Below are positions 1-57,099 of a stretch of 57,099 nt of DNA, one piece after another. Positions within the stretch are counted from its first letter, which is position 1, and every line of letters starts with the position of its first letter. The position numbers and the translations under genes are program-made. The notes beneath the pieces were generated by a model, which worked only from the letters and a program-made list of their open reading frames with translations, ran no database searches and was not told the DNA's origin. Origin of the DNA: Actinomycetes bacterium (lineage in GTDB: Bacteria; Actinomycetota; Actinomycetes; Nanopelagicales; Nanopelagicaceae); contig JANYCW010000032.1 in assembly GCA_025360085.1 (NCBI GenBank), positions 1-57,099 on the forward strand, written 5' to 3'.

Positions 1-398
1 ACGTTGGAGAGTTCAAGGGTGATATGGCCGCTAAATCCTGGATCAATAAAACCAGCCGTTGAGTGGGTAAGTAGACCAAGGCGGCCCAGTGATGATTTCC
101 CCTCTAAACGTCCTGCGATGTCATCTGGCAGAGTAATGACTTCATATGTGCTGGCTAGAACAAACTCACCTGGGTGCAAGATAAATGGCTCATCGCCCTC
201 AGTGATAACTTCGCGCGTTAAATCCGGCTGCTCCATCGAAGGATCGATCACGCTGTACTTATGGTTTTCAAAGACACGGAAGAACTTGTCTAAGCGAACA
301 TCGACCGACGAAGGTTGGATCATGGACTCAGTAAAAGGATCGCACCCCACTCGGCCGGCTGCGATTTCGGCGCGTATATCGCGATCACTTAATAGCAC
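1..398 (-). CDS. dcd: dCTP deaminase, C-terminal part cut off by window edge
   Basis: Reading the minus strand from a GTG at 398 gives [18 protein letters not shown]..., the typical start of dCTP deaminase, followed by the trimer/nucleotide-binding motif [20 protein letters not shown] and then GHITLELSN, which holds the catalytic Glu. The enzyme converts dCTP to dUTP for thymidylate synthesis; many actinobacterial members also hydrolyse dUTP to dUMP, which cannot be judged here because the C-terminal third lies outside the window. About 132 of roughly 190 residues are present. An AGGG-containing stretch sits about 8 bases upstream of the GTG. The gene is divergent from the acyl-CoA dehydrogenase with about 100 bases between the starts. 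The long plus-strand frame over the same bases is a shadow of this gene. Confidence 0.93.
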
Positions 399-497
399 GC
401 TCGGAACCCTATCCCTTTCTAGCCTGCTATCAGAGTAGTGAACTCCCTTGTCGGTTTTGAGGTTGCATAAGTTACTGGTGAGTAGCAAAATTACGCC

Positions 498-2321
498 ATG
501 AGCCACTACACCGCCAATCTTCGCGATATTGAATTCTCACTCTTTGATCTGCTTGGCCGCGACAAAGTTCTCGGCACTCCGGCCTATCCCGATGTCGACC
601 GCGATACAGCTCTGGGCATGTTGGAAGAGATGAAGCGTCTGTGCGAAAACGATCTTGCCGCATCCTTTATTGAAGGTGACCGTCTTGGAACTACCTTTAA
701 TAAAGAAACAGGTGATGTAACAGTTCCTGCAAGTTTTAAGAAATCATACGAATCATATGTCAACGGTGAATGGTGGCGACTTGATGCGCCAGTAGATCTC
801 GGTGGAATGAAAATTCCTCCATCAATTCGATGGGCCATCGCCGAAATGGTTTTAGGTTCAAATCCCGCAGTTCATATCTATGCATCTGGTTATGCTTTCG
901 CGCAAGTCGCCTATGTTCTTGGAACAGCTGAACAAAAGCAGATGGCAAAACATATGGTTAATCGTCATTGGGGCGCCTCAATGCAACTAACTGAACCTGA
1001 TGCCGGTTCCGATGTTGGTGCAGGTCGCAGCAAAGCGGTGCAACAGGAAGATGGAACGTGGCACATCACTGGAACAAAACGCTTTATTACTTCTGGTGAT
1101 GCCGACCTTTATGAAAACATCATGCACTTTGTTCTAGCACGTCGAGAAGGTGGAGGACCGGGAACAAAAGGGCTCTCACTCTTTTTGATTCCGAAGTTTA
1201 TGTTTAATCAGGAAACTGGTGAACTTGGAAAGCGCAACGGGGTTTATGTAACTAACATTGAAAAAAAGATGGGATTAAACGTCTCTTCAACATGTGAAAT
1301 GAATCTAGGTGAACACGAACCGGCAGTCGGATATCTTCTCGGAGATGTCCACCAAGGTATTGCTCAAATGTTTAAAGTAATTGAGTTCGCGCGGATGATG
1401 GTGGGCACAAAAGCAATTGCCACGCTCTCTGCCGGATATCAACAAGCACTTAGCTATGCCAAAGTTCGCGTGCAGGGCGGCGACATGAAAGTAATGAACG
1501 ATAAAGCCAGTCCGCGCGTGACCATAATTCATCACCCCGATGTGCGCCGTTCACTGATGGTACAAAAGTCGTATTCAGAGGGCATGCGGGCATTAGTGCT
1601 TTATACGGCTTCTCTACAAGATGAAATCGAAATGGCCGAACATGAAGGAGATGCTGATCGATTAGCCGACATGATTGCGCGTAATGATTTAATGCTTCCA
1701 GTTGTTAAGGGGTATGGATCAGAAAAATCTTGGACACTCCTTGGTACTGAATCTTTACAGACTTTTGGTGGCTCGGGCTTTACGCAAGACTGGCCACTTG
1801 AACAGTATGTTCGCGATGCAAAAATCGATACGTTATATGAGGGTACGACTGCGATTCAAGGCCTTGACTTTTTCTTTCGGAAAATTGTTAAAGATGGTGG
1901 ACGGGCAATTGGGTTACTAGGAAAAGAGATTCAAAAATTTGCCGAATCTGGTGGAGCTCATACTCAAGAAAAAGCCGCACTCTTTACAGCCCTCGGCAAT
2001 CTCAATGGAATTATCTCTTCCATGCTTGGACATGCGATTGAATCCCAAGAAGACCCAGAGAAGATTTATATCGTCGGATTGAATACCTCTCGCTGCTTAA
2101 TGGCAGTTGGTGACATCATCACGGCTTGGTTATTAATTCGGCAGGCCGATATCGCAGAAGAGAAGCTACCAAATGCAGGTAAGGATTCTGATTTCTATGT
2201 CGGCAAAATTGCCTCGGCGAAGTTCTTTGTCACCAACTTTTTACCTCAAATCGCGTCCGATCGCGTTATCGTTGAAGCAACTAATGGTTCAATCATGGAT
2301 ATTCCAGAAAGCGCTTTTTAA
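498..2321 (+). CDS. Acyl-CoA dehydrogenase, FadE5-like long form (607 aa)
   Basis: Flavoprotein acyl-CoA dehydrogenase that introduces the alpha-beta double bond in the first step of fatty acyl-CoA oxidation. The middle domain has [13 protein letters not shown] and [13 protein letters not shown], and the C-terminal helical domain has YEGTTAIQ, where Glu448 matches the usual catalytic base of the family. At 607 aa it belongs to the long subfamily with an extra C-terminal region, like mycobacterial FadE5, rather than the roughly 380-aa short form. The ATG at 498 is the first start in the frame; no clear ribosome-binding site precedes it, so the message may be leaderless. It stands alone between divergent dcd and an EamA transporter 17 bases downstream. 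Substrate chain length cannot be read from the sequence. Confidence 0.9.
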
Positions 2322-2338
2322 ACCACTACGCTGTCACC

Positions 2339-3259
2339 GTGTTGAGTAGATATAAAGGCGAGATTTTTACCCTTAGTGGTGCAGTTCTCTTTTCCTTCAA
2401 TGGAATCATCTCTAAATTAGTTTTAACATCCGGGCTTTCGTCTATGCGTTTAACTCAAGTGCGGTGTGGCGGAGCCTTTATTCTTCTTGGGGTATATATA
2501 TTTTTTCGTTACCGGGAAAAACTACGCGCAACTAAGGCAGAGCTCCCACAGTTGGCAATATATGGCCTTGTGGGCTTCTTGGCCGTACAAGCCCTGTATT
2601 TCGTAGCAATTACACGATTGCATGTGGGTATCGCTTTAATCCTTGAGTTCACGGCTCCAATCTGGATTGTTCTGTGGCTGCGATATGTGAAGAAGAAGTC
2701 TGTCCCTGAGCTTATGTGGGTGGCGATCTTTTTAGCATTTAGCGGACTTATATTAATTGCTCAAGTTTGGAAGGGCCGCACCCTCGATCCCATCGGTGTA
2801 ATTGCCGCGCTTTTGGATGGAATTGTATTGGCAGCGTTTTTTCTATTTGGCGAAGAACTCACTCGAAAACGCGATGTGGAATCATTGATGGTTTTCGGTT
2901 TTGGTTTTGCATCCGTTGGTTTAGCGATTGCTATGCCATTATGGTCCTATCCGACTGAGATTTTTACACAAGTGATGAATTTGCAGGGACGTTTTGCCGC
3001 ACATAGTTTGCCTGGTTGGGTTTTAATTGCATGGATCATCATCATGGGCACGATACTTCCGTATTTACTTGTTGTTAACGGATTAAAACTCCTATCTGCC
3101 TCAACCAGTAGCGTGATGGGAATGTCTGAACCAGTATTAGCTGGAGTATTTGCTTGGATTTGGTTATCTGAAAAATGGAGCATCATCCAATTAATCGGTG
3201 GTGTAATTGTAATCGTTGGGATTATTTTGGCTGATAAAGCGCGTACAGCTGCGCACTAA
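2339..3259 (+). CDS. EamA/DMT-family membrane transporter
   Basis: A 306-aa protein with about ten hydrophobic segments arranged as two repeated EamA halves, each starting near a short charged loop. This is the drug/metabolite transporter fold (RhaT/YdcZ-like carriers exporting amino acids or other small metabolites). The family assignment rests on the hydrophobic pattern and on segments such as ISKLVLTSG near the start and SASTSSVMGMSEPVLAGV plus GVIVIVGIILADK near the end, typical of the second EamA repeat. A GTG at 2339 is taken as start (an adjacent TTG at 2342 is possible); no ribosome-binding site is evident. It follows the acyl-CoA dehydrogenase by 17 bases and faces dnaB convergently across an 18-base gap. 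Substrate unknown. Confidence 0.82.
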   Translation: MLSRYKGEIFTLSGAVLFSFNGIISKLVLTSGLSSMRLTQVRCGGAFILLGVYIFFRYREKLRATKAELPQLAIYGLVGFLAVQALYFVAITRLHVGIALILEFTAPIWIVLWLRYVKKKSVPELMWVAIFLAFSGLILIAQVWKGRTLDPIGVIAALLDGIVLAAFFLFGEELTRKRDVESLMVFGFGFASVGLAIAMPLWSYPTEIFTQVMNLQGRFAAHSLPGWVLIAWIIIMGTILPYLLVVNGLKLLSASTSSVMGMSEPVLAGVFAWIWLSEKWSIIQLIGGVIVIVGIILADKARTAAH

Positions 3260-3276
3260 CGCTTAGGCAAACTCCA

Positions 3277-4725
3277 TTAGTTATTTCCAAAACTACTATC
3301 TTCATTTGTCGTCTCGCGCGCCTGTGTCCAGTCAGTACCTGCTCCTGGATTTTGTGGCATATCGTAGAAACGTGCATAGTGCAGTTGAGCCGCGACCGTT
3401 ATTGTGCGCGTCGGTCCATTACGATGTTTAGCCACGATTAAATCAGCTTCGCCCGTACGATTTTGTTGGTCGTACATATCGTCGCGATGAAGCAGTATGA
3501 CAACATCGGCATCTTGTTCGATTGAACCAGATTCACGAAGATCAGATAACATCGGCTTTTTATCACTGCGCTGTTCAGGAGAGCGATTAAGTTGTGAAAT
3601 CGCAATAACGGGAATATCTAACTCTTTAGCCATCAATTTTAAATGTCGGGAAAATTCGGAGACTTCTTGTTGGCGATTCTCAACTTTCTTACCCGACGAC
3701 ATCAGCTGTAAGTAGTCAATAACAATGAGTTTTAGGTTGTGGCGCTGTTTTAAACGGCGGGCTTTAGCACGAATCTCCATCATAGATAGATTTGGAGAGT
3801 CGTCAATAAATAGTGGAGCCTCCGAAATCTCTCCCATTCGACGTGCAAGACGTGACCATTCATCATCCGATAATGTACCTGCACGAATATTATTTAGACC
3901 AACGCGCGATTCTGCCGACAACATACGCATGGTGATTTCAGATTTCGACATTTCAAGTGAAAATATAACCGAGGTCAAGCCATTATGAATTGAGGCATGG
4001 CGTGCGATATCAAGTCCTAACGTTGACTTACCCATAGCGGGGCGCGCCGCCAAAATAATCATGTTACCTGGGTGAAAGCCATGAGTGAGTGCATCAAGAT
4101 CTTTGAATCCACTCTTAACACCTTCAACACCAATACCTTTAGAGATTGCTTCAATCTCATCGAGTGCCTGTGGTAACAAGGTTGACAGTTGTACGTAGTC
4201 TTCAGAGGAACGACGTTCGGTCACTGCATAGACTTCAGCCTGCGCTTGGTCGACCATGTCATCGACTTCGCCCTCTGATGTATAACCAAGTTGAACTATT
4301 TTTGTACCGGCCTCAACTAAGCGACGCATGATTGCATGTTCGCGAACAATCTTGGCGTAATAGCCTGCGTTAGCTGCAGTTGGAACCGATGAGATTAAAG
4401 TATGCAGATATGGTGCTCCGCCTGCTCGTGCGATGTCCCCGCGCTTTGAAAGTTCGGCCGATACCGTAACTGCATCGGCTGGTTCGCCGCGGCCATACAA
4501 ATCAATGATCGCATCATAAATTAATTCGTGTGCAGGACGGTAGAAATCGCGATCGCGAATAATCTCAATGACATCGGCGATTGCATCTTTCGATAAAAGC
4601 ATTCCACCGAGAACAGACTGCTCTGCGATGAGATCCTGCGGGGGTGTGCGCTCAAACTCTGCACCTACGGATGCGATATTGACATCTCTGCTTGCTCGGT
4701 TATTAGAAAATTCGGCGATGCTCAC
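3277..4725 (-). CDS. dnaB: Replicative DNA helicase DnaB
   Basis: 482-aa hexameric helicase that unwinds DNA at the fork. The N-terminal primase-interaction domain covers about residues 30-130 (PPQDLIAEQSVLGGML). The RecA-like domain follows with Walker A ARPAMGKST at 227-235, Walker B LIVIDYLQLM and the C-terminal QDADVVILLHRDD motif. Length is normal and there is no intein, unlike mycobacterial DnaB. The start is a GTG at 4725 with GAGAGG six bases upstream. In actinobacteria dnaB usually closes the rpsF-ssb-rpsR-rplI cluster; here two unrelated genes (a flavoenzyme and a kinase) lie between. The upstream gap holds a perfect DnaA box (see 4830-4893), which suggests DnaA-linked control. The helicase loader here is probably DciA at 32383. 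Confidence 0.97.
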   Translation of the reverse strand: MSIAEFSNNRASRDVNIASVGAEFERTPPQDLIAEQSVLGGMLLSKDAIADVIEIIRDRDFYRPAHELIYDAIIDLYGRGEPADAVTVSAELSKRGDIARAGGAPYLHTLISSVPTAANAGYYAKIVREHAIMRRLVEAGTKIVQLGYTSEGEVDDMVDQAQAEVYAVTERRSSEDYVQLSTLLPQALDEIEAISKGIGVEGVKSGFKDLDALTHGFHPGNMIILAARPAMGKSTLGLDIARHASIHNGLTSVIFSLEMSKSEITMRMLSAESRVGLNNIRAGTLSDDEWSRLARRMGEISEAPLFIDDSPNLSMMEIRAKARRLKQRHNLKLIVIDYLQLMSSGKKVENRQQEVSEFSRHLKLMAKELDIPVIAISQLNRSPEQRSDKKPMLSDLRESGSIEQDADVVILLHRDDMYDQQNRTGEADLIVAKHRNGPTRTITVAAQLHYARFYDMPQNPGAGTDWTQARETTNEDSSFGNN

Positions 4726-4829
4726 ACGTACAACCTCTCACTAACCACTGACGTTTACTTTGCTTAGGCGTAACTTAGGCGCGCGCACCTATCGCAGGCG
4801 AGAACGCACGCGATGCGATGGGGACAAGG

Positions 4830-4893
4830 TGTGGACAGGGCGGTGGAAAAGGGGGTTTTTCTGTGTGCGAAACTGTGGATGAGGTGTGGATAA
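4830..4893. promoter_or_regulatory. DnaA-box cluster in the dnaB upstream region
   Basis: The 273-base gap between dnaB (start 4725) and the upstream flavoenzyme gene (end 4999) holds no convincing gene. It carries one perfect DnaA box TGTGGATAA at 4885-4893, a one-mismatch copy TGTGGATGA at 4874-4882 and a weaker TGTGGACAG at 4830-4838, all in the same orientation with the first two 11 bases apart. This is the same box pair geometry as at oriC (29854 and 29865). It may be a DnaA-regulated dnaB promoter or a DnaA titration site. Function is inferred. Confidence 0.55.
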
Positions 4894-4998
4894 AACCCCT
4901 CAGAACCCATCCATATAGGAGAAAACGCAGGTCAGAGCCTATTTCTTTGTACACAAGCCTGTGCATACAACTACTTTTAGCAATCTCACATTATAAGA

Positions 4999-7449
4999 TT
5001 ATGTGCGAATCCGTTGGTTCGTTGGATCAAAAAGCGGCTCTTCTTTAATAGTGGCACGGCTCCATTGGCCAAAGAGTTCAACCTCAACCTCAATTCCCGG
5101 CGATGAATATTCAATAGGCAGGTAGGCATAAGCGATAGCTTTGTTGATCGTATAGCCCTGACCACCAGATTTAATGCGACCAATTATTTTCTCACCCATG
5201 CGTATTGGCTCTGAACCAAAAGGCACTGCCGTAATGTCCTCAAAGGTAATCGCAACAAGTTTTCGGTTTTGATTCTCATTGGCATTAATTGCGGCCAACT
5301 TACCGTGAAAGTTTTCTTTTTTTAATGCTATGGCGAAGCCCAGACCTGCTTCATATGGGTTTGTCTCCGTATTAATTTCTCCGGCCCAAGCTCGATAACC
5401 TTTTTCAAGGCGTAAGGATTCAATTGCACGATAACCGCAGGGAATTAAACCCATATCTCTTCCGGCCTCAATAATTTTTTTCCACAAAAATAATCCATCG
5501 ATAACTGATGCATAAATCTCCCAACCAAGTTCGCCAACATAAGTGATACGGGTTGCACGAACTTTTATTCCTGCCACAGTAATCTCTTGCGAACTCATAA
5601 ATGGAAATACCGGATGGCTTAAATCTGCTTTTGTAAGCGATTGCAAAATTATTCTTGAGTTCGGCCCCATGATGCCAAAACAAATTAAATCATGAGTGAT
5701 ATTTACAATCTCAACATCATTAAATTTAAACTCACGACGCATTTTTTCTAGCCAGCCAAAGTCGTGTGTCGCAAATGCAGTGCCTGTCACAATCATGAAC
5801 TCGTTATCACCTGTTTGCGTAACGGTGTAATCAGATTCAATCCCCGCCTTGCTATTTAGGGCTTGTGTATAAACTGTTTTACCCACGCCTTTAACTACAT
5901 TGTTAGCGCAGACATAGTTTAAAAATTCGCCTGCGCGGGAACCACTGATGCGAGCTTTAGCAAAAGATGATTCATCAAATAAACCGGCCGTGGTGCGCGT
6001 TGCATGGTGTTCAATTTGAACAGCAGAGGACCAATGTTTTCCTAACCAACCTTTAGGGCGTAGCGCTTCATTGCCAATGTTCGTTGAGTAGTAATTAACC
6101 CGCTCCCATGAGGCTTTTTCACCAAAAACCGCGCCATTATCGCGATGCCAGTCGTAAACCGGAGATGTGAACTTTGGCCGTGCACTTTTGCGCTCTTCGC
6201 CTGGATAGTGAATGTCGTAATACTCTTCATAGTTTTCAGTAATGCGTTGCAAAGTAAAATCAGGGAACTCGTAGGATGCACCAAAGCGTTTGATATCCAT
6301 ATGCCATAAATCCATGGTGGGTTCACCTGCAACAATCCATTCGGCAACGACTTTACCGATGCCACCGGAACCAGCGATTCCATGTGCGCAAAAGCCGGCG
6401 GCAACATAGAAGCCACCCACTGACGTCTCACCTAAACAAAACTCGTTATCAGGCGTAAATCCCTCAGGGCCATTAATAAAGTTTTTAATTCCCACTTCTG
6501 CCATCTTTGGTACGCGTTTTTGTGAAGCTTCAGCAATATCGTAAAAACGATCCCAGTCATCGGGCAGTAGCATTGAATTAAAATCTGCCGGGATATCATC
6601 AATGTTGTTGTAATCGGCCGACCAAGACTTGGAGCTTCGCTCATACCCTCCCATCAATAGACCCGATACCTCTTGGCGAAAGTAAATTAAATTGTCGGGA
6701 TCGCGCAGTGATGGTAGAAATGCTGCATCAGCGGGTAAGAAATTCTCTGTAATTAAATATTGATGGCTCATTGGAACAATGGGAATGCGCACATCCACCA
6801 TTCGTCCAATCTCTGGTGCATACATTCCGCCACAGTTAACTACGATTTCGCATTCAATCTCGCCTTTATCGGTGACTACACAGCTAACTCGGCCGTCAAT
6901 TGTTTTAATACCTAATACGCGCGTATGCGTAAATATCGCTACTCCCATTTTTCGTGCACCGGCGGCCATCGCCATCGCCAACTGCGAAGGATCTACTTGA
7001 CCATCGGATGCCATGAAGCAGGCACCAACAACACCATCTATATCAATGAGTGGAAATAGGTTTTGCGCCTCTTGTGGTGAAATCTCATGTAAATCAAGGC
7101 CATAGCTCTTAGCCCAACCAATTTGGCGACGAATCTCTTGCATTCGCTCGGGGGTCGATGCCAATTTAATACTGCCACACTCGCGCCAACTAGGTGGCGT
7201 CTCGGAGGCTTGTAGTTTTCGATACAAATCAACGGAGTGCATATTCATGAGTGTCAACGTTGGATCTGCGCGCAGTTGGCCAACTAAACCGGCACTGTGG
7301 AAAGTAGAGCCACTGGTGAGTTCATTTCGATCCAGCAGAATTACATCCTTTTCGCCGAGTTCGGCTAAGTGATAGGCAACTGAGGTTCCGCCAACACCGC
7401 CTCCAATGATGACTATTTTTGCTCGCGAAGGAACTGCTGACACTGGCAC
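4999..7449 (-). CDS. FAD-dependent dimethylglycine/sarcosine dehydrogenase-type protein with GcvT domain
   Basis: About 816 aa. The N-terminal DAO-type FAD domain begins KIVIIGGGVGGTSVAYHLAELG, followed by SGSTFHSAGLVG, where the His matches the covalent FAD attachment site of mammalian dimethylglycine and sarcosine dehydrogenases. A central FAO_M-like linker and C-terminal GCV_T plus GCV_T_C domains (tetrahydrofolate-binding aminomethyltransferase fold; ITYVGELGWEIY, YRAWAGEI) complete the DMGDH/SARDH architecture. The expected reaction is oxidative demethylation of an N-methylated glycine with transfer of the one-carbon unit to folate; the exact substrate is unknown. The open frame extends to 7689, but homology starts near residue 89, so GTG at 7449 (or 7443) is preferred, with AGGA 12 bases upstream. 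The start lies head-to-head with a choline-kinase-like gene, suggesting a shared pathway of choline/betaine breakdown. Confidence 0.85.
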   Translation of the reverse strand: MPVSAVPSRAKIVIIGGGVGGTSVAYHLAELGEKDVILLDRNELTSGSTFHSAGLVGQLRADPTLTLMNMHSVDLYRKLQASETPPSWRECGSIKLASTPERMQEIRRQIGWAKSYGLDLHEISPQEAQNLFPLIDIDGVVGACFMASDGQVDPSQLAMAMAAGARKMGVAIFTHTRVLGIKTIDGRVSCVVTDKGEIECEIVVNCGGMYAPEIGRMVDVRIPIVPMSHQYLITENFLPADAAFLPSLRDPDNLIYFRQEVSGLLMGGYERSSKSWSADYNNIDDIPADFNSMLLPDDWDRFYDIAEASQKRVPKMAEVGIKNFINGPEGFTPDNEFCLGETSVGGFYVAAGFCAHGIAGSGGIGKVVAEWIVAGEPTMDLWHMDIKRFGASYEFPDFTLQRITENYEEYYDIHYPGEERKSARPKFTSPVYDWHRDNGAVFGEKASWERVNYYSTNIGNEALRPKGWLGKHWSSAVQIEHHATRTTAGLFDESSFAKARISGSRAGEFLNYVCANNVVKGVGKTVYTQALNSKAGIESDYTVTQTGDNEFMIVTGTAFATHDFGWLEKMRREFKFNDVEIVNITHDLICFGIMGPNSRIILQSLTKADLSHPVFPFMSSQEITVAGIKVRATRITYVGELGWEIYASVIDGLFLWKKIIEAGRDMGLIPCGYRAIESLRLEKGYRAWAGEINTETNPYEAGLGFAIALKKENFHGKLAAINANENQNRKLVAITFEDITAVPFGSEPIRMGEKIIGRIKSGGQGYTINKAIAYAYLPIEYSSPGIEVEVELFGQWSRATIKEEPLFDPTNQRIRT

Positions 7450-7456
7450 GCGTGAA

Positions 7457-8386
7457 ATGTATCCTGAACGCGTGAGCGATGCCAGTGCACTTGAGCGTGA
7501 GTTCGCGCCGCTCTTCAACAAAGTAGCACGGTTGCAAACTCGAACCTCCATCACAGAGCTATCGGGTGGTTTAACGAATCGCAACTTCCTCATTGAAACG
7601 ACTGAGGACAAATACGTCGCTCGTATCTCTAGTAATTCATCCTCACTCTTATCCATCGATCGGGGATCAGAGTTCATTAACTCAACCATTGCTGGCAGCG
7701 GTGGCGTTGGCGCTAAAGTCTTAGATTACTTACCCGGTGAAGGTTTATTGCTCATTTCTTACATACAAGGGAAAACGTTTGGCGCAAGCGATGTTGGCAA
7801 AAATTTAGAACGCATAGCAACCAGCCTGCGCCAATTGCATAGACTGCAGGAATTTGACCATGAGTTTAATATGTTTAATACACAGAAAAACTATCTTTCA
7901 ATTGTTCAGGCTCAAGGTTTTAGATTACCCGAGAAATATTTAGATTTTGCGCCAAAGGTCGATGAAATCAAAAAAGCATTTGCCGTTTTATTTGAAGCTC
8001 TAGTGCCATGTAACAATGATTTACTACCCGGCAACTTTATCGATGATGGTGAGAAAATTTGGTTGATTGATTACGAATACTCGGGAAATAACGATGCCTG
8101 CTTTGAGATTGGCAACGTGTGGGCAGAGGCTTTTCTGCCATTGGGTGCACTTGAGGAGTTAGTTACTGCTTATTACGGTGGGTACCGTCCCGATAAAGTG
8201 GCACGTGCATGGCTATGGGCTTTAATGGCAAAGTATGGCTGGACATTGTGGGCCTCGATTCAATCGCAAGTATCTGACCTCGACTTTGATTTTTGGGAGT
8301 GGGGAATGGCTAAATACGAATTAGCGCAAAGTGAGTTTACGAGTGATTACTTCAAGCGCGCATTGGTGCAGGTCACACAAAATTAG
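7457..8386 (+). CDS. Choline/ethanolamine kinase-like phosphotransferase
   Basis: About 309 aa. The aminoglycoside-phosphotransferase/choline-kinase fold is shown by ELSGGLTNRNFLIE (nucleotide loop), KYVARI (ATP-binding Lys strand), the catalytic loop NNDLLPGNF (Brenner motif with Asp and Asn) and LIDYEYSGNNDACFEIGN, which is characteristic of LicA-type choline and ethanolamine kinases. It probably phosphorylates choline or a related amino alcohol. ATG at 7457 is chosen; GTG at 7472 is equally plausible, and neither has a ribosome-binding site. The start is only 7 bases from that of the divergent dimethylglycine-dehydrogenase-like gene, so both promoters must lie inside the neighbouring coding sequence. 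A strong hairpin overlaps its stop codon. Confidence 0.8.
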   Translation: MYPERVSDASALEREFAPLFNKVARLQTRTSITELSGGLTNRNFLIETTEDKYVARISSNSSSLLSIDRGSEFINSTIAGSGGVGAKVLDYLPGEGLLLISYIQGKTFGASDVGKNLERIATSLRQLHRLQEFDHEFNMFNTQKNYLSIVQAQGFRLPEKYLDFAPKVDEIKKAFAVLFEALVPCNNDLLPGNFIDDGEKIWLIDYEYSGNNDACFEIGNVWAEAFLPLGALEELVTAYYGGYRPDKVARAWLWALMAKYGWTLWASIQSQVSDLDFDFWEWGMAKYELAQSEFTSDYFKRALVQVTQN

Positions 8387-8426
8387 AAATACCCGCCGCA
8401 TAAGCGACGGGTATTTCTAATTTTTT
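8381..8426. terminator. Bidirectional intrinsic terminator
   Basis: A 19-base-pair stem with one C-A mismatch: arm 8381-8399, ATAA loop, arm 8404-8422, running into six T residues at 8421-8426 on the plus strand and a T-rich stretch on the minus strand. It sits between the convergent choline-kinase-like gene (its TAG stop is inside the left arm) and rplI, and should stop transcription from both sides. Confidence 0.88.
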
Positions 8427-8440
8427 ACTTGAAGCGATAG

Positions 8441-8887
8441 TTATTCGGCGACAACAATTACTGTTGCAGATGCAACCACGTTGTGGCCAAGAGTGACTTT
8501 AACCGTATGGTTACCGACCTTCTTGATGTGGCCAGGGGTCTTGATTGCATGGCGATCGATATCCAAACCAATCGCTGCCTTGATAGCAGTTGCTACATCT
8601 TTATCGGTTACAGAACCGAACAAGACGCCTTTAGCACCAACTTTTACCTTTGCGGTAATTGTTGCCGACTCAAGCTTTACCTTGATTTCTTTAGCGTGGT
8701 CGATATCGCGGACCTCACGAGCAGAACGCGCGCGGCGAATACTCTGGATCTGCTTTTCTCCGCCAAGTGACCATGCAATTGCGTTTCCAGCAGGTAATAA
8801 AAAGTTGCGTGCAAAGCCATCTTTTACAGTTACGACATCGCCCGCAGCGCCTAGTCCTGCAACTTCACGAGTAAGAATGAGTTTCAT
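8441..8887 (-). CDS. rplI: 50S ribosomal protein bL9
   Basis: 148 aa, beginning MKLILTREVAGLGAAGDVV and continuing KDGFARNFLLPAGNAIAWS, the N-terminal domain that binds 23S rRNA. The rest is the linker helix and C-terminal domain, with normal length. Last gene of the rpsF-ssb-rpsR-rplI operon, 14 bases after rpsR, and followed by the terminator at 8381-8426. Confidence 0.97.
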   Translation of the reverse strand: MKLILTREVAGLGAAGDVVTVKDGFARNFLLPAGNAIAWSLGGEKQIQSIRRARSAREVRDIDHAKEIKVKLESATITAKVKVGAKGVLFGSVTDKDVATAIKAAIGLDIDRHAIKTPGHIKKVGNHTVKVTLGHNVVASATVIVVAE

Positions 8888-8901
8888 AAGTAATTCACTC
8901 C

Positions 8902-9189
8902 CTATTTCGCTGAAGATGTGTAAGGAAGTAAAGCTACTTCACGGCTGTTTTTTACCGCGGTCGCGATTGAACGCTGATGCTGAGTGCATGCACCTGTAAC
9001 GCGGCGAGCGCGGATTTTGCCGCGATCAGATATGTACTTGCGAAGAGTCGCAATATCTTTGTAATCGATATATGTGACCTTCTGCTGACAGAAGCCGCAC
9101 GGCTTCTTTTTAAACTTTTTATTCAGGGCAGCGGCTTTTGCGCCCTTATTCTTTGGCTCGCGTAGAGCCTTATTATTTCTTGCTCCCAT
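8902..9189 (-). CDS. rpsR: 30S ribosomal protein bS18
   Basis: 95 aa. The N-terminal basic tail is followed by [10 protein letters not shown] and the bS18 core [27 protein letters not shown]. It retains the CxxC pair and a further Cys after ARRVTG, so it looks like the zinc-ligand-containing form. bS18 pairs with bS6 on the small-subunit platform; the S6:S18 complex can bind a leader RNA of this operon (candidate at 10110-10168). ATG at 9189; the ssb gene ends 85 bases upstream. Confidence 0.97.
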
Positions 9190-9274
9190 TGTGGTGCTCC
9201 TTTTCGGGCCCTAGTTCTTTAAAGCTATTTTTAAGTAACTTTTTTTTAAACTAGGAATGGATGGTTAGGTTGAT

Positions 9275-9781
9275 TTAAAACGGAGGCTCGTCGGTTGTTG
9301 AGGTTCCCCAACCACCGCCAGCTGCCGGTGTTGACGATGCTGCTGCCCATGGATCTTCGGTAAATGAATCGGTCGCAGCTGGTGCTGAGAAACCTCCACT
9401 AGTACCGCCGGCGCGTTGGGTCTTTGTGACCTTAGCGGTTGCGTTACGTAGCGATGGTCCGACTTCATCTACTTCTACCTCAAAGACTGTTCGCTTTTCG
9501 CCCTCTTTAGTTTCATAAGAACGTTGCTTCAATCGACCAGAGAGGATGACACGCATTCCTTTTGTCAGTGACTCAGCAACATTTTCAGCTGCTTGACGCC
9601 AAATCTGACACTGCAGAAATAGGCTTTCGCCATCTTTCCACTCGTTAGTCTGCTTATCTAAATAGCGAGGTGTTGAGGCAACGCGAAACTTTGCAACGGC
9701 CGCACCTGACGGTGTGAAACGTAGCTCCGGATCGTCAACTAAGTTGCCAATCATTGTGATGGTTGTATCTCCTGCTGCCAT
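9275..9781 (-). CDS. ssb: Single-stranded DNA-binding protein
   Basis: 168 aa. The OB fold covers about residues 1-110 ([59 protein letters not shown]). A Gly/Ala/Ser-rich linker follows and the acidic tip is DEPPF, the usual docking site for replication and repair partners. It coats single-stranded DNA during replication. It lies between rpsF and rpsR as in nearly all actinobacteria. Confidence 0.97.
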
Positions 9782-9821
9782 TTTTATTTCCTCTTCTCTA
9801 CTCGTGGAGTCCGTGCTTTAT

Positions 9822-10109
9822 TTATTTTTCTGGGCGTATTACTTTGGTGCGCAGAATCGCTTCATTCAAATTGAGTTGACGATCTAACTCTTTGATTGCA
9901 GCTGGTTCGCAGTTCATATCGATAACTGCGTAGATACCTTCGCCTTTTTTCATAATTTCAAAAGACATTCGGCGGCGGCCCCACAAGTCAAGCTTGTTGA
10001 CGGTTCCGCCGGAGTCTTTAATAATCTTTAAGTATGTCTCTAGGCTTGGTGTGACTGTACGTTCTTCAAGTTCTGGATCAAGAATGACCATTAGTTCATA
10101 GTGACGCAT
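9822..10109 (-). CDS. rpsF: 30S ribosomal protein bS6
   Basis: 95 aa with [19 protein letters not shown] at the start and [23 protein letters not shown] in the core. First gene of the rpsF-ssb-rpsR-rplI operon. ATG at 10109 with an AGGAGGT ribosome-binding site 11 bases upstream, which can be hidden by an upstream CCTCCT (see leader feature). bS6 forms a dimer with bS18 before binding 16S rRNA. Confidence 0.97.
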
Positions 10110-10168
10110 GCGTTAACCCGACCTCCTCTGGACTAAGACGGCCACGGTATTTCCGTGACAGGAGGGTT
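10110..10168 (-). promoter_or_regulatory. Candidate S6:S18 autoregulatory leader of rpsF
   Basis: On the minus strand the rpsF 5' leader has a small hairpin CACGG-AAATA-CCGTG (10157-10143), flanked by CCTCCT (10165-10160) that can pair with the AGGAGG ribosome-binding site (10127-10122). The predicted fold therefore hides the Shine-Dalgarno sequence. Structured leaders bound by the S6:S18 complex, with a CCG element, are known upstream of rpsF in many bacteria; two CCG triplets occur here just after the inner hairpin loop. Identity as that RNA family is inferred from position and pairing. Confidence 0.5.
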
Positions 10169-10208
10169 AGTGCTTCCTAAACCGACTTTATCTGCTGGCT
10201 CAAGAGGC

Positions 10209-11438
10209 CTAAGGGTAGGCCTTGGAGGCCTGAAAGAGTAAATCGAAGCGAGCGGCCTGTGGATTTCCAGCCTGAAAGAGTCTTCGGGCGAGAGCCCACA
10301 TGAGGTACACGGTCGTTGCGATACGCAGAATTGTCAAAGCCGCATACCCACCAGCGGCCAGACCAAAGTGGGCTCCGGTTACTGACGCTATGTGCTGCCA
10401 GATTGCAACATGATAAATAACTTCACCTGCCTGCCAGAGCCAAAAAACAGGAAGTTCCTTTGTGCCTGCCAGTGCAATTATTGCCAGTGGGGTCAACCAC
10501 AAAACATACTGCGGCGAGTAAACCTTACTTGCGACCATGACTGTTGCCAGCACAATAAAAGAGATTGATGCAAGCGTTGGCGTTGATGTGAGTTCGAAGA
10601 AAAAGATTGTTATAGCCGTTATCCCAACTAATAAAAGCAAGAGCGCTAAATAGTTCAAATTTTTTAAGCTTAACCCCAATTGACTTAAAGCTAACCAAAT
10701 TGAGCCCCAATCTGCGCCTCGCTCCATATTCAATTTATAGAAGCGCCACCATCCTGTTGGTGTTGTAATGGCAATCGGGAGATTAATTGCCAACCAAATG
10801 GCAATAACGCTCGCCAAGTATTTAAATAACACTTTTATACGATTTTGGCGCCATAAGATAAATGCAATTGGAAACAGCAGAAATATCGGTAAGAACTTTG
10901 TAGATATAGAGATTCCCATCGCGAGCGCGCTATAGGTATAAGACTTGCGATCAAACCAATAAATTGCCAACATCATTGTAAAGATTGCCCATAAATCCCA
11001 ATTGATAAACAATGATGCAATCATTGCCGGAGCAACTGGTAAAAGATAACCGAACTCCGGTTTCATTTTTCTTACTAAGAAAACTAATCCAATGAATATA
11101 GACGCTAATAAAATGGCGTTGAGATTGAAATAGGCTATTGGTGAATTTACGAAAGCGGCGGTTACAAACATTACGATTCCGGTTAGTGCAGGATACTCAA
11201 CAGCATTAGTTTCGCTCGAATAAGGCCACTGGTTTTTATCTAAAGCACGCGCGCCATAGAGTGTAGGAAGGTCGCTATAGCAAGCATGAATATATTGATC
11301 TGGCGTCGCCCATGCTGTGCTTTCGCAATGTGAAAATTTCGCAAATGAAAGGAGGGATGCAAGAACCGCTAAAGCAAAAACTGCTTTAAAACCAGGTATT
11401 GCTTTCGAACCAAATGCTGCTTTAGAAAAAATTGCCAT
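10209..11438 (-). CDS. Membrane glycosyltransferase, GT87-like (mannosyltransferase-type)
   Basis: 409-aa polytopic membrane protein with about ten hydrophobic segments. A short extracytoplasmic loop after the first helix contains SDLPTLYGAR and EYPALTGIVMF, the pattern of GT-C polyprenyl-phosphate-dependent glycosyltransferases of family 87, and later STKFLPIFLLFP and VYSPQYVLWLTP fit the same family. It sits between ponA and rpsF, the same position as mycobacterial Rv0051. Its start overlaps the ponA stop by one base (11438), suggesting translational coupling. It probably transfers a sugar from a lipid carrier to an envelope glycan; donor and acceptor are unknown. Confidence 0.75.
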   Translation of the reverse strand: MAIFSKAAFGSKAIPGFKAVFALAVLASLLSFAKFSHCESTAWATPDQYIHACYSDLPTLYGARALDKNQWPYSSETNAVEYPALTGIVMFVTAAFVNSPIAYFNLNAILLASIFIGLVFLVRKMKPEFGYLLPVAPAMIASLFINWDLWAIFTMMLAIYWFDRKSYTYSALAMGISISTKFLPIFLLFPIAFILWRQNRIKVLFKYLASVIAIWLAINLPIAITTPTGWWRFYKLNMERGADWGSIWLALSQLGLSLKNLNYLALLLLLVGITAITIFFFELTSTPTLASISFIVLATVMVASKVYSPQYVLWLTPLAIIALAGTKELPVFWLWQAGEVIYHVAIWQHIASVTGAHFGLAAGGYAALTILRIATTVYLMWALARRLFQAGNPQAARFDLLFQASKAYP

Positions 11439-13339
11439 CAGGGAGTTCGTGTCTGTATTCCACCCGATGTCATCACAATAGGTTCTAAACCACCAATATT
11501 TGATGGGGCTGGAAAGTTTTCTATAGGTTGCCCTTTGAGTGCACCTTTCATAAACGCAGTCCAGATTCTTGCCGGGATAGTTCCACCTGTTACCGAAGTG
11601 AGCCCCCCAATTCCATTAAGGGATTCAGAGGCGCTATCTCGAAAAAGTGCAACCGATGCAGCTAGTTGCGGGGTGTAAGCACTAAACCAAGCCGATGCAT
11701 TGGACTGCGATGTACCCGTCTTTCCTGCGGCTGGACGATTGAGGGCTAATGCAGCCGTTCCAGTTCCGCCAGTGACCACACCTTTAAGAGCATAAGTTAG
11801 ATCAGCCATAACCTCTTTAGAAAATACTTCTTGGGATTCCTGCTTGGCCTCATACAACACGCCTTTATTTGACCCCAATACTTGAGCGACTAAATATGGT
11901 TTGGACTTAATTCCTTGTGCGGCAAATGTTGCATAGGCATTAGCGACATCAATCACATGTGGGCTGGCAACACCAAGAACGACCGATGGTGTCGGCATCA
12001 TTGCAACTGATACAGGAATTCCTGCCCTTCGAGCAACATCAACGACGGCTGCTGGGCCAACTTTAATTCCTAAGGGGACAAAGACTGTATTAATTGAATG
12101 TTTAGTTGCATACAACAAATCAACTTGACCCCATCCTTCATTTCCATAGTTCGAAACTTCATAAGGTTTTCCCGCATCATCAAATACTTGTGGCGAATCA
12201 CCGTTCCACATCGATGTCAGAGAAATTCCCTGTTCTAGAGCGGCAATAATTGCAAAGGGTTTAAACGTCGAGCCGGCCAATGCAATTGATTGGGTCGCAT
12301 CACTTAGTTGACGAGCTAAGTAATCCCTACCGCCGTATAGAGCGACGATTTCGCCAGTACCCGGACGGATTGCAACAAGACCAATATGTAGATTATTTGG
12401 CGCTTTTTTCGGATAAAGTTTATTGATTGCATCTACCGCCGATTGCTGCGCTTTTTGATCTAACGTCGTCTTAATTACTAATCCACCAACTAATAATTGA
12501 TCTTGACTAAAGCCTAGTTTTACCAACTCTTTTTGTACCGCTTCAATGACGTGACCTTTCGGTCCACTCAATTGACCAGAAGTTGAACGAGGTGCAATCG
12601 CTGGAAACTTCATTGTGGCTGCGTCTTTCTGACCAATCCAACCGGCGTCAATCATTCCTTTTTTAACATACTCAAATCGCGCCATCAATCTCGCTTTATT
12701 ACCCTCTTTGAACGCAGGATCATATAAACCAGGTGAGCGCAAAATAGATGCAATAACGGCAGCTTGGGAATCAGTGAGTTGATCAACATTGCGATTGAAA
12801 TACTGTTGCGATGCGGTCATGACGCCGTAAGAACCACGTCCAAAGTAAATTGTATTTAAATAACTTTCAAAAATCTGATCTTTGGATAATCGATTTTCCA
12901 GTTTAATGGAAATGACTAACTCTTTAATTTTGCGCTGAATAGTTCGGCTAGGTGATAGAAATGCAGTTTTTGCGTACTGTTGAGTGATTGTTGAGCCACC
13001 TTGCAGTGATCCACCTTTCAAATTATTAAAAATTGCGCGGACAATTCCCGTAACACTAAATGCCCGATTGGAATAGAATCCGCGATCTTCGGCGGCTAAG
13101 ACGGCATGGCGTAGATTCAATGGAATTTTTGCTAGTGGAACTATCTGTCTATTTTGGGTTCCAACGCGTCCGATCTCTTCTCCATTAGAGTACTGAATGA
13201 TCGTTGATTGACTATTGACATAGGCATTCGGATCGGGGATTTGAACCGAAAAGTAGGCCAATGCAAAGAGAATTGCGGCGGCAATAAAACCAAAGCCTCC
13301 AAGAAATACCGCAGTTCTAATAATCAGTTTGCGTAGCAT
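11438..13339 (-). CDS. ponA: Class A penicillin-binding protein (PonA1-type)
   Basis: 633 aa bifunctional peptidoglycan synthase. There is one N-terminal membrane anchor (about residues 8-30), then the GT51 glycosyltransferase domain with AAEDRGFY (catalytic Glu) and GGSTITQQYAK. The transpeptidase domain has the active-site Ser in GSTFKPF, the SIN motif in KHSINTVF and AGKTGTSQ. It polymerises and cross-links lipid II outside the membrane. Compared with mycobacterial PonA1 it lacks a long cytoplasmic N-terminus and any C-terminal PASTA or proline-rich tail. It follows the DUF5318 gene by 9 bases and overlaps the GT87-like gene by one base. Confidence 0.95.
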   Translation of the reverse strand: MLRKLIIRTAVFLGGFGFIAAAILFALAYFSVQIPDPNAYVNSQSTIIQYSNGEEIGRVGTQNRQIVPLAKIPLNLRHAVLAAEDRGFYSNRAFSVTGIVRAIFNNLKGGSLQGGSTITQQYAKTAFLSPSRTIQRKIKELVISIKLENRLSKDQIFESYLNTIYFGRGSYGVMTASQQYFNRNVDQLTDSQAAVIASILRSPGLYDPAFKEGNKARLMARFEYVKKGMIDAGWIGQKDAATMKFPAIAPRSTSGQLSGPKGHVIEAVQKELVKLGFSQDQLLVGGLVIKTTLDQKAQQSAVDAINKLYPKKAPNNLHIGLVAIRPGTGEIVALYGGRDYLARQLSDATQSIALAGSTFKPFAIIAALEQGISLTSMWNGDSPQVFDDAGKPYEVSNYGNEGWGQVDLLYATKHSINTVFVPLGIKVGPAAVVDVARRAGIPVSVAMMPTPSVVLGVASPHVIDVANAYATFAAQGIKSKPYLVAQVLGSNKGVLYEAKQESQEVFSKEVMADLTYALKGVVTGGTGTAALALNRPAAGKTGTSQSNASAWFSAYTPQLAASVALFRDSASESLNGIGGLTSVTGGTIPARIWTAFMKGALKGQPIENFPAPSNIGGLEPIVMTSGGIQTRTP

Positions 13340-13348
13340 TAGTTAAGG

Positions 13349-13765
13349 CTACCGTGCCGCGTAATCTTCATCCTCTAATGTGCGGGTCTTTCGAGGCGCT
13401 TTGCGCTCCCGCCCATCACCTAAGACAAATGAAGCACATAAATGATTCCACAAACACTCTCGGCAAACCTCAACGATATAGACCCGAAATTCACCGAATT
13501 CGCCCTCCATTTCGCGCAACTCTTCGGGAGATTTAATGCGGCCTGAGTATTGCCCTAATTGATCACCGAAGGTGTACTGAAGCTCGACTAGTGAGTTTTT
13601 TTTGCAGACTGGACAGTTTCGAGTTGTTCTTTCTCCATGCCACTTTGCCGCACGCAGCAGATAAGGGTCAGCATCACAGGCATCGACCTTCCCACGGAAG
13701 AGCGCTAAAAGCGTTGCGCGTTTTTCTAGCGAATAGTCAATGTGTAAGCGTTGAGATTTCATCAT
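13349..13765 (-). CDS. DUF5318-family protein with zinc-ribbon-like cysteines
   Basis: About 138 aa from ATG at 13765 (ATG 13762 also possible). The open frame continues to 13879, but that would overlap the divergent MFS gene and the extra residues look unlike coding sequence. Two cysteine pairs, CPVC and CREC, about 60 residues apart suggest a zinc-bound core; the C-terminus is rich in Arg/Lys/Asp. It occupies the place of Rv0049 upstream of ponA1 in mycobacteria, where DUF5318 proteins are found. Function unknown; linkage to the PBP suggests an envelope or growth role, but this is only context. Confidence 0.78.
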   Translation of the reverse strand: MMKSQRLHIDYSLEKRATLLALFRGKVDACDADPYLLRAAKWHGERTTRNCPVCKKNSLVELQYTFGDQLGQYSGRIKSPEELREMEGEFGEFRVYIVEVCRECLWNHLCASFVLGDGRERKAPRKTRTLEDEDYAAR

Positions 13766-13805
13766 TGCTAAGAATAAACCAACTTCTGCGACTACGCTCT
13801 TTCTT

Positions 13806-15074
13806 ATGGATTTTATTGCTCTTCTCAAACATCCAAGATTTTCAAGGTTGTTGGCTGTGCGTTGGTCCGGACAGGCCACCGATGGAGTTTTTCAGAGCGC
13901 TCTAGCCTCTTTCATTCTCTTTTCACCTGAGCGCCAAGCAAATGCGTTGAATGCCGCGCTCGGATTTGCCGTTGTTTTGCTGCCGTATTCAATTGTTGGA
14001 CCCTTAATTGGAACTGTACTAGATCGAATTTCAAGACAACGGGCGCTGTTTTTTTCTAACCTCCTACGCTCCGCAAATCTCATTATTGTTTCTATCTTTA
14101 TCTTTAGAGGCACTACTGGAATAGCGCTGACCATTGTTGTCTTGATTGCATTCGGCATTAATCGCTTAATTCTTGCAGCGCTTTCGGCGGGACTTCCTCT
14201 TTTAGTAGAATCCGAACCGTTAATCATCGCCAACGCGATTGCGGTTACAGGTGGGTCGCTTCTTGCCGTTATCGGTGGTGGAATTGGTGTAGGGGTTCGC
14301 TCGCTCGTTAACTCATCAACTGTTGCTAATCACGCCGATGCATTATTGATTCTCATAGCCAGTGCCGGATACTTAATGTCGGCTCTTCTAACACTTCGTC
14401 TAAAAAAACTTGAGCTTGGGCCTGTGAAACACAAGAAAGAAGTATCGAGTCTTTCCCAAGGTTTGACTGACATGCGCGAGGGGTTTAAGTTTCTTGCAAT
14501 CCATTCAGATGCAGCGCGTGGAATTCTTACAACTGCCGTACACCGTGGAGGTTTAACGGCATTAACACTAACTGCGCTTTTATTGGAGAGAAATACATTT
14601 AATAGTCCAAATAATCCCGAGGCGGGTTTGGCGGGTTTTGGAATAGTTTTGACTATCGCAGGTGTCGGCCTTTTTTCTGGCGCTTTTTTAGCTCCGGCCG
14701 GTGTTGCAAGATTCGGGCGCCATCGCTGGATTAGGTATTCAATGTTTGCCAGTGCTTCTGCGCCGTTAATTCTCGCAGTTTCGCAAACTCAACTCGCTTT
14801 AGCCCTCACCGCCTTTTTAACGGCCTTCTTTGGACAAAATGTGAAAGTCACAAATGATGCTCTAGTACAGTCAAAGATTGATGATTACTTTCGTGGGCGA
14901 GTATTTGCCGTTTATGATGTTTTGGTTAATGGCGCGATTGTCTCAGGTGGCTTAATCGCCGCCGCATTGCTTCCACCGTCTGGAATATCGGCGACAGTGC
15001 CACTTTGTGTAAGTAGTACTTATTTACTTGTCGCCACTCAATTACTTCGGCCCTCGGTTTTCCCACCAGTTTAA
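13806..15074 (+). CDS. MFS transporter
   Basis: 422 aa with about twelve hydrophobic segments. Between helices 2 and 3 lies GTVLDRISRQRALFFSN, the conserved MFS motif A loop (G-x3-D-R-x-x-R). It resembles the MFS proteins found in this region of other actinobacteria. ATG at 13806 lies 40 bases from the start of the divergent DUF5318 gene; no ribosome-binding site is evident. The 3' end overlaps the convergent pcnA gene by 33 bases. Substrate unknown. Confidence 0.85.
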   Translation: MDFIALLKHPRFSRLLAVRWSGQATDGVFQSALASFILFSPERQANALNAALGFAVVLLPYSIVGPLIGTVLDRISRQRALFFSNLLRSANLIIVSIFIFRGTTGIALTIVVLIAFGINRLILAALSAGLPLLVESEPLIIANAIAVTGGSLLAVIGGGIGVGVRSLVNSSTVANHADALLILIASAGYLMSALLTLRLKKLELGPVKHKKEVSSLSQGLTDMREGFKFLAIHSDAARGILTTAVHRGGLTALTLTALLLERNTFNSPNNPEAGLAGFGIVLTIAGVGLFSGAFLAPAGVARFGRHRWIRYSMFASASAPLILAVSQTQLALALTAFLTAFFGQNVKVTNDALVQSKIDDYFRGRVFAVYDVLVNGAIVSGGLIAAALLPPSGISATVPLCVSSTYLLVATQLLRPSVFPPV

Positions 15075-16481
15075 TAGCTCCGCAGTTGCCCTCTCTTGAC
15101 CAATAGTTCCTTGATCAAGTCGAAGTTCCATTAGGAAATCCATTGCTGCACCAACCTCGCGTGAAGGCTTTAAATTTAGAAGCGCCATAACTTGGGCGCC
15201 GTCCAAATCTGGGCGAATCTTGGATAGTTCTTCTTGCTCCATCAAAATATTGATACGTGTTTCCAGCGAATCATAAACTCCAGAAAGATGCATCGCTTTG
15301 ATTCTATTTCGAGTCGTACAGTCGGCTCGAGTAAGTACGTGTAAATGCGTTAATAACGCGCCTGCATCACGAACATATCGCCGAACTGCAGAATCACTCC
15401 ACTCGCCTTCACCGTAGCCATGAAAGCGCAAGTGAAGTGCGGTTAAAGTTTCAACCGCCTCGCAAGTGTGACTATCAAATCGTAACTCTTGCAAACGTTT
15501 CTTCGCCAGCCTTGCACCGACGACTTCGTGGTGATGAAATGAGACACCACCACCTTCAATATAACTTCGTGTCTTTGGTTTTCCAATGTCATGTAATAGT
15601 GCAGCAAGACGAATAACTAAATTAGGTCCCTCAAGTCGATCTTCCTGTGCGATCGCCTGTTCAAGAACGGTAATCGAATGTTCAAAAACGTCTTTGTGAT
15701 GATGGTGCTCATCAATTTCTAATCGAAGTCTAGGGATTTCAGGGATAACAATTTCAGCTAACCCTGAATTGACTAAAATGGTTATCCCAATGCGTGGATT
15801 TGGTGACATGAGAATCTTTATAAATTCATCGCGCACGCGTTCGGCTGAAACGATAGAAATTCGTGGAGATAATTTTTTAATCGATGTCATTACATTTGGA
15901 CTAATTTCAAAATCTAACTGACTAGCAAACCGCGCAGCACGCATCATACGAAGTGGGTCGTCTGTGAATGAATCATCTGGATTTACCGGAGTCTGAAGTG
16001 CTTTCTGAGCTAAATCTTGTAATCCATGAAAAGGGTCTATAAATTCGGGCTCGACGCCAGTTAGTTCAAGCGCCATTGAATTCACGGTGAAATCACGGCG
16101 AGACAAATCTCCAAGAATATCTTTTCCATACACTACATCTGGTTTTCGTGAATCCAGATCATAATGTTCACTTCGATATGTGGTTACTTCAACAGTAGTA
16201 TCTCCACGCCTACCAGCTACAGTTCCAAATGCAATTCCGGTGTCCCAAACATTTTCAGCCCATGCTTGCAAAATTTTTTTTGATTGTTGCGGCAAAGCAT
16301 TTGTCGTGAAATCCAAATCATTTCCAAGCCTGCCTAAAATTGCATCGCGAACAGAACCGCCGACCAAGGCCAAAGTAAATCCCTTTGATTTGAATTCCTG
16401 AGCCAGTGAACTGGCCAGTGGTGCTCGTGCAATGAGAGAGCGGATTGCTAACTCGCCGGCAGCCCCTAATGCGCTATTCAC
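15042..16481 (-). CDS. pcnA: CCA tRNA nucleotidyltransferase / poly(A) polymerase family
   Basis: 479 aa. The nucleotidyltransferase head has ALVGGSVRDAILGR and NDLDFTTNA (catalytic aspartates), then GTVAGRRGDTTVEVTTYRSE and DLSRRDFTVNSMAL. An HD domain with ALLHDIGKPKT follows at about residues 290-300, as in actinobacterial PcnA. It adds or repairs the 3' CCA of tRNAs. This activity is needed here because tRNA-Ile, tRNA-Ala and tRNA-Ser(GCU) in the window do not encode CCA. ATG at 16481, divergent from the nudix gene as in mycobacteria (Rv3907c/Rv3908). The 3' end overlaps the MFS gene by 33 bases. Confidence 0.95.
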   Translation of the reverse strand: MNSALGAAGELAIRSLIARAPLASSLAQEFKSKGFTLALVGGSVRDAILGRLGNDLDFTTNALPQQSKKILQAWAENVWDTGIAFGTVAGRRGDTTVEVTTYRSEHYDLDSRKPDVVYGKDILGDLSRRDFTVNSMALELTGVEPEFIDPFHGLQDLAQKALQTPVNPDDSFTDDPLRMMRAARFASQLDFEISPNVMTSIKKLSPRISIVSAERVRDEFIKILMSPNPRIGITILVNSGLAEIVIPEIPRLRLEIDEHHHHKDVFEHSITVLEQAIAQEDRLEGPNLVIRLAALLHDIGKPKTRSYIEGGGVSFHHHEVVGARLAKKRLQELRFDSHTCEAVETLTALHLRFHGYGEGEWSDSAVRRYVRDAGALLTHLHVLTRADCTTRNRIKAMHLSGVYDSLETRINILMEQEELSKIRPDLDGAQVMALLNLKPSREVGAAMDFLMELRLDQGTIGQERATAELLNWWENRGPK

Positions 16482-16513
16482 AATAAGTAAGGTTAGAGCA
16501 GTACTCTTGCTCT

Positions 16514-17083
16514 ATGTTCCCGGCACCTGGTGCGGGCAGCGATGGCATTAATAAGAAGCGGAAGCGCAAGCGTCCCGCTAACCGCGGCCCCCAAACACAA
16601 ACTCAACTTAATGCCAATAATTCGAAAAGGCCGGCTGAAAAACGATTGTATACAAAACGCGTTGATGAAGTGAGTGCTGGTGGCTTAGTCATCGATTTAA
16701 CCGGGTCAAAAGGCCTTCTTATTGGCCGCATAGATCATAAAGACTCCAGCGGTACACGGTTGTTGTGGTCCTTACCAAAAGGCCATATCGAAGCGGGTGA
16801 GACTCCTGAGCAAGCCGCAATTCGTGAGGTGGCCGAGGAAACTGGAATCACTTCATCAATATTGCGATCTTTGGGAGTTATTGACTTCTGGTTTATGGCT
16901 GGCGGAAAGCGAATCCATAAAACTGTACATCACTTCCTATTTTCAGAAGTGAGTGGGATTTTAATGCCGCAAGTGAGTGAGGTTGATGAAGTTTCGTGGT
17001 TTCCGTTAAGCGAAATAATTGAACGGTTGGCATATCCAGATGAAAAGAAACTCATTGCCCGAAACGGTGAGTTAAAGTTATGA
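16514..17083 (+). CDS. NUDIX hydrolase (MutT4-like)
   Basis: 189 aa. A basic, low-complexity N-terminal tail (about residues 1-45, [12 protein letters not shown]) precedes the NUDIX domain. The full NUDIX box G-x5-E-x7-REVAEETGI spans residues 90-112, so metal-dependent hydrolysis of a nucleoside-diphosphate-linked substrate is expected. Its position, divergent from pcnA and ahead of the DUF6049-like gene and murJ, equals that of mycobacterial mutT4. It overlaps the next gene by 4 bases (ATGA), which suggests translational coupling. The substrate cannot be inferred. Confidence 0.9.
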
Positions 17084-18201
17084 AAAAGGTTTTCAGTTTT
17101 ATGCTAGGACTTCTAATTTTTTGTCCCTCTTTTCCTTCCGCCATTGCCACTGCGGACGCCAATGTTGTGTATCTTGCCAGTTCACTTCATCAAAACTTTA
17201 CAGGCGAATTTAGAAATGATGACCTAGCTCAAGAGCTAACACCATCGGGAAAACTAGGACAGTTAGTTTTTATTCCTGCAGATAATTCACGCGTGTGGGT
17301 TATTGACCCAGCACTCATTGATGAAGTTACGGTAATGAGTTCTGGATATAAACTCGCAACACAGGCCAAACCTATTGGGCAACAAATTGCGACTATCTGG
17401 CTATCGCAGTTAAAAAATGTTAGTGCAAAGAACAACGTCATTGCACTGGCCTATGGCAACCCTGATGTTTCAATGGCTAAGCGTTTAGCACCAAGCGAAT
17501 TAAGAATGTACTACTCATTCGGAAAAACGCAGTTAGAGATAAGTCTGGGCCGGACTGTTAGTAGTGAGCCAAAGAGAGGATGGAATACTGGGGTTTCAAA
17601 ACTGAGCCCACTTTTGCGTAAAAGCTATGGAGACGATAGAAAAGCGTTAACACGGTTGTCGAAAGTGGTTAATTCACCGGATTTGTTATGGTTGAGAGTG
17701 CGTTTAGCGCGTTTGCTTTCACCACAATTAACTTTTGAGGACCGCAAATATTTTGCATTTAATGCCCACGCTGCCGTTGATGCGCAGCTTCATAGACTCA
17801 GAATAATCCCAGGTAAGTATCAGATAACAACTGAAAAAAGTATGTTGCCCGTGACTGTTATCAACGATTTTCCAGTTGAGGTTACTATTGATATCCAAAT
17901 GTTGGCAATGAATGCAAGGATTCTGGTCGATAGTTTTAATTCATTAAAATTGGCACCGAACTCAAAAACCCAGTTAGAGCTCAACACCTATGTGGTAGCC
18001 CCCGGACAAACCTTAGTTTTTGCCCAAATTACCGACGATGGAGGCAATGATGTGGTCCCATCTACAACTTTGGCGTTAAACGCTACGGTCATTGATCCTC
18101 GCGTCACATGGTTTACGACTGGAGCGGCAATACTTCTCCTGCTGGCCGCAGTTGCCCAGAGTGTTCGACGAGTAAGAAAGGGGCGAAAACGTGAAATCTA
18201 G
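17080..18201 (+). CDS. Secreted, membrane-anchored protein, DUF6049-like, short form
   Basis: 373 aa. An N-terminal signal peptide ([18 protein letters not shown], cleavage probably near AIATADA) and one C-terminal membrane helix (about residues 345-363, [15 protein letters not shown]) followed by a basic tail predict an extracytoplasmic domain anchored at the end. A beta-sandwich-like stretch with [11 protein letters not shown] precedes the anchor. Gene position between nudix and murJ equals mycobacterial Rv3909 (DUF6049), but those proteins are roughly twice as long, so this is a reduced version or a distant analogue. It overlaps nudix by 4 bases and murJ by 11. A role with MurJ in wall synthesis is suggested by context only. 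Confidence 0.65.
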
Positions 18202-19828
18202 TGAGCTATTTCGTGCCTCAGGAATAATGGCACTCGGAACAATCTTTTCCCGCATTACTGGCTTTATCCGTGGCATCCTTATTGTTGCTGTATTCGGCAC
18301 CGCTCTATTGGCCGACACCTACAACGTAGCAAATACGATGCCCAACATTTTGTATAACTTGCTTGTTGGTGGTGCACTCACTGCGATTTTCATTCCACAA
18401 TTAGTTAGATCCTTTGACCATGACGATGGCGGTGATGGTTTTGCTTCTCGTTTGATTACGACAATCTCGTTCATTCTATTTATTCTCGTCGCGGTTGGAG
18501 TTTATTTCGCTCCAGCACTAGTACGGTTATATGCTCCAGAGTTTTTTACAGCAGGCTTTGAAACTGAAAAAGAGATTGCAATCGCATTTACACGTTACTG
18601 CTTGCCACAGATATTTTTCCTTGGACTTTTTACAATGCTTGGCCAAGTTGCAAATGCCCGTGGCTCATTTGGGCCACTCATGTGGGCGCCAATCGCAAAT
18701 AATATTATTGGCATCGCGCTCTTTGGCGGATTTTTATTGCTTTCGCCTGGGATTAGTTTAGAGACGATTACCTCAAAGCAGATTCTAATTTTAGGCTGGG
18801 GAACAACAATCAGTGTTGTTGTGCAGGCTCTCGTGTTGATTCCGGTTATTAGACATTTGGGTATTAAATTACGGCCCCGCTGGGGATTAGCTGGGCTTGG
18901 TAAATCATTTGGTTTGGCAGGTTGGACTTTGCTATATGTTTTGATTTCACAACTTGGATATTTAGTTACAGTAAATGTCGCAACAAGTGCGGCCGTTCGT
19001 AGCGCTCAAGAGGGAATAAGTCGAGGTGTCGGATATACCCCTTATACATACGCATACTTTGTAATGTTGCTCCCATACTCAATTGTCACAATTTCGATAA
19101 TTACCGCAATCCTGCCGCATTTATCCCGTTTGGCATTAGTAAAGAACCGTGAAGAGGTTCGAGTTCAATTAATTCGAGCAATCAAATTGGTGGGAGTTAT
19201 TACAATTCCGAGTGCCGTAGCATTCTTGTTCTTCGGGCCACTTATTACCCAAGTAATTTTCATTGGCATTCCAGCGGAAGATTCACGTTATATCGGTTAT
19301 GTTTTGTCAGCCTTGAGTTTTGGATTAGTTGCATTCTCAATTAATCTAATTTTGATTCGAGGATTCAACGCCTTTGAGGATACCCGTACTCAAGTTATAT
19401 CAATCTTTATTATTAACCTTATCTCGGTCGGTCTTTCTTACTTTTTCCTACATTTCTTAAAGAATCAGTGGGTCACGATAGGACTTGGTTTCGCTTTCTC
19501 TATTAGTTACATTGTTGGTCTGCTAATCACTCTTTCTTTGATTAAAAAACACACTGGTCCAATAAAAATTATGGATTTCTTTGGTCAACACCTTCGCCTC
19601 ATTGGCGCCGCAGTTGGTGTAATGGCTCCCTTATTCGCGCTCACTCAGTACATTAACTGGGTAGGCGTTAATCTTTCACACCTTGCCCGTGCAGGAGAAC
19701 TTGGAATCATTATGTTTATGGCTTTTCTTGGTTACTTGATTGCAGGAAAAGCCGCGGGTGTAGAAGAGATTTCAATGATAACTCACTTACGTGATTCGCT
19801 CGTGCGTCGCTCACCGGATGTGGAATAA
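18191..19828 (+). CDS. murJ: Lipid II flippase MurJ
   Basis: 545 aa, about fourteen membrane helices of the MviN/MOP superfamily; the N-terminus has GTIFSRITGFIRGILI, a typical MurJ first-helix motif with charged residues in the cavity. It flips lipid II to the outer face of the membrane. Mycobacterial MurJ carries a long cytoplasmic pseudokinase plus extracellular domain after the flippase; this protein stops after the membrane domain. GTG at 18191 overlaps the upstream gene. sigM, which often follows murJ in actinobacteria, is absent; trxB comes next. Confidence 0.93.
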   Translation: MKSSELFRASGIMALGTIFSRITGFIRGILIVAVFGTALLADTYNVANTMPNILYNLLVGGALTAIFIPQLVRSFDHDDGGDGFASRLITTISFILFILVAVGVYFAPALVRLYAPEFFTAGFETEKEIAIAFTRYCLPQIFFLGLFTMLGQVANARGSFGPLMWAPIANNIIGIALFGGFLLLSPGISLETITSKQILILGWGTTISVVVQALVLIPVIRHLGIKLRPRWGLAGLGKSFGLAGWTLLYVLISQLGYLVTVNVATSAAVRSAQEGISRGVGYTPYTYAYFVMLLPYSIVTISIITAILPHLSRLALVKNREEVRVQLIRAIKLVGVITIPSAVAFLFFGPLITQVIFIGIPAEDSRYIGYVLSALSFGLVAFSINLILIRGFNAFEDTRTQVISIFIINLISVGLSYFFLHFLKNQWVTIGLGFAFSISYIVGLLITLSLIKKHTGPIKIMDFFGQHLRLIGAAVGVMAPLFALTQYINWVGVNLSHLARAGELGIIMFMAFLGYLIAGKAAGVEEISMITHLRDSLVRRSPDVE

Positions 19829-19886
19829 AATGACTAAATCGAGGGTTCTAATAGGTAACAACAAATGAGAATGCTGGGGAATTTTG

Positions 19887-20813
19887 GTGAGTGAAGTTAG
19901 AGATGTGGTCATTGTTGGATCAGGTCCAGCCGGCTACACAGCTGCAATATATGCATCTCGTGCGCAGTTGAATCCAATCATTTACGAAGGTTCTGTTACT
20001 GCCGGTGGAGCACTGATGAATACAACAGAGGTTGAGAACTTTCCTGGTTTTGTCGATGGCGTGATGGGTCCTGATTTAATGGACAATATGCGTAATCAGG
20101 CTAAGCGATTTGGTTCTGAGTTGATCACAGATGACATTGTTGAAATGAATTTGTCAGGAAGTGTGAAGATTCTGATTGACGGCTCTGGAAACACAATTAA
20201 AGCTCGAGCTGTCATCCTTGCGATGGGATCGGCTTACCGAGAAATTGGTTTAGAGAATGAAAAACGTTTATCGGGACATGGGGTTTCATGGTGTGCCACT
20301 TGTGATGGTTTCTTTTTTCGCGATCAAATAGTCGCCGTCGTTGGTGGTGGTGATTCAGCCGTTGAAGAAGCAACTTTTTTAACAAAATTTGCTAGCAAAG
20401 TTATTTTGATTCACAGACGGGATTCTCTGCGTGCATCTAAGATAATGATTGATCGTGCAATGGCCAACCCTAAGATTGAATTTCGTTGGAACACTGAAGT
20501 AATAGATGTTCTTGGGGACTCCAAGGTCTCTGGTCTTAAGTTGCGTGATACTACTGATGGCAGTGAAAGCGAGCAGGCTCTCACAGGTCTTTTTATTGCA
20601 ATTGGGCATATTCCTCGGAGTGAATTGATTGCTGAGCAAGTCACGCTCAATGCCGAGGGATATGTAGAAGTTGAGGGTCGTTCTACCCGAACTAATATCC
20701 CTGGCGTCTTTGCCTGCGGGGATCTTGTAGATCACACCTACCGCCAAGCGATAACGGCGGCAGGCTCTGGGTGTCAAGCCGCACTTGATGCCGAAAAATA
20801 TCTCTCGCACTAG
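19887..20813 (+). CDS. trxB: Thioredoxin reductase
   Basis: 308 aa. FAD-binding [16 protein letters not shown] at the N-terminus, the redox motif CATC at residues 136-139, NADPH-binding [14 protein letters not shown] and the C-terminal [21 protein letters not shown]. It reduces thioredoxin with NADPH. GTG at 19887 is preferred over the adjacent TTG because GGGGA lies six bases upstream. It is followed by trxA after 41 bases, an ordinary actinobacterial arrangement. Confidence 0.97.
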
Positions 20814-20854
20814 TAAAGTTCACTCACTACAAAAGGAAGATTTGGAGATTTTCG

Positions 20855-21178
20855 ATGGCAACAATCAAAGTTACAACCGCGACATTTGATGCTGAAGTGC
20901 TCAAAAGCAGTACTCCGGTTTTAGTTGATTTTTGGGCTGAATGGTGTGGGCCTTGCCGCGCGGTAGGACCAATTCTTGAAGAAATCTCAAATGAGTACGG
21001 TTCAAAATTAAAAATTGTAAAACTCAATACTGATGAAGAGTCTGCAATAGCTATTAAATATGGCATCACATCGATTCCAACTATGAATGTTTTTGTCAAT
21101 GGTGAGGTTGTGAAGACTATTGTCGGCGCAAAACCAAAACCAGCGCTGCTGAAAGATCTTGCCAGCTTTATTGCCTAA
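20855..21178 (+). CDS. trxA: Thioredoxin
   Basis: 107 aa with the active site WCGPC (Cys31/Cys34), the buried Asp in VLVDFWAEW and the cis-Pro in GITSIPTMNVF. Normal length. Forms an operon with trxB and probably with the downstream cwlM gene (19 bases away). It is the general dithiol reductant. Confidence 0.97.
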   Translation: MATIKVTTATFDAEVLKSSTPVLVDFWAEWCGPCRAVGPILEEISNEYGSKLKIVKLNTDEESAIAIKYGITSIPTMNVFVNGEVVKTIVGAKPKPALLKDLASFIA

Positions 21179-21197
21179 ATATCTTTAAGGGTCACTA

Positions 21198-22190
21198 ATG
21201 CATGAATTAAATGAAGCACAAATTCGCTCCTTTCAGCAGGAAAGAGGCTTGAGCGTTACTGGCTTCTTAGATGCAATTACTGTACGCGCCATTGGAGAGG
21301 CTCGGTGGAAACTTGGTGATCGCTCGCTCAATCTTCAAGAATCACCTCTCATGCGTGGTGACGATGTTGCCGAACTTCAGTCACGTTTAACGCAGATGGG
21401 TTTTGATTGCGGGCGAGTCGATGGGATATATGGTCCCCGTTTAGAATCCGGGGTTAAAGAGTTCCAAAAGTCCGTTGGCATATCTGTAGATGGTAAATGT
21501 GGGCCTGCCACTATCATCTCGCTATTGCGACTAAGCCGAATAGTTTCAGGAGGTGCACCAACGGCGATGCGAGAAAGTGCAACACACAGAAATCGTGGGC
21601 CAGCACTTGCTAACAAAGTACTAGTTTTAAACCCAGATGGTAACGATGAAACAGTTTATGATGTTGCGCTTCGAACAGAGGGACGCTTGCTTGCATTAGG
21701 TGCTTCCGTCTTTCTTACAAAGGGATCTTCAAATAATCCAACTGAAAATGAGCGAATTGCTTTTGCTAATCAAAGTGGCGCTGATCTCATGATTTCATTA
21801 CGTATCGATAGTTATAAAAATGAAAACGCACATGGAGCAGCAACTTATTATTATGGCAGTGACGTCCACGGAATTCATTCCATTGTTGGTGAGCGTTTTG
21901 CGTCTTTGGTCCAACGAGAAATCTGTGCTCGTACTGATTTAGTGAACTGTCGTACACATGCAAAAGCTTGGGATTTACTGCGATTAACTCGAGCGCCGGC
22001 CGTGCAAATTGATTTAGGCTATTCGAGTAATCCAGGTGACATCAACCGTCTTTCTCGAGCAGATTTTCGTGATGTGATTGCTGAAGCGTTGGTGATTGCA
22101 ATCCAACGGCTCTATTTAGCCTCAGAAGATGATGCAAAGACTGGCACGTTACGAATTGCTGATCTTCGAAAAGCCGGCATCCGCCGTTAA
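21198..22190 (+). CDS. cwlM: CwlM-type pseudo-amidase regulator of peptidoglycan synthesis
   Basis: 330 aa with no signal peptide. Two peptidoglycan-binding-like repeats cover about residues 4-35 and 53-112, then an Amidase_3 fold from about 140 to 305. The zinc site looks broken: the usual DPGHGG is NPDGND at 145-150, and the usual SIH is SLR at 200-202. The usual catalytic Glu aligns with Asp272. This fits mycobacterial CwlM, a cytoplasmic non-enzymatic regulator that is phosphorylated by PknB and activates MurA. The Thr-containing tail (residues 313-322, AKTGTLRIAD) could hold a phosphosite. It lies close to murJ and the window also encodes PknB and PstP. Confidence 0.85.
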   Translation: MHELNEAQIRSFQQERGLSVTGFLDAITVRAIGEARWKLGDRSLNLQESPLMRGDDVAELQSRLTQMGFDCGRVDGIYGPRLESGVKEFQKSVGISVDGKCGPATIISLLRLSRIVSGGAPTAMRESATHRNRGPALANKVLVLNPDGNDETVYDVALRTEGRLLALGASVFLTKGSSNNPTENERIAFANQSGADLMISLRIDSYKNENAHGAATYYYGSDVHGIHSIVGERFASLVQREICARTDLVNCRTHAKAWDLLRLTRAPAVQIDLGYSSNPGDINRLSRADFRDVIAEALVIAIQRLYLASEDDAKTGTLRIADLRKAGIRR

Positions 22191-22230
22191 TTCGTGTTCG
22201 AACAGAGTTGCTATGTGGCAGACTTAGGAC

Positions 22231-23493
22231 ATGTCTGACATCACGCAGCGATTTGAAACTGGTGCTCCTCAGAATTTAGAGGAGCGCTTTGCAAGTCGGG
22301 CTGCGCACATGAAGCCCAGTGAAATTCGCTCCCTTTTTGCCGTCGCCTCCCGCCCGGAAATCGTCTCTTTGGCCGGCGGAATGCCCAATCTCTCGGCCTT
22401 TCCAATGCCCATGATGGCCGATGTTGTTCAAAAACTGGTTCTTACTAATGGTGCTGAAGCGTTGCAATATGGAAGCGGGCAGGGTCACCCAAAACTAAGA
22501 GAGCAGATTTGCGAAGTCATGGCTCTAGAAGGAATAAGAGCCAATCCTGACGATGTTTTAGTAACAACAGGCTCCCAACAGGCATTGGATTTAATCTCTA
22601 GAATCTTTATCGACCCCGGCGATGTTGTGCTGGTTGAAGCGCCTTCATATGTCGGAGCTTTGGGAACTTTTCACCAATACGAAGCCTCTGTCATTCACGT
22701 TGAAACCGATGATTCTGGCTTAGTTCCTCAAGGTCTACGGGATGCAATTATTAGTGTTCGAGCAGCTGGGCGTAAAATTAAATTTCTTTACATTATTCCA
22801 AACTTCCAAAATCCCTCTGGGGTCTTATTACCGGCTGAACGACGAACTGAAATATTAAATATTTGTCGCGACGCTGAAATATTTGTTGTTGAAGACAACC
22901 CCTACGGATTACTTGGCTTTGATAAGCCTTCACCAAATGCGATGCGCGCAGAGGATTCAGAGAATGTTATTTATCTTGGAACATTTTCCAAGACGATTGC
23001 ACCAGGCCTACGCGTTGGCTGGGCATTGGTTCCTCCGTCACTCAAAGAAAAATTAGTTATCGCGAGTGAGTCTTCAATTTTATGTCCCTCAAACTTTGCA
23101 CAACTTACTATTTCTAGTTACCTAGCTGACCAACCATGGCGAGATCAGATTGCATCTTTTTGTGAACTTTATAAAGTTCGTCGCGACGCAATGCTTGAGT
23201 CCCTTGATGAGTTTTTTCCAGCGGTTGCAAAATGGACAAAACCTGGTGGAGGTTTTTATGTTTGGGTCACTTTGCCTCCAGAAATCGACACGAGCGCTTT
23301 AATGCCAAAAGCTATTGTTGCAAAAGTGGCATACGTCCCAGGCACTGCCTTCTATGCCGACGGGTTCGGCTCGTGGTCGCTTCGTTTGTCCTACTGCTAC
23401 CCAACACCTGAACGAATTCGGGATGGTGTGAAAGCTCTTGGTGGTGTTATTAAAACAGAAATGTCACGACGTGGTGGAATTCAGTTAACTTAG
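22231..23493 (+). CDS. PLP-dependent aminotransferase, class I/II (MocR/2-aminoadipate type)
   Basis: 420 aa fold-type I enzyme. LAGGMPNLSAFP near the start, YGSGQGHPKLREQI, IPNFQNPSG and the PLP Schiff-base Lys254 in GTFSKTIAPGLRVGW are the hallmarks of the 2-aminoadipate/aromatic aminotransferase subgroup. There is no N-terminal GntR helix-turn-helix domain. ATG at 22231. An aminotransferase between cwlM and parB is common in actinobacteria. Its 3' end overlaps the convergent parB stop by 4 bases. Amino donor and acceptor are unknown. Confidence 0.88.
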   Translation: MSDITQRFETGAPQNLEERFASRAAHMKPSEIRSLFAVASRPEIVSLAGGMPNLSAFPMPMMADVVQKLVLTNGAEALQYGSGQGHPKLREQICEVMALEGIRANPDDVLVTTGSQQALDLISRIFIDPGDVVLVEAPSYVGALGTFHQYEASVIHVETDDSGLVPQGLRDAIISVRAAGRKIKFLYIIPNFQNPSGVLLPAERRTEILNICRDAEIFVVEDNPYGLLGFDKPSPNAMRAEDSENVIYLGTFSKTIAPGLRVGWALVPPSLKEKLVIASESSILCPSNFAQLTISSYLADQPWRDQIASFCELYKVRRDAMLESLDEFFPAVAKWTKPGGGFYVWVTLPPEIDTSALMPKAIVAKVAYVPGTAFYADGFGSWSLRLSYCYPTPERIRDGVKALGGVIKTEMSRRGGIQLT

Positions 23494-24350
23494 CCTTCAA
23501 TCTCTTTTGTAAGTCGTTTTAAATCCTCAACTCCTGCAAACTCAATGACAATTGTTCCTTTTTTTATACTACCTTGAATTGAAACTCGGGTATCTAAGGC
23601 ATCGCCAATGCGTTCGGCAATTTCTTTGAATTCAACCGTGCTAGACGTAAATTTTTTAGTTTTTTTATCCCTTTTTCTTGGTGAAAATGTAACTATTAAA
23701 TTCTCTATAGCACGCACACTTAAACCTTCACTCACAATTTTTGACGCGAGATTTTCAATAGTTTGAGCGTTGTTTAAGCCAAGCAAAGCTCGTGCATGTC
23801 CTGCAGTTATCGCGCCGGAAGCTACTTTTGCTTGAACCGAAGTCGGTAGATTCATTAAGCGAATAGTGTTGGATATTAGTGGGCGAGAGCGACCAAGTTT
23901 CTGTGCCAGCTCTTCGTGTGTGCAGTTAAAGTCGGTGAGTAGTTGTGAATAAGCCGCGGCCTCTTCTAGCGCATTTAGTTGACTTCTGTGAATGTTTTCA
24001 ATTAAAGCCTCACGCAATAATTCATTATCGGCAGTTTGTCGAATAATTACAGGAATTGTTGTAAGCCCTGCAGCCTTTGCTGCACGATACCGTCTCTCGC
24101 CCATAATTAATTCATACGAACTTGGTGATGTTTGGCGCACGACTGGAGGTTGCAAAATTCCAATCTCTTTTATAGAGGCAATCAATTCATTAAGTGCATC
24201 TTGATCGAAGTGTTTACGTGGTTGGCGTGGATTTGGTGATATTGAATTGATGTCTACTTCGTCTTGGGTTGCCACTTCTCGTCCCTGGACCGTTAATGAA
24301 GTAGGAATTAATACATCTAGGTTTGTTCCTAGCCCGCCGCGACGTACCAT
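23490..24350 (-). CDS. parB: Chromosome-partitioning protein ParB
   Basis: 286 aa. The N-terminal domain begins near residue 36 (SPNPRQPRKHFD) and includes the CTP-binding GERRYRAAKAAG. The central helix-turn-helix is ELAQKLGRSRPLISNTIRLM, and a C-terminal dimerisation domain follows. ParB loads at parS and spreads as a CTP-gated clamp. Two parS-like sites lie 0.9 and 1.5 kb upstream. Start ATG at 24350 overlaps the parA stop (TAATG), so the two are translationally coupled. Confidence 0.96.
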   Translation of the reverse strand: MVRRGGLGTNLDVLIPTSLTVQGREVATQDEVDINSISPNPRQPRKHFDQDALNELIASIKEIGILQPPVVRQTSPSSYELIMGERRYRAAKAAGLTTIPVIIRQTADNELLREALIENIHRSQLNALEEAAAYSQLLTDFNCTHEELAQKLGRSRPLISNTIRLMNLPTSVQAKVASGAITAGHARALLGLNNAQTIENLASKIVSEGLSVRAIENLIVTFSPRKRDKKTKKFTSSTVEFKEIAERIGDALDTRVSIQGSIKKGTIVIEFAGVEDLKRLTKEIEG

Positions 24351-25261
24351 TATGCAATCTCACCTTCATGTTTGTAATGTATTGAAATAACGTTGGCGTC
24401 AAATGGTTTTGAGCGCGCTGCTAATTCGCGAGCCACCGACATGTATGCAATCGCCCCAGGAGATAACGCGTCATACGTCATGACGGTCTGATTAAACCCT
24501 GGTGCCTCTGAGACGCGAACGGCGCGTGGAATTGGAATGTCAATTAACTCGTTTGGATAATGTTTTCGAATTTCATCGGCAACATCATTGGCTAAACGTG
24601 TGCGTCCATCAAACATTGTTAAAACAAATGTCGAAAGTTTTAAATTTGCATTTAAACGTTTCTTCACTAATTCATATGTTTTCAAAAGTTGAGATAGGCC
24701 TTCAAGTGCGTAATATTCGCATTGGATTGGAATCAACATTTCTTTCGCAGCGCTCAAGGCATTGATAGTCAGCAGACCTAAACTTGGAGGGCAATCAATA
24801 AAGATATAGTCCAGAGCTTCTCCTCGAAGTAGGCGTTCTGCGACCAACTCTTCAATTGCCTCTTTAAGTCGCATCTCGCGCGCGACCATCGGGACTAATT
24901 CGATTTCGGCTTGAGCAAGGGACGTATTTGATGACACACATTCCAATGATGGAAAGCCTTTAACTTTTTGAACACAGGCCTCTAACGTTAAATCACCCAT
25001 TAAAACTTCGTAGATTCCAGGGTTTTCAAAATGCTCCACACCAAAGGCAGTTGAGGCATTTCCTTGTGGGTCTAGATCAATAACTAAAACCCTCAAACCC
25101 CCCATGGAAAGAGCTGCCGCTATATTGACTGTCGAGGTGGTCTTGCCGACTCCGCCTTTTTGATTGGCCACTGTAATAATTCGAAGGCTTGACGGTTTTA
25201 CCATCGCCTCACGTAAGCGGCGGGTCCCCACTATCCTCTTTGTTTCACGTGAATCATCCAC
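24350..25261 (-). CDS. parA: Chromosome-partitioning ATPase ParA
   Basis: 303 aa from GTG at 25261. The deviant Walker A is NQKGGVGKTTSTVN, and the Walker B region DYIFIDCPPSLGLL follows. The ATPase binds nucleoid DNA and drives ParB-parS separation. Two starts are possible: GTG 25261, giving MDDSRETKRIVG..., or ATG 25204, giving MVKPSSLRIITV. With the first, a parS-like site (25241-25256) is inside the coding region; with the second it lies in the leader. The longer form starts 9 bases after rsmG. No ribosome-binding site favours either. Confidence 0.94.
   Translation of the reverse strand: MDDSRETKRIVGTRRLREAMVKPSSLRIITVANQKGGVGKTTSTVNIAAALSMGGLRVLVIDLDPQGNASTAFGVEHFENPGIYEVLMGDLTLEACVQKVKGFPSLECVSSNTSLAQAEIELVPMVAREMRLKEAIEELVAERLLRGEALDYIFIDCPPSLGLLTINALSAAKEMLIPIQCEYYALEGLSQLLKTYELVKKRLNANLKLSTFVLTMFDGRTRLANDVADEIRKHYPNELIDIPIPRAVRVSEAPGFNQTVMTYDALSPGAIAYMSVARELAARSKPFDANVISIHYKHEGEIA
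25241..25256. promoter_or_regulatory. parS-like site at the start of parA
   Basis: Sequence TGTTTCACGTGAATCA matches the bacterial parS consensus TGTTTCACGTGAAACA at 15 of 16 positions. It is read through as DSRET near the N-terminus of the longer ParA frame. ParB should bind here and nucleate the partition complex near oriC. Confidence 0.85.
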
Positions 25262-25270
25262 GGTGCTTAG

Positions 25271-25849
25271 TTAAGCACCTTTGCGCACCTCAACGATGCG
25301 TCCGGGTTCAATTCCCGCTAGTTCTACTTCGTGAAGAATCGAAAGAGGTAGAGATTTCATCTCAATTTCAGCCGATTTACCTTTAATTGCCATTAATGAA
25401 CCACCTGTTTTCACAAGATGCCACGTCATTTTCTTTAACTTCTCTAAAGGGGCAACCGCCCTGGCGGTAACGTAGTGGGCAGTAGCTCGAACATCCTGGG
25501 CCTTCCCACGAATGACCTCAATATTGAGACCAGCTACTGCCTCTTTCAGGAACTCGACTCTGCGCTCTAATGGCTCTATTAAAACGACATGCACATCAGG
25601 TCTGGCCAGAGCAATGACGATCCCAGGTAGTCCTGCTCCAGAGCCGACATCAAAGAGTATCGAACCCTCTTTTAGTAGGGTGGTCACAGGCAGGCAGTTG
25701 AAAATATGACGCTCCCAGATTCGATCGGCCTCTCTAGGGCCTAGTAACCCTCGCTCAACTCCTGGACCTGCCAGAAATTCGGCATAGGCCATTATTCGCG
25801 CAGTATCTGGAAAATACTGCTCTATCAGAGTTTCACGTGAAACATCCAC
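25271..25849 (-). CDS. rsmG: 16S rRNA (guanine527-N7)-methyltransferase RsmG
   Basis: 192 aa. The SAM-binding motif is LFDVGSGAGLPGIVIALARP, with VVLIEPLERRVEFLKE after it, typical of GidB/RsmG. It methylates G527 of 16S rRNA. GTG at 25849 directly follows the khpB stop codon (TAA-GTG). The first codons (GTG GAT GTT TCA CGT GAA AC) encode a parS site. Nearly the same opening is seen in parA. Confidence 0.95.
   Translation of the reverse strand: MDVSRETLIEQYFPDTARIMAYAEFLAGPGVERGLLGPREADRIWERHIFNCLPVTTLLKEGSILFDVGSGAGLPGIVIALARPDVHVVLIEPLERRVEFLKEAVAGLNIEVIRGKAQDVRATAHYVTARAVAPLEKLKKMTWHLVKTGGSLMAIKGKSAEIEMKSLPLSILHEVELAGIEPGRIVEVRKGA
25829..25844. promoter_or_regulatory. parS site within the 5' end of rsmG
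   Basis: AGTTTCACGTGAAACA matches parS consensus at 15 of 16 positions, including the perfect 14-base palindrome GTTTCACGTGAAAC. It encodes VSRET of RsmG. parS sites in or near rsmG/parAB are known in many bacteria. Confidence 0.92.
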
Positions 25850-26413
25850 TTATGCGCTATAAATGACGACGTAGCGGTGTGGATCTTCTCCATCGGACTC
25901 ACTCGTAAGGCCCAAATCTTGAATTGTGTCATGGATAATTTTGCGTTCAAAGGCGTTCATAGGAGCTAATTTGATGGACGTGCCCGTTGATTTAGCCTCC
26001 TCGGCCATTTCCTGAGCGAGCTTTTTTAACTCTCTACGCTTATTACCGCGAAAATTGTCGATGTCTAGCATCAACCGTGATCGATCACCTGTCGAGGTTT
26101 GTACCGCTAATCGCGTGAGCTCTTGAATAGCATCTAAAACCTCTCCGTTGCTACCAACTAAGTGGCGAAGTTTTCCGCCGACAATGGCAAGGGATGCGCG
26201 ATCATTTTCAACATCAATATCGATATCGCCATCTAGGTCGGCTATATCCAACAGCGCCTCCAGATAGTCGGCTGCGATATCCCCCTCCTCTTCTAAGCGG
26301 GCTACGCCTTTGAGTGGCTTGGTTTCGTTGGTTTCAGCAGAACTTGGTTCACTTGGTTCAACGACCACCTCAATGGCGGCCTCTTCTGTGGCTTTGACTC
26401 TTTTCTTTGCCAT
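25850..26413 (-). CDS. khpB: KH/R3H RNA-binding protein (KhpB/Jag)
   Basis: 187 aa. An N-terminal acidic, Ala/Glu-rich stretch of about 55 residues leads to a KH-like domain with VGSNGEVLDAIQ as the GxxG loop, and then the R3H domain (RSRLMLDIDNFR, ERKIIHDTIQDLGL, DGEDPHRYVVIY). It binds RNA and, in firmicutes and actinobacteria, sits next to the membrane insertase gene yidC. ATG at 26413 with GGGAGAG upstream. Together with yidC, yidD and rnpA it is the canonical oriC-left operon. Confidence 0.92.
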   Translation of the reverse strand: MAKKRVKATEEAAIEVVVEPSEPSSAETNETKPLKGVARLEEEGDIAADYLEALLDIADLDGDIDIDVENDRASLAIVGGKLRHLVGSNGEVLDAIQELTRLAVQTSTGDRSRLMLDIDNFRGNKRRELKKLAQEMAEEAKSTGTSIKLAPMNAFERKIIHDTIQDLGLTSESDGEDPHRYVVIYSA

Positions 26414-26485
26414 TTTTTGCTCTCCCTGTCGGGTTTGTAGTGAATTAATACCATTCGCGATGATTTGTCCTAATTGGACATATAT

Positions 26486-27391
26486 CTACTTGCCCTTCTT
26501 TTTCTTCTTTTTTGGTTGGTTTCGTTGACCTTTGAGATCTTCAATGGGGGTGATGATTTCAGTCTCTGGATTCTCTACAGTCCCACTCTTCTTGGCCTTT
26601 TTATGTTGAAGCTCCTCGTAGGCCGGCGACCCAGGTGTTGGATTTCGTTTGATAACGTAAAACTGCTGTCCCCATGTCCAAAGATTTGTTGTCGACCAAT
26701 AAATTAATACACCAATTGGAAAGTTAACTCCTGAGATTGCAAAAATAACAGGAAACGCGTACAACATAATTTTTTGTTGTTGCAACATCATGTTATTACT
26801 AGAATCCATTTTAGGCATTCCTTTTAACATTAACTGACGTTGTGTAGTGAAAGTTGTCAGAGACATAAATGCAATTAAAACAACCGTGACTATTTTTACG
26901 GTGGTGATATTGGTTCCGAGAAAAGTATCTGAAATTGGCGCACCAAAAAATTTTGCATTAGCTGCACTTACGACATCGGCTTGAGTTAAAACTCCGTGTT
27001 TAATGGGCGGTGTTTTACCTATCCCGTTAAGAACTGTAAAGAGAGAAAAGAAAATCGGTGCTTGGGCAAGAATGGGAAAACATGATGCTAAAGGGTTTGT
27101 TTTGTGTTCTTTATAAAGCTTCATCATCTCTTCAGATTGCTTTTGGCGATCATCTTTATACTTCTTTTGAATCTCCTTCATATGTGGCTGTAAAGCCGTT
27201 AGTGCCCGCTGGCTTTTAATTTGTTTTACAAAGAGGGGAATCAAAATTATTCGAATCAAAATAACTAGACCGACAATAGCTAACGACCAAGACACGCCAC
27301 TGTCGCTTCCAAATATCGGTGAGAGTATTTTATGGATTGTGATGATCACCCAAGAAACCGCGATATATAAGGGGTTTAGAATGGTATTCAT
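26486..27391 (-). CDS. yidC: Membrane protein insertase YidC/Oxa1
   Basis: 301 aa. About five membrane helices, the first near ILNPLYIAVSW and a hydrophilic-groove helix near LAIVGLVILIRIILIPLF, where the conserved Arg is seen. The cytoplasmic helical hairpin KSQRALTALQPHMKEIQKKY is typical. The C-terminus ends in a poly-Lys tail that may contact the ribosome. ATG at 27391 is preferred to the TTG just before it. It inserts proteins into the membrane with or without SecYEG. Confidence 0.95.
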   Translation of the reverse strand: MNTILNPLYIAVSWVIITIHKILSPIFGSDSGVSWSLAIVGLVILIRIILIPLFVKQIKSQRALTALQPHMKEIQKKYKDDRQKQSEEMMKLYKEHKTNPLASCFPILAQAPIFFSLFTVLNGIGKTPPIKHGVLTQADVVSAANAKFFGAPISDTFLGTNITTVKIVTVVLIAFMSLTTFTTQRQLMLKGMPKMDSSNNMMLQQQKIMLYAFPVIFAISGVNFPIGVLIYWSTTNLWTWGQQFYVIKRNPTPGSPAYEELQHKKAKKSGTVENPETEIITPIEDLKGQRNQPKKKKKKGK

Positions 27392-27394
27392 CAA

Positions 27395-27619
27395 TTAAAC
27401 TCCAACCTTTTCTTTAATTGCATAATCAACGCCACCGTGTGACCATGGGTTACAACGCATTAATCGCCAGATGCTCATTGCGACTCCTTTTAATCCATAG
27501 GTTTCAATAGCCGAGACCGCATAACTAGAACATGAAGGGTAATATTTACAGCGCGGACCAAACATTGGAGAAATCCATTTTTGATAAAGTTTTATAGAAA
27601 CGATAAAAATACTTTTCAT
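27395..27619 (-). CDS. yidD: Membrane protein insertion efficiency factor YidD
   Basis: 74 aa with the family signature KLYQKWISPMFGPRCKYYPSCSSYAVSAIETYG and RCNPWSHGGVDY (given in parts). A small amphipathic protein that assists YidC. ATG at 27619 overlaps the rnpA stop by 4 bases (ATGA). Confidence 0.94.
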   Translation of the reverse strand: MKSIFIVSIKLYQKWISPMFGPRCKYYPSCSSYAVSAIETYGLKGVAMSIWRLMRCNPWSHGGVDYAIKEKVGV

Positions 27620-27972
27620 TTTTTTTCTAGCCGCTCGTCCGACCTCTTTATTAAATAATTAACAATTTTGGCTATTTCTACCGCACAATCTGCTTTTGCT
27701 GAATTTCTTAAACCCCTAATAACCAATAGGCCTCCCTTTGGAAGAGTTGGGTATTGATTGCCAATGCAATGTCTAATTTTTCTTGCTAATCGGTTTCGAG
27801 TTACGGCATTTCCGACAGATTTACTAATTATTAAACCTGCTCGTGCAGGATCGTTAGATGAGGTATTGGTGAGCAGGTATCCCACAAAATTGGTCGATGA
27901 AAATCGGAGTCCACTTTTTGTTGCGCGGGCAAAATCACCGCTCTCGGTAAGACGTGCAGTTTTAGCTAGCAC
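27616..27972 (-). CDS. rnpA: Ribonuclease P protein component
   Basis: 118 aa. The RNR motif region is seen as SVGNAVTRNRLARKIRH, the RNA-binding signature of RnpA. It assists the RNase P RNA in removing 5' leaders from tRNAs. GTG at 27972, 21 bases after rpmH. The RNase P RNA gene itself is not in this window. Confidence 0.94.
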   Translation of the reverse strand: MLAKTARLTESGDFARATKSGLRFSSTNFVGYLLTNTSSNDPARAGLIISKSVGNAVTRNRLARKIRHCIGNQYPTLPKGGLLVIRGLRNSAKADCAVEIAKIVNYLIKRSDERLEKK

Positions 27973-27993
27973 TGGAATCTTCTTTAAAAATCC

Positions 27994-28131
27994 TTACGCG
28001 GAAAGGTGGACGCGGCCCTTAGCGCGGCGTGCGGCTAAAACCGCGCGACCTGCTCGTGTTGCCATACGGGCACGGAAGCCATGCTTCTTGGCTCGGCGGC
28101 GTGTATTTGGTTGGAAGGTGCGCTTTGTCAT
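27994..28131 (-). CDS. rpmH: 50S ribosomal protein bL34
   Basis: 45 aa: begins [20 protein letters not shown], contains [20 protein letters not shown] and ends RVHLSA. Very basic, normal length. ATG at 28131. First gene of the minus-strand rpmH-rnpA-yidD-yidC-khpB-rsmG-parA-parB run that diverges from dnaA, as at most bacterial origins. Confidence 0.97.
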
Positions 28132-28406
28132 GTGGGACTCCTAAAAGGTTATATATGGTGGTGCGGCCAGAAATACGGGGGAAGCGAGGGTGTAACGGTA
28201 GAGGTCTAGCGATAAGGTGGTCAAACTCAACTGTGCTCCCCAGGGCAGTTTTTTCTGCTGTGGATAACCGGTTGCTTTTTCGCTCAATTCGCTCTACTTT
28301 TCGACTCCCTCCACAGGTTTTCCTGGGTTGAGGATGGCGTAAGGGCTCAACCTTAGGTTTAGACCACAGGTTGTGGATAACCCTGTGGATATTAATGAGG
28401 TGGCGT
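28132..28406. other. rpmH-dnaA intergenic region, left part of oriC with DnaA boxes
   Basis: 275 bases with no gene. It holds two perfect DnaA boxes TGTGGATAA at 28259-28267 and 28372-28380 and a one-mismatch copy TGTGGATAT at 28384-28392, all on the plus strand. The last two are 12 bases apart and abut the dnaA start, so they probably serve both origin activity and dnaA autoregulation. The region must also contain the divergent promoters of rpmH and dnaA. Confidence 0.8.
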
Positions 28407-29813
28407 GTGGACGTTAAAGAGATTGAACTCGGTGCCCTTTGGGGACGGGTAATTGATGAGGTCGCTAGTGATGCACCCCAACACCGCGCTTTTCTATCTC
28501 TCAGCAAGCCTTTGGGTTTACTCCACAACAGTGACCAAACTACATTGTTGATTGCAACCCCTAATTTATTTGCTAAAGATGTCTTGGAGAGTCGGCTTCG
28601 TGTTGCTGTTAGTGATTTTTTAACACGTGAACTTGGTGAAAAAACAAATATCGCCGTTACGGTAGATGAAACTTTGGAGTTGAGTGTTTCACCAATGGCT
28701 GATGTTGAAATTGACTTCCTCGCTCCGAAAGCAGGAATGGGGCGAGACGATACATCACCTCAAGTTTCCAAGAATTCCGAGGTGTCACAACTTAATCCTC
28801 GATACATTTTTGAAACTTTTGTTATTGGTTCGTCGAATCGCTTTGCACATGCAGCAGCAGTGGCTGTGGCTGAGGCGCCAGCAAAAGCTTACAATCCTCT
28901 ATTTATTTATGGGGAATCAGGGTTGGGTAAAACCCACCTCCTGCAGGCTATTGGGGCCTATGCAAAAGAGTTATACGGCCATGTACGAGTTCGTTATGTT
29001 TCCTCAGAAGAGTTCACTAATGATTTTATTAACTCTATTCGTGACGACAAGGCTTCAGTCTTCCAGCGTCGTTATAGAGATTTAGATATTTTACTTGTTG
29101 ATGATATTCAATTTTTAGAAAATAAGGAACGAACCCAAGAGGAGTTTTTTCACACTTTTAATACTTTATACAATGCAAATAAGCAGATTGTTATTTCGAG
29201 TGATCGCCCTCCTAAGCAATTAACCACTTTGGAAGATCGACTTCGAAGTCGCTTTGAGTGGGGTTTAATAACCGATATTCAACCACCTGAACTTGAAACA
29301 CGAATTGCAATTCTTAGAAAAAAAGCTGCGCAAGATAAATTAAATGCCCCTGACGATGTGTTGGAATATATAGCTAGTAAAATCTCCACAAATATCCGTG
29401 AGCTTGAAGGCGCTTTAATCCGAGTAACGGCTTTTGCCTCCCTGAACCGGCAAAGCGTGGATTTGTCCCTTGCTGAGATTGTTCTCAAAGATCTCATTCC
29501 TAATGAGGGCAATCCACAAATTACCGCTTCAACCATCATGGCCCAAACGGCGGTCTACTTTTCATTAACCCTTGACGACCTGTGCGGGACGTCTCGGTCT
29601 CGAGTTTTAGTAAACGCCAGGCAGATCGCTATGTACCTTTGCCGCGAGCTCACAGAGCTTTCATTGCCAAAGATCGGCCAAACATTCGGCGGGCGTGACC
29701 ACACAACGGTTATGCATGCCGACCGCAAGATTCGCCAACTTATGGCTGAGCGCAGATCAATTTACAATCAAGTCACAGAGTTGACTAATAGAATTAAACA
29801 GCAGGTGAGGTAA
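28407..29813 (+). CDS. dnaA: Chromosomal replication initiator protein DnaA
   Basis: 468 aa. Domain I covers about residues 1-90, then a short linker. The AAA+ domain follows with Walker [12 protein letters not shown], Walker [14 protein letters not shown] and the sensor region. The C-terminal DNA-binding domain carries [19 protein letters not shown] and [15 protein letters not shown], which read the DnaA boxes. GTG at 28407 is favoured because GAGGTGG lies about five bases upstream and the product starts just ahead of domain I; ATG at 28395 is possible, and the frame opens at 28371. The domain II linker is short for an actinobacterium. Confidence 0.97.
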
Positions 29814-30142
29814 AGGCTCTAAAATCTCCGTTTTGCCACAGATTACCCCCAGTTGTGGATAATCTGTGGATAAGGGTGGAGATCTGATGTTTTTTTGTGG
29901 GTAAGTGTTGTGGTCTCTCAGGAGATTAATAGGTTTTAATGAGGTTCAAAGGGGGTTAGGAGGATGATCGCTAGTTTTGTCCACACGTTTGTGTGGTTTT
30001 CCCCCATTACATTACTAAAGAAACACCGTCTTCAACAGGGGGTTTCGTCACCATCCACAGAAAACACTCCTGGTTACTACGACTACCTTTATATATATAA
30101 ATCTAGATATAAAACGAACCTTTCACTGAATTGGGGAGCGAT
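29814..30142. other. oriC: oriC core between dnaA and dnaN
   Basis: 329 bases without a gene. Perfect DnaA boxes TGTGGATAA at 29854-29862 and 29865-29873 are 11 bases apart in the same orientation. One-mismatch copies are TGTGGGTAA at 29896-29904 and, on the opposite strand, TTGTCCACA at 29977-29985. A weak CCATCCACA lies at 30051-30059. An AT-rich run at 30088-30115 (ATATATATAAATCTAGATAT and flanks) close to dnaN is the likely unwinding element. Together with the rpmH-dnaA boxes this forms a bipartite origin flanking dnaA. Confidence 0.88.
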
Positions 30143-31273
30143 ATGAAGTTCATTGTTGAGCAAACTATTTTGGCCGATGGGGTCAACTGGGTCTCCAGAA
30201 GTCTTTCAACTAGGCCGATTAAAACAGAGTTACTAGGAATAGTTATAGACGCTACTGGGGACCAAGTTTACCTTTCTGCTTCAGATTTAGAGACTGCGAG
30301 CAAGGCTCACTTTCACGCAGATATTAAAGAGGGTGGGAAGGTGTTGGTTCCTGGCCGTTTACTTGCAGAGATATCGCGCTCACTACCAAATAAACCCATA
30401 ACCTTTACGTTAGAGGGATCTCGGGTCCTAGTAACAAGCGGAAGCGCGAAATTCACACTCCCAACCTTGTCGGTCGATGATTACCCGCACTTACCGGAAC
30501 TACCAGAGGCGACCGGGATCATCAACAGTGACGTCTTCGCAGCCGCGGTGGCCCAAGTTGCTATTGCAGCAGGGCGCGACGATTCATTACCAACACTCAC
30601 AGGGGTTCATATCGACGTTGACAAAGAGACGGTTACTTTGGCGGCTACAGACCGATATCGCTTAGCGGTTCGCGAAATTCATTGGGAGCCAACAATCCCA
30701 AACAATTCAACGACAGCCCTATTGCGCGCACGGACCATTGCCGATGCAGCCAAAGCTCTCAACGGAACAAAAAAAATATCTATCTCATTTGCGCCTAACA
30801 CGAGCAACGATCGCTTAGCGGGATTCGCAAGTGACGGGAAAACAATGACATCTCGAATGTTGGATGGAACCTTCCCACCATTTCGTCATCTCTTACCTCA
30901 AGAGGTCACTACAACAGCGCTTATTGAAGTTGAGAGATTTTTAGATTCAGTTCGCCGAGTTGCACTAGTAATGGATAAAACCGTTCCACTGCGTCTGAAT
31001 TTTGAGAATAATTCATTATCTTTAGAAGCTGGAACTGGTGAAGAGGCGCAAGCCAAAGAAGACATTGAGATTCTATTAACCGGAGAGCCGATAGCAATCG
31101 CCTTCAACCCAACATATCTAGCCGATGGCTTAACGGCAGTTGGCACGAAGTTTGTTCAAATCTCCTTTACCGGACCAAATAAGCCCGCGATTTTAATGGG
31201 TAAAGATGATAAAAATGGAACAATAGTTGAAAACTATCGCTATCTATTAATGCCAATGCGTTACGCCTCTTAA
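30143..31273 (+). CDS. dnaN: DNA polymerase III beta sliding clamp
   Basis: 376 aa: MKFIVEQTILADGVNWVSRSL begins domain 1, and the three clamp domains follow, ending with the C-terminal YRYLLMPMR motif. The ring tethers polymerase to DNA. ATG at 30143 has GGGGAG five bases upstream, so the in-frame ATG at 30131 is not used. recF follows after 15 bases. Confidence 0.97.
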   Translation: MKFIVEQTILADGVNWVSRSLSTRPIKTELLGIVIDATGDQVYLSASDLETASKAHFHADIKEGGKVLVPGRLLAEISRSLPNKPITFTLEGSRVLVTSGSAKFTLPTLSVDDYPHLPELPEATGIINSDVFAAAVAQVAIAAGRDDSLPTLTGVHIDVDKETVTLAATDRYRLAVREIHWEPTIPNNSTTALLRARTIADAAKALNGTKKISISFAPNTSNDRLAGFASDGKTMTSRMLDGTFPPFRHLLPQEVTTTALIEVERFLDSVRRVALVMDKTVPLRLNFENNSLSLEAGTGEEAQAKEDIEILLTGEPIAIAFNPTYLADGLTAVGTKFVQISFTGPNKPAILMGKDDKNGTIVENYRYLLMPMRYAS

Positions 31274-31288
31274 AAAAAGGTACATGCA

Positions 31289-32383
31289 ATGCGTATCAAT
31301 AAGTTGGCCCTCACCAACTTTCGCTCGTACCCCAACTTAGAGCTTGAACTACACCCAGGAGTTACTACCTTTATTGGAGACAACGGGTCCGGAAAAACAA
31401 ATATTGTGGAAGCATTAATATATCTTTCTTTCCTTACTTCTCACCGTGTTGCGAGTAACGCACCTTTGATTACTTTAGGTGCACAACAAGCGATAATCAG
31501 AAGTGAAATAATAAAAGATGATCGCATACTTAAGGTTGATTTAGAGATAAATACCTCAAAAACCAATCGTGCACGCCTTAACGGAAACCCCACCCGCAGC
31601 CAACGAGAGATACTTGGAGCTTGCCAAATAGTCTATTTTTCACCCGAAGATTTGGATTTAGTTCGAGCAGACCCAGGAACAAGAAGAGATTTTTTAGATC
31701 GGTTATTAATAACTAGGATTCCGCGATTAGCTGGGATTATTTCTGATTATGACCGAGTCGTAAAACAACGCAACGTACTTTTAAAAACCCGCACATCTAC
31801 AAATGCGCTGGCTCCTTGGAATGAACAACTTATTAGATTTGGCGCACAGTTAACTGCGGAGAGAATTGCCCTTATTGCAAGACTTAACCCATGGGTTACA
31901 AAAAATTATGCTAACCTGAATGAGGTTAAAACCGCCTCTATTTCATACAAATGTAGTTCTGAAGGCGTCACCGATAACACCGAAAATAATATAGAGATTT
32001 TATCAAGACGTTTAGAGGAAGTCGCCTACCAAGAAATTGAGCGTGGAGTTTCACTAATCGGCCCTCATCGCGACGATTTACATTTGCAAATTGGAGATTT
32101 CCCAGCCAAAGGGTATGCCAGTCACGGGGAATCATGGTCAATGGCAATCGCCCTGCGTATTGGATCATTTGATTTACTCAGAAGTGAAGGTGCAGAGCCA
32201 ATTTTGATTTTAGATGACGTATTCGCCGAACTGGATACATCCCGCAGGGTGCAATTAATGTCTGCGACACAAGTAGCTGAACAAACAATTATCACGGCAG
32301 CTGTTGAGAATGATCTACCTTCGCAATTATTAACTCAAAAATTTTATGTAACACCAGGTTTAGTTAAGAAAATGAGTAACTAG
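31289..32383 (+). CDS. recF: DNA repair protein RecF
   Basis: 364 aa SMC-like ATPase. Walker A is GDNGSGKTN at residues 30-38, the ABC-type signature is in YASHGESWSMAIALRIGSF, and Walker B is PILILDDVFAELD. It loads RecA at single-strand gaps with RecOR. The stop overlaps the dciA start (TAGTG). Confidence 0.96.
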   Translation: MRINKLALTNFRSYPNLELELHPGVTTFIGDNGSGKTNIVEALIYLSFLTSHRVASNAPLITLGAQQAIIRSEIIKDDRILKVDLEINTSKTNRARLNGNPTRSQREILGACQIVYFSPEDLDLVRADPGTRRDFLDRLLITRIPRLAGIISDYDRVVKQRNVLLKTRTSTNALAPWNEQLIRFGAQLTAERIALIARLNPWVTKNYANLNEVKTASISYKCSSEGVTDNTENNIEILSRRLEEVAYQEIERGVSLIGPHRDDLHLQIGDFPAKGYASHGESWSMAIALRIGSFDLLRSEGAEPILILDDVFAELDTSRRVQLMSATQVAEQTIITAAVENDLPSQLLTQKFYVTPGLVKKMSN

Positions 32384-32841
32384 TGAAGAAAAGAGATTTG
32401 GCTTTAGATCTTTTCAAAACATTCAAAACTGGAGCTATCAGAAAAACCAATAAACCTGCACCAACCCAACGAACAGGCCAACCGGGCGATCCTGAACTTA
32501 TTGCGGGAGTGCTCAATAATTTAATTTCCGAGAGGGAATGGGACAGCGGGTTGGCTGAAGGAAATCTATTTATCACTTGGCACCATATTGTTGGAGCAGA
32601 GATCGCACAACACACAACTCCTATTTCAATTTTGGATGGAGTATTAACAGTTCAAACATCATCGACTGCTTGGGCGGTTCAACTTAGGTTGATAAACGAC
32701 CAACTGCTAAAAACAATCCAAACCAACCCTTCCGGTGTCACCATACAAAGCGTAGTTTTCATTGGCCCTCAAGGACCTAATTGGAAAAAAGGAGTACGAA
32801 CGATTCGCAACGCTAGAGGGCCAAGAGACACATATGGCTAA
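32383..32841 (+). CDS. dciA: DciA/DUF721 family helicase loader
   Basis: 152 aa. A basic N-terminal tail precedes the DUF721 domain with WDSGLAEGNLFITWHHIVGAEIAQHT and LTVQTSSTAWAVQLRL (given in parts), a KH-like fold. DUF721 proteins, conserved next to recF and gyrB in actinobacteria (Rv0004), are DciA: they load DnaB at origins in bacteria lacking DnaC or DnaI. GTG at 32383 overlaps recF by one base. The N-terminus is variable in the family. Confidence 0.85.
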   Translation: MKKRDLALDLFKTFKTGAIRKTNKPAPTQRTGQPGDPELIAGVLNNLISEREWDSGLAEGNLFITWHHIVGAEIAQHTTPISILDGVLTVQTSSTAWAVQLRLINDQLLKTIQTNPSGVTIQSVVFIGPQGPNWKKGVRTIRNARGPRDTYG

Positions 32842-34962
<2,121 letters not shown>

Positions 34963-34963
<1 letters not shown>

Positions 34964-37458
34964 TGGATGAGTTAAATCCTAAGAATTTGGAAAACTTTGA
35001 CAAGATTGAGACTGTCGATCTTCAAGTTGAGATGGCGCGCTCATATCTTGATTATGCAATGTCAGTTATTGTCGGTCGAGCACTACCCGATGTGAGAGAT
35101 GGTTTAAAACCTGTGCATCGTCGCGTCTTGTATGCGATGTACGATGCGGGATATCGCCCAGATAAGGGTTATTACAAATCTTCGCGCATCGTCGGTGATG
35201 TGATGGGTAATTATCATCCACACGGAGACACAGCTATTTACGATTCAGTTGTACGCCTTGCCCAGCACTGGTCGCTTCGTTATTTACTCATTGATGGCAA
35301 TGGAAACTTCGGCTCGCCTGGCAATGACCCAGCCGCGGCAATGCGCTATACCGAAGCCCGGTTATCCCATATCGCGATGGAGATGATGCGGGACATAGAC
35401 GAAGACACCGTCAACTTCGTGCCTAATTACGACGGCCGATCACAAGAGCCAACAGTCTTACCTTCACGCTTTCCTAATCTTTTAGTTAACGGCAGTGCAG
35501 GTATTGCTGTGGGAATGGCCACGAATATTCCGCCGCACAACCTTCGTGAAATCGGTGAAGCGGTTGTTTACACCATTGACCATCCAGAGTTGGAACGCGA
35601 AGAACTTTTGAACGAGTTACTGAAAATTGTTAAAGGCCCAGACTTTCCTACTAAGGCATTAATAGTGGGACGAGGCGGAATTGAAGATGCATACCGAACT
35701 GGACGTGGTTCAATTACGATGCGAGCAGTGGTGCAAGTTGAAGAGATAAATAAGCGAACCTGTCTTGTAATCAGCGAACTGCCCTACCAAGTTAACCCTG
35801 ACAATTTGGCGTTAAAAATTGCAGAGCTAGTTAAAGATGGAAAAATTAAGGGAATTGCCGATGTACGCGATGAAGGAAATGAGCGCTTGGGTCAACGATT
35901 AGTCGTTGTCCTACAAAATAGTGCGATTCCAAAAGTCATCCTCAATAACTTATACAAACACACCCCATTGCAAGATACTTTCGGCGCGAATATGTTGGCA
36001 CTCGTTGACGGTGTTCCACGAACATTGCGTTTAGATGAATTCATTTGTTATTACATTGAACATCAAATTGAAGTAGTTGTCCGTAGAACAAAGTTTCGTC
36101 TTGCAGAAAAAGAGCGTCGTGCGCATATTTTGCAAGGTTACTTAAAGGCCCTTGATGCCCTTGATGCTGTAATTGCACTCATTCGCGCATCAACGACTCC
36201 AGAAGAAGCCCGAACAGGTTTAATGAAACTGCTTGAAGTCGATGAGATCCAAGCCAATGCAATTTTGGATATGCAGTTGCGAAGGATTGCAGCTTTAGAG
36301 CGTCTGAAAATAAATGATGAGTACGACGCACTCATGAGAGACATCGTTGAATTAAGTGCAATCCTACTTAGCGTCGAAAAACAGCGTGAAATAGTCAAAA
36401 ATGAGTTAGTTGAACTTGTGGCGAAGTACGGAGATGAGCGTCGGACTCAAATAATTGCCAGTGAAGGTGATTTTAGTGCTGAAGATTTAATACCAGATCA
36501 AGATGTTGTGGTGACAATTACGCGAGGTGGTTATTCAAAGCGCACCATGGCCGACCTCTATAGATCACAACGTCGCGGAGGACGCGGAGTAAAAGGCGCG
36601 GCGTTAAAAGAAGATGACGTAGTTGATCATTTCTTTGTTGCCTCCACTCATGACTGGCTATTGTTTTTTACAAATCAGGGACGTGTCTATCGCACTAAAG
36701 TTCACGAACTTCCCGATGCTGGGCGCGATGCTCGAGGACAACATGTTGCCAACTTAATGGCCTTTAAACCCGATGAAAAGATCGCTGAGGTGTTGTCCTT
36801 AAAAGATTACACAATTTCACCCTTCTTAGTTCTTGCAACTAAAGGCGGCTTAGTAAAAAAGACTCCGCTAATTGAGTTTGACTCTCCTCGCACAGGTGGA
36901 TTGATTGCAATTTCATTAAAACCAAATGATGAGGTAGTGGGCGCATCACTAATCAATACCGGGGATGAACTCTTGCTTGTTTCAACAAAAGGAATGTCGC
37001 TACGTTTTACTGCAGATAATGGGTCATTGCGCCCCATGGGACGATCAACCACCGGTGTGATTGGGATGAAGTTTAGAATGGGTGATTCACTTTTAACCAT
37101 GGCACGTATTAATAGTGAACTTGCTGCGCACTCATTTGTGTTTACCGCAACCGATGGTGGATTTGGTAAGAAAACTCCTATCAGTGAGTATCGACTCCAA
37201 GGGCGTGGAGGAATCGGAATAAAGGCGGCCAAAATAGATGAGAATTCAAGGGGCTCACTAGTTGGAGCTTTAGTCCTTCGCGAAGAAGATGAAGTTTTGG
37301 CGATCACATCTGCAGGTACCGTGATGCGAACACCGGCTACAGAGGTTCGTCAAACAGGCCGCGACTCTATGGGTGTTCGCCTGGTCAATCTCGATGCAGG
37401 AGTCGCCTTGGTAACAGTGACCAAAAACAGCGAAGATGAGATTTCTCCAAAAAGTTAG
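34963..37458 (+). CDS. gyrA: DNA gyrase subunit A
   Basis: 831 aa. The breakage-reunion domain has catalytic Tyr129 in [11 protein letters not shown]. The quinolone region reads [13 protein letters not shown], with Thr90 where E. coli has Ser83 and M. tuberculosis Ala90, and Asp94. The C-terminal beta-pinwheel has the GyrA box [10 protein letters not shown], needed for negative supercoiling, so this is gyrase rather than topoisomerase IV. No intein. Start at 34963 overlaps gyrB. The small membrane-protein gene (DUF3566) usual after gyrA is missing. Confidence 0.98.
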
Positions 37459-37526
37459 TATGGTTTGCATCTGACGTTGTAGGAGCAAATTCTCCATTTT
37501 GGGAGTTAGTGAAGTTCAAGGTAACC

Positions 37527-37553
37527 TTGCGCTTCTGCATTCAAGAGTAATCT
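37527..37553 (+). promoter_or_regulatory. Candidate promoter of the tRNA-Ile/tRNA-Ala unit
   Basis: A TTGCGC at 37527-37532 and TAATCT at 37548-37553, spaced 15 bases apart, end 7 bases before tRNA-Ile. The spacing is slightly short; assignment is by eye. Confidence 0.35.
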
Positions 37554-37560
37554 TTTATGC

Positions 37561-37635
37561 GGGCCTATAGCTCAGCCTGGTTAGAGCGCTTCCCTGATAA
37601 GGAAGAGGTCGATGGTTCGAGTCCATCTAGGCCCA
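37561..37635 (+). tRNA. tRNA-Ile (GAT anticodon)
   Basis: Full cloverleaf: acceptor GGGCCTA paired with TAGGCCC, D arm GCTC/GAGC, anticodon stem CTTCC/GGAAG around CTGATAA with GAT at 37596-37598, T arm GATGG-TTCGAGT-CCATC. Discriminator A at 37635. The CCA end is not encoded (CCCG follows), so PcnA must add it. tRNA-Ala follows 13 bases later, as in mycobacteria (ileT-alaT). Confidence 0.97.
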
Positions 37636-37648
37636 CCCGTTCTAACAC

Positions 37649-37721
37649 GGGGACCTAGCTCAATTGGTAGAGCACCGCCTTTGCAAGGCGGGGGTTAGGG
37701 GTTCGATTCCCCTGGTCTCCA
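37649..37721 (+). tRNA. tRNA-Ala (TGC anticodon)
   Basis: Acceptor GGGGACC pairs with GGTCTCC and includes the G3-U70 wobble that is the alanine identity element. D arm GCTC/GAGC, anticodon stem CCGCC/GGCGG with TGC at 37682-37684, T arm AGGGG-TTCGATT-CCCCT. Discriminator A at 37721; CCA is not encoded. The ppiA start codon begins at 37723, one base after the mature tRNA end. Confidence 0.97.
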
Positions 37722-37722
37722 C

Positions 37723-38250
37723 ATGACACTTGATACATCTGCCTCGACTGCAACCCTGCACACCTCACTGGGCGATATCGTCATTGAGTTATTCCCAAAC
37801 CACGCACCAAAGACGGTCTCTAACTTTGTTGAATTAGCAACCGGTGCCAAAGAGTGGACCGACCCAAAGACTGGCGAAAAATCAACTGCCAATCTTTATG
37901 ACGGAACTATTTTTCACCGTGTCATCGATGGATTCATGATTCAAGGTGGAGACCCACTTGGCAAAGGCACTGGTGGCCCTGGCTATCGATTCGCCGATGA
38001 ATTTCATGGCGAGTTAGTTTTTGATCGTCCATATATCCTTGCAATGGCAAACTCTGGCCCTGGAACAAATGGCTCACAATTCTTTATTACAACCGCACCA
38101 ACAACATGGCTGAACCGCAAACATACAATCTTTGGCGAAGTCAAGGATTTAGCTAGTCAGGCAGTCGTCGATGCAATTGGCAAAACTAAAGTTGGCGCAC
38201 AAGATAAGCCAACAACTGACATTACAATCAACAGCCTCACCATTGCTTAA
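37723..38250 (+). CDS. ppiA: Peptidyl-prolyl cis-trans isomerase, cyclophilin type
   Basis: 175 aa single cyclophilin domain: VIELFPNHAPKTVSNFVELA, FHRVIDGFMIQGGDPLGKGTGG, MANSGPGTNGSQFFITT and LNRKHTIFGEV, with the active-site Arg in FHRV. No signal peptide, so cytoplasmic. ATG at 37723 starts one base after tRNA-Ala; no ribosome-binding site outside the tRNA is possible. Processing of the tRNA 3' end would leave a leaderless mRNA. Position equals mycobacterial Rv0009. Confidence 0.95.
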   Translation: MTLDTSASTATLHTSLGDIVIELFPNHAPKTVSNFVELATGAKEWTDPKTGEKSTANLYDGTIFHRVIDGFMIQGGDPLGKGTGGPGYRFADEFHGELVFDRPYILAMANSGPGTNGSQFFITTAPTTWLNRKHTIFGEVKDLASQAVVDAIGKTKVGAQDKPTTDITINSLTIA

Positions 38251-38776
38251 ACGCTCAGCAACCTACTCTTTAATCGCTCTTATTTGTGGTGCTTACTTAT
38301 TACAATTAATTGTCCCCTCATTTCAAATGCACTTAGTTTTGCCAAATCTTGACTATTTAAAAGCAACCAACGAGTGGTACCGAATTTTCACTGTCGCACT
38401 TGTGCATGCCGGGCTTTTGCACTTGGGTTTTAATATGTACGCGCTTATGGTTTTAGGAAATCCCATCGAAGCCGCTTTTGGTAAAGGAAAATTTCTTCTC
38501 GTCTTTTTTATATCTCTGGTAACTGGCTCATTAACTTCGGCCTACTTTGCCTCAGCTTCTAGTTATTCAGTTGGCGCATCAGGTGCAATCTTTGGCTTAT
38601 TTGGCGCACTGGTGATTGTTGGTAAGAGAATTGGCGCCGATGTTCGATCTATATACGTCATTATTGGAATCAACTTTGTTATTGGTTTTGTTCTTGGTGG
38701 AATCGATTGGAAGGCACACTTAGGTGGTCTTGTCGGTGGTCTTGTCAGCGCCACATTCATACTACGTAAGCGCTAA
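38243..38776 (+). CDS. Rhomboid family intramembrane serine protease
   Basis: About 177 aa with six membrane helices. The catalytic Ser lies in YSVGASGAIFGLFGA (GxSG) and the catalytic His in WKAHLGGLVGG; the L1-loop motif WYRIFTVALVHAGLLHLGFNM is also present. It cleaves membrane proteins within the bilayer. The frame opens at 38171, but TTG at 38243 is preferred as start because the first helix follows closely; even so it overlaps ppiA by 8 bases. Most actinobacterial rhomboids at this position carry an extra N-terminal zinc-finger-like part, which is absent here. Confidence 0.87.
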   Translation: MLKRSATYSLIALICGAYLLQLIVPSFQMHLVLPNLDYLKATNEWYRIFTVALVHAGLLHLGFNMYALMVLGNPIEAAFGKGKFLLVFFISLVTGSLTSAYFASASSYSVGASGAIFGLFGALVIVGKRIGADVRSIYVIIGINFVIGFVLGGIDWKAHLGGLVGGLVSATFILRKR

Positions 38777-38779
38777 AAC

Positions 38780-38801
38780 TTATCCACAGGAGTTACCCAC
38801 A
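38780..38801. promoter_or_regulatory. DnaA-box pair between rhomboid and crgA
   Basis: A perfect DnaA box TTATCCACA at 38780-38788 and a one-mismatch copy TTACCCACA at 38793-38801, same strand, 13 bases apart, in a 68-base gap between the convergent ends of the rhomboid gene and crgA. Since no start codon is nearby, a promoter role is unlikely; a DnaA titration or timing site about 8.7 kb from oriC is possible. Confidence 0.5.
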
Positions 38802-38844
38802 GTGTGGAGAGAGTTACAACCATGTAATTAGCGAAGAGTTATTT

Positions 38845-39111
38845 CTATCTCCACCTAGTTGCTAGTGAAAATCCGACGCCAATGAAGCTAAAGCCGATAA
38901 TCATGTTCCAGGCACCAATGCCTGGTACCGGGTACTTGGTTTGAGTGACGTAAAAGACGACAATCCAAAAAAGGCCTATCAAAAAACCAGAGACCATCGT
39001 CGGGGCTAGCCACTTAGGACTTTCCATTGGAGCTTGCGGTCCATCGACGATAACTTGAGCCTCATGAGAGTGTTTTTCGATTACTTTCTTGCGGAGTTTT
39101 GATTTAGGCAT
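38845..39111 (-). CDS. crgA: Cell division protein CrgA
   Basis: 88 aa: MPKSKLRKKVIEKH cytoplasmic basic start, then two membrane helices (about 33-53 and 64-82) separated by TQTKYPVPGIGAWN, the classic CrgA layout. It recruits divisome and peptidoglycan proteins in actinobacteria. ATG at 39111 is chosen from homology; the frame opens earlier at 39156 but would overlap pabA. Divergent from pabA with 16 bases between starts. Confidence 0.93.
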   Translation of the reverse strand: MPKSKLRKKVIEKHSHEAQVIVDGPQAPMESPKWLAPTMVSGFLIGLFWIVVFYVTQTKYPVPGIGAWNMIIGFSFIGVGFSLATRWR

Positions 39112-39127
39112 GCACGAAAGATACACC

Positions 39128-39778
39128 ATGAGCAAGAATGCTCCTATGGCCACCAAGATCCTCGTAATTGATAACTATGACTCTTTCGTATTTAACTTGG
39201 TGCAGTACTTGGGGCAACTTGGTGCGGAGTGCACAGTTGTCAGAAACGATGCAATTGAGGTTGAAGAGGCAAGCAACTATTCAGGCGTACTTATTTCTCC
39301 AGGACCTGGGATTCCAGAGAAGGCTGGAATCAGTATTCCGATGATTAGATACTGCGCGGACAAGAAGATTCCATTATTTGGTGTCTGTTTGGGTCATCAA
39401 GCAATCGGTGTTGCATTTGGTGCAACAGTTTCCCGCGCACCAGAATTACTCCACGGAAAAACATCCCTCATCTATCACAGTGGGCAGGGAGTTTTAACGG
39501 GTCTACCATCACCCTTTACTGCAACGCGTTATCACTCATTATGTGTAGAGCGCGAAACAATCGGCACCGATCTTGAAATTACAAGTGCAACGGATTCTGG
39601 AATTATTATGTCGATGCGCCACCGTGCATTTCCAATCGAAGGTGTGCAGTTCCACCCAGAATCCGTGTTAACCGAGCACGGTCATGCAATGTTAGCTAAC
39701 TGGTTAAATCAATGTGGAGATACACATGCTCGTGAGAAAGCGGTAGGGCTTTCACCACTTGTAGGAGTTAAAGCTTAA
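39128..39778 (+). CDS. pabA: Anthranilate/aminodeoxychorismate synthase glutamine amidotransferase subunit
   Basis: 216 aa class I glutamine amidotransferase: ILVIDNYDSFVFNLVQYL, oxyanion motif ISPGPGIP, nucleophile Cys in GVCLGHQAIG and the His-Glu dyad in VQFHPESV. It supplies ammonia to TrpE or PabB, made elsewhere. Position next to crgA matches the gene called trpG/pabA in actinobacteria. ATG at 39128 is favoured over 39146. The 3' end overlaps pknB by 4 bases, convergently. Which pathway it serves cannot be decided. Confidence 0.92.
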   Translation: MSKNAPMATKILVIDNYDSFVFNLVQYLGQLGAECTVVRNDAIEVEEASNYSGVLISPGPGIPEKAGISIPMIRYCADKKIPLFGVCLGHQAIGVAFGATVSRAPELLHGKTSLIYHSGQGVLTGLPSPFTATRYHSLCVERETIGTDLEITSATDSGIIMSMRHRAFPIEGVQFHPESVLTEHGHAMLANWLNQCGDTHAREKAVGLSPLVGVKA

Positions 39779-41325
39779 GGAGCTTTATTAATCGTAATCG
39801 TGACCGATTGTCCGATTGTTTGCGTGGTACCTGCATCAGGTGCTTGACGGATAATTATTCCGACTGGTTGATTGACATCATAGGCCTCAACCTCTTTTAC
39901 TAGGAAGCCAACTTGAACAAGAATGGTCTTTGCTTGAATCGCATCGATTCCGATGAGATCTGGAACTTCGACCTGTCCGCTAGCAATCTGTAAAATTACA
40001 CCACCACCAGCAGTAATTATTGATCCAGCGTCAGGGGTAACTTTTAAAACCGTTCCAATTTTTTGGTCTGAAGGCACCGCCTCGGTTCGAGTTACCAACA
40101 ATCCGACCGCCGAAAGTGCTGCGCGTGCATTAATCAAGGACATTCCGACTAAATCAACCGGGACAATTGAATCTCCAGGACCATCGGAAAGGGTTAAGAC
40201 AACACCGGAACCTTTTTGCGCCAGAGATGTTGCAAGTGGAATTTGACTTGCAACTCGATCTTTTGGAATCCGAGCATCATGCGCTCGCGCGATAGTTACA
40301 ACATAATCTGAGAGCATCGCCTGTGCGTCGGCTTGAGTAAGTCCAATAACGTTGGGAACTTGAGGAAATGCCGAAATATCGGTGTTTGGCCGTGTAAGCA
40401 ACAGGCTAGCAATAACTGCAATTGTAACTACAACTGTAGAGATTGCAGAAACAATTATTTTTCGCCGGGAGATTTTATTACGTGGAGCTTTGGTAGTTAA
40501 TACTTGACCAGCTCCGACTTTAAAGAGATCATCAAGCATTAACCCCGCCGATTGATATCGATCTTCTGCCTTCTTGGCTAATGCGACTTTCAAAATGAGA
40601 TCAACCCCTGCGGGAAGTTCGGGAACAAGTGAGCTCGGTGAAATTAAACTACCCGAAACATGTTGATAGGCGATGGAAACCGGAGTTTCACCCGTAAAGG
40701 GAGGTTTTCCAGTTAAAACTTCATAGAGCAAACAACCCGTCGAATAAATGTCACTTCTCAAATCAGCCACTTCACCCAAAGCCTGTTCGGGCGATAAGTA
40801 TTGGGCGGTTCCGACGATATTCCACGTGTTTGTCAAAGTTGCACCTAAATCTGCCAAAGCTCGCGCGATGCCAAAATCCATCACCTTTACATCGCCTTGA
40901 TTGGTAATCATAATATTTGCAGGCTTAATATCGCGGTGAACGATACCTCGCTCATGAGAGTATTCAAGTGCGGCGAGAATTCCTTCACCAATTTCAAGTG
41001 CACGCTTTAAAGGAATCCGCTCACCTTTATGTATTAATTCACGCAAAGTATGGCCAGAGATCAATTCCATAACGATATATGGTGCGGGCTCTTCGCCAGA
41101 GTCATAAACGGCGACAATGCCAGGATGGTTTAAACCCGCTGCGGCAAAAGCCTCTTTTCTAAACCGGGCAACAAAAGAAGGATCTCGCGCTAAATCGCTT
41201 CTTAAAATCTTTACTGCGACTTCGCGAGCAAGGCGAGTATCTTCGGCGACATACACATCGGCCATTCCGCCGGCGCCAATCATTTCTCCAAGTTTGTATC
41301 GACCGCCAAGGAGTTGATTCATCAC
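39775..41325 (-). CDS. pknB: PASTA-domain serine/threonine protein kinase
   Basis: 516 aa. The kinase domain (about 10-270) has GAGGMADVY, the ATP-binding Lys39 in VAVKIL, HRDIKPANIMI and DFGIA. A membrane helix follows at about 292-312 (IIVSAISTVVVTIAVIASLLL), then three extracellular PASTA repeats starting with VPNVIG, VPVDLVG and VPDLIG. Mycobacterial PknB has four PASTA repeats. It senses wall fragments or lipid II and phosphorylates wall and division proteins such as CwlM and MurJ partners. ATG at 41325 overlaps the pstP stop by 4 bases, so kinase and phosphatase are co-translated. Confidence 0.96.
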   Translation of the reverse strand: MMNQLLGGRYKLGEMIGAGGMADVYVAEDTRLAREVAVKILRSDLARDPSFVARFRKEAFAAAGLNHPGIVAVYDSGEEPAPYIVMELISGHTLRELIHKGERIPLKRALEIGEGILAALEYSHERGIVHRDIKPANIMITNQGDVKVMDFGIARALADLGATLTNTWNIVGTAQYLSPEQALGEVADLRSDIYSTGCLLYEVLTGKPPFTGETPVSIAYQHVSGSLISPSSLVPELPAGVDLILKVALAKKAEDRYQSAGLMLDDLFKVGAGQVLTTKAPRNKISRRKIIVSAISTVVVTIAVIASLLLTRPNTDISAFPQVPNVIGLTQADAQAMLSDYVVTIARAHDARIPKDRVASQIPLATSLAQKGSGVVLTLSDGPGDSIVPVDLVGMSLINARAALSAVGLLVTRTEAVPSDQKIGTVLKVTPDAGSIITAGGGVILQIASGQVEVPDLIGIDAIQAKTILVQVGFLVKEVEAYDVNQPVGIIIRQAPDAGTTQTIGQSVTITINKAP

Positions 41326-42095
41326 AATGCTGCCCCGAGAAGTAGATTAATTTGAACTTCATTGCGCGTCATATCAGCAATAATCACGGTAACGTTATCT
41401 GGAGCACCTTGAATATATGCCGCATCAACAAGAGCTTTCACCGCAACATCTTTATCACTCTCTTTAAGTAGGTTTTTAATCTCTTTATCCGATAAGACTG
41501 AAGTTAAACCGTCGCTGCAAAGCAGGTACCGATCACTTTCTTTAAAATCAAAAATCTGCATTAAGGGAGTGACGCTACCTTCTCCCATCAGTGCCTGCGT
41601 TAAAACAGAACGTTGAGGATGGGTTGTCACATCAGTTTCAGATATTGCGCCTTGGTCTAATAACTCTTGAATAACTGTGTGATCAATACTCAACTGCTCA
41701 AACGCATTGCCTCGCAAACGATAACAACGAGAGTCCCCAACGTGAATAAGTGCGATTGAGTCATCACGAGACAACAAAACCGTCAAAGTAGTTCCCATTC
41801 CGCGAAGCTCAATCTCTTCACGGACATGTTCTTCAATCTCGGCATCAATTGTATGTAAAGAGTTTAATAATAAATCCTCAATAGAATCAGAATCAATTAT
41901 TGGATTGGTGAGTATTGGGGTCAAAGATTGTAAAACTTTAATTGCAATCTTTGACGCGACTTCGCCACCGACATGACCACCCATTCCATCGGCAACAGCG
42001 AGCAATGAGCCAGAAACATATGCCGAATCTTCATTACCATTGCGCACGAGCCCAATAGCTGAGCGGGCACTGCAATCAAAGAAAAACCCACCCAT
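41322..42095 (-). CDS. pstP: PP2C-family serine/threonine phosphatase
   Basis: 257 aa PPM-type phosphatase: RNGNEDS, ADGMGGHVGGE (Asp36 metal ligand), LIHVGDSRCYRL, LLCSDGLTSVL and GAPDNVTVIIAD. It reverses PknB phosphorylation. Mycobacterial PstP continues into a membrane helix and outer domain; here the protein ends after the catalytic domain, so it is soluble. It directly precedes pknB; the pknA, pbpA, rodA and FHA genes often found between or beside them are absent. Confidence 0.94.
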   Translation of the reverse strand: MGGFFFDCSARSAIGLVRNGNEDSAYVSGSLLAVADGMGGHVGGEVASKIAIKVLQSLTPILTNPIIDSDSIEDLLLNSLHTIDAEIEEHVREEIELRGMGTTLTVLLSRDDSIALIHVGDSRCYRLRGNAFEQLSIDHTVIQELLDQGAISETDVTTHPQRSVLTQALMGEGSVTPLMQIFDFKESDRYLLCSDGLTSVLSDKEIKNLLKESDKDVAVKALVDAAYIQGAPDNVTVIIADMTRNEVQINLLLGAAL

Positions 42096-42129
42096 AAGAG
42101 GTAAGCCTAACCCCTGTTAATCTTCAATC

Positions 42130-42807
42130 ATGAAGATTTACGCACACCGCGGAGCATCGACCGATTATCCCGAGATGACAATACGGGCTTACAAAGGGGC
42201 AATCGATGCCGGCGCCGATGGTTTTGAATGTGATGTGCGGGTCACCAAAGATAACAAACTTGTCCTTTGGCATGACGCAGATATGAAACGAGTTGCAGGC
42301 TATCCAGGACGCATAGCAGAGATGGATTTCAAGCAGATTAAGGACCACTATCAAGGAGCAATTCTTCTAGAAGAGTTACTCGAATTAGTGCGTGATAGCG
42401 ACAAAGAGTTAGCAATTGAAACTAAACATCCGGTACCAACAACAAGCACAGTCGAAAAGAAAGTGATGGAGCTTATTTCCCAAGAGAAGTCGAAAACTGG
42501 AATTACCATTATGTCCTTTTCATGGCTAGCCCTTGAGATTATTAGGAAGATTAATCCGGCACAGCCAACCGTGGCACTATTAGAAAACCGATTCAACGCT
42601 GCCATGCGCCGATTTACATCTGCGCCGTTTTTAGGACCCAGCGTGGAGTATTTGAGATCAAAGCCAGAACTGACCCACCAGCATAAAAAACTCTTTGTTT
42701 GGACCGTTGATGATGCCGATGATATGCGTTTTTGTTCAGATAATGGCGTAGAAGTTCTAATTACAAATAATCCGTCATTTGCACGTAAGGTGCTCGGGTA
42801 CCATTAG
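42130..42807 (+). CDS. Glycerophosphodiester phosphodiesterase
   Basis: 225 aa TIM-barrel GDPD: IYAHRGASTDYPE at the N-terminus, then ECDVRVTKDNKLVLWHD carrying the Glu, Asp and His of the active site, and LAIETK further on. It hydrolyses glycerophosphodiesters to glycerol-3-phosphate and an alcohol such as choline. No signal peptide. ATG at 42130, divergent from pstP; pheA follows after three bases. Confidence 0.9.
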   Translation: MKIYAHRGASTDYPEMTIRAYKGAIDAGADGFECDVRVTKDNKLVLWHDADMKRVAGYPGRIAEMDFKQIKDHYQGAILLEELLELVRDSDKELAIETKHPVPTTSTVEKKVMELISQEKSKTGITIMSFSWLALEIIRKINPAQPTVALLENRFNAAMRRFTSAPFLGPSVEYLRSKPELTHQHKKLFVWTVDDADDMRFCSDNGVEVLITNNPSFARKVLGYH

Positions 42808-42810
42808 CAA

Positions 42811-43641
42811 GTGAGTACATATGCATATCTTGGCCCAAAGGGAACATTTACTGAAGCTGCCCTTAAAAAGATCACTTCGTCTAACGACTCCTTGATCCCA
42901 TATGCCAATGTCACGGCGGCCTTAGATGCCGTTCGGGTTGGAAAAGCTCATTTTGCTTTAGTACCGATTGAAAACTCAGTCGAGGGCGTTGTTGCCCGCA
43001 CTTTAGATGAACTTGCAACTGGAACGCCACTAACAATTGTTGGTGAAGTGACGTTGCCAGTCTCCTTTGCATTAATGGTCAAGCAGGACAGTGTTGATAT
43101 CCGCCGGATTGCGACACACCCGCACGCTGAAGCCCAATGCCGGGCTTACATCGCTCTGAACTATCCTGATGCAGAGTTAATTGCGACTGCTTCAACGGCA
43201 GCTGCGGCAGAGGCAATTGGTCGGGGAGAATTCGATGCCGCAATTGCTGCACCTGTTGCCGCTGCTCACTATGGACTTCGCGTGGTGGCCGATAACATTG
43301 GTGACATCGTTGGTGCGGTGACACGTTTTGTTTTGGTTTCAAAGCCAGGTACACCACCAAAGGTCACAGGTTTTGATCGCACTTCTTTAGCAGTATTTAT
43401 CGGCATAGATCACGCCGGTGCGTTGCTAGATATATTGACTGAATTTGCCAAGCGAAATGTAAATCTAACTTTTATTCAGAGCCGTCCAACGGGTGTAGAG
43501 CTTGGCCACTATCACTTTATTATTGATGCAGAAGGTCACGCTAGCGATGCTCCAGTAAAGGAGGCAATAGAAGCTCTCCGAGCAATCTGCGAAGACATTC
43601 GTTACCTAGGTTCTTATCCTCGAGAAAAGTTGAGCAAGTGA
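42811..43641 (+). CDS. pheA: Prephenate dehydratase
   Basis: 276 aa. The catalytic domain has [29 protein letters not shown] and the conserved [11 protein letters not shown] (Thr-Arg-Phe). The C-terminal ACT domain has [23 protein letters not shown], the phenylalanine-binding regulatory site. It makes phenylpyruvate. GTG at 42811; overlaps serS by 4 bases (GTGA). Confidence 0.96.
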
Positions 43642-44897
43642 TAGATATTAAATTTTTACGCGAAAATCCAGATGTGGTTCGTGCATCACAAAAAGGGCGT
43701 GGCGAAGACGCAGCGATCGTGGATTTAGTATTAAAAAGTGATGAAGCTCGACGTTTGGCGTTAAATGAGTTTGAAGTTTTGCGAGCTGAACAAAATTCTT
43801 TATCTAAATTAGTTGCCGCGGCAAGTAACCAAGAAAGAAATGGACTTTTAGAGAACTCCAAAACTTTAGCTTCTAAGGTTAAAGAGGCTGACATTAAGCG
43901 CGGCGAACTAGAAGAGTTGACTAAAAGCCAAGCAATGCAGTTATCAAATATCTTAGATCCAGCTGCGCCAATTGGAAAAGAAGAAGATTTTGTAGTCATT
44001 GAACATGTCGGCACACCGCGCACATTTGATTTCGAGGCCAAAGACCATATTGAACTCGGCAAACTCCTTGGAGCTATTGATACAGAACGGGGGACGAAAG
44101 TCGCCGGTTCGCGTTCGTATTATCTAACCGGCGCAGGTGCCATGCTCGAGTTCGCTCTCGTTAATTACGCAATTGCATCGGCTTTGAAAGTCGGTTTTAC
44201 CCCAGTTATTCCACCAGTATTAGTAAATCCGGCGGCGATGGAGGGAACAGGCTTTTTAGGTCAGGCTGCAGAAAACGTGTATCACCTTGAAAAAGACGAT
44301 GTTTATTTAGTTGGAACAAGCGAAGTTCCGCTTGCAGCTTTTCATATGGATGAAGTTCTGCCAGTTGAGAAACTTCCTATTCGATATGCCGGTTATTCAT
44401 CATGCTTTCGTCGTGAAGCCGGTACTTACGGTAAAGATACTCGCGGAATTATCCGTGTTCATCAATTTGATAAAGTTGAAATGTTTTCTTTTTGTCACCC
44501 AGATCAAGCCAAAGAAGAGCACAAACGCTTACTGCAGTGGGAAAAGGATTTTCTTAACGCAATGGAGATTCCTTATCGAGTTATTGATGTAGCCTCGGGA
44601 GAACTTGGTTCGAGCGCTAACCGGAAATTTGATATTGAAGCCTGGATGCCAACTCAGAATGCATATCGTGAAGTCACAAGCACCTCTAACTGCACTGATT
44701 TTCAAGCGCGTCGCTTAAATATTCGTTACAAAGACGCGGAAGGAACCAAAACTGTTGCAACACTCAATGGAACCTTAGTGGCGATTCCGCGGATGATTGT
44801 CGCGATTTTAGAGAATCACCAAAACGCTGATGGAAGCGTAAATATTCCTAAAGCACTTCAATCATTTCTTGGTAAAGATCGATTTGAGTTGGTGTGA
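43638..44897 (+). CDS. serS: Seryl-tRNA synthetase
   Basis: 419 aa. An N-terminal coiled-coil arm (about residues 30-105) binds the long variable arm of tRNA-Ser. The class II core follows with motif 2 [18 protein letters not shown] and motif 3 [20 protein letters not shown]. It should charge the two tRNA-Ser genes in this window (45756, 53687). GTG at 43638 overlaps pheA; the stop overlaps the HAD gene by 4 bases. Confidence 0.97.
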
Positions 44898-45706
44898 GCA
44901 AGCGCCCAAAACTTATTGCAACTGACTTAGATGGAACAATAGTTGCGCACGATGGCTCAATATCACCACGAACTGTGGCTGCGTTTTCACGCGCTCATTC
45001 ATTGGGAGTACATATCTATTTTGTCACAGGTCGGCCGCCGCGTTGGATGAATGAAATTCGAGACACTTTCGGTTTCGGAGAGGCTATTTGCGGTAATGGT
45101 GCGATGTTATATGACCTAAAAACAAGCACCGTAACTGAGGAGTGGTTAATATCAAGAGCGGAGCAAGTTGAGATTGCTCGACGAATGCGGATTGCCATAC
45201 CCCAAATATCATTTGCCATAGAGTCCCACGGTTATTACCATCGCGAAAAGAAGTATGTGCCACGCTGGGACATCGGCTTAGACAACGTCGGCGTTGCAAA
45301 AATTGAAGATGCAATAAAAGGCCCCGTATTTAAGATGTTAGCTCGCTGTAGCGGGGGAGAATTTACATCGGATGAGATGTTAGAAATAGCACTTCGCGAA
45401 CTAGATGGCTTTGTAACGGTCACACATTCAAATGCAAATGAGTCATTATTAGAGATCTCGGCGCTGGGTGTTTCAAAGGGAGCCACACTTGCCAAAGTTG
45501 CGGCGCGTTTAGAAATAGATTCAAGTGATTGCATCTCATTTGGCGATAACCCCAACGACTTTTCAATGCTCGAATGGTGTGGACGTTCATATGCGATGGC
45601 AGATGGTCACCCCGATGGAATTAAATTTGCCAATGGTATTGCGCGTCCGCATACAGGTGATGGTGTTGCAATTGTCATAGAAGAGTTGTTAGAACTTCCA
45701 GCCTAA
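44894..45706 (+). CDS. HAD superfamily (Cof-type) phosphatase
   Basis: 270 aa. Motif [12 protein letters not shown] (Asp11 nucleophile, Asp13), motif [10 protein letters not shown], motif III Lys in [11 protein letters not shown] and motif [17 protein letters not shown]. The C2-type cap places it in the Cof/YbiV subgroup, which removes phosphate from sugar phosphates or cofactor precursors. A HAD gene after serS is common in actinobacteria. GTG at 44894, coupled to serS by GTGTGA overlap. Confidence 0.9.
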
Positions 45707-45720
45707 ATTTTCACCGATTT

Positions 45721-45748
45721 TTGTCCTTGAGCTTTAATCGGGTAACCT
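45721..45748 (+). promoter_or_regulatory. Candidate promoter of tRNA-Ser(UGA)
   Basis: TTGTCC at 45721-45726 and TAACCT at 45743-45748 with a 16-base spacer, ending 7 bases before the tRNA. Assigned by eye. Confidence 0.35.
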
Positions 45749-45755
45749 CTCCCAC

Positions 45756-45841
45756 GGAGGGCTCGCATAGTGGCCGAGTGCACCGGTCTTGAAAACCGGC
45801 AAACGAAAGTTTCGTGGGTTCAAATCCCACGCCCTCCGCCA
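45756..45841 (+). tRNA. tRNA-Ser (TGA anticodon), CCA encoded
   Basis: Acceptor GGAGGGC/GCCCTCC, anticodon stem CCGGT/ACCGG with TGA at 45790-45792, a long variable arm (AAACGAAAGTTTCG region) typical of class II tRNAs, T arm GTGGG-TTCAAAT-CCCAC. Discriminator G at 45838 and an encoded CCA at 45839-45841, unlike the other three tRNAs in the window. Confidence 0.96.
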
Positions 45842-45980
45842 TTTTTGCTCAACTTGTGGCGTGCTTCATAGCGTCTAAACCTTGATTGGCCTAGCCGTTC
45901 TTTGTCTCAAAGAGGACACTAGCGCATAGTGTTTTACCTAAATGAGTGAAGGCTTAGTGATTGAAAATGGAGGCTTGGTA

Positions 45981-46784
45981 ATGTCAGGTGTTTTCTCACC
46001 AACTCGCGCGAGAATAAAAGAACGCACTCTGCGGACAGATAAGTGGTGGTTACAACCCGCAATTACTTTTGGCGTTCTCTTCTCCTTCGTAATTTATGCA
46101 ACATTTCGGGCATTTGAAAATAAATATTATTTTTCGGAGCCTTTAATCTCTCCATTTTATTCTCCATGTCTTTCAGCAGCGTGTGAACCCGGCACTGCGC
46201 TCTCATTATTTGGGCAGCCCTTTAATAATAAATATTTTGGTATTGGAATATCACCTGCGCTATTTATCCTCATTTTTCCACTCGGGTTTCGCATGACTTG
46301 TTATTACTACCGTAAGGCCTATTACCGAGCATTTTGGATGTCACCACCAGCTTGCGCGGTTGCCGAACCACATACAAAATACACTGGCGAAACACGCGCC
46401 CCACTAATTCTACAAAATAGTCATCGTTGGTTTTTTTATGCAGGCTTAGTCTTCAATGTAATTTTAACGTGGGACACAATTTTGGCATTTAGAAACGGCG
46501 ATAAAGAGTGGGGACATATGAGTGTTGGAACTCTCGTATTTCTATTCTCCACATCAATGCTTTGGATGTATTCACTTTCATGCCACACGTGTCGCCACAC
46601 ACTTGGTGGTCGCTTAAAACATTTCTCCAAACATCCATTGCGCTACAAAGCTTGGACGATTGTCTCAGTTTTAAATCACAAGCACCCAACATTTGCTTGG
46701 ATCTCACTCTTTGGAGTTGCAAGTGCCGATATTTACGTCCGAGCGGTTGCATCAGGTGCAATCCCTAACCTTTATTTCTTCTAA
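45981..46784 (+). CDS. sdhC: Succinate dehydrogenase membrane anchor (cytochrome b-type, Sdh1-like)
   Basis: 267 aa with about five membrane helices and several His residues inside or near them (NSHRWFFYAGL, SCHTCRHTLGG, LNHKHPTFAW), fitting haem b ligation. A single large anchor with no separate SdhD resembles mycobacterial Rv0249c (Sdh1). It carries electrons from the SdhAB domain to quinone. ATG at 45981 is preferred to ATG 45942 because GGAGG lies seven bases upstream. sdhA follows after 10 bases. Confidence 0.85.
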   Translation: MSGVFSPTRARIKERTLRTDKWWLQPAITFGVLFSFVIYATFRAFENKYYFSEPLISPFYSPCLSAACEPGTALSLFGQPFNNKYFGIGISPALFILIFPLGFRMTCYYYRKAYYRAFWMSPPACAVAEPHTKYTGETRAPLILQNSHRWFFYAGLVFNVILTWDTILAFRNGDKEWGHMSVGTLVFLFSTSMLWMYSLSCHTCRHTLGGRLKHFSKHPLRYKAWTIVSVLNHKHPTFAWISLFGVASADIYVRAVASGAIPNLYFF

Positions 46785-46794
46785 GGAAACCAAC

Positions 46795-48678
46795 ATGAGC
46801 GAACTAGAGCGCCATACTTATGACGTCCTCGTCATTGGTGCAGGAGGTGCGGGATTACGCGCGGCCGTTGAAGCTCGCGAGGCTGGATTGCGCGTTGCCA
46901 TAATCTGTAAATCGCTTTTTGGAAAGGCTCATACAGTCATGGCCGAAGGCGGAGCCGCGGCATCGATGGGTAATGTAAATGAGAAAGATAATTGGATGGT
47001 TCACTTCCGTGACACTATGCGAGGGGGCAAATTCCTCAATCATTACCGCATGGCTGAATTACACGCCAAAGAGGCTCCTGATCGAATATGGGAGCTTGAA
47101 ATGTGGGGTGCTTTATTTGATCGCACCAAAGAAGGAAAAATTTCCCAACGCAACTTCGGTGGACATGAGTATCCACGCCTTGCGCACGTTGGTGACCGTA
47201 CAGGTCTTGAACTCATCCGAACAATGCAACAAAAAATTGTCCAACTTCAACAAAAAGATGGTGCGCAATATGTTTCGATGGAGAGCAATATAAAAGTCTT
47301 CGCCGAATTAACGATTACTGATATCTTAAAAGAAAACGGCAAAATATCAGGCGCCTATGGCTATTGGCGCGAAACCGGTGCTGAAGTTTTATTTGAAGCA
47401 CCCACCGTTATTATCGCAACTGGCGGAGTTGGTAAGACCTTTAAAATTACATCTAACTCTTGGGAAGGCACCGGAGATGGCCATGCTCTTGCTCTCAAGG
47501 CAGGCGCTAATTTAGTTGACATGGAGTTCTTGCAGTTCCACCCAACTGGAATGGTATGGCCACCATCTGTTCGTGGGATTCTAGTTACTGAATCCGTTCG
47601 GGGAGAAGGTGGAGTTCTTACCAACACCCTAGGCGAACGTTTCATGTTTAAATACATCCCAGATGTATTTAAAAATATCTACGCTGACAATGAAGCCGAG
47701 GCCGATCGTTGGTATGTCGATCAAGATAACAATCGGCGTCCACCCGAGTTATTACCAAGGGATGAAGTCGCACGTGCGATTAATAGCGAAGTTAAGGCCG
47801 GTCGCGGAAGCGAGCATGGAGGTGTGTTCCTAGATGTTTCAAAGCGACTATCGGCTGAAGTAATTAAAAAACGTCTTCCTTCTATGTGGCACCAATTTTA
47901 TGAACTTGCTGGAGTGGACATTACAAAAGAGCCGATGGAAGTTGGACCAACGTGTCACTATGTCATGGGAGGGGTCGAGGTCGATCCAGATACTGCTGCA
48001 GCCGTTGGAGTTCCTGGCTTATTTGCAGCGGGTGAAGTGGCCGGTGGAATGCATGGTTCAAATCGCTTAGGTGGAAACTCCTTAACAGATCTCTTAGTTT
48101 TTGGGCGCCGTGCTGGAATGGGCGCCGCACAATACTTTAAGAGCAACAGCAAAAATCCTGTAAGCGATGTGGCGATAGAAAAGGCACGCGAAAAGATACA
48201 AGCCCCATTTGATCGCGCTGGTGGAGAAAATTCATATGCACTGCATGCAGAGTTGCAAGAAGTGACACATAACTTAGTTGGAATAATTCGCACAAAGAAT
48301 GAAATAGAAGATGCAATTGTAAAAATCGCCGATATTAGAAAACGCAGTGCCAATGTTTCCGTAAGCGGAGGCCGTAAATTCAACCCAGGTTTTCATTTGG
48401 CTTTCGATTTAGACAATATGTTGTTAGTTGCCGAGTCAACGGCGAAGTCGGCGGTTTTGCGTGAGGAATCTCGTGGAGGACATACCCGTGATGATTTCCC
48501 AGGCATGAATAGCATGTGGCGCCAAATTAATCACATCTCTTCATTTGACGGTACCGAGGTAAGCGTTCGTGAACAGGCTCTACCAGTATTACCTAAAGAA
48601 CTCTTCGATCTCTTTGATGTTCATGAGTTAGAAAAATACATGACACCAGAAGAAATCGTGAAAGGCGGTACCAACTAA
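46795..48678 (+). CDS. sdhA: Succinate dehydrogenase flavoprotein subunit
   Basis: 627 aa. FAD-binding VLVIGAGGAGLRAAVEA, the covalent FAD His46 in KAHTVMAEGG, and the catalytic region QFHPTGM and LVTESVRGEGGVL. The HYVMGGVEVD and GGMHGSNRLGGNSLTDLLVFGRR (given in part) motifs match the SdhA/FrdA family. ATG at 46795 with AAGGAA upstream; the frame opens 102 bases earlier inside sdhC. Overlaps sdhB by one base. Confidence 0.96.
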   Translation: MSELERHTYDVLVIGAGGAGLRAAVEAREAGLRVAIICKSLFGKAHTVMAEGGAAASMGNVNEKDNWMVHFRDTMRGGKFLNHYRMAELHAKEAPDRIWELEMWGALFDRTKEGKISQRNFGGHEYPRLAHVGDRTGLELIRTMQQKIVQLQQKDGAQYVSMESNIKVFAELTITDILKENGKISGAYGYWRETGAEVLFEAPTVIIATGGVGKTFKITSNSWEGTGDGHALALKAGANLVDMEFLQFHPTGMVWPPSVRGILVTESVRGEGGVLTNTLGERFMFKYIPDVFKNIYADNEAEADRWYVDQDNNRRPPELLPRDEVARAINSEVKAGRGSEHGGVFLDVSKRLSAEVIKKRLPSMWHQFYELAGVDITKEPMEVGPTCHYVMGGVEVDPDTAAAVGVPGLFAAGEVAGGMHGSNRLGGNSLTDLLVFGRRAGMGAAQYFKSNSKNPVSDVAIEKAREKIQAPFDRAGGENSYALHAELQEVTHNLVGIIRTKNEIEDAIVKIADIRKRSANVSVSGGRKFNPGFHLAFDLDNMLLVAESTAKSAVLREESRGGHTRDDFPGMNSMWRQINHISSFDGTEVSVREQALPVLPKELFDLFDVHELEKYMTPEEIVKGGTN

Positions 48679-49439
48679 TGGCACGCATGATTAATCTTCG
48701 TATTTGGCGTGGTGATTCAACCGACGGCGCACTTCAAGATGTTCAAGTAGAGGCCAACGAGGGTGAAGTTGTTCTCGATGTAATTCATCGTGTTCAAGCG
48801 ACTCAAATAGGTGACTTAGCTGTTCGCTGGAACTGTAAAGCCGGCAAGTGTGGTTCATGTTCGATGGAGATTAATGGAAAACCTCGATTAGCCTGCATGA
48901 CACAGGTTGCTGCTTATGGCGCAGAAGAGACAATCACAGTTACTCCATTGCGCGCTTTTCCGGTAATTAAAGATTTAGTCACAGACGTTTCTTTTAATTA
49001 TAGGAAAGCTATGGAGATTCCAGCCTATGCCCACCCCACTGATCTCGCTCCTGGTGAGGCACGCATGGAACAGATCGACGTCGAGCGCAGCCAAGAGTTT
49101 CGCAAATGCATCGAATGTTTCCTGTGCCAAGATACGTGCCACGTAATCCGTGATCATGAAGAGAAAAAGAAGTCATTTGCGGGACCTCGATTCTTTATTC
49201 GAATTGCCGAGTTGGATATGCACCCTCTAGATACGTTGCGAAACCGCAAGAAGACTGCACAAGAAGAACACGGCTTAGGAATGTGTAATATTACAAAGTG
49301 CTGTACTGAGGTATGTCCTGAGCACATCCGTATTACCGATAACGCCATTATTCCAATGAAAGAGCGTGTGGTCGATATTAAGTACGATCCCGTTCGCTGG
49401 TTAGGTGCCAAAATTCGCAAGCGAGAAGGTATCCTTTAA
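48678..49439 (+). CDS. sdhB: Succinate dehydrogenase iron-sulfur subunit
   Basis: 253 aa. [2Fe-2S] ligands in CKAGKCGSCSMEINGKPRLAC (first Cys through last), then CIECFLCQDTC for the [4Fe-4S] cluster and CNITKCCTEVCPEHI for the [3Fe-4S]/[4Fe-4S] remainder. It passes electrons from SdhA to the SdhC haem and quinone. ATG overlaps the sdhA stop (TAATG). Confidence 0.96.
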   Translation: MARMINLRIWRGDSTDGALQDVQVEANEGEVVLDVIHRVQATQIGDLAVRWNCKAGKCGSCSMEINGKPRLACMTQVAAYGAEETITVTPLRAFPVIKDLVTDVSFNYRKAMEIPAYAHPTDLAPGEARMEQIDVERSQEFRKCIECFLCQDTCHVIRDHEEKKKSFAGPRFFIRIAELDMHPLDTLRNRKKTAQEEHGLGMCNITKCCTEVCPEHIRITDNAIIPMKERVVDIKYDPVRWLGAKIRKREGIL

Positions 49440-49442
49440 TGT

Positions 49443-49796
49443 ATGAAACTATTACTTCGTTGGGCTGCACTGGCCGTTTCGTTTTGGGTTGCAACGGCGC
49501 TAATTCCAGGAATTGATGTTAAGGGTGGATTTACAACCTACCTTTGGGTTGCACTTCTCTTCGGTCTTCTCAATGCAACGCTTGGTTCACTACTTAAGAT
49601 ATTGACGCTCCCAGCCGTAATTTTGACGCTAGGACTTTTTTTAATTGTCGTCAACGCCGCCATCTTGATGTTGGTCGCACGCTGGAGTGACAAGCTAGAT
49701 GTGACAAATTTTTGGTCAGCAGTTTTGGCGGCATTGATTATTAGTGTTGTTACTCGACTTGTTTCTGGAGTTACGAAGAAAACGCTCCCGCTCTGA
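49443..49796 (+). CDS. Phage-holin-4-2-like small membrane protein (YvlD family)
   Basis: 117 aa with four hydrophobic segments: near 4-20, 30-48, 55-78 and 90-108. The sequence ALIPGIDVKGGFTTYLWVALLFGLLNATLG and LTLPAVILTLGLFLIVVNAAILML (given in parts) is typical of PF04020 chromosomal membrane proteins, which despite the name are not lytic holins here. Function unknown. It lies 3 bases after sdhB; its stop overlaps the CTG-initiated fluC. Confidence 0.82.
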   Translation: MKLLLRWAALAVSFWVATALIPGIDVKGGFTTYLWVALLFGLLNATLGSLLKILTLPAVILTLGLFLIVVNAAILMLVARWSDKLDVTNFWSAVLAALIISVVTRLVSGVTKKTLPL

Positions 49797-50146
49797 AACC
49801 CCTATTCTTAGTTTCAATCGGTGGTACCGTCGGGACGATTGTTCGTTACACCTTGGGCCAAGCCATAAATGAGGGTCGAAACGGCGTATTAGCCGCTAAC
49901 TTAATTGGTGTTGCACTTGCTGCGGGGCTTCTTGTTTTGATGGAGCGACGTGGGAACAACACGCTTCGGCATTTACTCTTACCCGGCTTTTGTGCAGGCT
50001 TAACAACGTTTTCGGCCGTGGCAGCACAAACACTTGAGCCAAAAGAAGGAGGAATACTTTTTTTGGCACATAACGTGATTTTCTCGATGATGGTTATTGT
50101 CATAGTTCTTCCACTAGCGCGAAGAATAATTCCGGTGCGCTCATGA
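49793..50146 (+). CDS. fluC: Fluoride channel FluC/CrcB, first subunit, apparent CTG start
   Basis: 117 aa if started at CTG 49793. The first canonical start (TTG 49853) would cut off the conserved first helix, which reads PLFLVSIGGTVGTIVRYTLG, the Fluc GGxxGAxxRY pattern. No ATG, GTG or TTG lies between that helix and the upstream in-frame TAG at 49742. CTG at 49793 overlaps the upstream stop as CTGA, like the ATGA and GTGA couplings elsewhere in this window. Four helices; N-terminal helix Asn in AANLIGV; TTFSAVAAQ in place of the usual TTFSTF. Forms a dimer with the next gene and exports fluoride. Confidence 0.82.
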   Translation: MKPLFLVSIGGTVGTIVRYTLGQAINEGRNGVLAANLIGVALAAGLLVLMERRGNNTLRHLLLPGFCAGLTTFSAVAAQTLEPKEGGILFLAHNVIFSMMVIVIVLPLARRIIPVRS

Positions 50147-50481
50147 ATATCTTATACATAATTCTTGGCGCATCAATCGGTGCGCCTGCTCGCTTTGCCG
50201 TTGATCAATATATTCGCAAGTTCACACAAAAACCATATGGAGTATTCATAGTTAATGTTGTGGGTTCATTTTTGGTCGGCCTGACATTTCGAAGTAGCGA
50301 ACATATTCGAGGGCTATTAGCGATTGGTTTTGCAGGTGCTTTTACAACTTGGTCGACGTTTATGCTCGATATCTTTTTAGCCTACGAATTGCGTCGCTAT
50401 AAAGATGCTGCATTAAACCTAATCTTAACTTTGAGCTTTGGTCTGCTTGCGGCTTGGTGCGGATTACAACTAACGCAGTGA
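50143..50481 (+). CDS. fluC: Fluoride channel FluC/CrcB, second subunit
   Basis: 112 aa, four helices: YIILGASIGAPARFAVDQYI, FIVNVVGSFLVGL and GAFTTWSTFMLD hold the Fluc pore residues. ATG overlaps the first fluC by 4 bases (ATGA). Tandem fluC genes in Gram-positive bacteria usually encode heterodimeric channels. The 3' end overlaps the convergent pepP gene by 12 bases. Confidence 0.93.
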   Translation: MNILYIILGASIGAPARFAVDQYIRKFTQKPYGVFIVNVVGSFLVGLTFRSSEHIRGLLAIGFAGAFTTWSTFMLDIFLAYELRRYKDAALNLILTLSFGLLAAWCGLQLTQ

Positions 50482-51903
50482 AGCCATCCATGCCTCGATT
50501 TCATCGGGATGGCGGGGCATATTTTCACTCAAATTAAAGTAACCAGTTTCAGTCACAAGCACATCATCTTCAATCCGAATTCCAATTCCTCGGTATTGCG
50601 GTGCGAATAACTCATCATCGGGTTGAATATAAAGTCCTGGCTCAACGGTTAAAATCATTCCAGCCTCTAACGTGGCTTCGGTATATTGATCTTTACGCGC
50701 TTGAGCACAGTCATGAACATCAAGGCCTAACATGTGGCTCACACCATGCAAAGTCCAGCGTTTGTGTAAGCCGATTGCTGGGTCCATAGATTCTTCAGCG
50801 CTGATAGTTAAGACACCCATATCGGCAAGTCCTTGAGCTAAAACGCTATGACAAGCTCTATTAATTTCTAAAAAGTCAACACCTGGACGAATGGCTGCAA
50901 ATCCTGCTTTCTGGGCCTCATATACCAACATGTATAGAGAGCGCTGGGCAGGGGAGAACTTTCCATTAATTGGAAATGTTCGGGTTATGTCGGCGGTATA
51001 AAAGGAATCTAACTCAACGCCGGCATCGAGTAATAAAAGATCACCATTTTTAACTTCACCATCGTTTCGGGTCCAGTGTAAAACACAGGCATGCGAACCG
51101 GCCGCCGAAATAGTGTCGTAACCAAGTTCATTACCTTCAACACGTGCTCGTCCAAAAAAAGCCGCTTCAACAACACGCTCACCGCGAGGTGTAGTAATGG
51201 CCGCAGGTAATGCACGCATGACATCGTTGAATCCGCGGTGAGTAACATCGACAGCCTTTTGCATCTCTTGAATTTCGTGCTCATCTTTAATCAGACGGGC
51301 AACAGATACGACATTTTCTAACTCTGTACCCCGTGGATTCTTCTTGATTATTGAATCAACCATGCAATCCAAACCGGTTAATGCAACTGTTGGTGTGCCA
51401 TCTTTTAAAAGTGCTTTGAGATCTTCAACTTTTCGAACTTCAATCCCAAAACGCAGTGATGCCTCTTCGGTTGTATATCGGCGCCCAACCCAGAGCTCAC
51501 CATATTTGCGATCGTTGTAGAAGGCACTTGTATCGCGAGTAGAACGCGGTTGAATATACAAAATTGAATCATGGATTTCGCCATTTGGCTCCATCACCAG
51601 TACGGCATCAGATGTGACTTCTTCACCTTGCACGCCGGTGTAATAGATAAAGGCGCTATGTGGGCGGAACCGATAATCGGTGTCATTGCTACGCACTTTA
51701 GAGTTTCCACTTGGCAGAATAATTCTTAGCCCAGTAAAAGCTTTAGATAGATTCTCTCTCCGTGCAACACAATAGGGGATGACTGGATCTTGTGTGATGC
51801 CATGTAAAGGTGAAGGCGCCCACCCCGAAATCATAAACTCGGCATACGCCTCTGTTGGTGGCACGTCGTAAACGCGGCGGCTTTCGGCGGTTTTTTCTTC
51901 CAT
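50470..51903 (-). CDS. pepP: Xaa-Pro aminopeptidase (M24B)
   Basis: 477 aa. The N-terminal AMP_N domain begins near residue 40 (VARRENLSKAF, FRPHSAFIYYTGV). The pita-bread catalytic domain has the metal ligands LLLDAGVELDSFYTADITRTF (two Asp), HGVSHMLGLDVHD (His), LTVEPGLYI (Glu) and GIRIEDDVLVTETG (Glu). It removes N-terminal residues before proline. ATG at 51903. Confidence 0.95.
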   Translation of the reverse strand: MEEKTAESRRVYDVPPTEAYAEFMISGWAPSPLHGITQDPVIPYCVARRENLSKAFTGLRIILPSGNSKVRSNDTDYRFRPHSAFIYYTGVQGEEVTSDAVLVMEPNGEIHDSILYIQPRSTRDTSAFYNDRKYGELWVGRRYTTEEASLRFGIEVRKVEDLKALLKDGTPTVALTGLDCMVDSIIKKNPRGTELENVVSVARLIKDEHEIQEMQKAVDVTHRGFNDVMRALPAAITTPRGERVVEAAFFGRARVEGNELGYDTISAAGSHACVLHWTRNDGEVKNGDLLLLDAGVELDSFYTADITRTFPINGKFSPAQRSLYMLVYEAQKAGFAAIRPGVDFLEINRACHSVLAQGLADMGVLTISAEESMDPAIGLHKRWTLHGVSHMLGLDVHDCAQARKDQYTEATLEAGMILTVEPGLYIQPDDELFAPQYRGIGIRIEDDVLVTETGYFNLSENMPRHPDEIEAWMASLR

Positions 51904-51961
51904 GGATTTAGCCTACAAGAAGAGATCAACTTCTCGTTAATACATATTAAGTTACTTGCTT

Positions 51962-52936
51962 TTAATCACGAAACTTAGGCAGATCCAATAGTTCACCTTC
52001 AAGTGGACCGCTGGGAGGGCAACTTTGATTAAGTTCGGCAATTTCATCAGCTGTTAATGAGATTGTCGTTCCAACTAATGAATCAAGAATAGAAGCAGAC
52101 TTTGAAGCACCTGGAATGGGAATCGAGGTTGGAAACTGAGTCAAATGCCAAGCGATAGTAATCGCATAAGCCGAAACTCCTCTTTGCTTGGCAATTTTGT
52201 TAAACACACCTAACTCCCCCGTAGCAATTTTTGAAAAACTACCTGCCCCTCCAAGAGGTGCCCAAGGTAGGAATGCAATGCCATATTGATTGCATACGTC
52301 GATAACATCGGCCCAGTTTCGATAACGAGGGCTGAATTCATTTTGGACAGAAATGAGGCCGCCTTGCTCTGGTGTTCCTCCAATTGCAATCGCTCGACGA
52401 AGCATTTCAGCATTTACATTGCTAACTCCAATTGCACCGACATAACCATGAGCTTTTAGACTCATGACATTTTCAAACTGCTCTTCATATGAAATTGAAG
52501 GATCTGTTCGATGATGTTGCCACAGAGGAATTTTTGAAAGACCCATTTTAAAAGCTGAAGCTTCAACTGCGCGATAAAGGTAGTGTTTTGATGAGTTTCT
52601 GCCCGAGAGACCGAACATAGTTCCATTTTCTTCTCGAGTAATTCCAGCTTTTGTTGTAAGGACAACATTTGATTTCTGAACAGGCGTTCCGTTCCAACTA
52701 TGAAAGGCTCTACCAACGAGAATTTCATTGTGTCCCATACTGTTCCAGCTCGGTGCATAAATATCGGCGGTATCGAGAAGCGTAATTCCAGCATCAAGGG
52801 CGGCGTGAATAACTGCAATGGCACGATCCGGCTCATTAATGAGATTTGGATCTCGCTCATGCGGGAACGACAATGGCATACAGCCCATGCCGATCGCTGA
52901 AACTTGATATGGACCGAGTTTTCGTTGCGCAATCAT
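51962..52936 (-). CDS. Aldo/keto reductase
   Basis: 324 aa TIM barrel. DAGITLLDTADIYAPS contains the catalytic Asp and Tyr, VLTTKAGI the Lys and WQHHRTDP the His position. The NADPH-binding tail has IPIPGASKSASILDSL. It reduces a carbonyl; the substrate is unknown. ATG at 52936; divergent from the P-loop kinase gene. It begins the more accessory end of the window. Confidence 0.9.
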   Translation of the reverse strand: MIAQRKLGPYQVSAIGMGCMPLSFPHERDPNLINEPDRAIAVIHAALDAGITLLDTADIYAPSWNSMGHNEILVGRAFHSWNGTPVQKSNVVLTTKAGITREENGTMFGLSGRNSSKHYLYRAVEASAFKMGLSKIPLWQHHRTDPSISYEEQFENVMSLKAHGYVGAIGVSNVNAEMLRRAIAIGGTPEQGGLISVQNEFSPRYRNWADVIDVCNQYGIAFLPWAPLGGAGSFSKIATGELGVFNKIAKQRGVSAYAITIAWHLTQFPTSIPIPGASKSASILDSLVGTTISLTADEIAELNQSCPPSGPLEGELLDLPKFRD

Positions 52937-53028
52937 TCCCTAACTCTATCAATTCGTAATTAGGGTTAGGAAGACTAAAATACCTTAGTAACCGTGGCCG
53001 AACTCAGTGACTTTAAGAAAGGCGATAT

Positions 53029-53664
53029 ATGGCTATTGAAATTCGCTCCCTTGAAGCCGCACTCGAGCGCGCCATTACATTAATTCAAAGCGAAAATACT
53101 CGGATAATAATCGGTCTTGTCGGCAAACCTGGCGCAGGTAAATCAACTCTCTCTAGTTATCTTTTGAAAAAACTGCCAAAAGAAACAACGGCTTTAGTAC
53201 CTATGGATGGATTCCACTTAAGTAATGCGCAACTGAACAAACTTGGACGTATTGAAAGAAAAGGGGCACCTGATACCTTTGATTCGCAGGGTTATATAGA
53301 TTTGTTGCGGCGAATTAAAACCGATACGAGCAATAGCATCTACTTCCCAATATTCCACCGCGACATCGAAGAATCTATCTCCGCCGAAGGCGTGATACAC
53401 CCACATACGTCACTGATTCTGACCGAAGGAAATTATTTACTCCTAGAAAGTGATGGCTGGTCGCAGGTGGCACAGACGCTCACGGAATCTTGGTTTCTAG
53501 ATGTTGATAACGACAGGCGAATGGCCCGACTTGTTGCCAGACACATTAAATATGGCAAGAGCCCCGAAGCTGCCCATGCTTGGGCAAACGGTAGCGATAA
53601 AAGAAATGCCCAATTAGTAGAGCACACGCGGGTCAATGCCGACATTATTATTTATCTGGATTAA
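53029..53664 (+). CDS. P-loop nucleoside/sugar kinase (YggC/FrcK-like, PanK superfamily)
   Basis: 211 aa. Walker A VGKPGAGKST at residues 31-40, then VPMDGFHLSNAQL, the conserved DGFH of the pantothenate/uridine kinase superfamily, RKGAPDTFDSQGYIDLL and LTEGNYLLLES. The group includes YggC-type and FrcK fructose-kinase-type proteins. ATG at 53029 with AAAGGCG upstream. A sugar or nucleoside phosphorylation role is likely; substrate unknown. The tRNA-Ser gene follows 22 bases later. Confidence 0.85.
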   Translation: MAIEIRSLEAALERAITLIQSENTRIIIGLVGKPGAGKSTLSSYLLKKLPKETTALVPMDGFHLSNAQLNKLGRIERKGAPDTFDSQGYIDLLRRIKTDTSNSIYFPIFHRDIEESISAEGVIHPHTSLILTEGNYLLLESDGWSQVAQTLTESWFLDVDNDRRMARLVARHIKYGKSPEAAHAWANGSDKRNAQLVEHTRVNADIIIYLD

Positions 53665-53686
53665 CCTGTAAACTACGTTCACACTT

Positions 53687-53775
53687 GGAGACGTCGCATA
53701 GCCCGGTCGAGTGCGCCTCACTGCTAACGAGGTAAGGTTTAATCGCCTTCGCGAGTTCAAATCTCGCCGTCTCCG
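53687..53775 (+). tRNA. tRNA-Ser (GCT anticodon)
   Basis: Acceptor GGAGACG/CGTCTCC, anticodon loop CTGCTAA with GCT at 53723-53725, long variable arm (about 53731-53750), T arm GCGAG-TTCAAAT-CTCGC. Discriminator G at 53775; CCA not encoded. The anticodon stem CCTCA/CGAGG has an A-C mismatch next to the loop, where the same tRNA in mycobacteria has A-U. Confidence 0.93.
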
Positions 53776-53846
53776 CTCTCTCTCGCCCCGCGTGGCCTTC
53801 ATCTTTACTACCCGAATTGTTCTGGCTGTGGAAGATTTTGATTTAA

Positions 53847-54584
53847 CTAGGCAGATTTCTTAAACCAGGTTCTCCATATTGAAATTCCTGTTACGTAAAG
53901 TGGGAATCCAAATAGGATGTACTTTTCAATAAGAGTTGGATGACTTCCCGTTGCATCTGAATACTGCCATGACAAAATTGAAAGATCGGCGAGATAAATA
54001 ACTGTTAGCGGAAGTGTAATTTTTCTGAAAGGTACTACACGTACTAAATGGGGAATTTTAAAGCGAGTCAATTGAAGAACACAAAGAAACAAAGAGACAA
54101 TCATTACAACGGTTGAAGATGAGCCAAATATCAAGAATGTTGGTACAACCAAATTCCACACTGCTGGAAAACCATTAAACCAATGATCGTCCGTTTCTTG
54201 ATCAGTACGGGCAAACCAAAGAGCCGACGACAGGAAGATTGCTCCGGCAACTAATGTTTCGTAATGTTGAGGCAGTAATTGCAGGCGTGCAAGTAAGGCG
54301 ACAGGAACAACAACACAAGTGACGTAATCGACAACAAGATCAAGGACATGCCCATCGATTATTGGTGCGTGTATTGTTACGTTGAATTTACGAGCTATAG
54401 GGCCGTCTAAGCCATCTAATACCTGGCAAGCGATTAGCCAAAGCAGTGCGGCACGCCAACTATCGTTGAAGACCGCCTGAAGTGCAATCAACCCAGCTAC
54501 GGCACCGCTAGCGGTCATTACGTGAATGACATAACCTGCTCGGCGTGAAGATTGCGGGGAGTACGAAGTGCTCATTGCGCTCAT
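53847..54584 (-). CDS. pcs: CDP-alcohol phosphatidyltransferase, phosphatidylcholine-synthase-like
   Basis: 245 aa with about seven membrane helices. The CDP-alcohol motif reads D60-G61-x2-A64-R65-x12-G78-x3-D82-x3-D86 (DGPIAR ... GHVLDLVVD), with the longer x12 spacing found in phosphatidylcholine synthase (Pcs), which joins choline to CDP-diacylglycerol. The adjacent LDGLDGP and DYVTCVVVP also resemble Pcs. Choline-linked genes occur elsewhere in the window, but the product could also be another CDP-alcohol transferase. ATG at 54584 has AAGGGG upstream. Confidence 0.68.
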   Translation of the reverse strand: MSAMSTSYSPQSSRRAGYVIHVMTASGAVAGLIALQAVFNDSWRAALLWLIACQVLDGLDGPIARKFNVTIHAPIIDGHVLDLVVDYVTCVVVPVALLARLQLLPQHYETLVAGAIFLSSALWFARTDQETDDHWFNGFPAVWNLVVPTFLIFGSSSTVVMIVSLFLCVLQLTRFKIPHLVRVVPFRKITLPLTVIYLADLSILSWQYSDATGSHPTLIEKYILFGFPLYVTGISIWRTWFKKSA

Positions 54585-54623
54585 TTTAGTGCCCCTTAGG
54601 GTTAGCGCCTATCCTGAGCCTCT

Positions 54624-55049
54624 ATGAAAAACAGAACAAACTTCTCATTTTTAAAAGAGAAGAGAGCCCAGCAAACTTGGATTTTTCTGGTGATTGCCTG
54701 GGCATGCATCCGAGCGGTTGTTATTAAAGATGTATTTGGCCGATATGGAATCAATGGTTGGGCATATTTTGCTGTCGATCTTGGTTCCGCAATTCCATAT
54801 GCTGTCTATTCTGGGCGATGCGTCATTAACTATTTAGATAAAGATTGGTTTGCAATCCGCAAAAATGCTCTATTTGCTTTCATTTTCTTCTATATCCCAG
54901 ATTTTTATGTATTAATCTTTGCCAAGAAAGTTCCCACCTCGCTTTTAATCGGCTTCCTTGTATCAGTATGTCTTTTCACATTACTTGCCATTTGGACTCT
55001 TCGTAGTGATGTTTCAAAGGAGGAAGAGGGAGCTCATAACTCTGATTAA
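54624..55049 (+). CDS. Unknown membrane protein, four helices
   Basis: 141 aa. Basic N-terminus (MKNRTNFSFLKEKR), then hydrophobic segments at about 17-37, 43-62, 82-100 and 105-125, and a short acidic tail (SKEEEGAHNSD). No family recognised. ATG at 54624 is 39 bases from the start of the divergent Pcs-like gene, so the two may share control. Codon use looks ordinary. It stays hypothetical. Confidence 0.7.
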   Translation: MKNRTNFSFLKEKRAQQTWIFLVIAWACIRAVVIKDVFGRYGINGWAYFAVDLGSAIPYAVYSGRCVINYLDKDWFAIRKNALFAFIFFYIPDFYVLIFAKKVPTSLLIGFLVSVCLFTLLAIWTLRSDVSKEEEGAHNSD

Positions 55050-55068
55050 TTTCGCTGGAATCGCCAAT

Positions 55069-55157
55069 GTGAAGCAAGCTTGGCTGACAACTTCACGTTA
55101 GGCTTCACAATAAATAAGGAGTAGAAAATGCAATGTAAGGAGCAATTAATTCCTTCA
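55069..55157 (+). promoter_or_regulatory. Leader of the alditol oxidase gene with alternative stems
   Basis: GTGAAGC at 55069-55075 can pair with GCTTCAC at 55102-55108 or, through GTGAAG, with CTTCAC at 55091-55096; the two pairings exclude each other. Downstream lie AAGGAG (55116-55121) and a ten-codon ORF whose stop overlaps the oxidase start. This layout is suggestive of an attenuation-type or translation-coupled control. Function not shown. Confidence 0.4.
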
Positions 55158-55160
55158 TGA
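55128..55160 (+). CDS. Putative leader peptide upstream of alditol oxidase
   Basis: Ten codons, MQCKEQLIPS, then TGA. AAGGAG lies six bases upstream of its ATG, a better ribosome-binding site than any directly at the oxidase start. The stop TGA (55158-55160) overlaps the oxidase ATG (55157-55159) as ATGA, so ribosomes finishing the peptide could restart on the oxidase. Too short for homology; evidence is the site arrangement only. Confidence 0.45.
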   Translation: MQCKEQLIPS

Positions 55161-56398
55161 AAAACTGGAGCGGAAATGTCGAGTTTCAAGATTTAGCATT
55201 TTTAGAACCGTGTTCTTTGCAGGAACTTCAAGAAGTAATTCGCAAAAATGAGCGGATCAGAGTCCGTGGCACAGCCCACTGCTTCAATCAGTTAGCTGAC
55301 ACCTCGTCGGTATCAGTAAACCTCGCACGTATGCCGGAGGTAATTGAAATAAATGAGCAGGTGCCTAGCGTCACTGTTTTAGCGGGAATGACATTTGGGC
55401 AATTAGCCCCCAGGATCAATCAAGCTGGCTGGGCTCTAAGCAACTTAGCTTCCTTACCTCACATTTCAATCGCTGGATCTGTAGCGACCGGTACACATGG
55501 CTCCGGTATAACAAATCAAAATTTAGCCAATCAGATTATTTCGCTCAATGTTGTACTAGAAGATGGAACTTTAAAAAAGATTTCCAAAGGTGATGAGCTA
55601 TTTAATCCCATTGTAGTTGGACTTGGTTTGGGTGCAATTGTGTACCAGTACGAGATGAAGATTGAAAAAACTTTTAATATTCGTCAAGTTATCTATGAAG
55701 AGATTTCTAGGATAGAACTGCAAAGAAACTTTGAATCAATTATGTCGGCCGCTTATAGCGTGAGTTACTTCACCGATTGGTCAAATCTTGGTCAAGGTAA
55801 CCTCTGGTGTAAATTTCGTTCTTTAGAGATTATTCCTGAATCAATTGCTGGTTCTCAGAAGGCGGACCAGAAACAGCATCCAATTCCTTCAGTTGATCCA
55901 GAAGCATGCACAGATCAGCTTGAAATTCCTGGCCCTTGGCACGAAAGACTGCCACATTTTAAATTGGAGTTTATGCCAAGCGTTGGCAATGAAATTCAAA
56001 GCGAGTACTTTGTAGATATAAGGGATGCCGCAGATGTTATTTCTGAACTAGAAAAAATTGCAGCTGAAATTTATCCACTTCTGTGGATTAGCGAAATCCG
56101 AACAATTGCAGCAGATAATCTTTGGTTGAGCGGTTCTTTCCAGCGAAATACAGCCGCAATTCACTTTACCTGGAAGAAGAGCGATGCAATCTATCCTCTC
56201 ATTGAAAAAATCGAGGGACTGCTTTCCCCTTTTGCCTATCGACCACATTGGGGAAAGGCATTTTCTGCTAAATCTGAATATCTGAAAGAGGTATTCCCAC
56301 AGATAGATGATTTTAAGAAAGTAATCCTAGGATTGGATCCTTCTCAAAAGTTCTCGAATGATTTTACTCGAGACAAGTTAGAGTTTCACCAAAGATAA
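55157..56398 (+). CDS. aldO: Alditol oxidase (FAD-linked, AldO/xylitol oxidase family)
   Basis: 413 aa. The VAO-type FAD domain has RVRGTAHCFNQL, where His41 matches the covalent FAD attachment of Streptomyces AldO, and SLPHISIAGSVATGTHGSG. The substrate domain has WHERLPHFKLEF, EIRTIAADNLWLSG (Glu, Arg), IHFTW (Thr) and RPHWGKAF (Lys), which match the AldO active site residue by residue. It oxidises polyols such as xylitol or sorbitol at C1 with oxygen, giving hydrogen peroxide. No catalase gene is seen in the window. ATG at 55157 overlaps the leader ORF. The SDR gene 15 bases downstream is probably in the same operon. Confidence 0.9.
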   Translation: MKNWSGNVEFQDLAFLEPCSLQELQEVIRKNERIRVRGTAHCFNQLADTSSVSVNLARMPEVIEINEQVPSVTVLAGMTFGQLAPRINQAGWALSNLASLPHISIAGSVATGTHGSGITNQNLANQIISLNVVLEDGTLKKISKGDELFNPIVVGLGLGAIVYQYEMKIEKTFNIRQVIYEEISRIELQRNFESIMSAAYSVSYFTDWSNLGQGNLWCKFRSLEIIPESIAGSQKADQKQHPIPSVDPEACTDQLEIPGPWHERLPHFKLEFMPSVGNEIQSEYFVDIRDAADVISELEKIAAEIYPLLWISEIRTIAADNLWLSGSFQRNTAAIHFTWKKSDAIYPLIEKIEGLLSPFAYRPHWGKAFSAKSEYLKEVFPQIDDFKKVILGLDPSQKFSNDFTRDKLEFHQR

Positions 56399-56413
56399 TG
56401 TAGTATCTAATTT

Positions 56414-57099
56414 ATGAGTTATGAGCTGCAAAACCTAAAAAATAAAGTCATAGTAATTACTGGCGCAACCGCAGGTATGGGTGCAGCCACAGCTAGGCAA
56501 CTAGTCGAACAGGGCTGCAAAGTTGTATTGAATGCCCGTAATGAAGTAAGGCTCAAGGCTCTCTGCGATGAATTAGGTAGTTCGAGCGCCACATATCTTG
56601 CAGGCGATGTATCTGATCCAGTTATTGCACGGGCAGTAGCTGCCGAGGCGATAAAAGTTTTTGGCACAATCGATGCAGTAGTTCCAAATGCTGGAATCGG
56701 TATGTATGGATCTGTATTGGATTACAGCGATGATGAAATAATTCGCATGATGCGGACCAACTACGAAGGCACGGTTCATATTGTCCGTGCCACGCTCCCA
56801 ACAATGTTGGCAAAAGGCCAAGGAGATATCGTAATTACCGCATCCGTTGCTGGTTTCCGTGGTGGTGGAGATGAATCAATTTATGCGGGGACAAAGCATG
56901 CTCAAGTTGGATTTGCAGGTGGCCTAGATCGCGAATTACGTGCAAAAGGTGTTCGCGTAGTACTCATCTGTCCAGCGGGTACCGATACTGAATTCGCATT
57001 AGAGGTTGGAAGAACCCCAGGATCTGATGATTTACGTAGTTATTTACGTCCGGATGATGTCGCTTTCCAAATTGTAACCGTCCTTCGCCAACCACGTTC
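56414..57099 (+). CDS. Short-chain dehydrogenase/reductase, 3' end beyond window
   Basis: At least 228 aa from ATG 56414 and open to the window end. Rossmann nucleotide motif VIVITGATAGMGAATA, GDVSDP, VVPNAGIG (NAG), catalytic Ser in ITASVAGF and YxxxK in IYAGTKHAQVGF. A classical SDR. Its place directly after aldO suggests a polyol or sugar oxidation step, but this is context only. No separate ribosome-binding site is clear. Confidence 0.88.
   Translation, partial: MSYELQNLKNKVIVITGATAGMGAATARQLVEQGCKVVLNARNEVRLKALCDELGSSSATYLAGDVSDPVIARAVAAEAIKVFGTIDAVVPNAGIGMYGSVLDYSDDEIIRMMRTNYEGTVHIVRATLPTMLAKGQGDIVITASVAGFRGGGDESIYAGTKHAQVGFAGGLDRELRAKGVRVVLICPAGTDTEFALEVGRTPGSDDLRSYLRPDDVAFQIVTVLRQPR

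Follow-up and report, generated by a model that had tools for sequence, protein, structure and literature searches.

In amino-acid attenuators of the trp type, the leader peptide is encoded by a short ORF ahead of the gene, and hairpins lie in its vicinity. The window analyzed here, i.e. the whole stretch of 57,099 bases, which is one whole contig (ending at 57099) of a 1.63-Mb genome in 61 contigs, has a ten-codon ORF ahead of a predicted alditol/xylitol oxidase gene and possible stems close by. In contrast to the trp-type attenuators, this ORF contains no codon run, no terminator-like site was found around it, and the stems lie upstream of the ORF and not after it.

According to the available text of Shell et al. 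2015 (PMC4633059), small ORFs 'coupled' to the next gene by RTGA are over-represented in mycobacteria. They comprise 5–50 codons with a TGA overlapping the RTG of the next gene and have leaderless starts, as determined by TSS mapping and ribosome profiling; in one example given there, the linkage and not the peptide was conserved. The mini-ORF of the window shares with this class, as far as that text describes it, the RTGA-type overlap, a length of 5–50 codons and the actinobacterial host; however, it has a Shine-Dalgarno sequence (SD) and is known from sequence alone, whereas the mycobacterial ORFs are leaderless and experimentally mapped. In the engineered Corynebacterium cassettes of Liu et al. 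2023 (PMC10367133), the accessible part of the report states that translation of the fore-cistron, with its start, and an SD were needed. A short fore-cistron and an SD driving a second start in an actinobacterium are common to both, but those cassettes, as presented there, were engineered on a leaderless promoter, whereas the fore-cistron proposed here has its own SD and an inner AAGGAG at a distance of 14 bases to the second ATG. Brown and Wade 2025 (PMC12548453), in the text at hand, describe NTGA (−4 nt) as by far the commonest spacing motif and propose that a short uORF may deliver the ribosome. The window has the same NTGA overlap and a short ORF as possible ribosome deliverer; in contrast, the cases covered in that text lie mostly between two annotated genes. 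Thus, judged by its layout, the arrangement appears to be of a known bacterial kind, namely the 'coupled' small-ORF class set out for mycobacteria in the available text of PMC4633059. For AldO, no description of a leader peptide was found in the open-access literature among the matches listed, which is consistent with the original prediction that none had been described.

The oxidase gene and its upstream mini-ORF

The following features were recorded on the window.

54624–55049, + strand: upstream gene of 141 aa, without a match in Pfam or NCBIfam, ending 107 bases before the oxidase gene
55063–55103, + strand: 12-pair hairpin, fold of −16.3 kcal/mol, beginning 13 bases past the upstream stop
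55084–55111, + strand: sigma-70-like site CTGACA-16-CACAAT, a consensus match only (1 in 351 bases; mean of 0.3, sd 0.7, in shuffles)
55099–55104, + strand: TAGGCT, alternative −10 of the TANNNT form, a consensus match only
55102–55108, + strand: GCTTCAC, alternative partner of GTGAAGC (55069–55075), from pair probabilities
55116–55121, + strand: AAGGAG, SD of the mini-ORF by sequence, 6 bases ahead of the ATG at 55128
55128–55160, + strand: ten-codon mini-ORF MQCKEQLIPS, the proposed fore-cistron, from sequence, shuffles and a survey of 246 leaders
55137–55142, + strand: second AAGGAG, within the mini-ORF, at a longer than usual spacing of 14 bases from the oxidase ATG
55150–55155, + strand: TTCCTT, just ahead of the oxidase ATG, a possible partner of either AAGGAG by pair probabilities
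55157–56398, + strand: FAD-dependent alditol/xylitol oxidase-like gene, 413 aa, with Pfam domains FAD_binding_4 and ALO
56414–57099, + strand: short-chain dehydrogenase gene, 15 bases after the oxidase gene, cut by the contig end

The FAD-binding and ALO domains of the oxidase are accompanied by nearly full-length matches to a FAD-binding protein (PDB 8ot8, E 2.5e-101) and to a solved xylitol oxidase (PDB 2vfr, E 9.7e-100), the combination by which AldO was recognized; in the profile search, the protein fell below the NCBIfam subfamily cut-offs. The gene probably encodes a sugar-alcohol oxidase with alditol/xylitol as the predicted substrate class. Its start at 55157 is sound because many relatives begin alike, with MKNW (MKNWSG or alike) at the same position, and because an in-frame stop occurs upstream at 55136. 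The same two observations ruled out the mini-ORF as an N-terminal extension of the oxidase. The oxidase and the short-chain dehydrogenase probably belong to one operon. At one related locus (L043), the oxidase is likewise followed by a protein of the short-chain-dehydrogenase type, as determined by sequence.

Matches to the 141-aa gene were obtained in 13 of 135 genus genomes, including that of the window. This gene is divergent from a CDP-alcohol phosphatidyltransferase gene (53847–54584), and in 8 of the 12 other genus genomes that carry the 141-aa gene, the two lie side by side by their coordinates. The genes downstream of it differ among groups, which marks a variable site; by eye, we take them to be a pyroglutamyl peptidase-like gene, a tRNA gene and a dehydrogenase gene. 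The oxidase was absent from all 12 other stretches around the 141-aa gene that were examined. The mini-ORF was also considered as a remnant of another gene; by eye, nothing similar follows the 141-aa gene in relatives.

The mini-ORF reads ATG CAA TGT AAG GAG CAA TTA ATT CCT TCA TGA, and its TGA (55158–55160) overlaps the oxidase ATG (55157–55159) as ATGA. Thus, the AAGGAG-led ten-codon ORF with a stop overlapping the oxidase start, as originally described, was confirmed in the sequence, and it has the form of a coupled small ORF of 5–50 codons whose TGA overlaps a downstream RTG start. SDs were scored at spacings of 4–11 bases, a range outside which the inner AAGGAG falls at 14 bases; within this range, scoring of the leader revealed no SD belonging to the oxidase ATG itself. 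A start-stop ATGTAA also occurs at 55133–55138, in the oxidase frame and 11 bases from the AAGGAG at 55116–55121.

Chance expectation and related loci

The 107-base leader was shuffled 20,000 times with its dinucleotides preserved; 30 of the shuffles (about 0.15%) contained an ATG mini-ORF that has a strong SD and ends between −6 and +12 of the oxidase start, and 224 contained one when every SD scoring at least 3.8 was accepted. For comparison with the remainder of the genome, the other 60 contigs were sampled with a single stretch each, 20,000 bases long at most. Among 246 leaders of at least 60 bases (793,619 bases of genome), surveyed for ATG mini-ORFs of 4–50 codons ending at most 40 bases from the gene start, that of the window was the only one with a strong SD. 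When weaker SDs and GTG starts were included, SD-led ATGA mini-ORFs occurred in 4 of 246 leaders, one of which precedes a doubtful gene, whereas 40 shuffled sets averaged 0.875 and never exceeded 3. A smaller survey at other settings (284,321 bases) yielded mini-ORFs in 5 of 97 gaps, one of which we assume from its sequence to be the end of a YidD-like gene. The gene starts underlying these surveys (788 genes in 0.79 Mb, and likewise the set of 97 gaps) are rough calls by a simple script. AAGGAG or AGGAGG at 4–9 bases before an ATG was found 6 times, including the case in the window, across 176,936 strand-bases of non-coding DNA of this genome not adjacent to a called gene start. The SD and ATG of the mini-ORF are therefore unlikely to be accidental, although about one such case per genome is possible by chance; overall, the mini-ORF is mildly beyond chance. 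By the simple rule, 562 of the 788 roughly predicted genes (0.79 Mb) have no SD, which hints that translation in this genome is to a large extent leaderless or coupled.

An order-level search matched the oxidase in 49 of 296 genomes, its own included, with many matches weak or partial, and a search of genome contigs yielded 6 loci of 39–41% identity; among the viral contigs searched, no oxidase relative was detected. The comparison was based on 37 relatives with a readable oxidase start, which are 39–64% identical in protein sequence and differently placed. Not counted among them were the window itself (L001), L055 and L056 (on the contigs of L049 and L050), L060 (no N-terminus) and L058. As L033, L034 and L035 are near copies, the 37 do not represent independent events. 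An upstream ORF of at least 80 aa ending between −12 and +4 of the oxidase start was present in 23 of 37 relatives (24 of 38 with L058, whose 134-aa upstream ORF ends at +4 as ATGA), and it abutted exactly, as ATGA or TAATG, in 17 of 37 (18 of 38 with L058). In 30 of the 37, no SD was found at 4–11 bases before the oxidase. Because abutting ORFs and missing SDs are this frequent, coupling looks usual for the oxidase gene among relatives, and the mini-ORF of the window occupies the place of the upstream ORF seen there. Conversely, no long ORF ends close upstream in 14 of the 37, and an SD is lacking as well in 11 of them, which speaks against coupling being needed.

The upstream neighbors, compared at L003, L033, L038, L043 and L054, are presumably a proline/aldehyde dehydrogenase-like gene (L003), a UppP-like gene (L033 and L038), an enolase-superfamily-like gene (L043) and an alcohol-dehydrogenase-like gene (L054). 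As these neighbors differ, the oxidase gene sits at different sites, often right behind another ORF. Six genus oxidases (L006, L007, L008, L009, L046 and L048) with neither an SD nor an adjacent long ORF have CTAAACTA in common upstream, a stretch that is maybe a promoter.

A lack of conservation in sister genomes had originally been named as evidence against the proposed leader, and this applies in part. An ATG mini-ORF of the AAGGAG kind occurred in none of the 37 relatives, the closest of which, at about 63% identity, is too distant to judge conservation properly, and weaker GTG mini-ORFs were seen in 2 of 37 (L009 and L059). Hence, a placement kept between species, which has been shown for some coupled small ORFs and is no requirement for the class, was not observed. 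When the leader DNA (55047–55190) was compared to the 135 genus genomes, 31 of them, the own included, gave a match at E ≤0.1; outside the own genome these were short and chance-like, the best covering 25 bases (E 0.001) and the others at most 43 bases (E ≥0.013).

Stems and promoter-like sites in the leader

The original prediction had further proposed switchable stems, in which one GTGAAG arm pairs with either of two CTTCAC arms. The letters are present (GTGAAGC at 55069–55075, CTTCAC at 55091–55096 and GCTTCAC at 55102–55108), and both pairings are possible on paper. Beyond that proposal, the first stem turned out to have 12 pairs, formed by GCCAATGTGAAG and CTTCACGTTAGGC with one bulge, and we additionally observed the second AAGGAG in the mini-ORF and the TTCCTT that pairs with either AAGGAG. 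None of 200 shuffles of the 56 bases at 55060–55115 was as stable as the −16.3 kcal/mol hairpin (z −2.90). Longer folds were weaker, with z −0.92 or −1.25 over 55050–55130 or 55050–55200. Compared to gaps of all lengths in its own genome, the best 56-base fold of the leader ranked 42 of 97, and 11 of 34 gaps of 80–140 bases had a best fold of −16 or lower; the hairpin is ordinary for gaps of this genome. The alternative stem had a pair probability of 0.05–0.07 at its outer pairs and 0.02–0.03 at its innermost, versus 0.80–0.88 for the first stem, and the best structure forced to hold it was 2.1 kcal/mol worse. A six-base arm with two downstream partners arose in 88 of 5,000 leader shuffles and, as a 2% event per leader, is unremarkable over a window of 57 kb.

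No terminator-like site was detected in 54950–55300, so that none lies between leader and gene as in an attenuator, and MQCKEQLIPS contains no regulatory codon run. Rfam yielded four matches on the window, all of them tRNAs elsewhere and none a riboswitch or structured leader, and a further Rfam search gave two that scored 12.6 and 14.4 bits, well short of the gathering thresholds. The two promoter-like sites would start a transcript at about 55110–55120, below the stems. Transcription starting downstream of 55108 had been named as evidence against the leader originally proposed, and both consensus matches would place it there. They would also give the mini-ORF a very short leader, while its SD stands at 6 bases. 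A direct-repeat operator was dropped as a candidate: TTCAC-N6-TTCAC occurred 3 times forward and 0 times reverse in the own genome, versus 3 and 2 for the control, and the N6 pattern searched does not fit the repeat of the window, which has seven bases between units (period 12).

In a 151-base fold, TTCCTT paired with the first AAGGAG at 0.65 and with the inner one at 0.34. The two partners were used about evenly in transcripts starting at 55110–55116, and the first nearly exclusively in the 107-base leader alone. The fold of 55112–55165 was not significant (z −1.54; 14 of 200 shuffles). Among the pairings examined, only that of TTCCTT with AAGGAG is placed such that it could affect either start. 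A lineage-private translational switch, in which TTCCTT would pair with the mini-ORF SD or with the inner AAGGAG and ribosome traffic on the mini-ORF would set or cut off the peroxide-making oxidase, is very unlikely.

A probable fore-cistron and its alternatives

We consider it fairly probable, on the evidence of layout, shuffles and relatives, that the ten-codon ORF is a fore-cistron handing ribosomes to the oxidase by termination-reinitiation. This reading is favored because the mini-ORF has a strong SD six bases ahead and ends in the ATGA overlap and because the oxidase has no SD at 4–11 bases, all of which are plain in the layout, and because so few shuffles were as good and the survey of leaders returned no second strong-SD case. 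A ribosome would load at the AAGGAG at 55116–55121, read ten codons, stop at the TGA inside ATGA and restart at the overlapping oxidase ATG, which has no SD of its own at normal spacing. Reading of the mini-ORF may also open the weak AAGGAG/TTCCTT pairing ahead of the oxidase start. The GTGAAG/CTTCAC stems would take no part and possibly lie outside the oxidase transcript, and the peptide sequence itself is probably of no importance. Translation of the mini-ORF, its coupling and the transcript start are predicted features, and a transcript start near 55118 would cut the AAGGAG and count against a fore-cistron.

That the mini-ORF is a chance feature and the oxidase starts without SD help, possibly on a short leader from the promoter-like site at 55084–55111, is an account we regard as rather doubtful. 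It draws on the 562 of 788 roughly predicted genes without an SD by the simple rule, and therefore the oxidase may need none, and on the 11 of 14 relatives that keep the gene with neither a nearby long upstream ORF nor an SD. Moreover, no equivalent mini-ORF or leader was found in the 37 relatives or, by DNA, in the 135 genus genomes, so that the mini-ORF is known from one genome, and an ATGA overlap arises readily by chance, as it needs no more than an A after the ATG; both points count against the fore-cistron. However, a strong SD at 4–9 bases before an ATG is rare in non-coding DNA, and only 30 of 20,000 leader shuffles were as strong. It is extremely improbable that the AAGGAG at 55116 instead serves the ATG TAA at 55133–55138 as a start-stop element stalling ribosomes; ATGTAA is present in the oxidase frame at 11 bases, but the ATG at 55128, at 6 bases, is better spaced.

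The stems invite two further readings. It is highly improbable that the oxidase is tuned by a change of partner, in which GTGAAG would move from one CTTCAC arm to the other upon mini-ORF translation or in response to a ligand. Both pairings exist, their forced structures differ by only 2.1 kcal/mol, and the first hairpin was more stable than all shuffles, but the stems end seven bases short of the SD and leave the SD, the mini-ORF and the oxidase start uncovered. In addition, the competing stem is scarcely populated, the fold is ordinary, the two-arm pattern recurs in shuffles, and no terminator-like site, codon run or Rfam match above threshold was obtained. Of the 'coupled or attenuated leader' in the original prediction, the coupled part is thus supported by the SD, the ATGA, the lack of an own oxidase SD and the abutting ORFs of relatives, whereas attenuation and switchable stems are not borne out. 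Alternatively, and quite possibly, though at less than even odds, the hairpin and repeats are features of the DNA or of a 3' end: the hairpin at 55063–55103 may form at the 3' end of the upstream gene, or it may be an inverted repeat that serves a regulator much as an operator does and overlaps the promoter. It begins just past the stop of the upstream gene and extends into the promoter-like site, but no terminator-like site was detected. This explanation concerns the stems only and is compatible with a fore-cistron.

A natural fore-cistron at this locus is plausible. If the ten-codon ORF is translated, it would represent such a fore-cistron in a small-genome actinobacterium and would suggest how a gene that usually relies on an upstream neighbor for its ribosomes can establish itself elsewhere, with a ten-codon stand-in acquired for that neighbor. 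This would be a modest point on translation and gene mobility rather than a new regulatory class.
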